Shown one piece after another: positions 1 through 43,886 of a DNA stretch of 43,886 nucleotides (its first letter is position 1; each line of letters begins with the position of its first letter). The position numbers were made by a program, and so were the translations under genes. Origin of the DNA: Deltaproteobacteria bacterium (GTDB lineage: Bacteria > UBA10199 > 2-02-FULL-50-16 > JAJFLM01); contig JAJFLM010000202.1 in NCBI GenBank assembly GCA_021772655.1, positions 1-43,886 of the forward strand. The letters run 5' to 3'. The notes beneath the pieces are model-generated. The model was not told where the DNA came from, made no database searches, and worked only from the letters and a program-made list of their open reading frames with translations.

Positions 1-1221
1 ACCAAACATAATATTTCGTGGTTCTTGTGAATTATTTCGGTAGAGCAGATTAGAACTCTCAGCACAAACATGAGTCAGTCCCCAGGTGAATGGAATTGAG
101 AAGCATCCACGCAGTCCAACTGTCAGGGATGAAAGCTCCTCATTCGTTGGATTTGAGTGCTCTGCTGTTTTCAAGGTCCCTGCAATAGGGGTACTCAGGC
201 TCACATAACTGAGCTGTACAACTGGCTCAGCAATTATAGAATGACGAGTGATTAGCATTCTCTCACCAGTTTTTGTTCTATTGGATCCATCTGCTTCAAT
301 TATAGCAGCATCAAGAAGCTGAAAATTATAGAGCCCACGAACTCCAACATCAAAAGTATCGATTCTCGCGAGTGAGTAAGATCCCGTATCAAAGTTCCCT
401 AAAAATATACCAACGCCACCACGAAGATCAAAGATTCCTCGCTGAAAAGGCCCGGCCCAGCCACCTGAAACGCTTATCATCGGCGCTATTTTATGAAAGT
501 CTCCCCATACAAAGTTCTCTAACCCATCACGCAGATTGCTGTTAGTAACCTGTCTACGAACTTGTCGTGCTAATTTTTGGCTGCATGATTGTGGCTCTTC
601 ATCTGCATATATTGTAGATGTCGTGCATAGATCCTTACGCTCTTTTACAGAAAGAGATGCCATTAAATGAGATAATTCTCTCTCAGATAAATCACCATCA
701 CTATCCAAATAGTCAGTAGGCCATCCTCTGTAAGTATCTTGGTAAGTGTTATTAAATTCTGTTTTATGTCCATCTTGAAATTGAATGCTAACCCTTTCAG
801 GATTATCGTTAATTGGCATTCTGAAGCGAATATCATTTCTTGATTTAAGCCTGATAGAGAGCTCAGGGTTATCGAAATCAAGATTATCAACATCATATTC
901 ATCTGACAACAGCTGTAGCAGCAATTCACGTCGTTCGTCTGTTAATTTGATGCTCCCAGCACCAGACTGAAAAACCTTGAGCTGACTCGGAGACAAAGAA
1001 AGCTCATACCAAGCAGCAGGATAGCTAAAACTTCCACCGTTTTCATATAGCTCTGTTTTTCTTAAGACAATTTCGATAAAATACTCTGATTCCGCGCTAG
1101 GGTTTGCTTTGATACTAGGAGTACTTCCAACCGTCTCCACGGGCTCGCTATCACTCGTGAATGAATCAGGACGCTGAGTTAAGTTTTGTTGATCTCGTAA
1201 TGAGATTCCATATAAAGACAT
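1..1221 (-). CDS. Uncharacterised protein, C-terminus beyond window edge
   Basis: An uninterrupted minus-strand frame runs from ATG at 1221 to base 1 with no stop, giving 407 codons that begin MSLYGISLRDQQNL and leave the window at RNIMFG. The start is set by a strong Shine-Dalgarno (GGGAGGT) 5 nt upstream. No signal peptide or membrane segment is visible. About residues 30-130 are mixed and acidic. Near residue 175 the stretch DYLDSDGDLSEREL resembles an EF-hand calcium loop (D, D, G, L and E at loop positions 3, 5, 6, 8 and 12, but Y at position 1). The last 170 residues alternate polar and hydrophobic residues and are glycine-rich, suggesting beta structure. I do not recognise a family. 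It is the last gene of a minus-strand group with the glycosidase and adaptor genes but has its own leader of about 200 bp. Confidence 0.8.
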   Translation of the reverse strand, partial: MSLYGISLRDQQNLTQRPDSFTSDSEPVETVGSTPSIKANPSAESEYFIEIVLRKTELYENGGSFSYPAAWYELSLSPSQLKVFQSGAGSIKLTDERRELLLQLLSDEYDVDNLDFDNPELSIRLKSRNDIRFRMPINDNPERVSIQFQDGHKTEFNNTYQDTYRGWPTDYLDSDGDLSERELSHLMASLSVKERKDLCTTSTIYADEEPQSCSQKLARQVRRQVTNSNLRDGLENFVWGDFHKIAPMISVSGGWAGPFQRGIFDLRGGVGIFLGNFDTGSYSLARIDTFDVGVRGLYNFQLLDAAIIEADGSNRTKTGERMLITRHSIIAEPVVQLSYVSLSTPIAGTLKTAEHSNPTNEELSSLTVGLRGCFSIPFTWGLTHVCAESSNLLYRNNSQEPRNIMFG

Positions 1222-1270
1222 GACATACCTCCCAAATTGGATGCTCGTTAAGATTACCAAATCGGTAAAT

Positions 1271-1298
1271 ACATCGCGTACCTATGCTTGTTTGTTGT
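1271..1298 (-). promoter_or_regulatory. Weak version of the GCAAC/CGATGA promoter element
   Basis: Read on the minus strand this is ACAACAAA, 12 nt, then CGCGATGT. It resembles the GCAACAAA-N11-GGCGATGA element before the lipid kinase gene near 40710. The spacer is one base longer and the element lies about 50 nt from the start codon rather than 7-19. It may drive the gene starting at 1221. Low confidence. Confidence 0.3.
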
Positions 1299-1418
1299 GA
1301 TGTGTTTCGTGTTAAATTATTCGAGTGTCGGGTTTCTGTGTTCTATAGAATACAAAGTAAGGTAGGGGCACATTCAAAAAAACAAGCGAGTAGTAAAGAA
1401 CTTTGATTGAATCAATCG

Positions 1419-2156
1419 CTATAGATTCGATGGAATCACTTTAGGTGTCACTATCAGAAAATTAGGCACCGGCACACGCCCTGCAAATGAAAGTTGCTTG
1501 TCACCCGCTTGCAAATAAAACTGTGTGGAACGGCCCCCATCAAAGTTAAGGGCATCCTGACAATGCGGCTGCAAGCTCTGAGCGAATTCTTGCAAAGTTA
1601 TCGGCACCGGTGCCGCAACAGCTAGGATCACTTCTTTTTTAGATGTTACACAAATACCAGAGCGTCGTTTAGGGATCGCTGCTTTAAACTGCGGTGTCTT
1701 ACCTTTGATCACCAAACGCGGGCCACTTTGAATTGCCAAATCAGGTTTCAAACCCGCATGATAATCACGCGTATGAATAATACGTGGTCGTTTACCCTTT
1801 AAGAAGAACACTCCCCAAGCGGCCTTACGAAGAGCACGCAGTTGAACTCCTTTGCGCACCAACAAACCCATTCCTGAGCCAGCCGGCGTAAAAAAACTCG
1901 CATTGATCGCAGCGATGATTGGATGAACCCCTTTGAGTTCAGCCAAGTGGGCACGAGTTTTGCCGTGATCGGCCGCCCGCAAAATATCCAAATCATAATG
2001 TTTGGGAGAGAATTTTAATAAGTGAACCTGAGCTTCAGGTGCTGGCACAATTTGTTGGTAAGATAAATGCGACTCTAAAGTCTGCCAAGCTTGTGCGGTT
2101 GCAGCACCTATCAGCCAAGCTGCCAATAAACTAACAGCAATGATGTTGGGTTTCAT
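1419..2156 (-). CDS. Secreted phosphodiester glycosidase-like protein (DUF2233/NAGPA domain)
   Basis: The mature part matches the phosphodiester glycosidase (DUF2233, NAGPA) domain. It has the conserved AAINASFF segment near residue 85 and the NFDGGRSTQ motif near residue 205, equivalent to the family's N-G-G-F-F and D-G-G-x-S motifs. The family cleaves sugar-phosphodiester linkages; the substrate here is unknown. An N-terminal hydrophobic segment ending AAWLIGAATAQA is a typical Sec signal peptide, so the protein is probably periplasmic. I chose ATG at 2156; an in-frame TTG lies 9 nt upstream at 2165. No Shine-Dalgarno is visible. It starts 16 nt after the stop of the adaptor lipoprotein gene and is probably co-transcribed with it. 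It ends with TAG. Confidence 0.82.
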   Translation of the reverse strand: MKPNIIAVSLLAAWLIGAATAQAWQTLESHLSYQQIVPAPEAQVHLLKFSPKHYDLDILRAADHGKTRAHLAELKGVHPIIAAINASFFTPAGSGMGLLVRKGVQLRALRKAAWGVFFLKGKRPRIIHTRDYHAGLKPDLAIQSGPRLVIKGKTPQFKAAIPKRRSGICVTSKKEVILAVAAPVPITLQEFAQSLQPHCQDALNFDGGRSTQFYLQAGDKQLSFAGRVPVPNFLIVTPKVIPSNL

Positions 2157-2171
2157 AGTGAACAAGACACG

Positions 2172-3296
2172 CTATTCAGGCGGCGCTACCGCAGTTCTGA
2201 TCTCGACCTTGTTCCCATGCTTTAAGGTCTTGGGGGGATCCACAATAATAATTGTGCCTTCCTCCACACCCTTTTGTACGGCCACTTCATCACCGCTCGC
2301 TCGCCCTAACTTGACACGCAGTTGTTTGGCCACTCCGTTTTCAATGGAAAATACCACGGTTTTTTTATCACGCAGTGCCACGGCTGATTTTGGAATTGCC
2401 AACTTCTTCGTCTTTTTATCTGTCGACAACGTGACCGGAAAATTCATCCCGGTTTTCAACTGACCTTCTGAATTATCCAACTTACAAAAGACATCAAAGG
2501 TGCGGGTCAAAGGATCCACCGCCACCCCAACTTCGGTAATCTTCACCGTCGCCGCTTGTTCTACTCCAGGGAGATTGACTTGTAATAATTGGCCTCGATA
2601 GGTGGCGGGGATAAATTCTTCAGGTAAAGGAACCCGTAACTTAACGGGGTCATCTTGAATCACTTCCATCAAAAATTGTCCTTCGGTCACCGGCATCCCA
2701 TCCTCAACACTGCGATTGAGAACCACTCCCGCAATAGGACTTTTCACTTCAATATTTTCGGCGACCTTTTCTAGATAAGCAATTTCCGTCTTGGCACGTT
2801 TAGAACGCGCTTTTTCATATTCTAAGTGCTTATCAATCAAATCATAAACCGCCGCCGAGATTTCTTCTTCGTCTAATAAAGTGTCCCGATTTTCTAGACG
2901 GTTTTGCTCAAAATCTATCGCCGCATCCGCTTCCTCCGCCTCAGCCCGAACAAAATCTAACTTAGCAGAAACTAAAGTGTTTTCGAATCTAATGACCTGA
3001 GTCCCCCCACTAATCCGCTGCCCCTCACGTACCAACACGGAACCTATCGTCCCATTGGCACTGGCATTGAGCTTGATACTATTGGAAGGCACAATTTCAC
3101 CAGTGGTGCTGTGAACCAGGGGAATTTCTTTACTTTTTACCATCACAGCTAAGACTTCATCGACCTCCTCTTGACCGACCTTGCCTTGCTGAGGACCATC
3201 GGTACGCGGAAAGCAGCCCACCGTGGCTAAAGCCCCTGAAGCTATCAATAAAGCCATCCCAAAACGGAGGCCCGCTGTTTTTTGATACCGACTCAT
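2172..3296 (-). CDS. RND/HlyD-type periplasmic adaptor lipoprotein
   Basis: This is a 374-aa membrane-fusion (periplasmic adaptor) protein of the AcrA/MdtA type. The order is N-terminal signal with a lipobox-like ATVGC (Cys28, a degenerate box), a lipoyl-like half (NASANGTIGSVLVREGQ, residues 78-92), an alpha-helical hairpin of about 75 residues, the second lipoyl half (IEVKSPIAGVVLNRSVEDG), a beta-barrel domain and a membrane-proximal domain. Such proteins link an inner-membrane RND or ABC pump to an outer-membrane channel. No pump or TolC-type channel gene lies in the window; the next gene in the direction of transcription is the phosphodiester glycosidase. The pump may therefore be elsewhere, or the adaptor may serve another exporter. 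Confidence 0.88.
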   Translation of the reverse strand: MSRYQKTAGLRFGMALLIASGALATVGCFPRTDGPQQGKVGQEEVDEVLAVMVKSKEIPLVHSTTGEIVPSNSIKLNASANGTIGSVLVREGQRISGGTQVIRFENTLVSAKLDFVRAEAEEADAAIDFEQNRLENRDTLLDEEEISAAVYDLIDKHLEYEKARSKRAKTEIAYLEKVAENIEVKSPIAGVVLNRSVEDGMPVTEGQFLMEVIQDDPVKLRVPLPEEFIPATYRGQLLQVNLPGVEQAATVKITEVGVAVDPLTRTFDVFCKLDNSEGQLKTGMNFPVTLSTDKKTKKLAIPKSAVALRDKKTVVFSIENGVAKQLRVKLGRASGDEVAVQKGVEEGTIIIVDPPKTLKHGNKVEIRTAVAPPE

Positions 3297-3308
3297 GGAA
3301 TAGAGAAC

Positions 3309-3336
3309 ATTCTAGGGGAAATTAAATCAAAAGCAA
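3309..3336 (-). promoter_or_regulatory. Candidate sigma-70-type promoter for the adaptor gene
   Basis: On the minus strand TTGCTT (3336-3331), a 16-nt spacer and TAGAAT (3314-3309, five of six consensus bases) precede the ATG at 3296 by 12 nt. No Shine-Dalgarno lies between, so the transcript would have almost no leader. Confidence 0.45.
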
Positions 3337-3372
3337 TAATAAAATTAGGTAGTTAGGTGTAATTTTTAGGTT

Positions 3373-3406
3373 GGGCGCAAGCGCCCTGATTTAGCAATAA
3401 AATCAG
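3373..3406. repeat. Two adjacent small inverted repeats in the adaptor/glyQS intergenic region
   Basis: GGGCGC-AA-GCGCCC (3373-3386) is followed directly by TGATTT-N7-AAATCA. They could be a pair of tandem hairpins or operator half-sites between the divergent adaptor and GlyRS genes. Neither is followed by a T-run on either strand, so they are poor candidates for intrinsic terminators. Confidence 0.5.
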
Positions 3407-3466
3407 CCGAATGATCGTAATAAGCACAGCCTACTGCCAGAGCCAATTGAAGGAGCACGCTCCCCC

Positions 3467-3495
3467 TTGACACCCCCGACGCAGCGGACTACTCA
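3467..3495 (+). promoter_or_regulatory. Candidate promoter for glyQS
   Basis: A perfect TTGACA (3467-3472), a 17-nt spacer and TACTCA (3490-3495) end 11 nt before the ATG of the GlyRS gene. The -10 box is poor, but the same layout (TTGACC-N17-TACACA) precedes mfd. No Shine-Dalgarno is present, consistent with a very short leader. Confidence 0.4.
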
Positions 3496-3506
3496 CACGG
3501 GTTCTT

Positions 3507-4808
3507 ATGAATAACCAAGTCAGCATGGAATTATTAGTGTCGCTGTGCAAGCGACGCGGGATTATCTTTCAATCTAGCGAACCCTACGGCGGTATCGGCG
3601 GTTTTTGGGATTACGGTCCAGTGGGGGTTGAATTACGCAATCGCATCAAGTCCCATTGGTGGCGTTATATGGTGCAATACCGGGATGATGTCGTAGGTTT
3701 AGATACCTCCATCATTGCCCATCCCCAGACCTGGGTGGCTTCGGGTCATGTCGACAGCTTTTCAGACCCCATGGTCGACTGCAAACAGTGCAAAAAGCGC
3801 TTTCGCACCGATCAAATTCCTGACTTGGAACAATGCCCGGCCTGTGGTGGCGAACTCACAGAACCCCGTGAGTTTAACCTCATGTTCAAAACCTTTGTGG
3901 GCCCGGTGCAAGATGATGCTTCGGTGGCCTATTTACGCCCCGAAACCTGCCAATCTATTTTTACACAATTCAAAAACACTATGACCACGGCGCGTAAGAA
4001 GCCTCCCTTTGGTATTGCCCAAGTAGGGAAAAGCTTCCGCAATGAAATCACCCCGCGCAATTTTATTTTCCGTAGCCGTGAGTTTGAACAAATGGAAATG
4101 GAATTTTTCTGTACCGCTCAAGAGTCTGGGCGCTTCTACGATTATTGGGTGCAAGAACGTTTTAATTGGTTCGTGAATTTAGGCGTCCGCAAAGAAAACC
4201 TGCGCCTACGCCCGCATACCGCCGATGAATTAGCCCATTACGCAAATGGCTGTACTGATGTAGAGTATGAGTTTCCCTTTGGTTGGTCTGAATTAGAAGG
4301 GATTGCCGACCGTGGCAACTATGATCTCTCACAACATGCCAAAGTATCTGGCAAAGATTTTTCAGTGGTTGATGATCAAACAAACGAAAAATATATCCCG
4401 AACGTGGTCGAAAGTTCTGTAGGGGTAGATCGCACCTTATTAACCGTGTTGGCAGATGCCTATCGTGAAGAAACGGTCAACGGCGAAACGCGGATTGTTT
4501 TAAAAATCAATCCTGAGATTGCCCCCTACCAAGTAGCGATGTTCCCTTTGTCTAAAAAACTGAGCGAACCTGCCAAAAAAGTAGAAATTGCCTTACGCAA
4601 AAAATTCAGCATCGACTTTGATGCCATTGGTAGCATCGGCAAACGGTATCGCCGTCACGATGAGGTTGGCACGCCCTTCTGTGTGACCTATGATTTTGAT
4701 TCCGAAGAGGACCACAAGGTAACCGTCCGCAGTCGCGACACCATGGAACAAGATCGTGTATCAGTTGATCAATTGGAATTATATTTGGAAGAAAAATTTA
4801 AGCGTTAG
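3507..4808 (+). CDS. glyQS: Glycyl-tRNA synthetase, single-chain dimeric type
   Basis: This is a 433-aa class II GlyRS that charges tRNA-Gly. Visible are the N-terminal motif-1 region (GGIGGFWDYGPVGVELRN), a zinc-knuckle-like insertion CKQC...CPACGG at about residues 92-115, the motif-2 stretch GKSFRNEITPRNFIFRSREF, the ESSVGVDRT motif-3 region, and a C-terminal anticodon-binding domain (IAPYQVAMFPL...). It is the alpha2 form found in archaea, eukaryotes and some bacteria rather than the alpha2beta2 form usual in gamma-proteobacteria. The start ATG has no clear Shine-Dalgarno and lies 11 nt after a candidate -10 box. The gene for pyruvate phosphate dikinase follows after 33 nt on the same strand. 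Confidence 0.97.
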   Translation: MNNQVSMELLVSLCKRRGIIFQSSEPYGGIGGFWDYGPVGVELRNRIKSHWWRYMVQYRDDVVGLDTSIIAHPQTWVASGHVDSFSDPMVDCKQCKKRFRTDQIPDLEQCPACGGELTEPREFNLMFKTFVGPVQDDASVAYLRPETCQSIFTQFKNTMTTARKKPPFGIAQVGKSFRNEITPRNFIFRSREFEQMEMEFFCTAQESGRFYDYWVQERFNWFVNLGVRKENLRLRPHTADELAHYANGCTDVEYEFPFGWSELEGIADRGNYDLSQHAKVSGKDFSVVDDQTNEKYIPNVVESSVGVDRTLLTVLADAYREETVNGETRIVLKINPEIAPYQVAMFPLSKKLSEPAKKVEIALRKKFSIDFDAIGSIGKRYRRHDEVGTPFCVTYDFDSEEDHKVTVRSRDTMEQDRVSVDQLELYLEEKFKR

Positions 4809-4841
4809 TAGTCCTACGTAATATTTTCAAGGAGAAACAAA

Positions 4842-7499
4842 GTGGCAGAGAAATACGTGTATTGTTTTGGTGATGGACAGGCCGATGGTACCGTCGATCA
4901 AAAGAACTTGCTCGGCGGCAAAGGCGCCAACCTCGCGGAGATGAGTCGTCTCGGCATCCCGGTTCCTCCTGGCTTTACGATCACCACGGATGTCTGCACC
5001 TATTACTATGACCATAACGAGGAATACCCTAAAAGTTTAGCTCAAGAAATCGACGTCGCCCTTAATAAGATGGAAAGCAGCATGGGCGCAGAATTCGGCA
5101 GCACATCCAACCCTTTATTAGTTTCTGTCCGTTCCGGCGCACGCGTCAGCATGCCCGGCATGATGGATACCGTGCTCAACTTAGGTTTGAACGATGAAAC
5201 CGTTTTAGGCTTAGCCGAGCGAAGTCAAGATGCTCGTTTTGCCTTTGATAGCTACCGGCGCTTCATTCAAATGTACGGCAACGTTGTCATGGGCATGGAT
5301 GGCGAAAATTTTGAACATATTTTAGAACGCGCCAAACAACGTCGCGGAATTACTTTAGATACTGAATTAACCGTGGATGATCTCCAAGGCATGGTCAAAA
5401 GTTACAAAGAAGTCATTGCCGAAAAAACCGGCAAGACCTTTCCCCAAGATCCTAAAGAGCAACTTTGGGGAGCTATCACCGCGGTCTTTGGTTCATGGAA
5501 CAACAAACGTGCCATTGATTATCGTAGAATTAATAATATTCCTGGGCTTTGGGGCACGGCTGTCAACGTCCAAGCCATGGTCTTTGGCAACATGGGACAA
5601 GATTGCGGTACCGGCGTTGCCTTTACACGTGATCCTTCCACGGGTGAAAAGGTATTTTTTGGTGAGTACCTCGTAAATGCTCAAGGTGAGGATGTGGTGG
5701 CCGGCATCCGCACACCCCAACCCATTTGTCGTAAACCGGAAATGCCTAAACATGTGCAAACCATGGAAGACGTCTTCCCCAAGGCCTATAAAACTTTAGT
5801 CGACATCTACCAAAAGTTAGAAGCCCATTACCGTGACATGCAAGACATCGAATTTACTATCCAGCAAGGTAAAGTTTGGATGTTGCAAACTCGTAATGGT
5901 AAGCGCACGGCCCAAGCCGCCGTCAAGTTGGCCGTGGACATGGTCGCAGAAAAATTAATCACTGAAAAAGAATCTATCTCTCGGGTCAGCCCAGAACAAT
6001 TAGACCAACTCTTACACCCACGCTTAGACAAAAATGTGGAAGGAGATGTGTTGACCAAAGGTTTACCCGCCTCTCCAGGTGCCGCCGTGGGTGCGGTAGT
6101 CTTTAACTCCGATGAAGCCGAACAACGTGCGGCACAAGGAGATAGTGTTATTTTAGTGCGCCTAGAAACATCTCCTGAAGATATTCATGGGATGCACGCG
6201 GCTGCCGGTGTCTTAACCGCTCGCGGTGGTATGACCTCACATGCGGCCGTGGTAGCGCGTGGCATGGGCAAATGCTGTGTCACAGGTGCCAGCGAAGTCC
6301 AAATTGATTATGAAAACAATCGTTTCTTTGTAGGCAATACGGTTATTCATGCCAACGACGTTATTACTTTAGATGGTTCCTCAGGCGAAGTTTTCAAAGG
6401 ACCGATCCCTACCATTCAACCAGAGCTCTCTGGTGACTTTGGTATTTTTATGGATTGGTGTGATAAATACCGTACTTTAAAAATTCGCACCAATGCCGAC
6501 ACACCAGAAGATTGCCTGACCGCCCGTAATTTTGGCGCTGAAGGGATCGGCTTATGTCGTACCGAACATATGTTCTTTGAACCCGATCGCATTGAAGCCG
6601 TGCGTCGCATGATTGTTGCTGAAAACCCCGCAGCACGTGAGAAAGCTTTGGCAGAACTTTTACCCTTTCAGAAAAGTGACTTTAAAGAAATTCTCCGTAC
6701 TATGGATGGCTTTCCGGTAAATATCCGTCTGTTGGACCCACCCTTACATGAGTTCTTACCGCACGGGAAAAAAGAAATTGCTGAATTAGCCAATAGCTTA
6801 AGCATCCCACTCGAACGACTGAACGCCACCCTCGAGAATCTACATGAAGCAAACCCCATGTTAGGACACCGCGGTTGTCGCTTAGCTATTACGTATCCTG
6901 AAATTTATAAGATGCAGGCACGCGCCATCATGGAAGCAGCCTGTGAACTGGTAAAAGATGAATCAATTAATGTCATTCCAGAAATCATGATTCCACTGGT
7001 CGGCATCGACAAAGAACTGGAACAGATCCGCGGTGAAGTCAATGGCATCTGCCAAGAAGTCGTTAAAGCCATGGGGGTTAAAGTGGAATACCACATTGGC
7101 ACCATGATTGAGTTGCCACGTGCCGCGCTCACTGCTGACACTATTGCACAACACGCCGATTTCTTCTCATTTGGAACCAACGATCTGACCCAAATGACTT
7201 TTGGTGTGTCACGCGATGACGCAAATAAATTTCTCCCCTATTATGTGGACACAGAAATCTTACCCCGCGACCCCTTCTCTGTCTTGGACCAAGCGGGTGT
7301 CGGCCAGTTGATTAAAATTGGACTTGAAAAAGGCTTATCAACCAATCCTCAGTTAAAAGTCGGTGTTTGTGGAGAACACGGCGGCGAACCCAGTTCGATT
7401 GCCTTTTTCCATCATTTAGGCTTGAACTATGTCAGCTGCTCACCTTACCGGGTACCTGCAGCACGTTTAGCGGCCGCGCAGGTAAATCTGCAAAGCTAA
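4842..7499 (+). CDS. ppdK: Pyruvate, phosphate dikinase
   Basis: This 885-aa enzyme interconverts pyruvate + ATP + Pi and PEP + AMP + PPi. The N-terminal ATP-grasp domain opens with FGDGQADGTVDQKNLLGGKG. The central phosphohistidine domain carries GGMTSHAAVVARGMG, with His467 as the phosphate carrier and Thr465 at the site regulated by phosphorylation in homologues. The C-terminal PEP/pyruvate barrel has GTNDLTQMTFGVSRDD and ends with the catalytic-Cys region VGVCGEHGGEP. The length is typical. The GTG start at 4842 is fixed by AAGGAG 7 nt upstream. It probably shares a transcript with glyQS. Confidence 0.97.
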   Translation: MAEKYVYCFGDGQADGTVDQKNLLGGKGANLAEMSRLGIPVPPGFTITTDVCTYYYDHNEEYPKSLAQEIDVALNKMESSMGAEFGSTSNPLLVSVRSGARVSMPGMMDTVLNLGLNDETVLGLAERSQDARFAFDSYRRFIQMYGNVVMGMDGENFEHILERAKQRRGITLDTELTVDDLQGMVKSYKEVIAEKTGKTFPQDPKEQLWGAITAVFGSWNNKRAIDYRRINNIPGLWGTAVNVQAMVFGNMGQDCGTGVAFTRDPSTGEKVFFGEYLVNAQGEDVVAGIRTPQPICRKPEMPKHVQTMEDVFPKAYKTLVDIYQKLEAHYRDMQDIEFTIQQGKVWMLQTRNGKRTAQAAVKLAVDMVAEKLITEKESISRVSPEQLDQLLHPRLDKNVEGDVLTKGLPASPGAAVGAVVFNSDEAEQRAAQGDSVILVRLETSPEDIHGMHAAAGVLTARGGMTSHAAVVARGMGKCCVTGASEVQIDYENNRFFVGNTVIHANDVITLDGSSGEVFKGPIPTIQPELSGDFGIFMDWCDKYRTLKIRTNADTPEDCLTARNFGAEGIGLCRTEHMFFEPDRIEAVRRMIVAENPAAREKALAELLPFQKSDFKEILRTMDGFPVNIRLLDPPLHEFLPHGKKEIAELANSLSIPLERLNATLENLHEANPMLGHRGCRLAITYPEIYKMQARAIMEAACELVKDESINVIPEIMIPLVGIDKELEQIRGEVNGICQEVVKAMGVKVEYHIGTMIELPRAALTADTIAQHADFFSFGTNDLTQMTFGVSRDDANKFLPYYVDTEILPRDPFSVLDQAGVGQLIKIGLEKGLSTNPQLKVGVCGEHGGEPSSIAFFHHLGLNYVSCSPYRVPAARLAAAQVNLQS

Positions 7500-7529
7500 T
7501 AATTAAGTTAACCGGGAGTATTGCTTCTC

Positions 7530-8774
7530 ATGCTAAAAAAACTACACCGCCTCGTTAAAGCTAGCTCTGCTCGCATTAGATTAACTTCCTATGGTTTAAT
7601 ATTAGTACTCAACTGCTTTCTATTCTCTAGCTGCGCCGGCGACCCCTTATTTGTTGCCATCGGCAATAATTTATCAGGGCCTATTTCCATTGTCATCGAT
7701 GCCGCTAACAACCGGGCTTACGTGGTCAACTCAAATTTAAATGTCGCCTTTGATGACGCCACTCTGCTTACTTTAGATATCTCAAACCCAGAGCAACCCG
7801 TTATTTTAAACCACCCCAATAATCCGATATCTATTCCAAGTTTATCTGGGGAAGCTTTTTTGGATACCGCAAACCAACAGCTTTTGGTCACTAATCGACT
7901 CTCCAATAATAAAAATGATATCATCGACGAACTCTTAAGAATTAATGTCAACGAAGCCGGTAGTTTTGGCACAACTGAAGAGTTCTCAAGCGGTGAAAAC
8001 CCTTTTGGTATTGCCTGCTGTGATGCCTCTAATAACTTTTATGTTGTTTCAGATGGCACCTTAGAAAGTTTTGAGCTTAACGACCCAAACAATAATGTGA
8101 CCCAATCATTAGAAGTGACGCTACAAAATGGCAATGTTGTCAAAGGAGATTCAACCACACACATTGCTATTTTAGGGCAACAAGCCTTTTTAAGTAATCG
8201 TGCCGGGATTATCTATGTCATCAACTTGGATAAAGCTACGGATACCAGCCTAAATCCCATTGATTATCTGATCACTGACATGGAAGAGTTGCGGGCCATT
8301 ACTACGGATGGAAACAACATTTATGTGACTGAGGCTGATTTCAATGATGACGATGTGCATCGCCTACGAGTGATTAATCCAGAAACGGTTCCCCCTATTG
8401 CAGAAAACAGCGAAGCCATTACAGAAATTGATATTGAGGACACACGTACCATTAACGATACTGATATTAATGTGCAGCAAGAAACTTTATCTTTGGACAA
8501 AGATTCAAATGCTATGCTGGTCTATCTAGACAAACTTTATGTCGCCAGCGAAGAAGAAAATTCCCTTAAAATATTTGATCTCTCTAACCCTGGTGATATC
8601 AGCGAAGCCACAGAACTTAATTTAGGTTCCGGAACCCTGTCAGGACAAGGACCTTTTGCCTTAACCGCCGCAAATTTGGGGGGTACCGATTATCTCTATG
8701 TCGGCAACCTGGATTCCAATAATATTTTGATTATCAACTTAAATACTCAAAGTATTGTCGCTAGCTTTCCTTAA
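7530..8774 (+). CDS. Putative beta-propeller lipoprotein
   Basis: From ATG at 7530 the protein has a basic N-terminus, a hydrophobic segment and a lipobox-like FSSC (Cys35), so it is probably a lipoprotein. The rest contains recurring short blocks such as ISIVIDAANNRAYVVNSN, IAILGQQAFLSNRAGIIYVI, LYVASEEENSLKIFDLSNPGD and DYLYVGNLDSNNILIINL. These are typical of YncE/LVIVD-type beta-propellers, whose blades bind proteins or ligands at the cell surface. No catalytic motif is visible. A GGGAG lies 11 nt upstream of this ATG; an in-frame TTG at 7521 is only 2-3 nt from it and less likely. The gene follows ppdK by 30 nt. Confidence 0.75.
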   Translation: MLKKLHRLVKASSARIRLTSYGLILVLNCFLFSSCAGDPLFVAIGNNLSGPISIVIDAANNRAYVVNSNLNVAFDDATLLTLDISNPEQPVILNHPNNPISIPSLSGEAFLDTANQQLLVTNRLSNNKNDIIDELLRINVNEAGSFGTTEEFSSGENPFGIACCDASNNFYVVSDGTLESFELNDPNNNVTQSLEVTLQNGNVVKGDSTTHIAILGQQAFLSNRAGIIYVINLDKATDTSLNPIDYLITDMEELRAITTDGNNIYVTEADFNDDDVHRLRVINPETVPPIAENSEAITEIDIEDTRTINDTDINVQQETLSLDKDSNAMLVYLDKLYVASEEENSLKIFDLSNPGDISEATELNLGSGTLSGQGPFALTAANLGGTDYLYVGNLDSNNILIINLNTQSIVASFP

Positions 8775-8799
8775 CGCAATAATGGCAAACTCGGCGCGC

Positions 8800-9498
8800 T
8801 TAACCCAGTAGACCTACTTCTGCAAAACTATAGTAAGCCTGTTCTCCGATAATGATATGATCAAGACAAGGCAGCGCGATCGTTGTACACGCCTCATAAA
8901 GCCGTGCTGTCAGATCATGATCCGAGTCACTGGGCGCGGGATCTCCGGATGGATGATTATGCACAAAAATGACCGCCGCACAGCCTTCGCTCAGCAACTG
9001 CCGCAAAACATAGGGAATAGATAAGGCGATATGCGTGCTATCACCATGGGCTAAGGGCAATAACTTAAGCACCTGATGGCCTGCATCCAGCAAGACAGCT
9101 TGAAAGATTTCTTCGCGGCAACCTACAAACTCATGTCGCAACCATTCAAACAAATCATCGGCGGCATCAATCACAGGACGCTTCACCATATGACTGCGCA
9201 GTACACGCTTACCCAACTCAAAAGCCGCCAGCAAACTAGCCACTTTTGCCGGACCTAAACCGGCAACTTCTAATAATTTATGAGGCGCTTGTCCGGCTAA
9301 CCCGACCAAACCACCGCAATCCGCCAACAAGCCTTGCGCCAGTTGATGGACATTCGTACCCTGGCGCCCTGAGCGTAGAAAAAGTGCTAACAATTCCGCA
9401 TCGGACAAAGCATCGACCCCCAATTGCCAGAGACGTTCGCGGGGGCGTTCCGAAGGCGGCCAGGAATTTATGTTTTGCGTTGTTTTTGTTTGCGCCAC
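8800..9498 (-). CDS. radC: RadC family JAB/MPN-domain protein
   Basis: The 232-aa protein has the RadC layout. An N-terminal helix-hairpin-helix region (RPRERLWQLGVDALSDAELLALFLRSG, then VAGLGPAKVASLLAAFELGKR) is followed by a JAB1/MPN metalloprotease-like domain with the JAMM metal site HNHPSGDPAPSDSD near residue 180. RadC was historically linked to DNA repair, but the in vivo role of the family is unsettled. Its start overlaps the 3' end of the HTH regulator gene by 31 nt, so the two are translationally linked. It converges with the beta-propeller gene across a 25-nt gap with no visible terminator. Confidence 0.93.
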   Translation of the reverse strand: MAQTKTTQNINSWPPSERPRERLWQLGVDALSDAELLALFLRSGRQGTNVHQLAQGLLADCGGLVGLAGQAPHKLLEVAGLGPAKVASLLAAFELGKRVLRSHMVKRPVIDAADDLFEWLRHEFVGCREEIFQAVLLDAGHQVLKLLPLAHGDSTHIALSIPYVLRQLLSEGCAAVIFVHNHPSGDPAPSDSDHDLTARLYEACTTIALPCLDHIIIGEQAYYSFAEVGLLG

Positions 9499-9905
9499 TG
9501 TTGCTTCATGAATTTGATGTACGTCACCATATGCTTTTGCTGAGCTTCGGTAAGAGTGGCTATCAGGCGCTCTAACTGCACCTCCAGCTTACCCTTTTTT
9601 CCGTAACTACGCACCTTTTCGGCAACTTCAGCCTGTTGAGTTGTGCTGGCCTGCGACTTATAGCGCTTTAAATCTTGCTCAAAGCGAAATTCATTGGCGG
9701 CTTGTTGAAAGCGCCGTAGATTGAGACCTAAAGCCGTGGCTAATTCCTTCACCTTGTTAGGCGATGGCACCTTGTTGCCTTGGACAATCTGGCGCAAATA
9801 TTCATAACTAAAAGAGAAGGCATGAGCTCGGTAAAAAGACAGGAGATTACGATGACCCTGGCGGGCCAAAGCACGATCCAATATTCCGTGGAAAGACGTC
9901 TTCAA
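9468..9905 (-). CDS. XRE-like helix-turn-helix regulator
   Basis: The 145-aa protein carries a Cro/C1-type HTH at about residues 20-65, with YEYLRQIVQGNKVPSPNKVKELATALGL giving the recognition and following helices. A C-terminal region is rich in K, Q and E and likely helical. An in-frame stop lies five codons upstream of TTG at 9905, so this TTG, or another TTG eight codons later, must be the start. No Shine-Dalgarno is visible. The gene overlaps radC and is divergent from the small ORF at 10068. The intervening region carries inverted copies of TACAACTATA, the most likely binding site for this protein (inference). Confidence 0.75.
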   Translation of the reverse strand: MKTSFHGILDRALARQGHRNLLSFYRAHAFSFSYEYLRQIVQGNKVPSPNKVKELATALGLNLRRFQQAANEFRFEQDLKRYKSQASTTQQAEVAEKVRSYGKKGKLEVQLERLIATLTEAQQKHMVTYIKFMKQQWRKQKQRKT

Positions 9906-10006
9906 AGTTTGGCATTTTTAACATGAGCCAAGAACGACAGGTAAGATAAATGGTAAAAAAATTATCCAATAATTTTATTTGTATAATGACTTTTAATAAG
10001 TTGAAA

Positions 10007-10057
10007 TATAGTTGTATTTTACAACAAGCTAGACAAACTTAATTAATTACAACTATA
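10007..10057. promoter_or_regulatory. Candidate operator: inverted TACAACTATA repeats
   Basis: A perfect 10-bp inverted pair, TATAGTTGTA (10007-10016) and TACAACTATA (10048-10057), flanks a third half-site TACAAC (10020-10025). The latter forms GTTGTA-TTT-TACAAC with the first. The right copy overlaps the -10 box of the plus-strand promoter. On the minus strand the left copy overlaps a TATATT that could be the -10 of the regulator gene. The placement suits control of both divergent genes by the XRE-like protein. Confidence 0.55.
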
Positions 10058-10059
10058 AT
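10030..10059 (+). promoter_or_regulatory. Sigma-70-type promoter for the small ORF
   Basis: TAGACA (10030-10035, five of six bases), an 18-nt spacer and a perfect TATAAT (10054-10059) end 8 nt before ATG 10068. The transcript would begin at or very near that ATG. Confidence 0.6.
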
Positions 10060-10067
10060 TGTTTTAT

Positions 10068-10355
10068 ATGGAGAGCTCGTCAGCCGTGAAGACAAATATG
10101 TCATGCATTTTTCGAGTCGATTCTGAGTATAAGCAGCTCGTCAACATCAGCTACCAAGCTTTTTTAGACCTCGCCCAAAAACTGAGTCCTGAAAGCTCAA
10201 ACCCCGTACCACAACATTTAACAGATCACCCCAAAATTGCCCAGCTACAAGATCTCTATTATTTATTGAAAACGGGTGCCCTACAGATTTGCGAAGAAAA
10301 AACTCAAAGCGGCATCAACCAACTCATTCTCACTATCAAAAGCCAAGCTTCATAA
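10068..10355 (+). CDS. Small uncharacterised protein, divergent from HTH regulator
   Basis: This is an ORF of about 95 aa (MESSSAVKTNMSCIFRV... to ...LTIKSQAS) without a signal peptide or membrane segment. It is mixed alpha/beta by eye, with helical stretches such as YQAFLDLAQKLS and KIAQLQDLYYLL. I recognise no family. The start is uncertain. ATG 10068 sits 8 nt after a perfect -10 box and would be leaderless. GTG 10086 lies 10 nt after GGAGAG. ATG 10098 is also in frame. The shared operator-like region suggests it is regulated with, or by, the XRE-like gene. Confidence 0.55.
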   Translation: MESSSAVKTNMSCIFRVDSEYKQLVNISYQAFLDLAQKLSPESSNPVPQHLTDHPKIAQLQDLYYLLKTGALQICEEKTQSGINQLILTIKSQAS

Positions 10356-10384
10356 ACCCAACACAAACCTTTGAACTCAGCGCA

Positions 10385-10401
10385 CCAGAGCTAAGCTCTG
10401 G
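10385..10401. repeat. Inverted repeat after the small ORF
   Basis: CCAGAGCT-A-AGCTCTGG has 8-bp arms. It lies 29 nt after the stop of the small ORF, where a transcript end would be expected, but the following bases are AAATAACTC rather than a T-run. A stabilising 3' hairpin is as likely as a terminator. Confidence 0.4.
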
Positions 10402-10440
10402 AAATAACTCTACTTTTATTAGTAACTTACTGATTACTTT

Positions 10441-10460
10441 TTATTCACAGCTTATCCACT
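10441..10460 (+). other. Pair of DnaA-box-like 9-mers upstream of smc
   Basis: TTATTCACA (10441-10449) fits the TTATNCACA consensus. TTATCCACT (10452-10460) differs from TTATCCACA at one base. They lie in tandem 11 bp apart, next to an AT-rich stretch (10405-10440). Two boxes do not make an origin. They could mean DnaA-linked control of smc, or chance. Confidence 0.35.
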
Positions 10461-10474
10461 ATATCTTGTAGGTG

Positions 10475-10545
10475 GGTGGGTAAAGCCCCACCATATCTAG
10501 GGATTTCACCCTTTACAGGCTGAGGAAGGCCATGCTAGCGTGCAT
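10475..10545 (+). other. Structured leader region before smc
   Basis: Three short hairpins occur in a row: GGTGGG-TAAAGC-CCCACC (10475-10492), AGGG-ATTTCA-CCCT (about 10499-10512), and a dyad around ATGC...GCAT (about 10532-10545). GTAAAG at 10480 can also pair with CTTTAC near 10512, giving alternative folds. It matches no riboswitch, SRP, 6S or RNase P motif that I know. It may be an untranslated leader of smc. Confidence 0.3.
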
Positions 10546-10580
10546 GCAGACTTCACTTTTTAAAAACTAACTAGGGCATT

Positions 10581-13500
10581 ATGCGGATCAAAAAAATCGA
10601 AATGCAGGGCTTCAAGTCCTTCGTTGACCCCACATCCATAGATTTTGATCTCCCTATCGTCGGAATTGTCGGCCCTAACGGTTGCGGTAAGTCTAATGTG
10701 GTGGATGCCATCCGTTGGGTCATGGGTGAGCAATCTGCCAAACATCTTCGCGGCAAGGCCATGGAAGATATTATTTTTAATGGATCTTCCAATCGAGCCC
10801 CGCTCGGCATGGCCAGCGTTTCACTGACCTTTTCCACTGAAGACGGCATCGTCCCTCCCGAATACAGTCAATTTTCTGAAGTCACTGTCACCCGCAAACT
10901 CTTTCGTTCCGGTGACAGTGAGTACTCTATTAATAAAGTACCTTGCCGTCTGCGTGATATTTTAGATTTATTTTTAGGCACCGGTGCTGGCACCAAGGCT
11001 TATTCTATTATCGCTCAAGGCCAAGTGGATTTTGCCATCAATGCCAAACCTGAAGACCGCCGTCGCCTCATTGAAGAAGCCGCCGGTATCTCTAAGTTTA
11101 AATCACGTCGTGATGCTGCCTTAAGGCGCATGGAATCGACTCAAAATAATTTACTCCGGCTTGGCGACATTATTGCTGAAATCCGCCGGCAAATTCGTTC
11201 TCTGGAACGTCAGGTGAAAAAAGCCGAACGCTATCATCAATATCGCGATGAACTGCGCGGCCTGGAATTGTACTTATCCGCTCTACAGTTTCAACAAAAG
11301 AATCAAAATCGTAGTGCTGTGACCCAAGAACTCAATCAATGGACTGAAAAAGAAGCCGCGGCACAGGGGGCCCTCTCTCAATTAGAACTTGATCTCGATA
11401 AACAGCGTTTAGAGCTCACTGAAAAAGAGGCTGAGCTTTCACGCTATCAAGAACAAAATTTTGAACTCAGTAATAAACTGCAACTTGCCCGGACCCAGAA
11501 GCAATATAAAGCACAAGAAATTCAATCGATCAAAGAACAAACAGAAAAGTGGCAGGAAGAACTTGAGTCAGGTCGCAGTCAATTGACCGAAGTTGAAGAA
11601 GCCTTATTAAGCAAACAAGAAAATTCTGGATCCATTGAAGAGATGACCCAGCAAGCCCGTGCCGCCTTAGACGCTGCACAAGAAATCTGGGAACAAAGCC
11701 AACATACCCGGCATGAAAAAGCCGTTTCTTTAGAAGGCTGTCGTGATAGCATCGGTAAACTAAGCCAAGAGCTCGCTACCTTAAAAAGTCGTTTGCAGGC
11801 CACAGAACAACAATTGCCTGATTTAGAAAATCGCTTAGCACGCAATCGTGATGAACACACTGAACTTCAATCACAATGCACAGAACGCAAAGCTGCCGTA
11901 CTCGCTACAGAAAAATCTTTACAAGAGCTCTTAGAACAAGTGCGCACTTTAGAAAAAAGTCGCCAAGACATGAAGCAACAGTTAGAAGATGGCTCGCGCA
12001 CCCGTGAAGACCGTCAACGTGACTTGACCAGCTTACAAGAAGAGCTGGTCAATAAGCGTTCACGCCTGCGTTCTTTAGTCGAATTAGAAAAAAGCCTTGC
12101 CGGCTTTGGTGAAGGCGTCCAAAAAATTCTTAAAGGCCCCAAACGGGATGGCGTATTTGGGGTGGTGGCCGATGGCATTTCCACAGAGCCGCAATATGAA
12201 TCTGCCTTAGTCGCGGCTTTAGGAGAAAGACTACAGTACATTGTGGTTGAAAGCCATGAACGCAGCATTGAAGCGGTCGACTTCCTCAAAAAAGAGGCTG
12301 GTGGTCGTTCTAGCTTTCTTCCTAAAAATGTCCGGGCACGTCCCTCAGAAGTATTTCCCGCAGAAACCGAGGGTGTGATTGGGCCTTTACTCAGCAAAGT
12401 CACTATTAAGCCTGATCTAGAAAATATTGCCCATTATCTCTTTAACGATGTGCTCTTAGTTGACTCTTTGGACACCGCACGAGCTTTATGGGAAAGTGGG
12501 CGCACTCAGTTACGTTTCGTAACTCTGGATGGAGATGTCATGGATCCTTCCGGTGTGATTTCCGGCGGCCATGCCAAACAAGATTCTAATAACATCCTGG
12601 CAAAACGTCGCGAAATTGACAGCTTGCGCCGTGAAGTCGTTCGCTTAGAACAAGAAATTGGTTTGAAAGACGATGCGGTTAGTCAATTAGAGGGGACGCT
12701 CTCAGGAGTGGATCTAGAACTACGGGCCTTGGATCAAGAATGGCAAACCCTTCAAGTCAATAAAGCTTCCTTAGAAAAAGAGCTCTCTCACCAACAAGCC
12801 AATGAACAACGCCTACAAGATCAACTCGCGGCTTTGCAAGAGCGCATTGACGACCTCGAACAAAATATTCAGACGAACAAACAAACCCGTGAAGAAATCC
12901 AAAATTTACAGACTCAGGCGAGCACACGTCAAAGTGATGAAGAAAACCAACTGAGCCTTTGGCAAACGGGCTTGCAAAGCGCTGAGGAAACTTTAGCCAA
13001 ACACTATGAGGCCTTTACAGAATCCAAAATCAAAATGGCTTCCGTCGAAGAACGTGAGGCTAGCTTTAGAGCCGAGCTCAATCGTTTACAGACCATGAAA
13101 GCGGATCTGATCAAACGCATTGATTCTCGTACGAGTGAAATCAAACAAGCAAGCGACAAAATCACACAGCTGCAAGAAGAAGTTGTTGCCCTGGGTGAAT
13201 CGATTGCACACACTCAGGTACAAAGTGATGAGCTGAAAAAACAGCAGGCTGAATCTCAAGAAAATTTTAATCGCAAGCGAACTCAAATGCAGGAACAAGA
13301 GATTCAATCACGGCAAACCCGCCAGAATTTAGATGATGCCCGTGGACAAACCTCTGAATTAAAAATTTCTTTAACCCGCTTAGATGGTGAACTTAATTAT
13401 CTGACCGGCCATATCTCAGAGAAGTATATGATTAATTTGAGCGAAGTGGTTCAAGAATGGGCCGAAAAAGTTCCGGAATGTGACGATCCTACTGCCCGAG

Positions 13501-14156
13501 CCCAAGAGCTTCGTGAAAAAATTGAAAAAATTGGCCCTGTTAATATGGAAGCCATTCCTGAGTTTGAAGAACTCAAAGAACGTGAAGTTTTCTTATCCTC
13601 ACAATATGAAGATTTAGAAAACTCTATTACCAATCTTGAAAAAGTGATCACTAAAATCAACCAAACCACCAAAGAGCGGTTTGACGATACTTTCAAGCAA
13701 GTTCAAGAAAAATTTTCTCAAGTCTTTCCACGTCTGTTTAAAGGCGGAAAAGCTGAGTTAAAATTAGAAGATGAGCATGACCTGCTCAACACAGGGGTTC
13801 AACTCTTCGTCCAACCACCAGGTAAACGTCCTTCGCATATCTCATTGTTATCAGGTGGTGAAAAAGCCCTCTCGGCGGTGGCCTTTATCTTCTCGATCTT
13901 CTTAGTGAAGCCTTCGCCCTTCTGTATTCTTGATGAGGTGGATGCACCTTTGGACGATGCTAATACGGCACGCTTCCATCAGTTGATTTCTGACATGACC
14001 CACCGGACACAATTCATCTTGATCACCCATAACAAGATGACGATGGATCTGTGTAATGGTCTCTTTGGGGTCACAATGCAAGAGCCTGGCTGTTCTAAGG
14101 TTGTGTCGGTTAATCTCGATAAAATTGAAGCGCTGCCCCAAGCGGCCTCAGCTTAA
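10581..14156 (+). CDS. smc: Chromosome segregation protein SMC
   Basis: This 1191-aa SMC ATPase compacts and segregates the chromosome with ScpA/ScpB. The N-terminal head has Walker A GPNGCGKSN (residues 31-39). Two long coiled-coil arms, rich in E, Q, K and L heptads, flank a hinge at about residues 515-665 (GVFGVVADG...ALGERLQYIVVES...GDVMDPSGVISGG). The C-terminal head has the signature LLSGGEKALSAVAF near residue 1090 and Walker B FCILDEVDAPLDDAN near 1115. Length and order are canonical. The start is ATG 10581, where only a weak TAGGG precedes it. The gene ends 1 nt before the convergent nitroreductase stop codon, so no dedicated terminator separates them. Confidence 0.98.
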   Translation: MRIKKIEMQGFKSFVDPTSIDFDLPIVGIVGPNGCGKSNVVDAIRWVMGEQSAKHLRGKAMEDIIFNGSSNRAPLGMASVSLTFSTEDGIVPPEYSQFSEVTVTRKLFRSGDSEYSINKVPCRLRDILDLFLGTGAGTKAYSIIAQGQVDFAINAKPEDRRRLIEEAAGISKFKSRRDAALRRMESTQNNLLRLGDIIAEIRRQIRSLERQVKKAERYHQYRDELRGLELYLSALQFQQKNQNRSAVTQELNQWTEKEAAAQGALSQLELDLDKQRLELTEKEAELSRYQEQNFELSNKLQLARTQKQYKAQEIQSIKEQTEKWQEELESGRSQLTEVEEALLSKQENSGSIEEMTQQARAALDAAQEIWEQSQHTRHEKAVSLEGCRDSIGKLSQELATLKSRLQATEQQLPDLENRLARNRDEHTELQSQCTERKAAVLATEKSLQELLEQVRTLEKSRQDMKQQLEDGSRTREDRQRDLTSLQEELVNKRSRLRSLVELEKSLAGFGEGVQKILKGPKRDGVFGVVADGISTEPQYESALVAALGERLQYIVVESHERSIEAVDFLKKEAGGRSSFLPKNVRARPSEVFPAETEGVIGPLLSKVTIKPDLENIAHYLFNDVLLVDSLDTARALWESGRTQLRFVTLDGDVMDPSGVISGGHAKQDSNNILAKRREIDSLRREVVRLEQEIGLKDDAVSQLEGTLSGVDLELRALDQEWQTLQVNKASLEKELSHQQANEQRLQDQLAALQERIDDLEQNIQTNKQTREEIQNLQTQASTRQSDEENQLSLWQTGLQSAEETLAKHYEAFTESKIKMASVEEREASFRAELNRLQTMKADLIKRIDSRTSEIKQASDKITQLQEEVVALGESIAHTQVQSDELKKQQAESQENFNRKRTQMQEQEIQSRQTRQNLDDARGQTSELKISLTRLDGELNYLTGHISEKYMINLSEVVQEWAEKVPECDDPTARAQELREKIEKIGPVNMEAIPEFEELKEREVFLSSQYEDLENSITNLEKVITKINQTTKERFDDTFKQVQEKFSQVFPRLFKGGKAELKLEDEHDLLNTGVQLFVQPPGKRPSHISLLSGGEKALSAVAFIFSIFLVKPSPFCILDEVDAPLDDANTARFHQLISDMTHRTQFILITHNKMTMDLCNGLFGVTMQEPGCSKVVSVNLDKIEALPQAASA

Positions 14157-14157
14157 A

Positions 14158-14763
14158 TTATTTCAATAAAGTGGTCGTTATGCCCCAAGAACCTTGAAAC
14201 ACTTGGCTCGATAAATCTTTGCGGGTTCGTGGTGCTAATTCGCGCTCTTGGAGTACGTCACTCAATGATTCAGGTGCCGCACAATAACCCACAGCCATGA
14301 CGGCCATCGGTTCACAACCCTCTGGAATATTAAGCGTTGTCCGTGCTTGTTCCGCATTAAAGCCAGCCATTTGATGTACATGTAAGCCCAAGCATGTGGC
14401 CTCTGTCACCAGGTTAGCCACAGCCATACCTGTATCATATTGCGCATGCCGATTCGGTTTTTGGTTACGCGAAAATTGAGTCTGTGCCACGGCCAGAATT
14501 AAAAGGGGAGCCGTTTGAGCCCAGGCTTGATTGGGCTCTACCAAACAATCAAATAGGGCCTGATAGTCCTCCCCCTGTTCCCGCGTCGCGATAAAAAAGG
14601 TCCAAGGCTGTTCATTAAAACAAGAGGCCTGCCACCGCGCAGCTTCAAATAAACTCATAATTTTTTCAGCCGTGACGGGCTGATCTGTAAACGCCCGTGG
14701 ACTCCAACGCTCGCTTAATAATTCATGGATCGAGGCTTGAACCCCTTCTCTTTGCTGACTCAT
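14158..14763 (-). CDS. Nitroreductase family protein
   Basis: The 201-aa protein matches the FMN-dependent nitroreductase fold. It has the N-terminal RWSPRAFTDQPV segment that binds the FMN phosphate, AARWQASCFNEQPWTFFIAT for FMN/dimer contacts, a central helix region (DTGMAVANLVTEATCLGLHVHQM) and the GYCAAPES turn. Family members reduce nitro compounds, quinones or other electron acceptors with NAD(P)H; the substrate cannot be told. AAGGGA lies 6 nt before ATG 14763. It is the last gene of the long minus-strand run, 21 nt after the nucleotidyltransferase gene. Confidence 0.93.
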   Translation of the reverse strand: MSQQREGVQASIHELLSERWSPRAFTDQPVTAEKIMSLFEAARWQASCFNEQPWTFFIATREQGEDYQALFDCLVEPNQAWAQTAPLLILAVAQTQFSRNQKPNRHAQYDTGMAVANLVTEATCLGLHVHQMAGFNAEQARTTLNIPEGCEPMAVMAVGYCAAPESLSDVLQERELAPRTRKDLSSQVFQGSWGITTTLLK

Positions 14764-14784
14764 AACATCCCTTATATTTAGTAA

Positions 14785-15261
14785 CTAGCTTAACAGCTTA
14801 TTTATTTTCTTGAGTTGGCGTGTAATATATTTTTCATCCAACAAGTCTCCAAATAGTTCACGAAGTTCTTCAATATCGCGACGATCTATAGAACGATTGG
14901 CTAGAGTTTTTAACACAATGATATCTTCAGGAGTCGCGATTCTCACAAAGTCTTCGCCCAAAGGCTTTTCGACAGCACGCATCACGACATCAGCACCCAC
15001 GTAATGGTCAGCCAAAAGTAAATCAATCGGAACCTGTTGTACTTTTGTTTTCAGCTGATGCTCTCCAGCTGTTCTAACTTCAAAACCCTGATCAGAAAAT
15101 AATTTATAGATACTCTTTAAATCATTCACTAAAATATAAAAATCAATATCAACCGTATTGGCGCGACCATTATGCAGCATCATCGCAAGACCACCTATCA
15201 GACAATAGTCAATGTTGTGCCTTTTAAACAACGAAATGATTTGTTTTAGCGCTTCAAGCAT
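14785..15261 (-). CDS. Nucleotidyltransferase-fold protein, partner of winged-helix regulator
   Basis: The 158-aa protein has the minimal nucleotidyltransferase signature CLIGGLAMMLHNG...R-A-N-T-V-D-I-D-F-Y near residues 20-43. The GG and the DID metal-binding pair are intact. A later acidic residue in VPIDLLLAD is a candidate third metal ligand. This is the DUF6036/AbiEii-like branch, whose members occur as toxins in toxin-antitoxin pairs or as resistance enzymes. Its ATG overlaps the last eight bases of the upstream winged-helix gene (ATGCTTGA), so the two form a translationally coupled pair. A toxin role is inference from this layout; no typical AbiEi sequence was recognised. Confidence 0.8.
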   Translation of the reverse strand: MLEALKQIISLFKRHNIDYCLIGGLAMMLHNGRANTVDIDFYILVNDLKSIYKLFSDQGFEVRTAGEHQLKTKVQQVPIDLLLADHYVGADVVMRAVEKPLGEDFVRIATPEDIIVLKTLANRSIDRRDIEELRELFGDLLDEKYITRQLKKINKLLS

Positions 15262-15643
15262 AACGCTCTCTTAATCGATCCGACAGTTTTTGCGTTGTAA
15301 CAATTGTACCGCGTACGGCCAGAAGCTCATAGATACCAATCACATCGATACGTCGTTCTTCTGGAATATCAGGAAGGAACGTCGGCGTTTTTGTCGGATC
15401 CATACTTTTATAAATCATCCGGATAATTTCGTCGTAATAACGATAGTGAGGATTTAAGGCATAAAAGGAAGGCTGTCCCATTTTTAGAATAATCGCTTCA
15501 TCAGTCAGCTGGCGCAGGGCTTTAAAGATAGGAGTCGGGCTAGCGTTTAGTTGTCTTGCTAAAGACCGCCCAGTGCTAGCACCGCGTAATCCCAAGTAGC
15601 AAAGAAGATCGACCTTGGTTTGGCTACCAAAAATTTCCTTCAT
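15254..15643 (-). CDS. Winged-helix transcriptional regulator (putative antitoxin/autorepressor)
   Basis: The protein begins MKEIFGSQTKVDLLCYLGLRG and contains an ArsR/MarR-like winged helix: STGRSLARQLNASPTPIFKALRQLTDEAIILKMGQPSFYALNP at about residues 23-65. The first helices, recognition helix and beta-wing are clear. A longer frame could start at ATG 15667, but that ATG lies inside a 10-bp-arm palindrome that overlaps the promoter, so ATG 15643 is preferred. It ends with TGA inside the start of the nucleotidyltransferase gene. The pair sits downstream of uvrA on the same strand but has its own promoter. Likely role: repressor of its own operon, possibly neutralising the nucleotidyltransferase (inference). 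Confidence 0.78.
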   Translation of the reverse strand: MKEIFGSQTKVDLLCYLGLRGASTGRSLARQLNASPTPIFKALRQLTDEAIILKMGQPSFYALNPHYRYYDEIIRMIYKSMDPTKTPTFLPDIPEERRIDVIGIYELLAVRGTIVTTQKLSDRLRERYA

Positions 15644-15644
15644 T

Positions 15645-15678
15645 ATGTACCTATAAAATAGGTACATTTATTAGTCAA
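15645..15678 (-). promoter_or_regulatory. Autoregulatory operator overlapping a leaderless promoter
   Basis: A perfect palindrome, ATGTACCTAT-AAA-ATAGGTACAT (15645-15667), lies directly before the start of the winged-helix gene. On the minus strand TTGACT (15678-15673), 17 nt, then TATAGG (15655-15650) form a sigma-70-type promoter. One palindrome arm fills much of the spacer and the other includes the -10. The predicted transcription start falls on the ATG at 15643. Binding would block RNA polymerase. Confidence 0.7.
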
Positions 15679-15760
15679 GCCCAACAAATGCGCTCTATGT
15701 AGAACCCTTAAAATATTCAATAATTACAATATATTGCAGAAAATGCGCCTCTTATTAGTC
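15668..15760. repeat. Nested direct repeats between uvrA and the regulator pair
   Basis: TTATTAGTC occurs at 15668-15676 and 15752-15760. Inside these, AAATGCGC occurs near 15687 and 15740, so the order is repeat 1, repeat 2, AT-rich core, repeat 2, repeat 1. No coding sequence is visible. It may be an insertion scar or binding sites for a second regulator. Confidence 0.35.
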
Positions 15761-15773
15761 TAACTCTCGAGGT

Positions 15774-18611
15774 TTAGGCCCGTTTTTTCTTTTTTGCTGC
15801 TGGCAGCAACTCTTGTAGATATCTTCCGGTAAAAGATTTCACATTCTGCGCCGCCTCTTCGGGTGTGCCTTCGACGACGATGTTCCCACCGCCACTTCCC
15901 CCTTCGGGGCCTAAATCGATAATCCAATCGGCTGTCTTAATCACATCTAAATTATGTTCAATGACAATCACCGTATTACCCGCATCAACCAAGCGATTCA
16001 GCACTTCCAGTAGTTTATTGATATCTTCAAAATGCAGGCCGGTGGTGGGTTCATCTAAAATATAAAGTGTTTTACCCGTTGAACGCTTAGAGAGTTCTTT
16101 AGAAAGTTTAATCCTCTGGGCTTCACCACCCGACAAGGTTGTGGCCGCCTGACCTAATTCGACATAACCTAAACCCACATCCATTAAGGTATCTAAACGA
16201 CTTTTAATGGTGGGGATATTCTCAAAGAAGCCGCTTGCTTCCTCAATGGTCATCTCTAAGACATCAGCAATGTTTTTGCCCTTGTATTGAATTTCTAAAG
16301 TCTCACGATTGAAGCGCTTGCCCCGACAAACTTCACATTCCACATAGACGTCTGGAAGAAAGTGCATTTCAATTTTCAGGATTCCATCACCTTCACAGGC
16401 TTCACAACGCCCCCCTTTTACATTAAAGGAAAAACGTCCTGGCTTATAACCACGAATCTTGGCTTCATTCAGACTCGCAAATAAATCACGAATCGGAGTA
16501 AACACTTGAGTATACGTCGCTGGATTAGAGCGCGGCGTCCGTCCAATCGGCGACTGATCAATATCAATAACCTTATCAATATGTTCTAAACCGATAAGTT
16601 CATCATGAGCACCTCCGGGGTTACGTGCCCCATTTAATTTATGAGCAATCGCTCTATAGAGCGTGTCATTGATTAAAGTACTTTTCCCCGAACCCGAAAC
16701 ACCTGTAACACAAGTAAACACACCCAAAGGAAACGACACACTAACCTTGTTGAGATTATTTTCGGTACAATGAGTGAGTGTTAAACTATTGCCATTGCCA
16801 GTCCGTCTGACTTTAGGGACCGCAATAGACTTTTTTCCTGAAAGATATTTTCCGGTCACTGACTTAGGATTCTTCATAACTTCTTGAGGCGTTCCACAAG
16901 CTACTACCTCACCCCCATGCACACCCGCGCCAGGACCCATATCAATGAGATAATCGGCTTCTTTCATAGTATTTTCATCGTGCTCTACGACTAATACTGT
17001 ATTCCCTAAATCACGAAGTCGATTCAGCGTTTCAATCAAGCGGTCATTATCACGTTGGTGTAAGCCAATAGAAGGTTCATCGAGGATATACAACACACCC
17101 ACCAAACTTGAACCAATCTGCGTAGCTAAACGGATCCGCTGAGCTTCACCACCAGAAAGAGAACCTGCACGGCGATCCAAGGTTAAATAGCCTAAACCCA
17201 CATTATTCATGAAACCTAAGCGCTCACGAATCTCTTTGAGGATACGTTCCGCAATCTTCTCATCTTTTTTATTGAGTTTTAATTTACCAAACCACTCGAC
17301 CGCTTGCTCAATAGAAAAACCGGCCGCATTATCGATATTTTTACTATCAATTTTGATAGCTAAGGCTTCTGGACGTAAGCGCGCTCCTTTACAGGTCGGG
17401 CATTTCTGCACAGTCATATATTTTTCTAATTCTTCGCGGATAGAATCACTGTCGGTTTCTTTGTAGCGACGATCCAGATTGGGGATAACGCCTTCGAAAC
17501 GCTCAGAATAGTTAGATACCTCGTCACCCATATCAAAAAAGAAATCGACTTTATCTTTACCCCCATAAATAACGAGCTTTTGAACTTTTTTAGGTAAGTC
17601 TTTAAAGGGCGTATAGACATCAAATTTATAATGCTTGGATAAACTCTCGAGCTGATTCCAATAATAATCTTCATAACGACCGGTCCACGGCACAATCGCC
17701 CCGTCACGCAGACTTAAATCAGGGTTGGGCACGACTTGCGCTTCATCAAAAAATTGTTTGATGCCCAGTCCGTTACAATCGGCACAGGCACCTTGTGGAT
17801 TATTAAACGAAAACATTTGCGGACCAATATCCGGATAACTCACACCACAATCAATACAGGCAAATTTTTCTGAAAAGGTCATGCTCTCGCCACCCAACAG
17901 CTCAATGGTCACAAGTCCTTCCGCATGACGTAAGGCTGTTTCAATGGAATCGGCTAAGCGCCCCTCAATACCCTCTTTTAAAATCAATCGATCTACAAAA
18001 AGGTCGATGTCGTGTTTCTTCTTTTTATCGATAACAATTTTATCAGCGAGGTCATAAGTATCACCATCCACGCGCACACGCACAAAGCCTTGCTTGGCAA
18101 AATTCTGCAGTTCTTTAGTATATTCACCTTTTCGGCTCCGCACCACCGGCGCCAACACATGCATCTTACTACCCGATTTTAATTTCATAATCTGATCGAC
18201 CATCTGACTGATGGTCTGCGCAGCAATCGGCTTATGACACTCATAACAAAAGGGCTTGCCGACCCGAGCAAAGAGCAAGCGAAAATAGTCATAGAGCTCA
18301 GTGACCGTTCCCACTGTGGATCGCGGATTATTACTAGTCTTCTTCTGCTCAATGGAGATAGCCGGTGATAGCCCCTCAATAGTATCCACATCGGGCTTAC
18401 CCATCTGCTCCAAAAATTGCCGAGCATAGGCTGATAATGACTCTACATAGCGGCGCTGCCCTTCGGCATAGAGCGTATCAAAGGCCAAAGAGGATTTCCC
18501 GGAGCCTGACAAACCCGTAATAACCGTCAGGCTATTGCGCGGAATCGAAACATTAACATTCTTCAGATTGTGTTGCCGGGCGCCCCGGACGATGATTTTT
18601 TGAGGTTCCAT
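15774..18611 (-). CDS. uvrA: Excinuclease ABC subunit A
   Basis: This 945-aa DNA damage sensor of nucleotide excision repair loads UvrB. It has two ABC modules. Walker [20 protein letters not shown] is near residue 32, with a first zinc motif region (CIDCG...CADCNGLG) and signature [16 protein letters not shown] near 490. The second Walker [17 protein letters not shown], is near 638, with the zinc finger CEACEGDG...CEVCRGKRF near 735-765 and the second [11 protein letters not shown] near 830. A Lys/Ala-rich tail ends the protein. No Shine-Dalgarno precedes ATG 18611, and no LexA-type operator (CTGT-N8-ACAG or GAAC-N4-GTTC) was seen in the 157 nt upstream. Confidence 0.98.
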
Positions 18612-18768
18612 AGTGAACTCGCGAGCTTAGTCGGTCTTAAGAATAGACGCAATACTAAAGCTATCTCCTTAAGGGGCGTTTTCGCAGTTTAAGGGAAAAG
18701 GTTGCGGGAATCCGTTAGAAAGCTTGATTCACCGCAAATACCCTCAAAACCAGAGTTCTACGATAACA

Positions 18769-19122
18769 CTATAAAATCTTTAGAATTTCTTCAGGGGGGC
18801 GCCCCAAAGCCGCTTTTTTACCATTGATGACGATCGGCCGCTCAATCAATACAGGATGCTCTACCATCAACTTTATCCATTCCTGGCGAGAACGTTCATC
18901 TTGTTTACTGAGATCCAAATCTTTAAAAGTGGCTTCTTTAGTACGCATCACCTCAAGTGGCTCCTTGCCAAGCGCTTGTAAAATAGTATCCAGCTCTTTT
19001 ACTGACGGTGGGGTTTTAAGATACTCAATAATTTTCGGCGTCACACCTTGATCTGCTAACAAAGCCAAAGTCTGCCGGCTTTTACTGCAACGTGGATTAT
19101 GATAAATGCTAATTTGACTCAT
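18769..19122 (-). CDS. arsC: ArsC/YfgD-family glutaredoxin-like reductase
   Basis: The protein of about 117 aa has the ArsC fold. IYHNPRCSKSRQTLALL near the N-terminus carries the catalytic Cys in N-P-x-C-S-K-S. The C-terminal ERPIVINGKKAALGRPPEEIL supplies the conserved R-P-I and G-R-P-P motifs. Members are glutathione/glutaredoxin-linked arsenate reductases or the housekeeping YfgD/Spx-like relatives; no other ars gene is near, so a specific arsenate role is not supported by context. ATG 19122, with TAAGGAG 5 nt upstream, is preferred over the in-frame GTG at 19128. It follows the epimerase gene by about 23 nt. Confidence 0.88.
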   Translation of the reverse strand: MSQISIYHNPRCSKSRQTLALLADQGVTPKIIEYLKTPPSVKELDTILQALGKEPLEVMRTKEATFKDLDLSKQDERSRQEWIKLMVEHPVLIERPIVINGKKAALGRPPEEILKIL

Positions 19123-19145
19123 ACTCACTCCTTAGATTCAATACT

Positions 19146-20123
19146 TTATAGCCAACCGGCTTCACGGTAGCCTGCTGTGGTCGCTTCAATACAACGCGCC
19201 AGATTATATTTTGGCTGCCAAGCAAAATCGCGTTGCAAGGCAGCGCTCGAACAAGCAAATGCTGGCACGGTCACTTGTTGGTACTGCTTATAATCTAATT
19301 GATTGTGATAACGTAACAACTTAGCGGCCGCGGTGCTCCCCAACATTAAAGCAAAAAAAATAGCCTTTGGAATAGGCACCATAAAAATATGACGTTCCAT
19401 CACGCGACTCAATTCATTCCACATTTGATCCAAATTGGCATTCTCTGGATGCGTTGTGAAATAAATCCGATGCTGTGAACTCGTGTCTCCCAACAAACTA
19501 GCGATTGCGTCTACTAAATCATCGACATAAATATAACTGATAAGCTGATTAAACCCGGTAATTCTAAAACCAAAACCCCGCGCCGCCATCTTAAAAATGG
19601 TTAGCAACGCTGGATCCCCAGGGCCATAAACGGCACCGGGTCTAAAACTAGTGACAGGAAAAGGTGCATAGGTACGTAAATAACGCTCAGCATCCAATTT
19701 TGATTGCCCGTAAGGTTCGTTAGGTTGCTCCTGATCCGTTTCCACATGAGGCCGCGAAGAATCACTCGGTCCATTAGCCGCTAGGGATGAAGCAAAAAGA
19801 AATCTTTTAGGCTGCCAACGCTGACGTTTAAGACACGTTAATAAATTTTGAACCGCCGTAAAATTAATCTCACGATAATCTTCTAAACGATCAGCCGCTA
19901 CTAAACCCGCCAAATGAATCACTTGATCACAAGGTGGCAATAATAATTCGGGGTCTTTAAAAATACTTAAGTCACCCTTAAGCTGATGCAGATTTTCAGT
20001 TGGAAGATCACGCGCTTTTTGAGGGTTGCGTACTAAAGCAATAACTTCATGGCCATCGGCGACTAAACGGTGACATAAATGCGTTCCGATAAAACCAGTA
20101 GCCCCAGTAATGAAGATACGCAT
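19146..20123 (-). CDS. NAD(P)-dependent epimerase/dehydratase (extended SDR)
   Basis: The 325-aa protein is an extended short-chain dehydrogenase/reductase. It has the Rossmann glycine motif TGATGFIGTHL at residues 7-17, GDLS and LAG cofactor contacts, the catalytic YGQSK (Tyr-x-x-x-Lys) near residue 137-141, and the RPGAVYGPGD motif near 163. These act on nucleotide sugars, steroids or similar substrates; which one is not visible here. GGAGAG lies about 8 nt before ATG 20123. It follows the broken phosphohexomutase gene by about 19 nt, so a sugar-nucleotide role is possible but unproved. Confidence 0.9.
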   Translation of the reverse strand: MRIFITGATGFIGTHLCHRLVADGHEVIALVRNPQKARDLPTENLHQLKGDLSIFKDPELLLPPCDQVIHLAGLVAADRLEDYREINFTAVQNLLTCLKRQRWQPKRFLFASSLAANGPSDSSRPHVETDQEQPNEPYGQSKLDAERYLRTYAPFPVTSFRPGAVYGPGDPALLTIFKMAARGFGFRITGFNQLISYIYVDDLVDAIASLLGDTSSQHRIYFTTHPENANLDQMWNELSRVMERHIFMVPIPKAIFFALMLGSTAAAKLLRYHNQLDYKQYQQVTVPAFACSSAALQRDFAWQPKYNLARCIEATTAGYREAGWL

Positions 20124-20142
20124 GACTTACTCTCCAATAAAA

Positions 20143-20637
20143 TTATAATGCCAAGGCTTGTTTAATCGCAGTCAGTAATTCATCGACTCTTTCTACTGAA
20201 CTAGCTTCGGCGTATAGCCTCAGTAAAGGCTCTGTTCCTGACGGCCTCATCAGCACCCAAGAACCATCATTTAAGTTTAATCGACAGCCATCGCTACGAT
20301 CAATATCATTCACGGAAACACCGGATAATTCTGCTACCGAAAAATCACTCAAACGGGCTTTAACAGCATCTGCTTGCTCAGCCGGCAACTTAAAATCATC
20401 ACGCCGGAAATGATGAGCTCCGACTAAGGTCTGCAAATCACTCACCAATTGAGCTAAACTCTTTTTCCGCTGCGACATCATTTCTAGAATCAATAAGCCT
20501 GATAAAATACCATCACGTTCAGGAACATGCTCTACGACAGAGATACCACCTGATTCTTCGCCGCCAATTAATGGATTCAAATCATGAAAGCGGGCACAAA
20601 TATTCTTAAAACCAATCGCAGTACACTCTATTTTCAA
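20143..20637 (-). pseudogene. Phosphohexomutase, C-terminal part after in-frame TGA
   Basis: This segment continues the reading frame of the N-terminal part (20638-21552) without any shift, directly after TGA at 20640-20638. It begins LKIECTAIGFKNI and holds the sugar-binding loop GGEESGG (the family's G-E-E-S/H-G motif) and the phosphate-binding RPSGTEPLLRLYAE of the C-terminal domain. It cannot work as a mutase alone, because the catalytic serine and metal loop are in the other part. A TTG directly follows the TGA, but no Shine-Dalgarno supports separate initiation. Either the gene is a pseudogene, the TGA is read through, or the base is a sequencing or assembly error. Confidence 0.8.
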
Positions 20638-21552
20638 TCAATATTGTTTACATAAAGCATCAATCATCTGAGTTGTGGAGACAGTTTTTACTACGTCTCC
20701 CGTAAGCTCACGATCCTCCACTAAATGCTGTAAAATTAATGCGAAAAGATGATGGCTATCAATAAAGCGGCCCGTTTCATCCATCGTCCCAATACGATCG
20801 GCATCACCATCGGTGGCTAAACCAATATCAATGCCTTCGTGAGCAACGGCTTCCGCTAATTCTTCGAGATTTTTAGCAATGGGCTCCGGTTGAATCCCTT
20901 GAAAAGACGGGTTGCTGTCGCCATGCAATTCTTTAACACCATCTAAAAGCACAGCTTGAAAATACCCACCACCAGAACCATGCATAGCATCTGAAACAAT
21001 ATGCCATCCGGCATTACGAATACTAGTAACATCAACAAAAGATTGTAACTGCTTTACGTAAAGATCCATCGGATCAAATTCATGAAACAAACCCTGCTTT
21101 TGGGCCTGCTTAAGATCTAACTTGAGTGGCGTTTTACCTTGTGCATTATTTTTTTGCAGTTGAGCTTCAATAGGATTCGTATAATCAGATGAAGCGGAAC
21201 TTCCATCTGCTTCTTTAAACTTAATACCATTCCAATCAAAAGGATTATGACTGGCTGTCACCATGACTCCTGCACCCCCATTAAAGGCCTTAGTCATCCA
21301 AGAAATACAGGGAGTCGGACAATACTGTTTGGCAAAATGAACTTCTAATCCATTAGCACATAAGACACTGGCAACCGTCTCAGCAAATTGGCGTGATAAA
21401 AAGCGGCGATCATACCCTAAAAAAATCTTATCGGGTTCTGAACGAGTTTGAAAAACATCGCAAAATGCTTGGATAACATGCTCCACATTTTCAAAAGTGA
21501 AATCACGTGCAATCAATCCACGCCAACCATCTGTCCCAAATTTTATACTCAT
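20638..21552 (-). CDS. Phosphoglucomutase/phosphomannomutase, N-terminal part ending at in-frame TGA
   Basis: The 304-aa product has the alpha-D-phosphohexomutase N-terminus (IKFGTDGWRG), the catalytic phosphoserine loop VMVTASHNP and the metal loop DGDADRIG. It stops at ...DALCKQY followed by TGA. Relatives of this type continue Y-G-L-K/P-x-x-E-T-x-x-G-F-K, and the sequence after the TGA reads L-K-I-E-C-T-A-I-G-F-K in the same frame. The TGA thus sits at an expected glycine (GGA to TGA, one base). The full enzyme would be 469 codons, normal for the family. ATG 21552 overlaps the pdxA stop (ATGA) and has GGGAG 4 nt upstream. The enzyme would interconvert hexose 1- and 6-phosphates; GlmM activity cannot be excluded. 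Confidence 0.85.
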   Translation of the reverse strand: MSIKFGTDGWRGLIARDFTFENVEHVIQAFCDVFQTRSEPDKIFLGYDRRFLSRQFAETVASVLCANGLEVHFAKQYCPTPCISWMTKAFNGGAGVMVTASHNPFDWNGIKFKEADGSSASSDYTNPIEAQLQKNNAQGKTPLKLDLKQAQKQGLFHEFDPMDLYVKQLQSFVDVTSIRNAGWHIVSDAMHGSGGGYFQAVLLDGVKELHGDSNPSFQGIQPEPIAKNLEELAEAVAHEGIDIGLATDGDADRIGTMDETGRFIDSHHLFALILQHLVEDRELTGDVVKTVSTTQMIDALCKQY

Positions 21553-22499
21553 ATTACTCCCACTAATTTAGCCGCCAGCTTCCCCGCCGCAATCATACTT
21601 CCTGGGTTTGCTTTACCTTGCCACGCAATATCAAAAGCAACTCCATGATCCACACTTGTCCTAACAAAAGGTAGCCCCAAGGTCATATTGACCGCTTCAT
21701 CGAAATGCAAGAGCTTAACTGGAATCAGACCTTGATCATGATAAAGGCTAACAACCGCATCAAATTGCCCCTGCACGGCTTGATAAAATACTGTATCTCC
21801 GGGCAAGGGCCCCACAATATTAATCCCGGATTGACGTGCTTTTTTGACAGCCGGAATAATTTTTTTAGCTTCTTCATCGCCAAATAAACCACCCTCACTG
21901 GCATGCGGGTTAAATCCTGCAATGGCTAAACGAGGTTTCTTGAAAAGAAAACGCTGTGACATCACCTCATGAGTCAATTCAATAGCCCGCAACACCCGAA
22001 CAGGCGTCAACAAAGCTGGGACCCGGCTTAAGGGTTCATGGAGGGTAACCAAAACTATTTTAAGTTGTGGCCCCACCATCATTAAATAAGTTTGTGTCTT
22101 GATACCCGCCAATGCCGCGAGTAATTCCGTATGCCCCGGATGAGCACAACCTGCCAGATGAATATGTTCTTTGCAAATCGGTGCTGTCACAATGGCCTGA
22201 CACTCACCTTGTTGTACCTGCCGCACGGCCTCTTCAATATAGGCTAAAGCAACTTCACCACAACGACGCTTAGCAGAACGGCGCGTCACACTTAACTGAG
22301 GCTCTACAACATCTAGATTTTTCGGCAAGGTTTTTTTGAGCAGAACCGCTGCTTCCTCAAGCAAATGACGATGCCCGCAAATCCGCAGATCAGCGACCCG
22401 CTTTAATGGGGCTAAAACCCGCACAATAACCTCAGCACCCACACCGCGTGGGTCACCCATCGTAATCGCTAAACGTGGCTTGCTGGATTGACCTGGCAT
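21549..22499 (-). CDS. pdxA: 4-hydroxythreonine-4-phosphate dehydrogenase
   Basis: The 316-aa protein matches PdxA, which oxidises 4-phosphohydroxy-L-threonine in pyridoxal phosphate synthesis. Visible are the N-terminal ITMGDPRGVGAEV (family G-D-P-A/R-G-I/V-G-x-E), the metal-site region HPGHTELLA, FNPHASEGGLFGDEE and SLYHDQGLIPVK, and the C-terminal VRTSVDHGVAFDIA. It is slightly shorter than usual at the C-terminus and ends in TGA within the start of the mutase gene. It starts 9 nt after the SurA-like gene. The order mfd-PPIase-surA-pdxA is familiar from deltaproteobacterial genomes. Confidence 0.96.
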   Translation of the reverse strand: MPGQSSKPRLAITMGDPRGVGAEVIVRVLAPLKRVADLRICGHRHLLEEAAVLLKKTLPKNLDVVEPQLSVTRRSAKRRCGEVALAYIEEAVRQVQQGECQAIVTAPICKEHIHLAGCAHPGHTELLAALAGIKTQTYLMMVGPQLKIVLVTLHEPLSRVPALLTPVRVLRAIELTHEVMSQRFLFKKPRLAIAGFNPHASEGGLFGDEEAKKIIPAVKKARQSGINIVGPLPGDTVFYQAVQGQFDAVVSLYHDQGLIPVKLLHFDEAVNMTLGLPFVRTSVDHGVAFDIAWQGKANPGSMIAAGKLAAKLVGVI

Positions 22500-22508
22500 A
22501 AATAAAAC

Positions 22509-23126
22509 TTAAGAATTATCTTTAATTTCAACAAAAGAGCGCTGACGGACTCCACTGAGATACTCTTTCAGTAAATCTCGTGATTTTGCCTCAAGAATAT
22601 TCATGCGCATTTGCTCTTCGGTTTCTTTTTTTGACTGAGATGGAAAACGCGTTTTGTAAGACACAAAATCCTTTTCATCTATCTCAATTTTTCCATAGAT
22701 ATTCTGTCGCATAAACTTCATCAGGCGAATTCTATTCAATAAATCCTTTTTATAAGCAGCATAGGGTATCCCCTTTTTAGACAATTCGCTCTTCAGTTGG
22801 GAAAGTGTCACCTGATTTTGCGCTAAAATACCCCGCAGGGCTTGATCTGCTTCCTGATCAGACACTTCAATTTTTAAACGTTCAATTTCTTGCAACAATA
22901 ATTTATCATTAATGATTTCCTCGAGGATTTCACTACGGGTTTGCTTCTTTTTTGAACTAAACTTGCCTTTTTGAGCGGCCATCCGCTCATTTACTTCGGA
23001 AGACAAAATAATCTCAGAACCAACAATGGCCACTATCCCATCAACCAATTGCTCGGCAGCCTCCGTAACAGTGGGTCCGGCCACACTGAGCAAAAGCGCT
23101 AGCGTAATTTTTACAAACAACTTCAT
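22509..23126 (-). CDS. surA: SurA-type periplasmic chaperone lacking PPIase domains
   Basis: The 205-aa protein has a signal peptide (MKLFVKITLALLLSVAGPTVTEAA) and then the SurA N-terminal chaperone domain: VDGIVAIVGSEIILSSEVNERM and a helical region with EILEEIINDKLLLQEI, ending in a C-terminal helix. No parvulin (PPIase) domain follows, whereas E. coli SurA has two. It should bind unfolded outer-membrane proteins in the periplasm. Its ATG overlaps the stop of the parvulin lipoprotein gene (ATGA), so the two are translationally coupled. AAGGTGG precedes the start. The two products may split the SurA functions. Confidence 0.88.
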   Translation of the reverse strand: MKLFVKITLALLLSVAGPTVTEAAEQLVDGIVAIVGSEIILSSEVNERMAAQKGKFSSKKKQTRSEILEEIINDKLLLQEIERLKIEVSDQEADQALRGILAQNQVTLSQLKSELSKKGIPYAAYKKDLLNRIRLMKFMRQNIYGKIEIDEKDFVSYKTRFPSQSKKETEEQMRMNILEAKSRDLLKEYLSGVRQRSFVEIKDNS

Positions 23127-24067
23127 AATACCACCTTCTCTAAAACCGATTCATCCACCTTTACACGAATCGTATCACTTAATTGCCGAACTTTATCCTC
23201 AATCAAAGCTTGCGCACGTTGCTGTGTCAAGAGTTCTCTAATAGCGGCTTCCGCTTCCTGATAATTTTGACGTTTCTGCTTCCGTTTATCTAAAGCTTTA
23301 AATAAATGGTAACCATAATCTGATGAGATGACCTTACTATGACGACCTTTCTTTAGTGCAAAACAATTTTCTACAAAAACCGGTGGATACTCCCCCTTAG
23401 CAAAATAACCTAAATCACCACCCTCGGCCGCTTCAGGACTCATAGAATGTTGTCGCGCCAGCTCGGCAAAATCAGCACCGGCTTCTAGTTCCTTATAGAG
23501 CTGTTCAGCTTTTTCGCGACTGTCGACAAAAATATGTAAGGCATGCACTTGCGCCGGCTGAAAAAAATCTTTGGCGTGTTCTCGATAATATTTCTTAGCA
23601 TCATTAATACTGACTTGCACCGCAGGAATTACTTGATTGCGGATCCAATCTTGAATAAGAAATTTCTCCTGCTGTACTTCCTCCCATTCAGCCAAACTAA
23701 GATTCATTTTTTTCAATTTGGCTGCAAAATCAGCCTCACCATAACCACTCTTTAGTGTTTCAAGGTGGGCTTGTAAGGCTTCTGTATCAATCGTCATTCC
23801 CAGAGCACGCGCCTGAATCAACAAAAGACGATGGCGAATCAATTGGTCTACCAAGCGGTGTTTGATCCGCAAAGCTTCTGCTTTAGACAAAGCCGGTTCG
23901 GCTTCACCTGTATTCACCCGTTGCATCCAATAAGCCCGCTGCAAGTCTGCAATGCTAATCGGTTGATCATCTACAGTTGCCACCCAATCTGGACTCGCTT
24001 GGCTACAAGCGGCCAATACCAGGATAAACCCCGCCACAAGGACATATGTCAGTTTAGAATACTTCAT
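23123..24067 (-). CDS. Parvulin-type peptidyl-prolyl isomerase lipoprotein
   Basis: The 314-aa protein starts with a lipoprotein signal ending LVLAAC (Cys21). It then has a SurA-N-like helical region (DDQPISIADLQRAYWMQRV...VDQLIRHRLLLIQARALGM) and one parvulin domain at about residues 168-260 (VHALHIFVDSREKAEQLYKELEAGADFAELARQHS...GGDLGYF...GYHLFKALDKR). It is probably anchored to a membrane on the periplasmic side and helps fold outer-membrane proteins. It starts 3 nt after the mfd stop codon and overlaps the SurA-like gene, so all three are likely on one mRNA. It ends with TGA. Confidence 0.93.
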   Translation of the reverse strand: MKYSKLTYVLVAGFILVLAACSQASPDWVATVDDQPISIADLQRAYWMQRVNTGEAEPALSKAEALRIKHRLVDQLIRHRLLLIQARALGMTIDTEALQAHLETLKSGYGEADFAAKLKKMNLSLAEWEEVQQEKFLIQDWIRNQVIPAVQVSINDAKKYYREHAKDFFQPAQVHALHIFVDSREKAEQLYKELEAGADFAELARQHSMSPEAAEGGDLGYFAKGEYPPVFVENCFALKKGRHSKVISSDYGYHLFKALDKRKQKRQNYQEAEAAIRELLTQQRAQALIEDKVRQLSDTIRVKVDESVLEKVVL

Positions 24068-24070
24068 TGT

Positions 24071-27000
24071 TTAAGTGAAATTGGCATGTTCATACAGACT
24101 CTTCAAGAAGTATCTCGCCTGAGTGAGGCGCTCATTTTCTGATGCAATGGTCTCTTTAACGATCAATTTCATGTCAGGTGTCAAACGATATTTCTTAGGT
24201 TCTTTCGAAATTCGCTTCATAATAGCCTCCGGTGCCAAAGGCGTTTGAGGATCAAAAATATAAGCAAATTTTCCAGGAGAATAATGCAGGGCGCGTATCC
24301 GTAATTTCTTAGCCATGGCCTTAATCATCATCAATTGAATCAGCTGTTCTGTTTCTAAAGGTAAGGGGCCAAAACGATCAATGAATTCTTCCTCCAATTC
24401 ATAGCCCCGCTCTTCGTCTTCTAGAGCGGCTAAGCGACGATAGAGCTCTAAACGTAATGCCGGGTCGCGGATATAATCTTCGGGGATTGTCGCTGTCACC
24501 CGCAAATGCAGTTCAGGCTCAATGCTCTCGACAATAACCTCTCCTTTTAGTTCTTTTATAGCTTGTTCTAATAACTCCACATAAAGCTCATAACCAATCG
24601 CCTCGAGATGCCCCGATTGCTTGTCGCCCAAAACATTGCCCGCGCCACGAATTTCTAAATCATGGCACGCCATCTTAAAACCGCTGCCGAGTTCACTGAA
24701 ACGTCGCAGCACATCCAAACGCTTTTTAGCATCCACCGTTAACTCTTTGCGTGGGGGCACGAGCATATAGGCATAGGCGCGCTGTGAACCACGACCAACG
24801 CGGCCCCGCAGCTGATAGATTTGTGCTAAACCTAATTGATCCGCACGTTCAATTAAAATTGTGTTGGCCGTGGGGATATCAATACCTGATTCAATAATAG
24901 TCGTGCACAATAAAAGATCCGCTTCATGATTTGAAAAACGAATCATCACATCTTCTAATTGATGTTCCTTCATTTGACCGTGACCCACCAACAAACGAAT
25001 GTCTGGTAAAATACGCCGCAAGCGATCCGCCGTGCGTTCAATATCTTGCACACGGTTATGCACAAAAAAGACTTGGCCACCACGACGGACCTCACGTTGC
25101 ACGGCTTCTTGAATGGTCACATCACTATCAGGCGTCACATAGGTACGGATCGACAAGCGATCGGTGGGTGGGGTTTCAATCACACTAATACCACGCAAGC
25201 CCGACATCGCCATATTCAAAGTCCGTGGGATTGGAGTCGCCGATAAAGCCAAGACATCAACCGATTTTTTAAACTGTTTGATTTTTTCTTTTTGCGTCAC
25301 ACCAAAACGATGCTCTTCATCAATCACCAGTAAACCTAGGTCTTTAAAGGACACATCACTTTGCAATAAACGATGAGTCCCAATAATAATGTCAATAGCC
25401 CCTGAGGCCAACTCTGCCATGACCTGTTTGGCTTCCTGACGGGTTTGAAAGCGTGAGATCAAACCGACCTTTACCGGATAATCAGCAAAGCGTTGCTTAA
25501 AATTATGGGCATGCTGAAAAGCCAAAACCGTCGTAGGCACCAAGATGGCCACCTGCTTATTATCAAGCACCGCTTTAAAAGCGGCCCGCATGGCCACCTC
25601 AGTTTTTCCATAACCTACATCACCTAGAACTAAACGGTCCATGGGTTCATTGAGCTCCATGTCTTTGATCACTTCAGCGATCGTACGCGCTTGATCGCCG
25701 GTCTCTTCATGAGGAAAGCTGGCTTCAAAAGTTTCGAAGAGTTCATTGCCCGCAGAAAAAGCATGGCCTTGTCCCGCCGCACGCTGGGCATATAAATTAA
25801 GTAACTCACCGGCCATATGACGGATAGCCTTTTGGGCTTTTGCGCGCACCTTATGCCAAGAAGCGCCACCCATCCGATCTAAACGCGGCTCTTTGCCATT
25901 ACCTGTATATGGTTGAATTTGATTCATACGATACACCGGCAAAAATAACTTGTCTTGATTGGCATAGGCTAACACGAGAAAATCGTTATCAATGCCGTCA
26001 ATCGTCATACGTTCAACGCCTAAATAACGGCCGATACCATGCTCTTCATGAACTAAGGGATCGCCACTTTTCAGCTCACCAAAAGACATGAAGCCGCCTT
26101 GACGCTCTCGACTCTTGCTTTGCTTGTGCGCCTTGGGCCCAAAAATTTCTTCATCACTGATGACAATGAGATGTTGTGAAGACCAACGAAAACCTCGCCC
26201 CACCTGACCGATCAATACAGGAATAACACCTGGCTCTAAAACTGTTGCTGAAAATACCGTCGCCGCTGAAGCCCGCAGAGGTAAATCATAAGGTGCAAAT
26301 AAATCTAAGAGACGTTTTTGCTGGGCCCGGCTGGAAGACACAAACACAACCTGGTGATCCTCTGACCATGTTTTAATTTTTTGAGCCAGCTCACGAAAGG
26401 GCATGTCATTACGTTGCTTCAGATTCCACCGGATATCTTCGTTGCTCACCATCTCCATGGCTAAGTGATCATCGTCGCTTGAGTCTTCACTCAATAATAA
26501 AGTAGGACGCGGTTTCAATGACTCGTCGATCAACCGAGTATCAAGCAGTTCATCCACTTCTAGAATACGTTCGATGCTTTCTGACTGTTGACGGCTGGTT
26601 TGCATCTCTTCATGTAGATCCTCTAGATGCTCGGTAATTTTTTGAGGCTCCACACAGAGCACGCGACAATCATCGGGCATATAATCATTTAAGCCCGTCG
26701 GTGTGTCATTGAGCCACAAGGCAAACTGTTCAATCCCACCAAAAAGATGGCCCTGCCGAATCTTATCAATCGTATCGCGTTTTTCAGAGGCACCAAGTCC
26801 TTGTTCGTCACAACGCGCCCTGATTTTTTGCGCAAGCTGTTCCCGACTCGCATCATCCCAAATCAATTCACGTACGGGAATCAAGCAACCATCAAGTACG
26901 GGCTCTAAAGACGTTTGTTTGGCTGGATCAAAACGACGGATCGATTCGATTTCATCACCAAATAATTCAACCCGCCAAGGCCAATCATCTAAAGGTCCCC

Positions 27001-27532
27001 AAAAATCAACGAGGGAACCCCGCACCGCATAGGTACCACGATCTTCGACCAAGGGAGCCTGCTGATAACCCCAATCCAGCAGCAGGCTCACTAAAATATC
27101 ACGGTCACAGCTCTGCTTGGGCTTAAGGCTTTGTTGTTTATCTTGCAAACGCTGTGGGGCCAACACAGGACCCGCCGCCGCCGCCGCAGGGCTCACTAAA
27201 ACTAAAGGCCCTGTCTGTTGATTCAAGGCATGCAAGGACTTCACCCGCTGCGCCTGCACATCGCGATGGGGTGAAATTTGAAAATAGGGCAAAGTATCCA
27301 TTGCTGGAAACTCATAGACGGGCAGCGTCTCACCCAGAAAAAACCGCAATTCTTGGGTCCAACGCTCCATGTCTTTACCTGTGGGCACGATGATCCAGGT
27401 CACCGCAGGGGCTTGCTGTAAGAGAGCCTGGGCGACCAAATAACTCCCTGCAGCTCCCACCAGGCCACTGATACGCGCCGCACGAGACTCATGGAATTGC
27501 TGTTGAAAGCTTAAAAGCACGGAATCCGACAT
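24071..27532 (-). CDS. mfd: Transcription-repair coupling factor
   Basis: The 1153-aa Mfd removes stalled RNA polymerase and recruits UvrA. The N-terminal UvrB-like region includes SLVDFWGPLDDWPWRVELFGDEIESIRRFD. The RNA-polymerase-interacting domain near residue 490-560 has LVHEEHGIGRYLGVERM. The RecG-like motor has Walker A LGDVGYGKTEVAMRAA near 640, DEEHRFG near 737 and ATPIPRTLNMAMSG; ESGIDIPTANTILIERADQLG and QLRGRVGR follow. A TRCF C-terminal domain ends the protein. uvrA lies about 8 kb downstream on the same strand. A TTGACC-N17-TACACA promoter candidate lies 9 nt before the ATG. Confidence 0.98.
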   Translation of the reverse strand: MSDSVLLSFQQQFHESRAARISGLVGAAGSYLVAQALLQQAPAVTWIIVPTGKDMERWTQELRFFLGETLPVYEFPAMDTLPYFQISPHRDVQAQRVKSLHALNQQTGPLVLVSPAAAAAGPVLAPQRLQDKQQSLKPKQSCDRDILVSLLLDWGYQQAPLVEDRGTYAVRGSLVDFWGPLDDWPWRVELFGDEIESIRRFDPAKQTSLEPVLDGCLIPVRELIWDDASREQLAQKIRARCDEQGLGASEKRDTIDKIRQGHLFGGIEQFALWLNDTPTGLNDYMPDDCRVLCVEPQKITEHLEDLHEEMQTSRQQSESIERILEVDELLDTRLIDESLKPRPTLLLSEDSSDDDHLAMEMVSNEDIRWNLKQRNDMPFRELAQKIKTWSEDHQVVFVSSSRAQQKRLLDLFAPYDLPLRASAATVFSATVLEPGVIPVLIGQVGRGFRWSSQHLIVISDEEIFGPKAHKQSKSRERQGGFMSFGELKSGDPLVHEEHGIGRYLGVERMTIDGIDNDFLVLAYANQDKLFLPVYRMNQIQPYTGNGKEPRLDRMGGASWHKVRAKAQKAIRHMAGELLNLYAQRAAGQGHAFSAGNELFETFEASFPHEETGDQARTIAEVIKDMELNEPMDRLVLGDVGYGKTEVAMRAAFKAVLDNKQVAILVPTTVLAFQHAHNFKQRFADYPVKVGLISRFQTRQEAKQVMAELASGAIDIIIGTHRLLQSDVSFKDLGLLVIDEEHRFGVTQKEKIKQFKKSVDVLALSATPIPRTLNMAMSGLRGISVIETPPTDRLSIRTYVTPDSDVTIQEAVQREVRRGGQVFFVHNRVQDIERTADRLRRILPDIRLLVGHGQMKEHQLEDVMIRFSNHEADLLLCTTIIESGIDIPTANTILIERADQLGLAQIYQLRGRVGRGSQRAYAYMLVPPRKELTVDAKKRLDVLRRFSELGSGFKMACHDLEIRGAGNVLGDKQSGHLEAIGYELYVELLEQAIKELKGEVIVESIEPELHLRVTATIPEDYIRDPALRLELYRRLAALEDEERGYELEEEFIDRFGPLPLETEQLIQLMMIKAMAKKLRIRALHYSPGKFAYIFDPQTPLAPEAIMKRISKEPKKYRLTPDMKLIVKETIASENERLTQARYFLKSLYEHANFT

Positions 27533-27541
27533 GGGTCGTTC

Positions 27542-27570
27542 TGTGTAGTGTTCCTATCTCATTCGGTCAA
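27542..27570 (-). promoter_or_regulatory. Candidate promoter for the mfd operon
   Basis: On the minus strand TTGACC (27570-27565), 17 nt, then TACACA (27547-27542), ending 9 nt before ATG 27532. The layout parallels the glyQS promoter (TTGACA-N17-TACTCA, 11 nt before the ATG). No Shine-Dalgarno is present. Confidence 0.4.
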
Positions 27571-27633
27571 GTAATCAGCCTTTCTCATCCAGGTCTTTTT
27601 ATGTTAGTCTAAGTAGTGAATATTTCTTAATTT

Positions 27634-28653
27634 ATGGCACCAACTGGCTCAAATATCCCCGGGTCTCGACAAGGCCCGATTCCTACAGATCCAAACGCTG
27701 GCGAGCGTAAGGTAGAAGGCACCCGTTCACAAACTCAGCAGCAACAACCTGGCGCCCAGCAAGAAGCGGCGCGAAAAGCTTCCACTGACAAGTTCAGCAA
27801 AACCAATATCAATTTAGTCCTCAAGCAGATGAAAGAAACTGTCAGCCAAAACAGCAGGCAGAGCTTTCATCCGAGTAAATTAGTCAGTGGCCGTGAAGAT
27901 GTCAGTGAATTTGAAAAAACCTTCTTAGAGTTTTTCATGGGTGAACGTCGTTTAGGCGCTCCCCTCCAACCAGGCGAAGAAAAATTTCGCAAAAAACAAG
28001 TGGAAGAATGGAAAGAATTTTATGAAGCGCTTTATACCTGTACCGTAGCACGCAATACCGCCATGGAAAAAGTCGTCCGCTTAGTCTTTAGAGGACTTTC
28101 TCAAAATGATCCACGCCCTGAAGATAGAAACCAACAAGTCACGGGAACCGTACTGATTGCAGATCTTTATACGCAACGGCAACGACGTGCGCGTTGCGAT
28201 AAGTTTGTGCGGATTCCTGTGCCCAACGAAACCGCCTTAGCTCAACTGCAGGCATTTTCCTGGGGAGATGAAATCAGTGCCGCGCAGACTCAACAATGCT
28301 TTGGCACCGGTGATTTAGAATATCTGGCCTTAAATTACCGTCCGGTACGGAAAAACCTCGTCACGGGGAAAAGTTATCCCGCCCATGAAAGCCTGCAACG
28401 AAATGCCCAAGCAGCTGCCCAAGCACGCGCTGCATTGCAAGCCAACCGCATGGGCTTGTCTTCTCAAGCGACTAATATTGCGCAACAACGGATGCAGCAT
28501 GAAGCGACCACTGAATCAAACACACAGACAGAGACCCCACCGACAGCTCCCACCAACCCAAAGCCCAACGAAACACAATCTGCCGATAAACCTCAGGAAT
28601 CAACAAATGAACTCTATCAGCAGAAGAATTTGTTGGATAAGTTATTGAGTTAA
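27634..28653 (+). CDS. Uncharacterised protein with low-complexity Q/P/T-rich ends
   Basis: The 339-aa protein has a disordered N-terminus of about 50 residues, rich in G, P, Q and T (MAPTGSNIPGSRQGPIPTDP... SQTQQQQPGAQQEAA). A mostly helical core (about residues 55-215: KQMKETVSQ...FEKTFLEFFMGERRL...VEEWKEFYEALYTCTVARN) is followed by a further disordered tail rich in Q, T, N and P. There is no signal peptide or membrane segment, and I recognise no family. It is divergent from mfd (101-nt gap). No Shine-Dalgarno is visible before ATG 27634. The build, a short folded core with two flexible arms, is typical of scaffold or secreted-substrate proteins, but no function can be assigned. Confidence 0.75.
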   Translation: MAPTGSNIPGSRQGPIPTDPNAGERKVEGTRSQTQQQQPGAQQEAARKASTDKFSKTNINLVLKQMKETVSQNSRQSFHPSKLVSGREDVSEFEKTFLEFFMGERRLGAPLQPGEEKFRKKQVEEWKEFYEALYTCTVARNTAMEKVVRLVFRGLSQNDPRPEDRNQQVTGTVLIADLYTQRQRRARCDKFVRIPVPNETALAQLQAFSWGDEISAAQTQQCFGTGDLEYLALNYRPVRKNLVTGKSYPAHESLQRNAQAAAQARAALQANRMGLSSQATNIAQQRMQHEATTESNTQTETPPTAPTNPKPNETQSADKPQESTNELYQQKNLLDKLLS

Positions 28654-28699
28654 TTTGAAGCGACTATCTCTTCGGTAAAATAGTAGGGCTCATGCAACC

Positions 28700-29017
28700 C
28701 TATTCATCAACACGACACCTCAGATAAACCAACGCTACCACAGAACCTAAGGCCCAACCACCGCCACGACTCAGCCAATCTTCAAAGCGGCCATTGGATA
28801 ATTCTGCAATCAACACAGGAGCCAGCATTAAAAAAGCTCCCCAAGCTAAACGTCGCTGCTTAGTGAGTACGGCCAACAAAATCCAGAATGTGGTCAGGGA
28901 CCAATGGAAAAAGAAGTGCGATGCAAACAGCATATGTTCCCAGGGATTACTAAATGACTCAAAGCCCGGAACATGTGCCGCAACCCAATAGCTTAACTGA
29001 TGGAACCACTGCTCCAT
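28700..29017 (-). CDS. Small integral membrane protein, unknown
   Basis: The 105-aa protein has three probable membrane segments: around HMLFASHFFFHWSLTTFWILLAVL, LAWGAFLMLAPVLIAEL and GWALGSVVALVYLRC. It has a short amphipathic N-terminus with several aromatic residues. I do not recognise it; the small size and helix count recall VanZ-like proteins, but the match is weak. It starts 12 nt after the hisI stop on the same strand and is probably co-transcribed. It converges with the 339-aa gene. Confidence 0.7.
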   Translation of the reverse strand: MEQWFHQLSYWVAAHVPGFESFSNPWEHMLFASHFFFHWSLTTFWILLAVLTKQRRLAWGAFLMLAPVLIAELSNGRFEDWLSRGGGWALGSVVALVYLRCRVDE

Positions 29018-29029
29018 AATTATCTCAGC

Positions 29030-29413
29030 TTAGTAGGTTTCTTTAGGATCAAATACAGGCTCTGAAATAACCTTCAAAGTACCATCTTCTAATTTGCGAT
29101 AAAAACAAGAACGGTGTCCCACGTGACAGGCCGCCACGTTTTGTTTGACCTTGATCAAAATCGCGTCCACATCACAATCTACATAGACTTCTTTGACTTC
29201 TTGGGTATGACCACTGGATTCGCCTTTGACCCAGTACTTTTGCCGCGAACGCGACCAGAAATTAGTATAGGGGCCTTCCAGAGTCGCCCGCAAGGCATCA
29301 CGATTCATATAGGCCACCATCAAAATTTCGTTGTTCTCAATATCTTGTACAATGCCCGTCACCAGGCCTTTGTCGTCATATTTTACTTGATCAAGAAAAT
29401 TGTCTAAATCCAT
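29030..29413 (-). CDS. hisI: Phosphoribosyl-AMP cyclohydrolase
   Basis: This enzyme performs the third step of histidine synthesis, opening the adenine ring of phosphoribosyl-AMP. The family motifs are intact: MVAYMNRDAL, FWSRSRQKYWVKGESSGHTQ, the acidic metal site VDCDVDAIL and the zinc-cysteine motif ACHVGHRSCFYRK. There is no HisE (pyrophosphohydrolase) domain. I chose ATG 29413 (MDLDNFLDQVKYDDKGL), the usual start of the family; a longer frame reaches GTG 29446. The other his genes (hisF, A, D, B) are 11 kb away, so the pathway is split. A good promoter lies about 55 nt upstream. Confidence 0.95.
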   Translation of the reverse strand: MDLDNFLDQVKYDDKGLVTGIVQDIENNEILMVAYMNRDALRATLEGPYTNFWSRSRQKYWVKGESSGHTQEVKEVYVDCDVDAILIKVKQNVAACHVGHRSCFYRKLEDGTLKVISEPVFDPKETY

Positions 29414-29466
29414 GATTACACCCAATTTTTTGCTTACAGAGCTCACCAGCTCTATAAAAATTCTTA

Positions 29467-29495
29467 ATAATATTCAGTGGCTGGGACTGGCCCAA
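29467..29495 (-). promoter_or_regulatory. Sigma-70-type promoter for hisI
   Basis: On the minus strand TTGGGC (29495-29490), a 17-nt spacer and TATTAT (29472-29467, five of six bases). The expected transcription start near 29460 gives a leader of about 47 nt before ATG 29413. Confidence 0.5.
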
Positions 29496-29541
29496 GCCCT
29501 ATACTCGCCAATCACCATAGCCCTCCCTAATTTGTCAAATG

Positions 29542-29567
29542 ATCCTGTGAACTCTAGGTCACAGGAT
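29542..29567. repeat. Nine-bp inverted repeat upstream of the 681-aa gene
   Basis: ATCCTGTGA - 8-nt loop - TCACAGGAT, followed on the plus strand by TTTTCGC. It ends 15 nt before the -35-like box of the plus-strand gene at 29628. No plus-strand gene ends nearby, so a terminator role would only shield the gene from stray transcription. An operator or a dyad bound by an activator is equally possible. Confidence 0.45.
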
Positions 29568-29581
29568 TTTCGCAAATTTTA

Positions 29582-29608
29582 GCAACTTTAGCCCTCCCAT
29601 GCCGAAGT
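29582..29608 (+). promoter_or_regulatory. GCAACTTT-N11-GCCGAAGT promoter element (sigma-28-like)
   Basis: GCAACTTT (29582-29589), 11 nt, GCCGAAGT (29601-29608), 19 nt before ATG 29628. The same element with the same spacing precedes the putA, 525-aa and lipid kinase genes. The layout fits the FliA/sigma-28 consensus TAAAGTTT-N11-GCCGATAA. Activity is inferred. Confidence 0.6.
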
Positions 29609-29627
29609 CATCCCGCGGGTAATAATC

Positions 29628-31673
29628 ATGGCATGGTTCCAACTTCAAACAACAAACTTTAGTCTCATGACATCAGCACTCCAGGTTTATGGGCAAGCGC
29701 AACGAGTTGTCACTTCGACTCAAACCTTGGTCGCTGAAGTCAATAGCTTAACATCTGAAGGCACCGCTGCGGTGGCTCTGATTGGACAACCGGGAAGCCT
29801 AAGACATGCTCTATTTATGGCCGCCCAGGGACCCGTTCATCAACTGCGTCGCGAAGTCATTGCTCCCATCAGAGCCCAATGGGAACAGCATCCTTTTCAC
29901 GTGCAAGGGACGCTAACACGGTTCCCTCAACTGAAGCAGCACCCACAGTGGCCTGTTTTATTAGCTTTAGTCAGCAGTCTCACGGATATCAGCCCGGCAG
30001 GATTTCCGCGCATTACCGCACCGGCTTTTCAGCAATTTATTGATCACGTCCCACATTTATTTTCTCAGGGCAATGAACTCATCGGCTGGCTCGACCAATT
30101 GGAAAACATACTCCAACATCAGCAACCTTTTGATGAAAAAGTAACCCAGTCCGTACAACGTGCAAGCAAGGTACTGCGTACCATGATCTTTACTGCCAGT
30201 ATCACAGCGCCCCCTGATCTATGGCTGCTGCGCCAAGTACTGGCCACGTTCAAAGACCTAGATATTTTAGAAAGCATCAACGCTGGAAAACTGATTCATC
30301 CCGTATCTTATGCTGCTCAACATGGTCTGGATGCTAAGCAACTAAAAATTGATTTAGATTTTCTGTATGGACGAGGGTACCTCGATAAAACTCGCTATGA
30401 TTGTTATATAAAAACCTCTGGGCGAGCCGCCGAAGTTTTAGAGAAAGTGGATCACTTACCCTCTCAGTACCGTCGCAATATGACCGAAGAATTACTGCAA
30501 TGGTTCCAAGGCAAGCAAAGTGCTGAACGTCAAAACCTATTACAAAGCTGGTTTCAGCAGCGGCGTTATGATTCAGGGTCTCACTCCGGTTGGATTGCGA
30601 ACATGCGCGATATAGAAGACGGGTACCGCTTAACACCGCTTGTCTTGGCACTGAAAGCCACCCAACAATTAGAAGGTTTACAGCTTGGGCAAATTTTTCG
30701 CCCCACTCATTGGACTCCTGAAATGGCCGAATTATTTGACAGTACAGGACTCACCCATGAGGGTCGACTAACCGCATTAGGGCATCGCATGCTGAGCCGT
30801 GGTAGCGGACCGTTTGGTATTATTGAAACCTATCACCCTTATACCAATCGACACCATGCCTTACTACAGGCTGAGGTCGAAAAACCTCATGTTGTACGAG
30901 CTGCCAATATTGCTGCCAGTCGCGAAGCCAATCGCAAAACCTTCCGTACGGCCGTACAACAGCTCCATAAATTAGACTACCGTCCACGCGTGGTGATTGA
31001 ACATGCCTTAGGCTTAGGCGTTGCCATTCAGGAGTTTGTAAAAGTTTTTGGTGAAGAGGGCATTCAATTTGTGGGAGCTGATTATGAAAACACGGCATTA
31101 GATGGCGCCCGCGCTGTCCATCAAGCCGGTGAACTTCCTGCTAAAATGGATTTTTATCAAGCCGATATTGCCGACCCACAAGCCTTAATAGATCAAATGC
31201 GCGAGGATGGCATCGACCCTCGAGGCGCTGTCATGATTGTCGGCAATGGTTTTCATGAAGCTCGCAAAGATGATGAAGACTTTGTAAAGGTCATCCGCAC
31301 TTATGCTCTCGCCGGCATCATCCCCGTCTTTATCGAAGAGTCTGCGTTGACACCCAAACAACACCGTACAAGTGCTTGGAATACCTACAATAGTGCGTTT
31401 AATTGGGTCCACGAAGTCTCAGGGCAACGGCTCCGTGCTCCCTGGCCCTATGAACCACCGCACCATCGCTTAAGCTGGCAAGAAGCCCTGGAACAAGGTG
31501 GTTATAGCATCATTCACGAACTTTCTGTTAACACGCGGCCCATGCTGCCTTATGCAGCACCCCCGACTCAAAACCCACCGATTAGCCGCATCACTATTGC
31601 TGTTCCTACGGCTGCTCAAGGTGGTCCTAGTCTGACATTAATCACAAATTCTGAAGATACTCCGGCTGCTTAA
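29628..31673 (+). CDS. Uncharacterised protein with winged-helix-like and SAM-methyltransferase-like regions
   Basis: The 681-aa protein is not one I know by name. The N-terminal 200 residues are helical. Residues of about 215-260 (LIHPVSYAAQHGLDAKQLKIDLDFLYGRGYLDKT) look like a winged helix. The C-terminal third has a class I methyltransferase pattern: motif I RVVIEHALGLGVAIQEF near 450, an acidic end of beta-2 in VGADYENTALDGARAV, motif III DFYQADIADPQAL, and VMIVGNGFHEAR at the motif IV position. No aromatic D/NPPY-type catalytic motif is seen, so small-molecule methylation would be the first guess. The gene has a sigma-28-like promoter and converges with putA across 6 nt. Confidence 0.72.
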   Translation: MAWFQLQTTNFSLMTSALQVYGQAQRVVTSTQTLVAEVNSLTSEGTAAVALIGQPGSLRHALFMAAQGPVHQLRREVIAPIRAQWEQHPFHVQGTLTRFPQLKQHPQWPVLLALVSSLTDISPAGFPRITAPAFQQFIDHVPHLFSQGNELIGWLDQLENILQHQQPFDEKVTQSVQRASKVLRTMIFTASITAPPDLWLLRQVLATFKDLDILESINAGKLIHPVSYAAQHGLDAKQLKIDLDFLYGRGYLDKTRYDCYIKTSGRAAEVLEKVDHLPSQYRRNMTEELLQWFQGKQSAERQNLLQSWFQQRRYDSGSHSGWIANMRDIEDGYRLTPLVLALKATQQLEGLQLGQIFRPTHWTPEMAELFDSTGLTHEGRLTALGHRMLSRGSGPFGIIETYHPYTNRHHALLQAEVEKPHVVRAANIAASREANRKTFRTAVQQLHKLDYRPRVVIEHALGLGVAIQEFVKVFGEEGIQFVGADYENTALDGARAVHQAGELPAKMDFYQADIADPQALIDQMREDGIDPRGAVMIVGNGFHEARKDDEDFVKVIRTYALAGIIPVFIEESALTPKQHRTSAWNTYNSAFNWVHEVSGQRLRAPWPYEPPHHRLSWQEALEQGGYSIIHELSVNTRPMLPYAAPPTQNPPISRITIAVPTAAQGGPSLTLITNSEDTPAA

Positions 31674-31679
31674 ATAAAT

Positions 31680-34600
31680 TTAGCGAAGATCTAAATCAGC
31701 CCCATGCCGTAAAGTGCGTTCAGTGCGCACCGTTTCATGGGCAAAATAACTCAGATAACGTGACTCGGTCGTTTGATCATCAACACCAATAAATCGGAGA
31801 AAGTTCGTGCGCTGAGCACTCGTTTCAGCACTCACCGCTAGGGTCATCAGCTGAACCACAGCAGCCGTCGGGCCATGAGCAACGACAAAGTCTAATTGCG
31901 GGGCCTGTAAAATCATGGCCCGGCTTTGCATCGAGAAAGTAGCCACTAATAATGTTGGGGCCCCTGCACGTTCAAATAAACTTTGAATCGTTATACTGGC
32001 GGGACAAGAATCGGGCAACAGTACCGCATTACCCATAGCCACAGCGGCTGCCGCCGCACAAAACATGTCTGAAAAACTTTCTCGTTCTCCCCAAACAAAA
32101 CCCACACCTAAAGGCTGATCGTGCCCAATCTCATTGCGTTCTCCCGGCAAACCAATTGTTTCGGTGGGAACCAAATATTGTGGAAGTTGATGTGCTTGTG
32201 TCGCTAACCACGTATCAATAGTATTTAATTCGGCGACTGTTAAACGTGATGTCGATGTTTCGGCTTGGTTGATCTCAGTAGTCAACTGTGCAATTTCAGC
32301 ACGCAAGGAATGTAATAGATCAAGCCGTGTATCAAGTGAACTTGTTGACCACTGTTGTTGAATCTTTCGTGTAGATTTCAGGCGGTCCTCGATATGCTCA
32401 CGATGAGTTACTGTCTTTTCTTCAGAATACGCGCGTAAGGACTCATCGGAGCTACGACGTGACTGCACTTTGGGTTTTCCAAAACGCGCAACAATGTGAC
32501 GCCCTCCCGCCTTAGGTCCCGTACCAGAATTTTTAAACCCTCCAAAAGGTGTCTCCCAAGGGCGCGCGCCTGTCTGTGAACGATTGACGTATTTATTGCC
32601 GGCCTCCATTCTATTAAAAAATTGTGAAATGTGTTCAGGATCACGAGAAATCAACCCGGCCGTGAGCGCATAGGGTGAATCATTGGCAATTGCCAAAGCC
32701 TCATCAAAACCCGCCGCACGAATTACGGATAACACGGGACCAAAGATCTCCTCTTGTGCCAGCGGAGATTCTGGCATCACATGAGTAAAGATATGTGGGG
32801 CCATATAAAACCCATGGTCCGTCAAATGAGAAACTTTCCCTTTATAAACTAAGTCCGCATGACTCGCTGCCAAGCCTTGCTCTACATAAGACTGTGCCTT
32901 TTCTAATGAGGCCTGGCTGATCTGGGGCCCCAGCTGCACGTAGGGGTTGCGTGGATTGCCTAACACCATCGCTTGCGCCCCTTCAATCAAGCGCTGAATA
33001 AAGCGCTCGTATTGTGATGCCACCACAATAACACGTGATGTTGCCGAGCAACGTTGACCATTGAATTGAAAAGCACCTTGCAAGACAGCCGCCACGGCAA
33101 CATCAAGATCTGCCGTATCATCAACAATCATCGGGTTTTTTCCGCCTGTTTCTGCGACAACAATTTTAACACCACCACGTTGCGGCGGAAAGGCCGCCGC
33201 CGTCCGTTGAATCAGTTGGGCGGTGGTCAATGAACCAGTAAATGAAACAAAATCAATTTGTCGAGCTGCTACTAAAGCATGTCCCACCGTGGCCCCGAGA
33301 CCGGGTAATAATTGAATCGCGGCTTTGGGAACGCCAGCATCACGAAGTATTTCAACAGCCAACTTAGCCGATAATGGGGTATCTTCGGCCGGCTTACTGA
33401 TCATCGCATTCCCTAAAGCCAAGCCGGCAGCCAATTGCCCCATCGTAATCGCAAAGGGAAAATTAAACGGGCTGATCGCAACGCCAACACCGCGCGCCGT
33501 ATAGTTAAGCGCTTCACGACGACTATCCAAAGCATAGCTGCGTAGAAAGTCAACGGCCTCACGGATTTCTGCCAAGGCGGAATCCCAAGGCTTGCCGGCT
33601 TCAGCAACAATCGCCGCTGCGATTTCATATTGGCGTTCCATTACTAAAGTCGCCGCATGCTCTAAAGCACGGGCCCGCTTGTCAGAACTGAAGCCAGACC
33701 ACTCAGCATAGCCTTGTTGGGCGGCAACTAAAGCACGATCGATATCAGCTTGATTGGCAAAAACAACTTGGCCGACTGGCTCGCTAAGATTGGCGGGATT
33801 TAAAATAGGCTGGAGCCGCTGGGCATCATGAATCCGGGTTAATTCATCACCAATCAAGGCGGCTACTACCGGACGCTGTGTCAAAGGTTGGTCTAAGAGC
33901 TTGGTGAGGGCCTGCTCCATTTGTTGGTGCACTGCAAGGTCAGAAAAATCAGCTTCCGGCGTTAATTCAAAGCGCGGTTGCTGGCGCTGTCCAGAACCTA
34001 AAGGATGTTCGCCACGCTGATGCGGGTCGGCGTGATTGCGTTGGTAATCATCAAACTCACCCGCGACATGGGTTTGACCAATGGCCGACTGCGGACCCAC
34101 TTCGGCTAAACGGCGCACTAAATAACCAATAGCCTCCCCGGTGGTCCCAAAAGGCCCGTAATAACGCGCTGGAATACCTAATACTTTAACCGCTGCCGCA
34201 ATGGGATCTCCTACCCCTAAGAGCACTTGCGCTTCTAACAAATCACGGCTGACACCAAGAGCCTCGCGCACTTCTTGGCTATACCCTACATCGCGAATAT
34301 TGTGACTACCCGTTGCCGGACGCAACACATCCTGATTGAGCAAAGTCAATTCAACCAGCCGTCTGAAATTACGATTCGTATCTGCTTGTCGTAGAAATAC
34401 CGGAACATCCCAACCCTGGCGCACGGCTTCGATTTGTTCGTATTTGTGATAAGCCCCTTTAACAACCCGAATTTGTGGACGCTTTCCAGTCAAGCGTGCC
34501 GCATCTACAGTGCGCATCAACTCGACTTCAGAGTCTTTTAAATAGGCCTGAATGACCAAGCCAGCCTCTTCCCAACCCGCTAGATTCGGATGATTAAACA

Positions 34601-35705
34601 CATCCCATAATAAGCGATAACTCAGATCGCGCACTTGAAACTCTTCAAGGTCAATGTTCACGAGAATGGGTTTGCCTTGGGCCGCATAATACTTAGCCGC
34701 TTGAAAAATTTTTAACAAACGCGCCCCAGCCTCAACACGAACCTGCTGCTCTGCTAGCGCCTCAAAACGGGGAGTTAACGCCGAGAGTTTCACGGACACG
34801 TGACGCACCGGCACCCCGCCAGGCGTTCGGCTTTCACCTTGATAATGATCCGCCCACTGATTCATTAAGTTGAGTACTTTTTCAGTATAGTCATCGGCCT
34901 CCGGCTGACTCACCACCCGTTCGCGTACCACATCCAACGAAGTATGAACCCCTTGGGTTTGCAATTGTGCTGCTGTGTTTAATGCCTGCTCAATGGTTTC
35001 CCCAGCCAAGAAACGACTGGCCATCTGTTGAATCCCTTGTTTCAAACCCCAGGCGATTAAGCGGTCGGGCAACCAAGACCAAGTCCCGACTTTCAACAAT
35101 AGTCCTAATAGACCTTTCGCCTTGATTTCATGTCGCGGAAAATAACTCCGTAACAAAGTTGCAATCCGCTCTGGATCCTGTTGCCCGGCAGCTACATCCA
35201 TGAAAGCAATCATGCGGCGCTTTAAGGCTTCATCAGAAAGCATCTGCGCAAAGATATGATCTTGCAAACGGCGGATGGGCCCACGACGAAACGCCTTGGC
35301 GCGGGCAAAGAGACGTTCCCCCCAAGCAGCCGCCGTTTCCGCAACGAAGTCACTTTGATCGCTGGTTAAATTGAGGGAAACGGGTTCACCTTGAAAGTTT
35401 TTTACATACGAGGCCGTACTGGAACGAGCCTGCAAGGTTTGATGCAAGGCCAACAAGGAATGTAACCCTTGATGCCGCGTCTGCGGCTCTTGAATCATTT
35501 GATGCAACTGTGCCGTGGTCTGCGCTGTCACGGAGTCGCCAAAACCTGACAGCATGTCCTGAGCTGGCGTGACGGCGGCCGCTAAATCCCCATCCGCCAA
35601 CAGCTGTTGCAGCTGAGCCGATTGATCCATCCCTAAATTGTGAGCGGATGCCAGTAAAGGCGCAAGACTTAAGCTTGCCGACGCACCCATAACCCCATAA
35701 ACCAT
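31680..35705 (-). CDS. putA: Bifunctional proline dehydrogenase / glutamate-semialdehyde dehydrogenase, long type
   Basis: The 1341-aa PutA oxidises proline to glutamate in two steps. The FAD-dependent proline dehydrogenase barrel spans about residues 150-560 with RVVKGAYHKYE, ATGSHN and QVLLGVGDPI. The NAD-dependent P5C dehydrogenase domain spans about 640-1100 with ISPFNFPFAITMGQLAAGLALGN, VAETGGKNPMIVD and the catalytic Cys in FNGQRCSATSR (about residue 885). The last 220 residues (PLGVGFVWGE...CAAAAAVAMGNAVLLPD) form the truncated ALDH-like C-terminal domain of long PutAs. There is no N-terminal ribbon-helix-helix, so it is not an autogenous repressor. ATG 35705 is the only start after an in-frame TGA 15 codons upstream; no Shine-Dalgarno is visible. 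Confidence 0.96.
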   Translation of the reverse strand: MVYGVMGASASLSLAPLLASAHNLGMDQSAQLQQLLADGDLAAAVTPAQDMLSGFGDSVTAQTTAQLHQMIQEPQTRHQGLHSLLALHQTLQARSSTASYVKNFQGEPVSLNLTSDQSDFVAETAAAWGERLFARAKAFRRGPIRRLQDHIFAQMLSDEALKRRMIAFMDVAAGQQDPERIATLLRSYFPRHEIKAKGLLGLLLKVGTWSWLPDRLIAWGLKQGIQQMASRFLAGETIEQALNTAAQLQTQGVHTSLDVVRERVVSQPEADDYTEKVLNLMNQWADHYQGESRTPGGVPVRHVSVKLSALTPRFEALAEQQVRVEAGARLLKIFQAAKYYAAQGKPILVNIDLEEFQVRDLSYRLLWDVFNHPNLAGWEEAGLVIQAYLKDSEVELMRTVDAARLTGKRPQIRVVKGAYHKYEQIEAVRQGWDVPVFLRQADTNRNFRRLVELTLLNQDVLRPATGSHNIRDVGYSQEVREALGVSRDLLEAQVLLGVGDPIAAAVKVLGIPARYYGPFGTTGEAIGYLVRRLAEVGPQSAIGQTHVAGEFDDYQRNHADPHQRGEHPLGSGQRQQPRFELTPEADFSDLAVHQQMEQALTKLLDQPLTQRPVVAALIGDELTRIHDAQRLQPILNPANLSEPVGQVVFANQADIDRALVAAQQGYAEWSGFSSDKRARALEHAATLVMERQYEIAAAIVAEAGKPWDSALAEIREAVDFLRSYALDSRREALNYTARGVGVAISPFNFPFAITMGQLAAGLALGNAMISKPAEDTPLSAKLAVEILRDAGVPKAAIQLLPGLGATVGHALVAARQIDFVSFTGSLTTAQLIQRTAAAFPPQRGGVKIVVAETGGKNPMIVDDTADLDVAVAAVLQGAFQFNGQRCSATSRVIVVASQYERFIQRLIEGAQAMVLGNPRNPYVQLGPQISQASLEKAQSYVEQGLAASHADLVYKGKVSHLTDHGFYMAPHIFTHVMPESPLAQEEIFGPVLSVIRAAGFDEALAIANDSPYALTAGLISRDPEHISQFFNRMEAGNKYVNRSQTGARPWETPFGGFKNSGTGPKAGGRHIVARFGKPKVQSRRSSDESLRAYSEEKTVTHREHIEDRLKSTRKIQQQWSTSSLDTRLDLLHSLRAEIAQLTTEINQAETSTSRLTVAELNTIDTWLATQAHQLPQYLVPTETIGLPGERNEIGHDQPLGVGFVWGERESFSDMFCAAAAAVAMGNAVLLPDSCPASITIQSLFERAGAPTLLVATFSMQSRAMILQAPQLDFVVAHGPTAAVVQLMTLAVSAETSAQRTNFLRFIGVDDQTTESRYLSYFAHETVRTERTLRHGADLDLR

Positions 35706-35712
35706 GGCTCTG

Positions 35713-35739
35713 TCATCGGGAGGGGCAATGGAAAGTTGC
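35713..35739 (-). promoter_or_regulatory. GCAACTTT-N11-CCCGATGA promoter element before putA
   Basis: On the minus strand GCAACTTT (35739-35732), 11 nt, CCCGATGA (35720-35713), then only 7 nt to ATG 35705. It lies in the 42-nt gap after the 525-aa gene, so putA can be transcribed on its own. The predicted mRNA would be leaderless. Confidence 0.6.
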
Positions 35740-35747
35740 TGGTAAAA

Positions 35748-37325
35748 TCAACTATTTAGTAACCGAACACCTTCGCAAGCTTCATGCAAATATTCCAAAA
35801 CATTTGAAAGCTCATCGCCCTCAAGTGGACGCGGTGTAAACTTACGATAAGCCCCTGGAAGGCCTGATCGTCGATAGTAGTCCTGTCCCGACTTATAGAT
35901 ATCGCCTAAATTGACCATTAGAGTTAATGCCGCTTCTAAAAATGCAGGGTCATTAAGAATAGGGTGTTGCACGGCAAGACGCGCCGTAGAAAAATTACTG
36001 GTGGCTTTGTCACGAACCAAACGAAAAGTATTTCTTTGAAATTCACCTCTGAGTTCCTCAGCACTCATGAGATTTTTTGATCTATTATTTTTTAAATTAT
36101 CTAAGGTAGGCAAGATAGTTTCTCGGAATAATTCAAACCAACTCAATAACTGTTGGTCTGAAAGCGGTCGGTGCCCATCCTGAGAAACTTCCAAGCGTGC
36201 CGAAACAATACGCCCTGCCTGACGCCTTAAATCCCAAATCGCCTTGACTGTTCCCACTAACACACCATGCCAAGGGCCATTGAGCGGACGATAACTATGC
36301 CGACGAGACATGGTTTGAGTATATTCTTCATAATACCCAGGAAGCTGCTCCGCCAAAATACCGGCAACCGGCCATCCATAATTACCAAAGGGCCTCACCC
36401 AACGTTCCATTAACAAATCATTAAAATCTTCCGATAAATCCGTATTCGACAAACCAACGATAGAAAATAAACTATTAAAAGCATGCTTAATGTCATCAGG
36501 GGCTGGACGACGCCGTGGTAAATAAGTAACCATCAACATATAATCAGCATCACTTATAGCTTCATCACCAAACAGCAGCTCGTAGGCCGTCGTATCTTCC
36601 TCTAAAAATAACTCTTGAAATAGCTGAGGGTCGCTTAAAATTCTTTGCAAAGCTCCTGTATCATTCATCGCCGCACCTGGAATCGCCTCCTGAAAAACCT
36701 GGCGATCCGTGACATACGCCGCAATAGCCTCGGCTATTCGGCCTTTATAATGGTTCATCATTTGCTTCGCCCCATCACTTTGCTGCATGAGCGAACTTTC
36801 TAAACGTGCGCGAATCATTTCAGCACGTAGCTCGCGAGCCTCGGGATTAAACTGACCGCGATAAGTCTCCAACGAAAACAAACCCGTGCTATCGACGCGA
36901 AGCCATTTTCCAGTAATATACTTCTCAGCTAAACTGACCAAGGGCGCACCGCGATCATGCAAGGCTTGTTCGTCTATCAAAGCATGGCGCGCCTGGGGAA
37001 TATTACTGATTAATTCCACTAACTGAGGGCGTGATTGAACCTGAGTAAATAATTGATGAGCGGCCGCGATGCGATCTGCAACAGACAAATAATCATCACC
37101 CAGTTGATGTAAAGCAATGATGCCTAAACTATTCCAGGTGCGATAACCTAATACATGAAAGGCACTGACTAATTGGCCCACATGATGTTCTGCATGATCT
37201 AAACGGGTATTGCTAAGCGCTTGATCAAGCCATTGAGCCACCGTAGCCGGCCTTGCAATGGTGCTGGAGGCCAAGAGTTGAGATGAATCCAGAATGGTCG
37301 AAAATTGAGTGCCAGAAAGCCACAT
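35748..37325 (-). CDS. Uncharacterised 525-aa protein upstream of putA
   Basis: I recognise no domain. The protein is largely helical by eye, without a signal peptide or membrane span. Notable blocks are FLEEDTTAYELLFGDEAISDADYMLMVTYLPRRR in the middle, then a segment rich in aromatic residues (RWVRPFGNYGWPVAGILAEQLPGYYEEY) and a basic stretch (LDNLKNNRSKNLMSAEELRGEFQRN). It ends with TGA, and reading on in the same frame for 15 codons reaches the putA ATG without another stop. It starts without a Shine-Dalgarno, 15 nt after a sigma-28-like -10 element. The pairing with putA suggests a shared condition of expression, not necessarily a shared pathway. Confidence 0.75.
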   Translation of the reverse strand: MWLSGTQFSTILDSSQLLASSTIARPATVAQWLDQALSNTRLDHAEHHVGQLVSAFHVLGYRTWNSLGIIALHQLGDDYLSVADRIAAAHQLFTQVQSRPQLVELISNIPQARHALIDEQALHDRGAPLVSLAEKYITGKWLRVDSTGLFSLETYRGQFNPEARELRAEMIRARLESSLMQQSDGAKQMMNHYKGRIAEAIAAYVTDRQVFQEAIPGAAMNDTGALQRILSDPQLFQELFLEEDTTAYELLFGDEAISDADYMLMVTYLPRRRPAPDDIKHAFNSLFSIVGLSNTDLSEDFNDLLMERWVRPFGNYGWPVAGILAEQLPGYYEEYTQTMSRRHSYRPLNGPWHGVLVGTVKAIWDLRRQAGRIVSARLEVSQDGHRPLSDQQLLSWFELFRETILPTLDNLKNNRSKNLMSAEELRGEFQRNTFRLVRDKATSNFSTARLAVQHPILNDPAFLEAALTLMVNLGDIYKSGQDYYRRSGLPGAYRKFTPRPLEGDELSNVLEYLHEACEGVRLLNS

Positions 37326-37340
37326 AAAAATACCAACATC

Positions 37341-37367
37341 TCATCGACTACAGATGGAGAAAGTTGC
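37341..37367 (-). promoter_or_regulatory. GCAACTTT-N11-GTCGATGA promoter element before the 525-aa gene
   Basis: On the minus strand GCAACTTT (37367-37360), 11 nt, GTCGATGA (37348-37341), 15 nt before ATG 37325. The -35-like box is identical to those of putA and the 681-aa gene. Confidence 0.6.
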
Positions 37368-37532
37368 GCTGGTCGGCCGTTGCAGGATTAATGGCTGTAG
37401 ATTCGCCACCAGGCAACATTGACAACTATCATCACACATCCATCATAAATGGATGAAGCTGGGGAAATTACCTGAAAAATTAGTTAGTTATGATGAGTTT
37501 TAGCACCATTTAAGACAAGGGGCCTTTGCAAG

Positions 37533-37566
37533 TTTTAGCAAGCAATAACGACACTATCTCCGAAAC
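37533..37566 (+). promoter_or_regulatory. Possible degenerate version of the same element before the 392-aa gene
   Basis: TTTTAGCAAGC followed by TCCGAAAC (37559-37566), 11 nt before ATG 37578. TTTTAGCAA matches the run-in of the elements at 29582 and 40728, but the spacer from GCAA is longer (13 nt when aligned on GCAAGCAA). A small hairpin CATCCAT-N5-ATGGATG lies farther upstream at 37437-37455. Confidence 0.3.
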
Positions 37567-37577
37567 AAAGTCATTAA

Positions 37578-38756
37578 ATGATAGATAATTATAAGGTGAC
37601 ACTGACACTCAGCACCTCTTTGAACGCGCTCCATGGCCTTAGTGGATTAACCAACGCCGGCCTATGCAACGTTGCAGCTGCAGCCCCTATGATGGCTGAT
37701 AGTTTCTCACTCGGAACCCCTGAACCAAGTCGACAGCTTCACACGCCACATTCTTTATGGCGCCCCCCAGTATTTGAAGTAACAACAAGAATTGCTGAGC
37801 CTGTTGCTCTTGACCTCGACGTACTCAATGCCATTGAGCAAACAGAAAATTTCCTGGAAACTTGCGAAAACTTAGGGAGCAACTATCAATTAGGGCCCTT
37901 CATGATGGCTAACTTCCTTAATAACATTGGTAATATTTTCCCCACGCTTCTTCCCGAAACTACTGAACATCGAGCAAGGCTCCTCACAAGTTTTTTGAAC
38001 GCGTTTAAAGGACAAAGTGATTCTTTTGGAAAGTTAGCGACCTTCATTGCAGGCGACAACTGGCGGCTACGACCACCACGAACCCGGCAAGGTTTATCCG
38101 AAGTGCTCGATACGGCACTCACCGAACTCTACTTATATGAGAAATTTGGCGTACCATTCACGCCACAACCGACCTTTGACTTTATGCCTGAGTCGCCGCC
38201 GGCCATCACACTAGCAAAAATTGACATCCCTGGAAGCGACTACAGCTTGCAACTACAGCCGGGAGAAAATGAAGCTCACGGTGGCTTCAAAATGATACTC
38301 TCAGTAGGAAACCAAATGATACTCAAGTTTGGTTTACATCTTTCCTCAACTCATATCAGTATTGTTCAAATGCAGGGAGGCGGGAAAATTTTTGGCAAAC
38401 ACTGCGAACGAATACGCCAGCAACTCAACACAACACATCCTTTTGATTGGATGTTGGCTGGCATCACCCACTGGGCAGCAACATCAGGCTTTGAGGCCTT
38501 ACGTGGCTATGGCTATCGCCTCAATTCATCTTTGGTGAAACATTTAAATAATGGCGACTTCCCGCCGGAACGTACCGCCCATCTCAGACGGATTTATGAC
38601 CGGCGTTATTTGCAATTTGGAATGTCACCCCATCCAACGCACGCTGATATCTATGAATTAGCTTTGACCGACAGACATCGACATACAGGAACAATAGATC
38701 ACCGTCACTACCCCTTTATTACCGAGTTAATGAACCAGGTAGAGATCAAACATTAG
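37578..38756 (+). CDS. Uncharacterised 392-aa protein, faintly DUF535/VirK-like C-terminus
   Basis: The N-terminal half is helical with no recognised domain. The C-terminal part (about residues 230-370) runs HGGFKMILSVGNQMILKFGLHL, THISIVQMQGGGKIF, then a helical stretch ending HPFDWMLAGITHWAATSGFEALRGYGYRLNS and RRIYDRRYLQFGM. This order (beta strands ending in a Q-x-x-G turn, then an alpha-helix with an R/K-x-L-x-x-x-x-P-like block, then Y-D-x-x-W/Y-x-x-x-G) recalls DUF535/VirK/YbjX proteins. The resemblance is by pattern only. No signal peptide and no Shine-Dalgarno are seen. It is divergent from the 525-aa gene across 252 nt. Confidence 0.7.
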   Translation: MIDNYKVTLTLSTSLNALHGLSGLTNAGLCNVAAAAPMMADSFSLGTPEPSRQLHTPHSLWRPPVFEVTTRIAEPVALDLDVLNAIEQTENFLETCENLGSNYQLGPFMMANFLNNIGNIFPTLLPETTEHRARLLTSFLNAFKGQSDSFGKLATFIAGDNWRLRPPRTRQGLSEVLDTALTELYLYEKFGVPFTPQPTFDFMPESPPAITLAKIDIPGSDYSLQLQPGENEAHGGFKMILSVGNQMILKFGLHLSSTHISIVQMQGGGKIFGKHCERIRQQLNTTHPFDWMLAGITHWAATSGFEALRGYGYRLNSSLVKHLNNGDFPPERTAHLRRIYDRRYLQFGMSPHPTHADIYELALTDRHRHTGTIDHRHYPFITELMNQVEIKH

Positions 38757-38807
38757 TCGACTGGACGGCAGCAAGATTGTGGAACATTATTTGTCCAAAT
38801 TAGTAAA

Positions 38808-38843
38808 TTAAGCCCCATGCGCAAGCTAGCGCACAGGGCTTAA
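38808..38843. repeat. Long hairpin between the convergent 392-aa and cyclophilin genes
   Basis: The 15-nt arms TTAAGCCCCATGCGC and GCGCACAGGGCTTAA, with a 6-nt loop, pair fully if two G-U wobbles are allowed. On the plus strand it is followed by a run of eight A. On the minus strand T8 precedes it and AATTT follows. It lies exactly between two gene ends, so it probably defines transcript 3' ends in both directions, though the T-run is on the wrong side for a classical terminator. Confidence 0.5.
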
Positions 38844-38857
38844 AAAAAACCGATAAC

Positions 38858-39463
38858 TTACTTTTTAGTGATTTCAATCGATTTAATCTTATCACCGACA
38901 GCAATCTTCTCAGCGACTTCCAATCCGGCTGTAGTTTGACCAAAAACCGTATAGGCATTATCCAGAAAAGGCGTTGGTGCCAAAGTGATATAAAACTGCG
39001 AACCGCTAGAACGACGCTCAGGATTCACTTGATCGCCTAAACGCGCCCAGGCTAAAGCACCCTTAATATGTTTGTGCGGATTCCCCTTTAACTCAGCAGG
39101 AATCGTATAGCCGGGACCACCGCGCCCACTCCCTTCAGGATCGCCCCCTTGAATGACAAAACCAGGTTCCACACGATGGAAAGTCAGATTATCATAAAAG
39201 CCACCTTCGGCTAATTGCTTAAAATTAGTAACCGACAAAGGGGCTTCCTTAGCAAAAAGCTCCACGGTAATATCACCTTTGTCGGTTTTGATGACCGCTT
39301 GATAAGTTGCGCCGTCTTCTAAATCAGGCTTGCTGGGTTCTGAAAATGTTTTACTCACTTTGGCTTTCCTTTCAGTTTTCGTGGCGGATTCGCTCTTGCT
39401 GGTGCAAGCACCCGCAGCCACTAATAATGTCACCATCACTAAAATTTTATATTGAATACGCAT
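38858..39463 (-). CDS. Cyclophilin-type peptidyl-prolyl isomerase lipoprotein
   Basis: The 201-aa protein has a lipoprotein signal (MRIQYKILVMVTLLVAAGAC, Cys20), then a charged linker and a compact bacterial cyclophilin domain: TDKGDITVELFAKEAPLSV, the catalytic FHRVEPGFVIQGGDPEGSGRGG, GALAWAR, SGSQFYITLAPTPFLDNAYTVFGQ. It catalyses cis-trans proline isomerisation, probably in the periplasm. AAGGGGG lies 7 nt before ATG 39463, one of the stronger Shine-Dalgarno sequences in this half of the window, unlike its unknown neighbours. Confidence 0.95.
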   Translation of the reverse strand: MRIQYKILVMVTLLVAAGACTSKSESATKTERKAKVSKTFSEPSKPDLEDGATYQAVIKTDKGDITVELFAKEAPLSVTNFKQLAEGGFYDNLTFHRVEPGFVIQGGDPEGSGRGGPGYTIPAELKGNPHKHIKGALAWARLGDQVNPERRSSGSQFYITLAPTPFLDNAYTVFGQTTAGLEVAEKIAVGDKIKSIEITKK

Positions 39464-39476
39464 GTGTTTCCCCCTT

Positions 39477-39494
39477 CAACAGGTTGTTCTGTTG
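39477..39494 (-). repeat. Small hairpin in the leader of the cyclophilin gene
   Basis: CAACAG - 6 nt - CTGTTG lies directly upstream of the AAGGGGG Shine-Dalgarno of the cyclophilin gene. It may be the 3' hairpin of the lipid kinase transcript or part of the cyclophilin leader. It has no T-run. Confidence 0.4.
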
Positions 39495-39534
39495 ATCTCA
39501 CATAGCGGATAGAGTCCGTCAAGTATTGCGGGAC

Positions 39535-40692
39535 TTAGCTTCTATTGATGACGTAGAGTTGATGTAATAGGCAATTACGACTCATTAAAAAGTAAGGAAA
39601 ATTAGGCAAGGCACGCACCCATAATTGATTTGCATCACGGATATAATCACCATCTATTTGTACCGGGACTTCAATAGGGCTACTAGCCGTATCGACAAAT
39701 ACATAACGAATCTCTTCACCAACAGCCACCGCCGCTTGAAACTCAAGCGGCATCCGCGTCAACTGTTTGTCAGCAGCCAATAAACCAGGATTGCCTCTTA
39801 GGGCCCGCTTGGCTTGTTGGTTACACTCCGAGTACATCCGAACTAAACTCAACAAACTGCCATGAGGAAGCACCTTAGTGCCTAGACCAGCGAGCGGACG
39901 TCCTGGAAAACCAGTCACTCGATTGGCTAAAGGTGTCCCGTGGTTTAAAACTTCGCGGGCTAAGAATTCTTGTTGATCACCATTCGAGCGCGTCCACTGC
40001 ACCCCAAAATGTTTGGGTTGCAATACCATTCGTCTAAACCCAACCCAATTACGCTTCAAATGAACACTGCGTCCATGGCCCCCTTGAGTATCTTTAAATA
40101 AACCAGCAATAGCTTCACCCGCACTGACGTTATGAGAAAAAATCATCGTCTCTCCGGACCAAGGAAAATGTGCCGCCCCTAAATTGAGTGGGACTTCAAT
40201 AGCCGTCTTTAAATAATCAACGGCCACACGTTCATTCTTGGAGGGAGAACCAATCAACATCCCCAAGTCATTCACACTACCCATCGCAATCGCGCCAATG
40301 CGAATCCCGCCATCAATCATGCGATTGACAACTTGTTCCTCAGGTAAATTAAAAAGATCGGACTGACTTGAAAATAGAAAACTCAACGCACCCTGCATGG
40401 CTTGGCTAATCGTGCCATCACCACCAAAGGCAATCACGTCAAGAGTGTCGCCTGGGCGAGCCGCTCTAAACTGATCAATACGTTCTGCAATACGGCTCAC
40501 TGTGTTTGAAAAAGATACTTCTGTTTCCAAAGCCGGCAAGCTTTCCAGACCTTCAGACTGAGCTAAACTCAGCACACCGCTTGCCATTTGATGAGCCCGC
40601 CCCGCACCTGAAACTGGATTAACTACGGGTAATATTATTGAAGAGGCCGCCAATAGAGTAGGCGACAACATCCCATGCATCAAGACCGTCAT
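39535..40692 (-). CDS. Diacylglycerol-kinase-type lipid kinase
   Basis: The 385-aa protein has the DAGK catalytic domain. PVVNPVSGAGRA (residues 22-33) is the first nucleotide-binding strand. FGGDGTISQA (about 88-97) is the Gly-rich G-G-D-G-T motif. IGAIAMGSVNDLGMLIG (about 131-147) corresponds to the family's P-x-G-T-x-N-D motif, with serine for threonine and a missing proline. The C-terminal half carries the beta-sandwich VPVQIDGDYI. Such enzymes phosphorylate diacylglycerol, sphingoid bases or related lipids. About 17 N-terminal residues precede the usual start of the fold and are hydrophobic. A sigma-28-like element lies 9 nt before ATG 40692. The substitutions in the third motif leave the substrate and activity open. 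Confidence 0.85.
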   Translation of the reverse strand: MTVLMHGMLSPTLLAASSIILPVVNPVSGAGRAHQMASGVLSLAQSEGLESLPALETEVSFSNTVSRIAERIDQFRAARPGDTLDVIAFGGDGTISQAMQGALSFLFSSQSDLFNLPEEQVVNRMIDGGIRIGAIAMGSVNDLGMLIGSPSKNERVAVDYLKTAIEVPLNLGAAHFPWSGETMIFSHNVSAGEAIAGLFKDTQGGHGRSVHLKRNWVGFRRMVLQPKHFGVQWTRSNGDQQEFLAREVLNHGTPLANRVTGFPGRPLAGLGTKVLPHGSLLSLVRMYSECNQQAKRALRGNPGLLAADKQLTRMPLEFQAAVAVGEEIRYVFVDTASSPIEVPVQIDGDYIRDANQLWVRALPNFPYFLMSRNCLLHQLYVINRS

Positions 40693-40701
40693 AACAGACT
40701 G

Positions 40702-40728
40702 TCATCGCCGGAGAGGCCATTTTGTTGC
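40702..40728 (-). promoter_or_regulatory. GCAACAAA-N11-GGCGATGA promoter element before the lipid kinase gene
   Basis: On the minus strand GCAACAAA (40728-40721), 11 nt, GGCGATGA (40709-40702), 9 nt before ATG 40692. TTTTTA precedes the first box, as at 29582. The eight bases GATGACAG at and after the second box are also found before putA. Confidence 0.6.
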
Positions 40729-40757
40729 TAAAAATTAATGGGTTAGAGAATTGTCCC

Positions 40758-40825
40758 TGTAGGGGCGTGATTCATCGCGCCCTCAATTGGCATCACATCC
40801 GAGCTCAATAAATTGAGCCCCTACA
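40758..40825. repeat. REP/BIME-like palindromic element
   Basis: This 68-bp element is bounded by TGTAGGGGC (40758-40766) and GCCCCTACA (40817-40825). The left part folds as GGGCGTGAT-TC-ATCGCGCCC, one G-T wobble. The right part folds as GCTCAAT-AA-ATTGAGC. An 18-bp linker separates them. Outer copies of GTCCCTG (40753-40759) and CAGGGAC (40832-40838) extend the symmetry. The layout (twin hairpins, GTAGGGGC ends) is typical of REP/BIME-type intergenic elements. The right end overlaps the hisF stop codon. Only one copy is in the window. Confidence 0.7.
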
Positions 40826-41585
40826 ATCTGACAGGGACTTGCTTTCTTTTGAGATAGCGTTTGACTTGTTCGACCGTCAGTTCGCCAAAATGAAAAATCG
40901 AAGCCGCCAAGGCCGCATCGGCCTCACCTACCGTCAAACCTTCATAGATGTGCTGCTGGTTACCGACACCTCCCGAAGCAATGACCGGAATCTCCACCGC
41001 ACGCGAGATCGCACAGGTCAGTTCCAGATCATACCCAATCTTGGTGCCATCACGATCCATACTAGTAAGTAAAATTTCGCCGGCCCCAAAGCGCTGCATC
41101 TTTTGCGCCCACTTAATAGCATCAATCCCAGTGGGGGTCCGGCCGCCATGAATATAAACTTCCCAGGCTAATTTTTTACCGGGCTGACGTTTGGCATCAA
41201 TGGCGACCACCACACACTGGCTGCCAAAACGTTTGGACGCGTCTTTAATCAACTGCGGGTTTTTCACCGCCGCGGTATTTGTCGCACACTTATCCGCGCC
41301 CGCATTGAGCAACATGCGGTAGTCTTCAACTGAACGCACCCCACCACCCACAGTCAGCGGCATAAAAACCGTCTCGGCCGTTTCCCGTACCACCTCTAAA
41401 ATTATCGGACGTTTTTCATGACTCGCGGTAATATCAAGAAAAACAAGCTCATCGGCTTTTTGCGCATCATAGGCTTTAGCTACTTGCACGGGATCCCCGG
41501 CATCACGCAGGTTTAAGAACTTCGTCCCTTTAACGACACGACCGTCTTTAACGTCTAAGCAAGGAATAATGCGTTTACTGAGCAT
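40821..41585 (-). CDS. hisF: Imidazole glycerol phosphate synthase, cyclase subunit
   Basis: The 254-aa (beta-alpha)8 barrel closes the imidazole ring of histidine with ammonia from HisH. The N-terminal [19 protein letters not shown] carries the catalytic Asp11-type residue. [26 protein letters not shown] (the second catalytic Asp) and VIASGGVGN are all intact. Its ATG overlaps the hisA stop by one base (TAATG), so the genes are translationally coupled. The TAG stop is formed by the end of the adjoining REP-like element (TTG TAG GGG). The glutamine amidotransferase gene hisH is not in the window. Confidence 0.97.
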
Positions 41586-42310
41586 TAGCCTTCAGCAATC
41601 TTAACGGCTTCGGCTAAGTCCAAGGTGTTTTCATAAAGTGAGCGTCCTAAGATCGCCCCACTCACACCTTGTACTTCCATAGCTTTCAATTTTTTGATGT
41701 CATCAAGGGTCGCAATCCCACCGGAGGCGATCACCGGGATCGGGCTTTGCTGACCCATTTCGGCTAAGGCACTATAATTGGGTCCGGTCAACATACCATC
41801 ACGAGCGATATCCGTATAAATCACGCACGCGGCGCCGCGTTTGCTCATCTCTTGGGCCAGATCAACGGCCTTTTTCTCGCCCGTCTCCACCCAGCCGCGC
41901 ACCGCGACAAAACCATCTTTGGCATCAATCCCCACGGCCACACGATCGGGGAATTCATCTGATAAAATTTGGACCAACTCAGGCTCTTCTAAAGCCTTCG
42001 TTCCCAACACAACACGGCCGGCCCCTAAGGTCAGGTAAATTTCAGCGGTTTCGCGACTACGGATCCCTCCGCCAATTTGCACGGGCACATTGACTGACTG
42101 CATGATTTTTTCGATCATCGCCGTATTGGTCGGTTCACCGGTTAAGGCACCATCCAAATCAACAACATGCAACCAGGGTGCCCCCGCAGCGACCCATTTT
42201 TCGGCCGCTTCAACAGGATTATCATAATAAACCGTCACCTCATCAAAGCGTCCTTGCTTCAAGCGCACGGCCTTACCGTCTTTTAAGTCAATCGCTGGAT
42301 ATAAAATCAT
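41585..42310 (-). CDS. hisA: ProFAR isomerase
   Basis: The 241-aa (beta-alpha)8 barrel isomerises ProFAR to PRFAR in histidine synthesis. Visible are [18 protein letters not shown] with the catalytic Asp, [40 protein letters not shown] with the second catalytic Asp, and VIASGGI. It precedes and overlaps hisF and is divergent from hisD. A CTGACA-N17-GATAAG promoter candidate ends 10 nt before ATG 42310. No Shine-Dalgarno is present. Confidence 0.97.
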
Positions 42311-42320
42311 AGAGCCGCAG

Positions 42321-42349
42321 CTTATCAGCTATCAACCCTGACTTGTCAG
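42321..42349 (-). promoter_or_regulatory. Candidate hisAF promoter with dyad
   Basis: On the minus strand CTGACA (42349-42344), 17 nt, GATAAG (42326-42321), 10 nt before the hisA ATG. The -35 is part of the dyad CTGAC-TT-GTCAG (42338-42349), which lies between the divergent his genes and could bind a regulator of both. Confidence 0.4.
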
Positions 42350-42356
42350 CAAAAAA

Positions 42357-42386
42357 TTGCTTAAAGATTGCAGAATCAAGTAATAA
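42357..42386 (+). promoter_or_regulatory. Candidate hisDB promoter
   Basis: TTGCTT (42357-42362), 18 nt, TAATAA (42381-42386), 17 nt before ATG 42404. Both boxes match four of six consensus bases or fewer, so this is tentative. Confidence 0.35.
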
Positions 42387-42403
42387 CGATTAGGACCCTG
42401 TTT

Positions 42404-43690
42404 ATGCGCCAATTGAAGACTCAACAGCGTGATTTTGCGAAGCAATGGCAACAGTATTTAAATGCTGTCGCCGAAGCTCCACGTCAAGTCACGGAAGCCA
42501 CCAGCACGATCCTTCAGGCCGTCAAAAAACGGGGGGATTCGGCCCTGTTTCAGTTCACCAAAAAGTTTGACGGATTTACAGCTAATGCACGTTCTATCCG
42601 TATTAGCCCCGCCCAAGTCGAACGAGCCGTCAGTCAGGTTTCAAGCAAACACCTTAATATTTTTAAACGTGCCGCCCAGCGGATCCGTAAGTTTCATCAA
42701 TTACAAAAACAGCGAGATTATCGCCTGAATCAAAACGGCGCCAAAATGGGGCTGCGTTGGACCCCCTTAGATCGCGTCGGCATTTATGTGCCGGGGGGGC
42801 GGGCAGCCTATCCTTCAACCGTGCTGATGAATACCATTCCTGCGCAAGTGGCCGGCGTAACTGAAATTGCAATGGTCACCCCCGCGCCGGGTGGTGAGAT
42901 CAATCCTTATACTTTAGCCGCCGCTCACGTGGCCGGCGTTGAAGAGATTTATCGCATTGGGGGTGCTCAAGCTATTGGTGCCTTAGCCTACGGAACCAAA
43001 ACGATCCCTGCGGTGAATAAAATTGTCGGGCCCGGCAATGCCTATGTGGCCGCGGCTAAACAGCAGGTCTTTGGACGCGTGGATATTGATATGATCGCAG
43101 GGCCAACAGAAGTTTTGGTCATTGCCGATGCCCAGGCCAACCCTGAGTATGTGGCCGCTGACTTATTGAGTCAGGCCGAACATGATCCCGATGCGCGACC
43201 CGTATTGATCTGCACTTCAGTACGCATTTTAGAAAAATCGCTGCAGGCTTTAACGCGACAAGTCGCTCAAACCCCGCGTAAAAAAATTGCTCAGCAAGCC
43301 ATCCGTAAAAATGGTCTCGCCATCTTAGCCAAAAATCAAGGGGACGCGATTGCCTTAAGCAATCAAATGGCTCCCGAACACTTAGTGATTATGGTGAAAA
43401 AGCCCGCGAGTTGGATGAAAAAACTTAAAAACGCCGGAGCTATTTTTATCGGAAACTATGCTCCCGTCGCGGCTGGCGACTATTTAGTCGGCCCCAATCA
43501 CGTCCTACCTACGGCGCGCACCGCCCAGTACGCCTCACCCCTAGGCGTCTATGACTTTATGAAAGCAAGCAGCTGGCTAGAATTAACGCGAAAAGGACTA
43601 GCGCAAGTTTCCGCAGATATTATAGAACTAGCCGAACTTGAGGGCTTGAGTGCACACGGATATTCTGTCAAGGTTCGCTTTACAGAGTAA
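42404..43690 (+). CDS. hisD: Histidinol dehydrogenase
   Basis: The enzyme makes the last two oxidations to histidine. It has the family order: TPLDRVGIYVPGGRAAYPST near residue 120, IYRIGGAQAIGALAYGT, the signature GPGNAYVAAAKQQVFG...DMIAGPTEVLVIAD, then QAEHDPDA with the zinc-binding His, and MAPEHLVIM with the catalytic Glu-His. The C-terminal GLSAHGYSVKVR is complete. I chose ATG 42404 (MRQLKTQQRDF), with AGGA about 9 nt upstream; an in-frame TTG at 42368 would add 12 residues not typical of the family. hisB follows after 24 nt. Confidence 0.96.
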   Translation: MRQLKTQQRDFAKQWQQYLNAVAEAPRQVTEATSTILQAVKKRGDSALFQFTKKFDGFTANARSIRISPAQVERAVSQVSSKHLNIFKRAAQRIRKFHQLQKQRDYRLNQNGAKMGLRWTPLDRVGIYVPGGRAAYPSTVLMNTIPAQVAGVTEIAMVTPAPGGEINPYTLAAAHVAGVEEIYRIGGAQAIGALAYGTKTIPAVNKIVGPGNAYVAAAKQQVFGRVDIDMIAGPTEVLVIADAQANPEYVAADLLSQAEHDPDARPVLICTSVRILEKSLQALTRQVAQTPRKKIAQQAIRKNGLAILAKNQGDAIALSNQMAPEHLVIMVKKPASWMKKLKNAGAIFIGNYAPVAAGDYLVGPNHVLPTARTAQYASPLGVYDFMKASSWLELTRKGLAQVSADIIELAELEGLSAHGYSVKVRFTE

Positions 43691-43714
43691 TCCACTCCCG
43701 TTTAAGAGGAAAAC

Positions 43715-43886
43715 ATGGCCGCAAAAAAACGTACAGCACACATCAAACGCAAAACGGGTGAGACCGATATTGATCTGAGCCTAGAACTCGACGGTACTGG
43801 CACCTATCAAGTCAGCACACCTATTCCCTTTCTCAATCACATGCTGGAACTCTTTGGGAAACACGGTTTATTCAAATTTAAAGTCA
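43715..43886 (+). CDS. hisB: Imidazoleglycerol-phosphate dehydratase, 3' part beyond window edge
   Basis: Fifty-seven codons are visible, starting MAAKKRTAHIKRKTGETDID, with the HisB motif PIPFLNHMLELFGKHG. The second histidine of that motif is one of the manganese ligands. The ATG is preceded by AAGAGGA 4 nt upstream. It lies 24 nt after hisD on the same strand, so hisD-hisB form an operon divergent from hisA-hisF. No phosphatase domain precedes it, so it is the monofunctional form. Confidence 0.93.
   Translation, partial: MAAKKRTAHIKRKTGETDIDLSLELDGTGTYQVSTPIPFLNHMLELFGKHGLFKFKV

What the first reader, a model, noticed from the sequence alone, without database searches (positions are those of the whole stretch)
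20638..20640. In-frame TGA at an expected glycine of a phosphohexomutase
The N-terminal (catalytic Ser, metal loop) and C-terminal (GEESGG, RPSGTEP) parts join in one frame with a single TGA between Y and LKIE, where relatives have Y-G-L-K. GGA to TGA is one base change. TGA is otherwise a rare stop here: four of about 32 complete genes use it, three of them in overlaps with the next start. Options are a recent nonsense mutation, a sequencing or assembly error, or programmed readthrough. No convincing selenocysteine hairpin is seen, and Sec at this site makes no sense.
Basis: partly seen in the sequence, partly recalled or inferred. Interest (0 to 1): 0.55.

Follow-up and report, generated by a model that had tools for sequence, protein, structure and literature searches.

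The report
One stop codon splitting a sugar-phosphate mutase
A single stop codon interrupts an otherwise intact, widely conserved sugar-phosphate enzyme gene in one draft bacterial genome; it is most likely a one-off mutation or consensus error rather than a new way of reading the genetic code.

Summary
On the minus strand one frame (21552→20143) encodes a four-domain phosphohexomutase, cut after residue 304 by a TGA at 20640-20638. All catalytic motifs on both sides are intact. The stop is private to this assembly: 41 of 45 other genomes of the class have an ortholog at E≤1e-60 and none has an internal stop. The site is mostly, not always, glycine (41 of 65 relatives).

Recoding is not supported. 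Release factor 2 is present with its usual CTTTGAC frameshift site. No UCA-anticodon tRNA, selenocysteine tRNA or SelB was found. TGA ends about a fifth of long frames in a 256 kb sample, in which this is the only gene seen cut by an in-frame stop. There is no hairpin after the TGA. AlphaFold puts residue 305 in a helix-strand turn of domain III; termination would remove half of that domain and all of domain IV.

Best reading: an isolated, recent one-base nonsense change, real or an error of the draft consensus (474 contigs, 7.8% contamination). Without reads I cannot separate these two. Tolerated readthrough, or two pieces made by restart at the adjoining TTG, is possible but has no positive support. 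Low interest.

The parts
20638..21552 (-). N-terminal 304 codons plus TGA: domains I, II and the first part of domain III of a phosphohexomutase (TASHNP catalytic loop, DGDADR metal loop)
20638..20640 (-). in-frame TGA at residue 305, a helix-to-strand turn of domain III
20143..20637 (-). C-terminal 164 codons in the same frame: rest of domain III (GEESGG) and domain IV (RPSGTEP); it begins with a TTG touching the TGA
21549..22499 (-). pdxA-like gene just upstream; its TGA overlaps the mutase ATG. The order mfd, two SurA-like genes, pdxA, mutase is kept in two relatives. Names other than the mutase were given by reading the translations, not by a family scan

Best explanation
It is an isolated one-base nonsense change, private to this assembly, in an otherwise normal and conserved phosphohexomutase gene. 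TGA is an ordinary stop here, so RF2 would end translation at residue 304. The product would lack half of domain III (with the GEESGG sugar-binding loop) and all of domain IV (phosphate-binding RPSGTEP) and would very probably be inactive. The change is either a real recent mutation or variant, or a consensus error of the draft assembly; I give these about equal weight. Shown: position, intact flanks, absence in relatives, absence of TGA-decoding machinery as far as searched. Inferred: inactivity and recency. The roles of the loops are recalled family knowledge.
For: No internal stop in any of the 41 (of 45) other genomes with an ortholog at E≤1e-60; only the own genome shows '1 TGA'. Catalytic motifs are intact on both sides, and near-invariant columns changed are 3/76 before and 3/40 after the stop, within the range of relatives. 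prfB is present at 505 bits with the standard CTTTGAC frameshift site. No UCA tRNA was called in the stretches scanned. TGA ends 27 of 129 long coding frames in the window plus 20 sampled stretches. In 256,182 non-N bases this is the only one of seven same-frame junctions that is not an ordinary gene junction by my reading, at a sensitivity of 368 of 560 simulated breaks. No other copy of the locus is in the bin.
Against: The part after the stop evolves somewhat faster: the window has the lowest C/N identity ratio (0.893) and the longest C-part branch of 30 sequences. This is weak: 6.8% of 500 bootstraps show no deficit, and the window is lowest in only 29%. If real, it points to a less recent loss or to a split protein. 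The gene is nearly universal in the class and no second mutase of its type was found in the bin, so a true loss would be costly; that favours an error or tolerated expression over a fixed loss.
Confidence: 0.9

Rival explanations
1. Readthrough: ribosomes sometimes insert an amino acid at this UGA through a near-cognate tRNA, giving enough full-length enzyme.
For: Both sides keep all motifs, and the residue lies in a turn that accepts many amino acids in relatives.
Against: Not conserved: 0 of 41 class orthologs. No RNA structure after the TGA (z +0.98). The next base is T, which from recall is not a leaky context. No UCA tRNA was called; the only tRNA-Trp drawn with a four-pair anticodon stem lies on a phage-like contig not shown to concern this host.
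Confidence: 0.05
2. Gene fission: two polypeptides, the second restarted at the TTG directly after the TGA, reassemble into an enzyme.
For: The TTG touches the stop and the break lies in a turn between a helix and a strand.
Against: No Shine-Dalgarno-like stretch is visible before the TTG (by eye). The break cuts through domain III rather than between domains. No relative is split.
Confidence: 0.03
3. Genome-wide recoding of TGA to glycine, as in Gracilibacteria and Absconditabacteria.
For: The site is mostly glycine in relatives.
Against: RF2 with its autoregulatory site, TGA used as a stop, no UCA tRNA called, one in-frame TGA in 256 kb.
Confidence: 0.005
4. Selenocysteine at the TGA.
For: None beyond the codon.
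Against: SelB below cut-off (best 188 against 242.25 bits); the tRNA-Sec hit over cut-off is called tRNA-Ser(CGA); no hairpin; no Cys at the site in 65 relatives.
Confidence: 0.005

Closest known systems
Bacterial and archaeal phosphohexomutases near TIGR03990 (Arch_GlmM) and 1tuo
   Same: Four Pfam domains in order, all catalytic motifs, full-length alignment
   Different: Below the curated cut-off of TIGR03990 (315.9 against 439 bits), as is the intact relative L004 (307.2), so the exact substrate is not assigned; cut by a TGA
Pseudogenes or consensus errors with a single nonsense change
   Same: One private in-frame stop in an otherwise intact gene
   Different: No clear decay after the stop
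Genetic code 25 (TGA = Gly; Gracilibacteria, Absconditabacteria; PMC8629427, passages read)
   Same: TGA where relatives often have Gly
   Different: RF2 present, no UCA tRNA called, TGA used as a stop

Membership tests
Phosphohexomutase superfamily | Domains I-IV (PF02878, PF02879, PF02880, PF00408) in order | tested here: met
   on the frame read through the TGA
Phosphohexomutase superfamily | Catalytic Ser loop, metal loop, sugar loop and phosphate loop | tested here: met
   TASHNP, DGDADR, GEESGG, RPSGTEP
Phosphoglucosamine mutase TIGR03990 | Score over the curated cut-off | tested here: not met
   315.9 against 439 bits
Pseudogene | Disabling lesion | tested here: met
Pseudogene | Relaxed constraint after the lesion | tested here: inconclusive
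Pseudogene | Lesion present in the reads and no active product | not testable with these tools
   no reads, no proteomics
Programmed readthrough | Stop kept at the same place in relatives | tested here: not met
   0 of 41
Genetic code 25 | tRNA-Gly(UCA) present, RF2 lost, many in-frame TGA | tested here: not met
Selenoprotein | SelB, tRNA-Sec and a SECIS hairpin | tested here: not met

The most novel reading that the evidence does not exclude
A functional phosphohexomutase is made from an interrupted gene, by tolerated UGA readthrough in a turn that accepts many residues, or as two reassembling pieces with restart at the adjoining TTG.
Probability: 0.07. Interest if true: 0.45.

Novelty: already known. 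Interest (0 to 1): 0.1.

Why it matters
It matters little beyond annotation: a gene caller would report two fragments where relatives have one enzyme. It also shows that a lone TGA at a glycine site should not be taken as recoding when RF2 is present and no UCA tRNA is found. If the protein were made full-length, it would be a clean natural case of tolerated readthrough.

Tried and rejected
Recoding to glycine, selenocysteine and tryptophan suppression were each looked at through the decoding machinery and found without support. A second, intact copy of the locus in the bin was sought and not found. Viral contigs gave no relative of the C-terminal part. A hairpin after the TGA was sought and not found. 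Relaxed constraint downstream was tested and is inconclusive. Two paper searches with all terms required and one on readthrough frequency returned nothing; one led to PMC8629427, of which I read passages only, and listed PMC13092985, of which I saw only the start of the abstract. The other candidate same-frame breaks in the sample look like ordinary neighbouring genes by eye; I did not scan them against families.

Full report
Observation. The frame 21552→20143 on the minus strand reads 304 residues, TGA, 164 residues. The TGA lies at 20640-20638 and is followed at once by TTG. The two parts hit adjoining stretches of the same profiles. Read through, they cover Pfam domains I-IV, with domain III (265-373) spanning the break. 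The motifs TASHNP, DGDADR, GEESGG and RPSGTEP are intact. AlphaFold on an alignment of 30 sequences gave mean pLDDT 94; residue 305 falls between helix 296-304 and strand 308-311.

Relatives. In one search, 59 of 60 genomes searched matched the N-terminal part (41 of 41 of good quality); these counts include distant paralogues. In one search, with the read-through protein and E≤1e-60, 42 of 46 genomes of the class matched including the own one. The 41 others show no internal stop and the own shows '1 TGA'. The four misses (G027, G028, G040, G043) are all under 90% complete. At the site, 65 aligned relatives have Gly 41, Asn 8, Asp 8, Glu 3 and one each of Gln, His, Ser, Lys, Arg (the rows L001, L002, L003 and L068 were left out as paralogue, self, self and a distant archaeal hit). 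Gene order around the mutase (mfd, two SurA-like genes, pdxA, mutase) is kept in G001 and G029, of six relatives' stretches looked at, four of which are short or do not show the neighbours.

Decoding. The genome (window = contig C116; 3.67 Mb, 474 contigs, 93.1% complete, 7.8% contaminated) has RF2 at 505 bits. That gene carries the standard in-frame CTTTGAC frameshift site after a purine-rich AGGGGG, which itself depends on TGA being a stop (recalled). No SelB passes its cut-off. The single tRNA-Sec hit over cut-off is called tRNA-Ser(CGA) by ARAGORN. An RF00005 search found 133 matches. I gave ARAGORN stretches from, by my hand check, every contig on that list; none was called with anticodon UCA, though a few matches, such as the one on C146, were not called as tRNA at all. 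Five tRNA-Trp genes looked at have CCA anticodons. Four are drawn with anticodon stems of at least five pairs; the one on the phage-like contig C263 is drawn with four. Only the one beside the EF-Tu-like gene on C182, with five pairs, is likely to be the host's own.

Sample for other breaks. The window plus 20 stretches give 256,182 bases without N. TGA ends 27 of 129 long coding frames, TAA 74, TAG 28 (the mutase TGA is one of the 27). At the looser threshold seven same-frame junctions of two coding-like frames appear. The mutase is the only one where the second part starts in the middle of a domain; the other six have TAA or TAG and read like neighbouring genes, by eye. Simulated breaks were found in 368 of 560 trials, so about a third of such breaks would be missed, and frameshifts were not looked for.

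Constraint after the stop. The window has the lowest C/N identity ratio and the longest C-part branch of 30, but the bootstrap is weak (6.8% at or above zero) and near-invariant columns are kept about as well as in relatives such as L023 and L028. An old loss is therefore unlikely; a recent change or an error fits best.

Judgement. The evidence supports an isolated nonsense change and not recoding. Real mutation and consensus error cannot be told apart without reads; both are ordinary.

Noticed in passing
L114 (G000:C263:72000-87000): The bin holds a phage-like contig of about 120 kb with an array of 28 tRNA genes; it encodes an HNH endonuclease, a phage RNA-binding protein and an RF-1-domain release-factor-like protein.
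   Followed up: partly
L114:819-894 (G000:C263): The tRNA-Trp(CCA) of that phage-like array is drawn with a four-pair anticodon stem. The abstract of PMC13092985 (start seen in the listing) ties such tRNA-Trp to reading of UGA; whether this one does so is untested.
   Followed up: no
L115:868-948 (G000:C230) and L116:6454-6542 (G000:C251): Two further tRNA-rich contigs carry tRNA-like genes with stop anticodons, TTA and CTA, as called by ARAGORN; possible suppressor tRNAs of phages, or miscalls.
   Followed up: no
L181 around 2439 (G000:C315): The genome's prfB has the classic CTTTGAC +1 frameshift site.
   Followed up: yes
L001:559-1944 (G000:C262): A second phosphohexomutase frame (461 aa), by eye a canonical GlmM after folP and the end of ftsH; not scanned against NCBIfam.
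   Followed up: partly
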